From NCBI GenBank assembly GCA_022560555.1, contig JADFSZ010000129.1:1-5114 (forward strand): a DNA stretch of 5,114 nt, read 5' to 3'. This DNA comes from JADFSZ01 sp022560555 [NCBI: PVC group bacterium] (lineage in GTDB: Bacteria; GCA-001730085; JADFSZ01). How positions within the stretch are numbered: the first letter of the stretch is position 1; each line of letters begins with the position of its first letter. Shown here piece by piece: positions 1-5,114 of the stretch. The notes below the pieces were generated by a model. It worked only from the letters and a program-made list of their open reading frames with translations, searched no databases and had not been told where the DNA came from. The translations under genes were made by a program, and so were the position numbers.

Positions 1-2
1 AA

Positions 3-572
3 GTTGGGCGTGCTCAAAGTATATCCTTTCGTCTTACAGCCGTTAATCCCTCCAGCAGCAAGACTCAAACGACGGAAATTAAAGGCTACCTCCCGAAAGA
101 AGTGCAACCCGGAGATATTATCGATGATGCCGGCCTGGAAGTTTTTTATGATGAGCAAAAGGGTTTGTACTATGTTTATCGCGGCTCTATACAATTAGCT
201 CCGAAAGAAATCAGATTGTTTGAGATTCAAGTCAATGATATCTGGGTGATTCCTGAGACAGAGTTAACCTCATACAATGAAACGACCGAATCCCTTTTAG
301 AACTTCTCATTGGCACAGATTATTATGCTAAAGCCGATACAATTGCCTACGGTATTTTTGATCGGATAGGGCAGATACGTACCTCTCAAGAGGATGACAC
401 CCAAACGAAAGAAGAACATATCGGCTCATTTCGGGCGAATCAGGTCATTCTGGACAAGATCAAAGAGGATATTGCCCGTCTGGAAAAGATTGTTGTTGTG
501 CCGGCGGTCCTTTGGCTCCGGACATGCTCGCGGATGCGGACATCAAATCAGACTCGCCGACAAAGACGATGA
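3..572 (+). CDS. Membrane-anchored envelope protein, C-terminal part, 5'-truncated; ends early by frameshift
   Basis: The frame is open from the first complete codon at 3, so the gene starts upstream of the window. Residues about 8-75 look like a beta-sandwich domain of the kind repeated in exported bacterial proteins (strand-like stretches around FRLTAVNPSS, GYLPKEVQPGD, KGLYYVYRG, LFEIQVNDIWVI). After this comes a charged, mostly helical segment ending in IKEDIARLEKIVV near 497. The frame then runs into an unrelated tail rich in Arg and stops at 570-572. The expected continuation (AGGPLAPDML and a transmembrane helix) lies in the -1 frame from 500 to 736, so the two parts are best read as one gene with a one-base shift. 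I do not recognise a named family; the style recalls large Omnitrophota envelope proteins, from memory only. An internal GTG at 102 could be picked as a start by software, but the domain clearly begins before it. Confidence 0.6.
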   Translation, partial: VGRAQSISFRLTAVNPSSSKTQTTEIKGYLPKEVQPGDIIDDAGLEVFYDEQKGLYYVYRGSIQLAPKEIRLFEIQVNDIWVIPETELTSYNETTESLLELLIGTDYYAKADTIAYGIFDRIGQIRTSQEDDTQTKEEHIGSFRANQVILDKIKEDIARLEKIVVVPAVLWLRTCSRMRTSNQTRRQRR

Positions 573-736
573 CATGGATCGTGATTTTTTCCATTATTGT
601 ATTCACGGCCATTATTGCCGGGGTGCTTTTCTTTACCTGGCAGCACCAAGCCCGCCTTTCTCATGAAGCATTAAGTGAATCACGTAACGAAGCATTTCCT
701 GAAGACGATGATGACTCCAAAAAGGAGGAATCTTAG
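500..736 (+). CDS. C-terminal membrane anchor of the same envelope protein, in the shifted frame
   Basis: Read from 500, the frame gives AGGPLAPDMLADADIKSDSP, then one hydrophobic helix (about TWIVIFSIIVFTAIIAGVLFFTW, codons about 574-642), then a tail with QHQAR followed by an acidic end (PEDDDDSKKEES) and TAG at 734-736. By the positive-inside rule the tail is probably cytoplasmic and the large upstream part outside the membrane. There is no convincing ribosome site or start for a separate protein here; a TTG at 512 is the nearest candidate and lies inside what should be continuous coding sequence. I therefore read it as the end of the gene at 3-572 after a missing base near 492-502. The stop is 13 nt before the epsilon start, and the GGAGG at 724-728 lies inside this end, which suggests co-transcription with the ATPase genes. 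Confidence 0.6.
   Translation, partial: AGGPLAPDMLADADIKSDSPTKTMTWIVIFSIIVFTAIIAGVLFFTWQHQARLSHEALSESRNEAFPEDDDDSKKEES
721..728 (+). promoter_or_regulatory. Strong Shine-Dalgarno-like AAAGGAGG ahead of epsilon, oddly distant
   Basis: AAAGGAGG is the best ribosome-binding match in the window, but it ends 21 nt before the only sensible epsilon start (ATG at 750). No in-frame ATG, GTG or TTG stands at normal distance from it. Either the epsilon start uses a weak nearer site, or this site helps reinitiation after the upstream stop at 734-736. Confidence 0.4.
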
Positions 737-749
737 AGCTTGGGCACTT

Positions 750-986
750 ATGATTAAACTCGACGTATCTATCCTGAATCCCGAAAAAGTGGTTTTTAGA
801 GGTGAAGCCAAAAGCGTGATCTGTCCCGGGGAAAATGGTGTGATGGAAATACTGCCTCATCACAAACGCCTCATAGGACGGCTCCTTCGAGGGTGGCTCA
901 TTGTTGACAGTTCGAAAATTAAAATTCGAAAAGGTCTTATCAAAGTGGCTCTCAATAAAGTTGTTATCATTATAGAGGAATATTAG
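750..986 (+). CDS. atpC: F-type ATPase epsilon subunit, short form (N-terminal domain only)
   Basis: This 78-residue protein matches the beta-sandwich domain of F1 epsilon, the subunit that joins gamma to the c ring. Visible family signs are LDVSILNPEKVVFRGEAKSV at residues 4-23, then VICPGENGVMEILPHH (the usual PGxxGxxxILPxH region) and a closing strand, NKVVIIIEEY. Usual bacterial epsilon is about 130-140 residues; here the C-terminal two-helix part, which can inhibit ATP hydrolysis in many bacteria, is absent. Short epsilon subunits are known in some lineages, so this is not a truncation by mutation: the frame ends cleanly with TAG one base before the next start. I chose ATG at 750 because it begins right at the conserved first strand; a GTG at 675 would add 25 residues that overlap the upstream gene. 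Epsilon at the front of the operon, before c, differs from the usual a-c-b-delta-alpha-gamma-beta-epsilon order. Confidence 0.88.
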   Translation: MIKLDVSILNPEKVVFRGEAKSVICPGENGVMEILPHHKRLIGRLLRGWLIVDSSKIKIRKGLIKVALNKVVIIIEEY

Positions 987-987
987 G

Positions 988-1227
988 ATGTCGAGAAATA
1001 TAGCGTTAACGCTGATTTTCGGAGCTTGTATCATGGGGCCGTGCATGGTGTTTGCCGCGAGTTCTTTCGCGAGCATTATCGCTTTGGGGCGGAATCCGTC
1101 AGCCGCTCCCAAGGTATTCACGGCACTTGTTTTGGGTTTGGTGTTTGCGCAGACCCTAGCCATTGTCGCGATCTTAGTCGTGTTTCAATTGTATTTGCCG
1201 ACGGAAGCAATTTTGTCGCACACATAA
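988..1227 (+). CDS. atpE: F-type ATPase c-like subunit 1, ion-binding carboxylate replaced by Gln
   Basis: This 79-residue protein is a two-helix membrane hairpin of c-subunit type. Helix 1 spans about residues 5-32, the polar loop is GRNP (34-37, matching the ARQP/GRNP loop that contacts F1), and helix 2 spans about 43-69. It lines up without gaps with classical c subunits such as that of Ilyobacter tartaricus (recalled sequence) from the GP pair at 17-18, through the loop, to the G at 50. In that alignment the essential Glu/Asp of helix 2, 18 residues after the loop proline, is Q55 (codon CAG, 1150-1152). The only acidic residue in the whole protein is E73, beyond helix 2. The small-residue helix 1 pattern (GxGxG) is replaced by CMVFAASSF, and the Gln used by sodium-type c subunits is F22. 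A ribosome site AGAGGA at 974-979 supports ATG 988, one base after epsilon. The fold call is firm; ion transport is doubtful. Confidence 0.88.
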   Translation: MSRNIALTLIFGACIMGPCMVFAASSFASIIALGRNPSAAPKVFTALVLGLVFAQTLAIVAILVVFQLYLPTEAILSHT

Positions 1228-1261
1228 TTTGCTTGTTCCCGTGGCCGATAAGAGGGAGTTT

Positions 1262-1498
1262 ATGAATCGGAATATGGAGCTTACGCTTATTTTTTTATTT
1301 GTTGTTATGGGGCCGTGTTGTGTCTATGCCGTAAGTTGTTTTACGAGCATTTTGTCCTTAGGACGAAATCCGGACAGGGCTCCAAAAATTTTTATGGCTT
1401 TAGTCATCGGATTAACAGTTGTGCAGATAATAGCTATGGCGGGCGTGCTGATTGCGTATCAGACCTATTTACCGAACGAAACGGCTCTAACTCAATAA
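1262..1498 (+). CDS. atpE: F-type ATPase c-like subunit 2, also lacking the ion-binding carboxylate
   Basis: This 78-residue protein is a second c-type hairpin, about half identical to the first by hand count and aligned to it without gaps. It shares MGPC at 16-19, LGRNP at 33-37, APK at 40-42, ALV and GL in helix 2, and YLP near the end. The helix 2 carboxylate position is again Gln (Q55, CAG at 1424-1426). Acidic residues occur only at E6, D38 in the loop and E73, all outside the membrane core. Helix 1 has Cys at 19, 20 and 26 and Y22 where sodium-type rings carry Gln. ATG 1262 follows AGAGGGAG at 1251-1258 and gives the same N-terminus (M-x-R-N) as copy 1; a TTG at 1229 would add 11 residues with no support. 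The difference between the copies suggests an old duplication with both kept, perhaps as a mixed ring. Confidence 0.87.
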   Translation: MNRNMELTLIFLFVVMGPCCVYAVSCFTSILSLGRNPDRAPKIFMALVIGLTVVQIIAMAGVLIAYQTYLPNETALTQ

Positions 1499-1508
1499 TG
1501 GGGTCTCT

Positions 1509-2231
1509 ATGTTAATTGTATCGATGGTTCTTTTTCAAATCTTAATGGTTGTCGGGCTTATAGTGATTTTTCGAAAGATTTTAAATCAAAATGTGTCTTC
1601 GGCTACGCGGCATTTGGAAAGCATGAACGAAGAATATGTTAAAAAAGAGAAGGAGCTGAATTGCCGGCTTGAAGAAATCGATGACGCGTCGAATGAAAAG
1701 ATTCAAAAAGCCACCGAAGAGGGTGAGGAGGAGAGGAAAAAAATATTAGATGAAGCCGAAGGCCAAAAGCAGCACATCATCAATGATGCCCGCAATCAGG
1801 CAAAAATGATTGTGGATCAAGCCGAGAAAACACGCGATCTATTAATTTTAGAAATAGATGATCGTATCACCCAGGAAGGGCTGGGTAAAGCGTGTGAGCT
1901 GATTCAGCATTGTCTTCCCGAAGAATTCAAGAGAGAAATTCATACCCGGTGGGTTAAAGAATTATTGGAAAACGGATTCGAAAACGCGGATCATATGCAG
2001 GTAGATAAAAGTGTGGAAGAAGCCAAGATACGTACAGCATTCACATTAAGTGAAACTGATATGGAAAATATACAAAAGCGAATTTCAGAGTATCTTAAAC
2101 ATGATGTCCGTATCACACAAGAGACGGATTCTAAGCTTGTCGCGGGGATTGTTGTGACGATAGGAAGTTTGGTTTTTGACGGAAGTTTAAATAATCGGGT
2201 TCAGGAGCAAGTGAGTGCACAGTCAAAATAA
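1509..2231 (+). CDS. atpF: F-type ATPase b subunit fused to the delta C-terminal domain (peripheral stalk)
   Basis: This 240-residue protein begins with one transmembrane helix (residues about 4-21) and continues as a long charged coiled coil (about 30-125, with repeated Glu/Lys/Gln and an AEGQKQHIINDARNQAK stretch typical of b). The end, about 173-237, matches the C-terminal domain of delta: FTLSETDMENIQKRISEYL, then LVAGIVVTIGSLVFDGSLNN, corresponding to the delta GGIVVRIGDxxxDGS motif. The six-helix N-terminal domain of delta, which in ordinary enzymes binds the top of alpha, is not present; the linker of about 45 residues is too short for it. No separate delta gene lies between this gene and alpha. 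It should act as the stator arm holding F1 to the membrane. ATG 1509 follows GGGG at 1500-1503, a weak site. The gap to alpha is 11 nt. I am sure of b and delta-C; how the stalk caps alpha is unknown. Confidence 0.87.
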   Translation: MLIVSMVLFQILMVVGLIVIFRKILNQNVSSATRHLESMNEEYVKKEKELNCRLEEIDDASNEKIQKATEEGEEERKKILDEAEGQKQHIINDARNQAKMIVDQAEKTRDLLILEIDDRITQEGLGKACELIQHCLPEEFKREIHTRWVKELLENGFENADHMQVDKSVEEAKIRTAFTLSETDMENIQKRISEYLKHDVRITQETDSKLVAGIVVTIGSLVFDGSLNNRVQEQVSAQSK

Positions 2232-2242
2232 AGGGGAATACC

Positions 2243-3724
2243 GTGCATGAAGAAAAAGTAATCAACCGTAAATCTCAGGCTCAATTTGATGTCCGCGAGG
2301 TCGGGTACGTCGAATCTATCCGTCAATTTGTCGTCATTGCTAAGGGCTTGCCATTTTGTATGAACGGACAAATTGTTGAATTTGCAAATAAGGTTTTGGG
2401 TCTTGTGATTGGTTTTACTGAACATGAAATCCAGATTCTCGTATTGGGAAGTGCCGCGGATATTCGCGCGGGGGATGAAATTTACAATAAAGGCAAAACC
2501 TTGACTCTCCCGGTCGGCGATGGGTTCGTCGGACGAATTGTGAACGGATTGTGTCAGCCTCAAGACGGATTGGGTCCCATTGAGGCGGATGATCATTTTC
2601 CTGTCTTTCGTGTAGCTCTCGGAGTGATGGAGAGACAGCCCGTGGTCAAAACGTTTGAAACGGGAACTCTGATTCTTGATGCGATCATTCCAACAGCAAA
2701 AGGACAGCGTCAGCTTCTCATTGGGGACCGCTTGACCGGGAAAACGACTGTGGCGATGGATGCCATCCTCAATCAAAAAGGAAAAGATGTTATTTGCATC
2801 TACTGCTGTATCGGTAAACCCTACTCGAGTCTTGTCAAAATCGTAGATTTACTGCAGGAACATGATGCCTTAAAACACACCATCATTGTAACGGGAGTCG
2901 CGTCGTTGTCAACGGGGGAGCAGTATTTGGCTCCTTATACCGCGTGCATGTTGGGGGAGTACTTTATGTTTCAAGGAAAAGATGTGTTTGTCGTTTTTGA
3001 TGATTTGACAAAACACGCGTGGATTTATCGCCAGATTTCCCTTCTTTTAGAGCGTTCGCCCGGACGCGAGGCTTATCCGGGAGATATCTTTTATCTGCAT
3101 TCGCAATTGATGGAAAGAGCCGGGTATTTGAATGAAGAACGGGGTGGGGGATCCATGACTTTTTTCCCCGTTGTGGAAATCTTGCAGGGTGATCTTACGG
3201 GATATATTTCTACCAATATTATCTCCATGACAGACGGGCAATTGTATTTTTCAACGGATCTGATTAAAAAAGGTTTTTTGCCGGCGATTGATTTTGGTCT
3301 GTCGGTGTCCCGTATCGGAAACAAAGCGCAGTGGAGTGCTATGAGAGATGTCAGTAAAATGCTCCGGCTTGAATACATTCAATACAAAGAACTTCTCAAG
3401 ATGACACAGATGCAAGGAGCCTCTGTCACCGAAGACGCCCAAAACAAACTGAGGCGCGGAGAGGCCATCAATGTTCTCATCAACCAATATCGAAACGAGC
3501 CTGTTTCCATAGAAGCCCAGATCGTTTATCTCTACGCGTTGGATAAGGGGTTTCTCGACAGTCTCTCTAAAGAGCAGGTAGGGGTGTTTAAAAAAGATGT
3601 TTGTTCCTTTCTTGAAAAAAAATATCCGAATATTTTTCAAGAGCTTCGGGAAAATCAGGATTTGAATGACGAAATGAAGAAAAAGCTTGAAGCCGGTTTC
3701 AAAGATTATGCGAGTAAAATCTAA
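2243..3724 (+). CDS. atpA: F-type ATPase alpha subunit
   Basis: This 493-residue protein has the full alpha layout: N-terminal beta barrel, nucleotide-binding domain and C-terminal helical domain, near the usual length of about 500. The P-loop is GDRLTGKT at 161-168; the usual Gln is Leu164, while Lys167 and Thr168 are kept. FDDLTKH is at 252-258, followed by SLLLERSPGREAYPGD and GGGSMTFFPVVE. The arginine finger that completes the catalytic site on beta is present as R357 in GLSVSRIG (352-359). These features identify alpha and not the catalytic beta subunit. The N-terminal GDGIA region of ordinary alpha is replaced by SIRQFVVIAKGL, and the IGQKRS segment by IGKPYS (190-195), so the protein is divergent. 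The GTG start at 2243 has AAGGGG at 2231-2236 with normal spacing. It forms the hexamer with beta around gamma. Confidence 0.95.
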   Translation: MHEEKVINRKSQAQFDVREVGYVESIRQFVVIAKGLPFCMNGQIVEFANKVLGLVIGFTEHEIQILVLGSAADIRAGDEIYNKGKTLTLPVGDGFVGRIVNGLCQPQDGLGPIEADDHFPVFRVALGVMERQPVVKTFETGTLILDAIIPTAKGQRQLLIGDRLTGKTTVAMDAILNQKGKDVICIYCCIGKPYSSLVKIVDLLQEHDALKHTIIVTGVASLSTGEQYLAPYTACMLGEYFMFQGKDVFVVFDDLTKHAWIYRQISLLLERSPGREAYPGDIFYLHSQLMERAGYLNEERGGGSMTFFPVVEILQGDLTGYISTNIISMTDGQLYFSTDLIKKGFLPAIDFGLSVSRIGNKAQWSAMRDVSKMLRLEYIQYKELLKMTQMQGASVTEDAQNKLRRGEAINVLINQYRNEPVSIEAQIVYLYALDKGFLDSLSKEQVGVFKKDVCSFLEKKYPNIFQELRENQDLNDEMKKKLEAGFKDYASKI

Positions 3725-3776
3725 GATAGAAGGGATAGGATACGCTACATTGTTTATTAAATTCAGGGAATCAACA

Positions 3777-3846
3777 CCAGATTTTCAGGTCTGCCAATTG
3801 GGGATAACGCCGGATTTGCCATAACCTACGGTTCTGCAAAATCTGG
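3777..3846 (+). repeat. Inverted repeat forming a long possible hairpin
   Basis: The arms are CCAGATTTT (3777-3785) and its exact reverse complement (3838-3846). With a one-base bulge, three more pairs (CAG with CTG) can be added. The 52-nt interior holds the palindrome CCAATTGG (3794-3801) and a 4-bp hairpin at 3823-3833. A third, weaker copy of the arm, CCGGATTTG, is at 3810-3818. Confidence 0.5.
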
Positions 3847-3880
3847 CACGGGCTACTTGGGTAGCCGATTGGGGGTAAAG
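3793..3880 (+). repeat. Diverged 17-bp direct repeat, second copy at the gamma start
   Basis: GCCAATTGGGGATAACG at 3793-3809 and GCCGATTGGGGGTAAAG at 3864-3880 agree at 14 of 17 positions by hand count. The second copy contains the G-run that acts as ribosome site for gamma and the first base of its GTG start. The pair, 71 nt apart, suggests a local duplication of the leader. Confidence 0.4.
3851..3866 (+). promoter_or_regulatory. Small perfect hairpin just before the gamma ribosome site
   Basis: GGCTAC-TTGG-GTAGCC forms a perfect 6-bp stem with a 4-nt loop, ending 4 nt before the G-run at 3871-3875. No T-run follows, so it is not an intrinsic terminator. Its place suggests an effect on translation start or mRNA stability; this is inference. 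Confidence 0.4.
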
Positions 3881-4725
3881 TGAAAACCCTTTCGCAAATC
3901 AAAAAAGATATGGAGTTTAATAAGGATCTGACTGTGTTAATCGAGGCCCTAAAATCTATTGCCATCGGGGAATATTATGCCCTCGAAAAAAAAATAAAAT
4001 TTTATAAAAAATATTTGGCAAGTGTTGAGAGTTTTTTTGAATATATTGATGTGGAGACGATCAATCATCCGTTTGTGAAGCCGCGAACACATAAGCAGGC
4101 TGTGATTGCCATTACGTCGGACGCGGGTTTTTTGGGGGGTGTGAACATGCGCGTGGTTCATGCCGCGCTCCATGAAGCCGAAAATATGCCGACAACACTC
4201 CTTGTCGTCGGAGAGCGTGGAAAAATGTATGTTCCAAGCGGGCTTCATTCTCTTGTGAGTTTCCCCGGGATAAGCGAGGAATCCCGTTTTGAACAGTCAA
4301 TACAAATGAGAAATTATCTTGTCAAGCAAGTCCTTTCAGGCGCTTATGATACCGTCAAGCTTGTGTATCCAAAGCCCGTATCCATGATGGTCCAGCATGT
4401 TGAGGTTGTTCAATTTCTGCCTTTTCGTCCGTCCAATACGAAGCTGGCTCCTCCGGCGGTCATAGCGAATACTATTATGGAATCCCGTCTGGAAGACACT
4501 GTTGAGTATCTTGTGACTTTATGGATGGGAGAGATGCTCTTTGAAATATTTGGATTAAGCCGCTTAGCCGAGTTTTCAGCACGTTATTTTCACCTGGAAG
4601 AGAGTAATGAAAAATTGAATGATGAAAACAAAAAGATTCAGTTACAGTATTTTCGTATCCGTCATGAGCTTATTGACAGATCCATGCGCGAACTATTCGC
4701 GGGAAGGGCTACACGTGGACGTTAG
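3880..4725 (+). CDS. atpG: F-type ATPase gamma subunit (rotor shaft)
   Basis: This 281-residue protein fits gamma in length and layout. The N-terminal helix (MKTLSQIKKDMEFNKDLTVL, then IEALKSIAIGEYYALEKK) matches the first half of the shaft coiled coil. ITSDAGFLGGVN corresponds to the SDRGLCGGFN motif of the Rossmann-like middle part. The C-terminal helix holds LSRLAEFSARYFHLEESNEK followed by the second strand of the coiled coil. The first helix lacks the common ITxAMxxVAxxK wording and instead resembles what I recall of N-ATPase type gamma subunits (DLxxxxxxLKxIA). An in-frame TAG at 3862-3864 blocks any upstream extension; GTG 3880 follows GGGGG at 3871-3875. The protein should rotate inside alpha3beta3 and bind epsilon and the c ring. 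Its 3' end overlaps beta by 11 nt, which suggests coupled translation. Confidence 0.92.
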   Translation: MKTLSQIKKDMEFNKDLTVLIEALKSIAIGEYYALEKKIKFYKKYLASVESFFEYIDVETINHPFVKPRTHKQAVIAITSDAGFLGGVNMRVVHAALHEAENMPTTLLVVGERGKMYVPSGLHSLVSFPGISEESRFEQSIQMRNYLVKQVLSGAYDTVKLVYPKPVSMMVQHVEVVQFLPFRPSNTKLAPPAVIANTIMESRLEDTVEYLVTLWMGEMLFEIFGLSRLAEFSARYFHLEESNEKLNDENKKIQLQYFRIRHELIDRSMRELFAGRATRGR

Positions 4726-5114
4726 TAGTGATAAAGCAAAAATAATCGGGAAAGTTGTGGCGGTGCAGGGGCCGGTTGTGGATGTGAAATTCGAGACGCA
4801 ACAAGAAGTCCCGAATGTTTTTGGCCTTATCACTACGTATACCATCGATAAGGAAGAAGTGTTTTTGGAAGTGGCCGAACATTTGCCAGGGAATATCGCG
4901 CGTTGTATTGCTATTCATTCCACGATTAATATTCCACGTTTTGCCAAAGCTTATAATCTCGGGAAACCCATCGAAATTCCTGTAGGGGATGCTATGTATG
5001 GGCGACTTGTGAATGTTTTGGGGCATCCCATTGACAAAGGAGGGGAGATAAAGTCGGATGAGACCATGCCGATTCGAAAAGCTCATATGGGCAGCCTCAT
5101 TAACACAAGTGAGA
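4715..5114 (+). CDS. atpD: F-type ATPase beta subunit, N-terminal part (cut by window end)
   Basis: The frame gives 133 codons before the window ends. It starts with IIGKVVAVQGPVVDVKFE at residues about 10-27, the conserved beginning of the beta barrel in beta subunits. GNIARCIAIHSTINI follows (usually VRTIAMDSTDGL), and then IPVGDAMYGRLVNVLGHPID (usually VPVGxxxLGRIxNVLGxPID), with PIRKA near the end. The P-loop (GGAGVGKT) and catalytic Glu lie beyond the edge, so catalytic competence cannot be judged here. GTG 4715 is chosen because GAAGGG at 4703-4708 stands 6 nt ahead and the next residues lead straight into the first strand. The start lies inside the gamma gene. The usual DGL-RG stretch after STxxx is replaced, so this beta is divergent like the alpha. 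Confidence 0.93.
   Translation, partial: MDVSSDKAKIIGKVVAVQGPVVDVKFETQQEVPNVFGLITTYTIDKEEVFLEVAEHLPGNIARCIAIHSTINIPRFAKAYNLGKPIEIPVGDAMYGRLVNVLGHPIDKGGEIKSDETMPIRKAHMGSLINTSE

What the first reader, a model, noticed from the sequence alone, without database searches (positions are those of the whole stretch)
988..1498. Both c subunits lack the essential ion-binding carboxylate
In each c-like protein the residue 18 positions after the loop proline, where every ion-translocating c subunit has Glu or Asp, is Gln (Q55, CAG at 1150-1152 and 1424-1426). The flanking pattern (G five residues earlier, then LA or IA after) fixes the alignment with no gaps. Neither protein has another carboxylate in either helix. 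In V-type rotors and in the Acetobacterium mixed rotor some hairpins lack the carboxylate, but there a functional hairpin is always present as well. Here both visible copies lack it, so a ring made only of them should not carry H+ or Na+.
Basis: partly seen in the sequence, partly recalled or inferred. Interest (0 to 1): 0.92.

Follow-up and report, generated by a model that had tools for sequence, protein, structure and literature searches.

The report
ATPase rotor without its ion site
A bacterium carries genes for a rotary ATPase whose membrane-ring proteins have lost the acidic residue that normally carries ions, and some relatives in a poorly known bacterial group lost it too, which suggests that the machine turns ATP into movement rather than into ion pumping.

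Summary
Confirmed. Window 988-1227 and 1262-1498 are two intact, tandem F-type c-subunit genes (53% identical). Each has Gln at residue 55, where a solved c subunit has the ion-binding Glu in a gapless alignment; neither has another acid in mid-membrane. They lie in an operon (epsilon, c, c, b/delta, alpha, gamma, beta) with intact catalytic motifs and no subunit a; none was found in the 91.5%-complete genome, which has a V-type ATPase with a Glu-bearing c.
The operon belongs to the non-respiratory F-type ATPase of Omnitrophota, already published from alpha and beta (PMC10066038). New here: in one supported alpha clade 11 of 20 loci lack the carboxylate (9 Q, 1 F, 1 A), with 6-8 E/non-E changes in 1000 bootstrap trees. 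Canonical c subunits in 12 of the relatives' genomes keep Glu (12 of 12 read). The loop that binds gamma/epsilon is invariant; dN/dS is low in the one usable pair.
Best reading: an ATP-driven rotary motor with an ion-blind c-ring, working on the neighbouring giant surface protein and pilus/T2SS-like genes. Rotation and output are inferred. Against it: Glu is kept in 17 of 17 outer loci, which show no subunit a on their contigs either.

The parts
3..572 (+). C-terminal piece of a giant ORF (cut at the contig start; this frame stops at 572): extracytoplasmic domain and helices
   Evidence: 43% identity to residues 1775-1934 of the 2010-aa contig-cut ORF of L048; in relatives the same domain ends ORFs of up to 2934 aa (contig-cut) just before epsilon
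512..736 (+). Second frame, carrying the C-terminal transmembrane anchor and acidic tail of the same giant protein; a frame break lies between it and 3-572
   Evidence: 50% identity to residues 1941-2010 of the same L048 ORF, directly after the stretch matched by the first frame. Not mended or joined
750..986 (+). F1 epsilon subunit, N-terminal beta-sandwich only (78 aa), no C-terminal helical domain
   Evidence: PF02823 E 4.5e-13; 73-92 aa in the 23 Omnitrophota loci where it was found
988..1227 (+). c subunit 1 (c1), Gln at residue 55 (codon 1150-1152) where the ion-binding Glu is expected
1262..1498 (+). c subunit 2 (c2), Gln at residue 55 (codon 1424-1426); more diverged tandem copy
   Evidence: 53% identical to c1 and at most 49% to any other c in the set compared
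1509..2231 (+). Fused b/delta peripheral-stalk subunit: N-terminal hydrophobic stretch, coiled-coil-like middle, C-terminal half of OSCP
   Evidence: PF00213 E 1.7e-13 over profile 97-167 of 172; TIGR03321 E 1.3e-13, 51 bits against a cut-off of 225
2243..3724 (+). F1 alpha subunit, Walker A and arginine-finger stretches present
   Evidence: PF00006 E 3.5e-67; alignment to PDB 9nvl_A
3880..4725 (+). F1 gamma subunit
   Evidence: PF00231 E 1.6e-33
4715..5114 (+). F1 beta subunit, N-terminal piece, cut by the contig end; contig C21 ends in a 348-aa beta piece carrying the catalytic motifs
   Evidence: TIGR01039 E 6e-27; C21 piece. The two pieces were not joined

Best explanation
The two genes encode real, intact c-subunit hairpins of a non-respiratory F-type ATPase of the Omnitrophota kind. 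Shown: the ion-binding Glu is replaced by Gln in both; no subunit a is encoded between the giant ORF and beta or found in this genome assembly; the F1 catalytic motifs, gamma, a shortened epsilon, the peripheral stalk and the c polar loop are all kept; close relatives changed the Glu several times without losing the operon. Inferred: the complex cannot move H+ or Na+ through its membrane part. ATP hydrolysis by F1 turns gamma/epsilon and, with them, a c-ring that serves as an ion-blind membrane rotor or bearing, held by the b/delta stator. The work goes to neighbours encoded alongside: the giant Ig-repeat surface protein anchored by one membrane helix just upstream, and the PilB/GspE-PilC/GspF-pseudopilin apparatus just downstream. 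Likely order of events (inferred): subunit a left first, then the Glu lost its purpose in one clade and drifted to Q, F or A.
For: Gln at the site in both c. No PF00119 match in the own genome at E<=10; the same search rings in 9 of 14 control genomes, the five silent ones being A/V-type users (recalled). The window leaves no room for it between epsilon and beta. In the 24 relatives' loci that reach from the giant or anchor ORF to alpha, no ORF of at least 90 aa with 3 or more predicted membrane helices stands between them. Where a relative's genome has an a gene (13 of 34), it lies on another contig than the ATPase locus, beside a canonical c in 12 of 13. Of the ten genomes with a non-Glu c in this locus, seven have no PF00119 match. 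Non-Glu c in 11 of the 20 clade loci with a readable c. E/non-E changes: at least 7 on the best tree; 6, 7 or 8 in 39, 959 and 2 of 1000 bootstrap trees. Canonical c: Glu in 12 of 12 read, including four genomes (G100, G103, G112, G122) whose c in this locus is non-Glu. Residues 33-37 and 40-42 around the polar loop are invariant in 21 of 21 clade c sequences, while site 55 shows 4 residues. dN 0.017 and dS 0.412 for two Gln-bearing c genes, L050 and L058. Alpha and beta catalytic stretches intact. The own genome keeps a V-type ATPase whose c has Glu in hairpin 2.
Against: Glu is kept in 17 of 17 outer loci of the same ATPase. None of those loci has a PF00119 match on its contig, and nine of their 14 genomes have none at all. 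So absence of a alone does not make the Glu dispensable, and it may have another role (ring packing, or an unrecognised stator). Inside the clade 9 of 20 loci still have Glu, and loss of Glu does not track absence of a: no PF00119 match in 7 of 10 non-Glu genomes and in 6 of 9 Glu genomes. Inner forks of the alpha tree are weak. dS is saturated or nearly so in the other pairs, so low dN/dS for Gln genes rests on one pair. The own MAG is 91.5% complete in 222 contigs, and the region upstream of the giant ORF is cut off, so an a gene elsewhere is not excluded. Rotation, ring formation and the link to the giant protein or pilus have no experimental support; neighbourhood is the only link. In this window the giant protein has a frame break, so the machine may be damaged here (or the assembly is).
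Confidence: 0.55

Rival explanations
1. The c hairpins are only a static membrane anchor. F1 is tethered to the membrane and used as an ATPase or scaffold for the pilus platform; the ring does not turn, or turns idly.
For: No subunit a found. A position near the end of helix 2 (Gln67) is invariant in 21 of 21 clade c sequences, which would suit a fixed contact. Nothing shows rotation.
Against: gamma, epsilon, the b/delta stator and the c polar loop are all kept. That set makes sense for torque transfer; a mere anchor would not need a stator.
Confidence: 0.2
2. The operon is decaying in this lineage. The lost carboxylates, the extra diverged c copy and the frame break in the giant ORF are early steps of loss.
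For: Frame break between 3-572 and 512-736. win_alpha has the longest end branch of its 12-row starred set, 0.62 against 0.03-0.35. c2 is at most 49% identical to any c but c1.
Against: All ATPase genes in the window are open. Ten genomes, the window's included, carry non-Glu c in operons otherwise like those with Glu. L050 and L058, both Gln, show dN/dS near 0.04. A single frame break in a MAG can be an assembly error.
Confidence: 0.12
3. The complex still moves ions by an unrecognised route: a different residue or a different stator, for example the membrane helix of the giant protein or of b/delta, replaces the Glu/subunit-a pair.
For: Glu is conserved in 17 of 17 outer loci although none shows an a gene on its contig, so something there keeps it. 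The anchor protein has invariant Trp and Gln residues at the ends of its membrane stretch in the eight stand-alone copies aligned.
Against: c1 has no titratable acid in the membrane. A single-helix anchor offers no half-channels. Site 55 also becomes Phe and Ala, which cannot bind ions (L055, L073).
Confidence: 0.07
4. A mixed ring: an ion-competent c from elsewhere in the genome joins c1 and c2, so that the Gln hairpins are only part of a working ion rotor.
For: Such mixtures exist. The own V-type c has Gln in hairpin 1 and Glu in hairpin 2. In L078 (titled Hydrogenedentota) a four-hairpin c with Gly, Gln, Gln and Gln at the site is followed by an ordinary c with Glu, and an a gene precedes them.
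Against: The only other c matches in the window's genome are that two-hairpin V-type protein, and no a gene was found. In the L078 case the Glu-bearing c and the a gene stand in the same operon; here neither does. Clade relatives with one Gln c gene in the locus and no a gene in the genome show the same state.
Confidence: 0.05

Closest known systems
'Symbiotic' non-respiratory F-type ATPase of Omnitrophota (PMC10066038, passages read)
   Same: The operon's best relatives by alpha are Omnitrophota MAGs (47-72% identity). It has the same position beside type IV pilus genes: T2SSE lies within 1.6 kb after beta in 18 of 19 Omnitrophota loci with room and after the beta piece on own contig C21. Giant ORFs are present.
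   Different: The passages read describe alpha, beta and location only; c-ring, rotor and AtpE occur 0 times in the main text. They call it type 2/3 like Mycoplasma, which lacks c and b, whereas these loci keep c and b/delta. The supplements were not read.
Mycoplasma type 2 and type 3 F1-like ATPases (PMC3369863, PMC11864180; passages read)
   Same: An F1 motor; for type 2 the proposed work is gliding, not ion pumping. Extra to an ordinary rotary ATPase.
   Different: Those clusters show no similarity to subunits a, b or c (PMC3369863). Here b/delta and c are kept. The NCBIfam models for them are not met (393 of 600 and 298 of 520 bits).
N-ATPase (alternate F1F0 ATPase, TIGR033xx)
   Same: Second F-type operon with a fused b/delta-like subunit (TIGR03321 E 1.3e-13) and the order epsilon ... 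c-b-alpha-gamma (N-ATPase order recalled).
   Different: N-ATPases have subunit a, AtpQ/AtpR and carboxylate-rich c (recalled). The alternate-family cut-offs are missed: alpha 506 of 750 bits, b 51 of 225. Beta stands last here.
Rings that mix hairpins with and without Glu (V-type c; L078 F-type operon)
   Same: Hairpins with Gln at the carboxylate position: own V-type c, hairpin 1; four-hairpin c of L078.
   Different: There a Glu hairpin stands in the same protein or the same operon, with an I or a subunit; here no hairpin of the operon has Glu and no a was found.

Membership tests
F-type ATP synthase/ATPase (F1Fo) | alpha/beta catalytic core with P-loop, catalytic Glu and arginine finger | tested here: met
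   alpha and the C21 beta piece align over the motifs to solved F1
F-type ATP synthase/ATPase (F1Fo) | gamma, epsilon and a b/delta peripheral stalk | tested here: met
   PF00231, PF02823 (N-domain only), PF00213 (C-terminal half only)
F-type ATP synthase/ATPase (F1Fo) | c subunit with an ion-binding carboxylate in helix 2 | tested here: not met
   Gln at residue 55 of both c1 and c2
F-type ATP synthase/ATPase (F1Fo) | subunit a (PF00119) | tested here: not met
   0 matches in the own genome (91.5% complete) at E<=10; controls ring in 9 of 14
c-subunit family PF00137 | two-helix hairpin with R-N/Q-P polar loop, over the Pfam cut-off | tested here: inconclusive
   GRNP loop in both and a predicted hairpin for c1; 21.5 and 17.6 bits against 24
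Omnitrophota non-respiratory F-type ATPase | alpha nested in the Omnitrophota group | tested here: met
   win_alpha inside a starred 22-row clade of such loci
Omnitrophota non-respiratory F-type ATPase | co-location with type IV pilus/T2SS genes | tested here: met
   MshEN and T2SSE follow the beta piece on own contig C21; that C21 continues this operon is inferred from the two beta pieces
Mycoplasma type 2/3 F1-like ATPase | NCBIfam models of the alpha-like subunits | tested here: not met
   MMOB1660 393 of 600 bits; MSC_0619 298 of 520 bits
N-ATPase | TIGR03324/TIGR03321 over cut-off | tested here: not met
   506 of 750.5 and 51.3 of 224.7 bits
Rotary motor | ATP-driven rotation of the c-ring | not testable with these tools
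   needs purified complex

The most novel reading that the evidence does not exclude
A lineage of F-type ATPases has turned its c-ring from an ion turbine into a purely mechanical, ion-independent membrane rotor, keeping F1, stator and ring but dropping subunit a and then the carboxylate. The rotor works a giant surface adhesin and/or a pilus platform, so that ATP-driven torque acts across the inner membrane without any ion current.
Probability: 0.4. Interest if true: 0.92.

Novelty: new variant of a known kind. Interest (0 to 1): 0.72.

Why it matters
The c-ring carboxylate is among the most conserved residues in bioenergetics (recalled). A lineage where it comes and goes while the loop that couples the ring to F1 stays fixed is a natural separation of torque from ion flow. 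It gives concrete candidates for testing whether an F-type motor can do mechanical work across a membrane, as proposed for Mycoplasma gliding, and it suggests how an F1Fo enzyme could evolve toward an F1-like motor without Fo. It also warns that annotation by alpha/beta alone would credit these genomes with an ion-driven ATP synthase.

Tried and rejected
Assembly error as the cause of the Gln: rejected, because eight other loci carry Gln, one Phe and one Ala at the same column.

Pseudogenes: not supported; the frames are open and dN/dS is low in the one unsaturated pair. Of the 13 c pairs tried, the other estimates of dS were 1.46-1.96 or could not be computed; for the window's genes only c1 against c2 gave a value (dN 0.40, dS 1.96).

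Bin contamination: the tetranucleotide profile of the window correlates 0.905-0.949 with seven stretches of six other own contigs and 0.23-0.67 with seven Omnitrophota loci; an eighth stretch (L190) reads as N and was dropped. Binning itself uses such profiles, so this is weak support.

Placement of the organism: RpoB is 64% identical to the only other same-phylum genome held (G001), 57-69% to the 16 Omnitrophota genomes tried and 49-63% to 11 others (some are partial alignments, one genome gave none). This does not decide whether the operon is vertical or transferred. G001 has one F-type alpha match (42%), with an a gene on the same contig.

Structured RNA in the 155-base gap 3725-3879: no Rfam match, folding z-score -1.07. 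Dropped.

Fold of the anchor protein next to epsilon (L096 copy, alignment of eight intact stand-alone relatives): a beta sandwich, helices and one long membrane helix (mean pLDDT 78); no PDB match at E<=0.001.

Other PF00006 proteins of the genome (C32, C127) read by eye as Rho factors, not flagellar ATPases.

Row dropped and later looked at: L078 was left out of the c alignment. It holds a four-hairpin c without Glu in any hairpin, but an ordinary Glu-bearing c and an a gene stand beside it. It is a mixed case and is not counted with the losses. Not read: the canonical c of G101:C37, V-type c of the relatives, and the c of G001 (a motif script, did not find it).

Literature: searches gave no report, in the listings and passages seen, of a c family without the carboxylate; one search returned no papers. 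Supplements, subscription papers and preprints were not searched. PMC10066038, PMC3369863 and PMC11864180: only the passages shown were seen. Other papers: search listings only.

Full report
What is there. The window is a whole 5114-base contig (C100) of a 1.66-Mb, 222-contig MAG, 91.5% complete. On the plus strand it holds, in order: the C-terminal end of a large ORF (3-572, with the last part in another frame, 512-736), epsilon (750-986), c1 (988-1227), c2 (1262-1498), fused b/delta (1509-2231), alpha (2243-3724), gamma (3880-4725) and the start of beta (4715 to the contig end). Contig C21 of the same genome ends in a 348-aa beta piece with the catalytic motifs, followed by a MshEN-type protein and a T2SSE-type ATPase. 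The two beta pieces look adjacent; they were not joined.

The observation. Both c ORFs are complete hairpins by sequence. phmmer aligns c1 and c2 without gaps to the c subunit of PDB 9itj, and the Glu there sits over Q55 of each. c1 has no acid before residue 73; c2 has Glu6 at the start of helix 1 and Asp38 in the loop. Both c score below the PF00137 cut-off (21.5 and 17.6 against 24 bits). The prediction for c1 alone is a helical hairpin with residue 55 in mid-helix 2.

No partner for ions. Subunit a (PF00119) has no match in the own genome at E<=10; the same search rings in 9 of 14 control genomes, the five silent ones being A/V-type users (recalled). Ion coupling in this organism is probably left to a V-type ATPase on C13: A and B subunits, an I subunit, and a c with Glu in its second hairpin and Gln in its first.

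Relatives. A scan of named genomes with alpha gave 54 loci. Of these, 33 are titled Omnitrophota or Omnitrophica, at 47-72% identity; one titled Woesearchaeota (L066, 53%) and one titled Parcubacteria (L079, 52%) fall in the same tree group and may be mis-binned (inference). The other 19 are Mollicutes-type genomes, one Clostridia and one Hydrogenedentota, at 40-45%. The shared order is giant ORF or stand-alone anchor protein, epsilon, c, b/delta, alpha, gamma, beta. In L162 and L164 alpha has moved in front of epsilon, and there are two c genes, both with Glu. T2SSE lies within 1.6 kb after beta in 18 of 19 Omnitrophota loci with at least 2 kb of sequence after beta; L056 is the exception. 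Pfam on selected neighbours (18 proteins) shows MshEN, T2SSE with PilZ, T2SSF, a histidine kinase and pseudopilin-type proteins downstream, and Ig-like repeats (Kre9_KNH, Reelin subrepeat; weak in L062) in three giant ORFs, with Peptidase_MA and response regulator-GGDEF proteins in two outer loci. PilZ and MshEN point to cyclic-di-GMP control (inference from recalled family knowledge).

The site across the family. Among Omnitrophota-type loci with a readable c: the starred alpha clade of 22 rows that holds the window has 20 with c known. Nine are Gln (window, L048, L050, L052, L053, L058, L060, L063, L168), one Phe (L055), one Ala (L073), and nine Glu (L051, L054, L056, L057, L059, L062, L064, L096, L172). 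All 17 loci outside it with a readable c have Glu. L050 and L058 are two copies in one genome, so the non-Glu loci come from ten genomes. On alpha trees the state changes at least 7 times; over 1000 bootstrap trees the count was 6 in 39, 7 in 959 and 8 in 2. Parsimony counts do not tell loss from regain; because the 17 outer loci and the three Mollicutes c read have Glu, loss is the simpler reading.

Controls. Canonical c subunits of 12 of the relatives' genomes, read, all have Glu (12 of 12); four of these genomes carry a non-Glu c in the locus studied here. The c of G101:C37 was found by PF00137 but not read. Subunit a was found in 13 of 34 relatives' genomes. The a genes lie on other contigs than the ATPase loci (sequence check), and 12 of the 13 genomes have a canonical c beside the a gene; the exception, G113, has only an a piece at a contig end. 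One row was left out of the alignment: L078, titled Hydrogenedentota, whose four-hairpin c has Gly, Gln, Gln and Gln at the site. Beside it stand an ordinary c with Glu and an a gene, so it is a mixed ring at most, not a parallel loss. It does show that Gln hairpins can live in F-type operons that still have ion parts.

Is c maintained? For the one close pair, L050 and L058, both Gln, c has dN 0.017 and dS 0.412, and alpha has 0.036 and 0.424. c1 against c2 gives 0.40 and 1.96. Among 21 clade c sequences, 14 positions never vary, among them 33-37 and 40-42 around the polar loop; site 55 has four residues. It is not the most variable position: it ties for about rank 15 of 60 by number of residues. 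The loop that binds gamma/epsilon in known enzymes (recalled) is thus kept while the ion site is not. Gln67 is also invariant in the clade; its role is unknown.

Mechanism. Shown: intact F1 motifs, stator, rotor stalk, ring protein with coupling loop, no a found, no carboxylate. Inferred: hydrolysis only; ring turned by gamma/epsilon; no ion current; mechanical output. The short epsilon (78 aa here; 73-92 aa in 23 relatives' loci) lacks the C-terminal helices that inhibit hydrolysis in known enzymes (recalled), which suits a hydrolysing motor. The output is a guess from neighbours: the giant or anchor protein's C-terminal domain, a beta sandwich and helices followed by one membrane helix (for the stand-alone L096 copy), was found upstream in the 24 Omnitrophota loci listed as carrying it, and the pilus/T2SS genes follow.

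What speaks against. The outer loci keep Glu in 17 of 17, although none shows a PF00119 match on its contig and nine of their 14 genomes have none at all. Inside the clade, genomes without an a match are 7 of 10 among non-Glu and 6 of 9 among Glu, so the two losses do not go together. If no a is present, why is Glu kept? Either it packs the ring in protonated form, or those complexes have an unrecognised stator. This is the main open point, and it holds the confidence down.

Known or new. PMC10066038 (passages) already names this ATPase as non-respiratory, puts its alpha with Mycoplasma type 2/3, and reports co-location with type-4 pilus genes within 10 kb in 57 of 66 contigs. It does not mention the c subunits in the text seen. 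By NCBIfam the window's alpha scores higher on general F-type models (550 and 528 bits) than on the Mycoplasma models (393 and 298 bits), and the operon keeps c and b/delta, to which Mycoplasma type 2/3 clusters show no similarity (PMC3369863 passages). So the system is a known kind; the repeatedly changed ion site, and its pairing with a missing subunit a, are the new variant.

Age and state. The tandem c pair is local: c1 is up to 75% identical to other loci's c, and c2 is 53% to c1 but at most 49% to the rest compared. The giant ORF's C-terminus is broken by a frame change at about 500-515; whether this is biology or assembly is open.

Noticed in passing
window 3-736: The C-terminus of the giant surface-protein ORF is split over two frames (3-572 and 512-736) relative to one unbroken frame in L048 and L057; real break or assembly error unknown.
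   Followed up: partly
L078 2090-4219: Hydrogenedentota F-type operon with an a gene, a four-hairpin c without Glu in any hairpin (Gly, Gln, Gln, Gln) and then an ordinary c with Glu: probably a mixed ring.
   Followed up: partly
window 3725-3879: 155-base gap between alpha and gamma with a G-rich 3' hairpin; its last 30-40 bases recur at two other places of the genome (C216, C176). No Rfam match; folding no better than shuffles allow.
   Followed up: partly
c1 residue 67 (window 1186-1188): Gln67, twelve residues after the lost carboxylate, is invariant in all 21 c sequences of the clade.
   Followed up: no
L162 and L164: A second lineage has a tandem c pair (both with Glu, second copy very diverged) and alpha moved ahead of epsilon.
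   Followed up: no
L071 6529-8379, L100 6833-8752, L050 14168-16348: Peptidase_MA and response regulator-GGDEF proteins just before epsilon in two outer loci, and PilZ plus MshEN on the T2SSE protein of L050: a hint of cyclic-di-GMP control.
   Followed up: no
L096 8784-9631: gamma falls in three separate frames in this MAG; broken gene or assembly error.
   Followed up: no
L066 and L079: Loci titled Woesearchaeota and Parcubacteria carry an alpha inside the Omnitrophota group; probably mis-binned contigs, or transfer.
   Followed up: no
G001 (L197, L200-L203): The only other same-phylum genome held has five PF00119 matches on five contigs; one neighbour c (L200 1108-1371, with Glu) looks mitochondrial (by eye), so the bin may hold organelle DNA.
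   Followed up: no
own genome C32 and C127: Two Rho-like factors in one genome, one with a short N-terminus.
   Followed up: no
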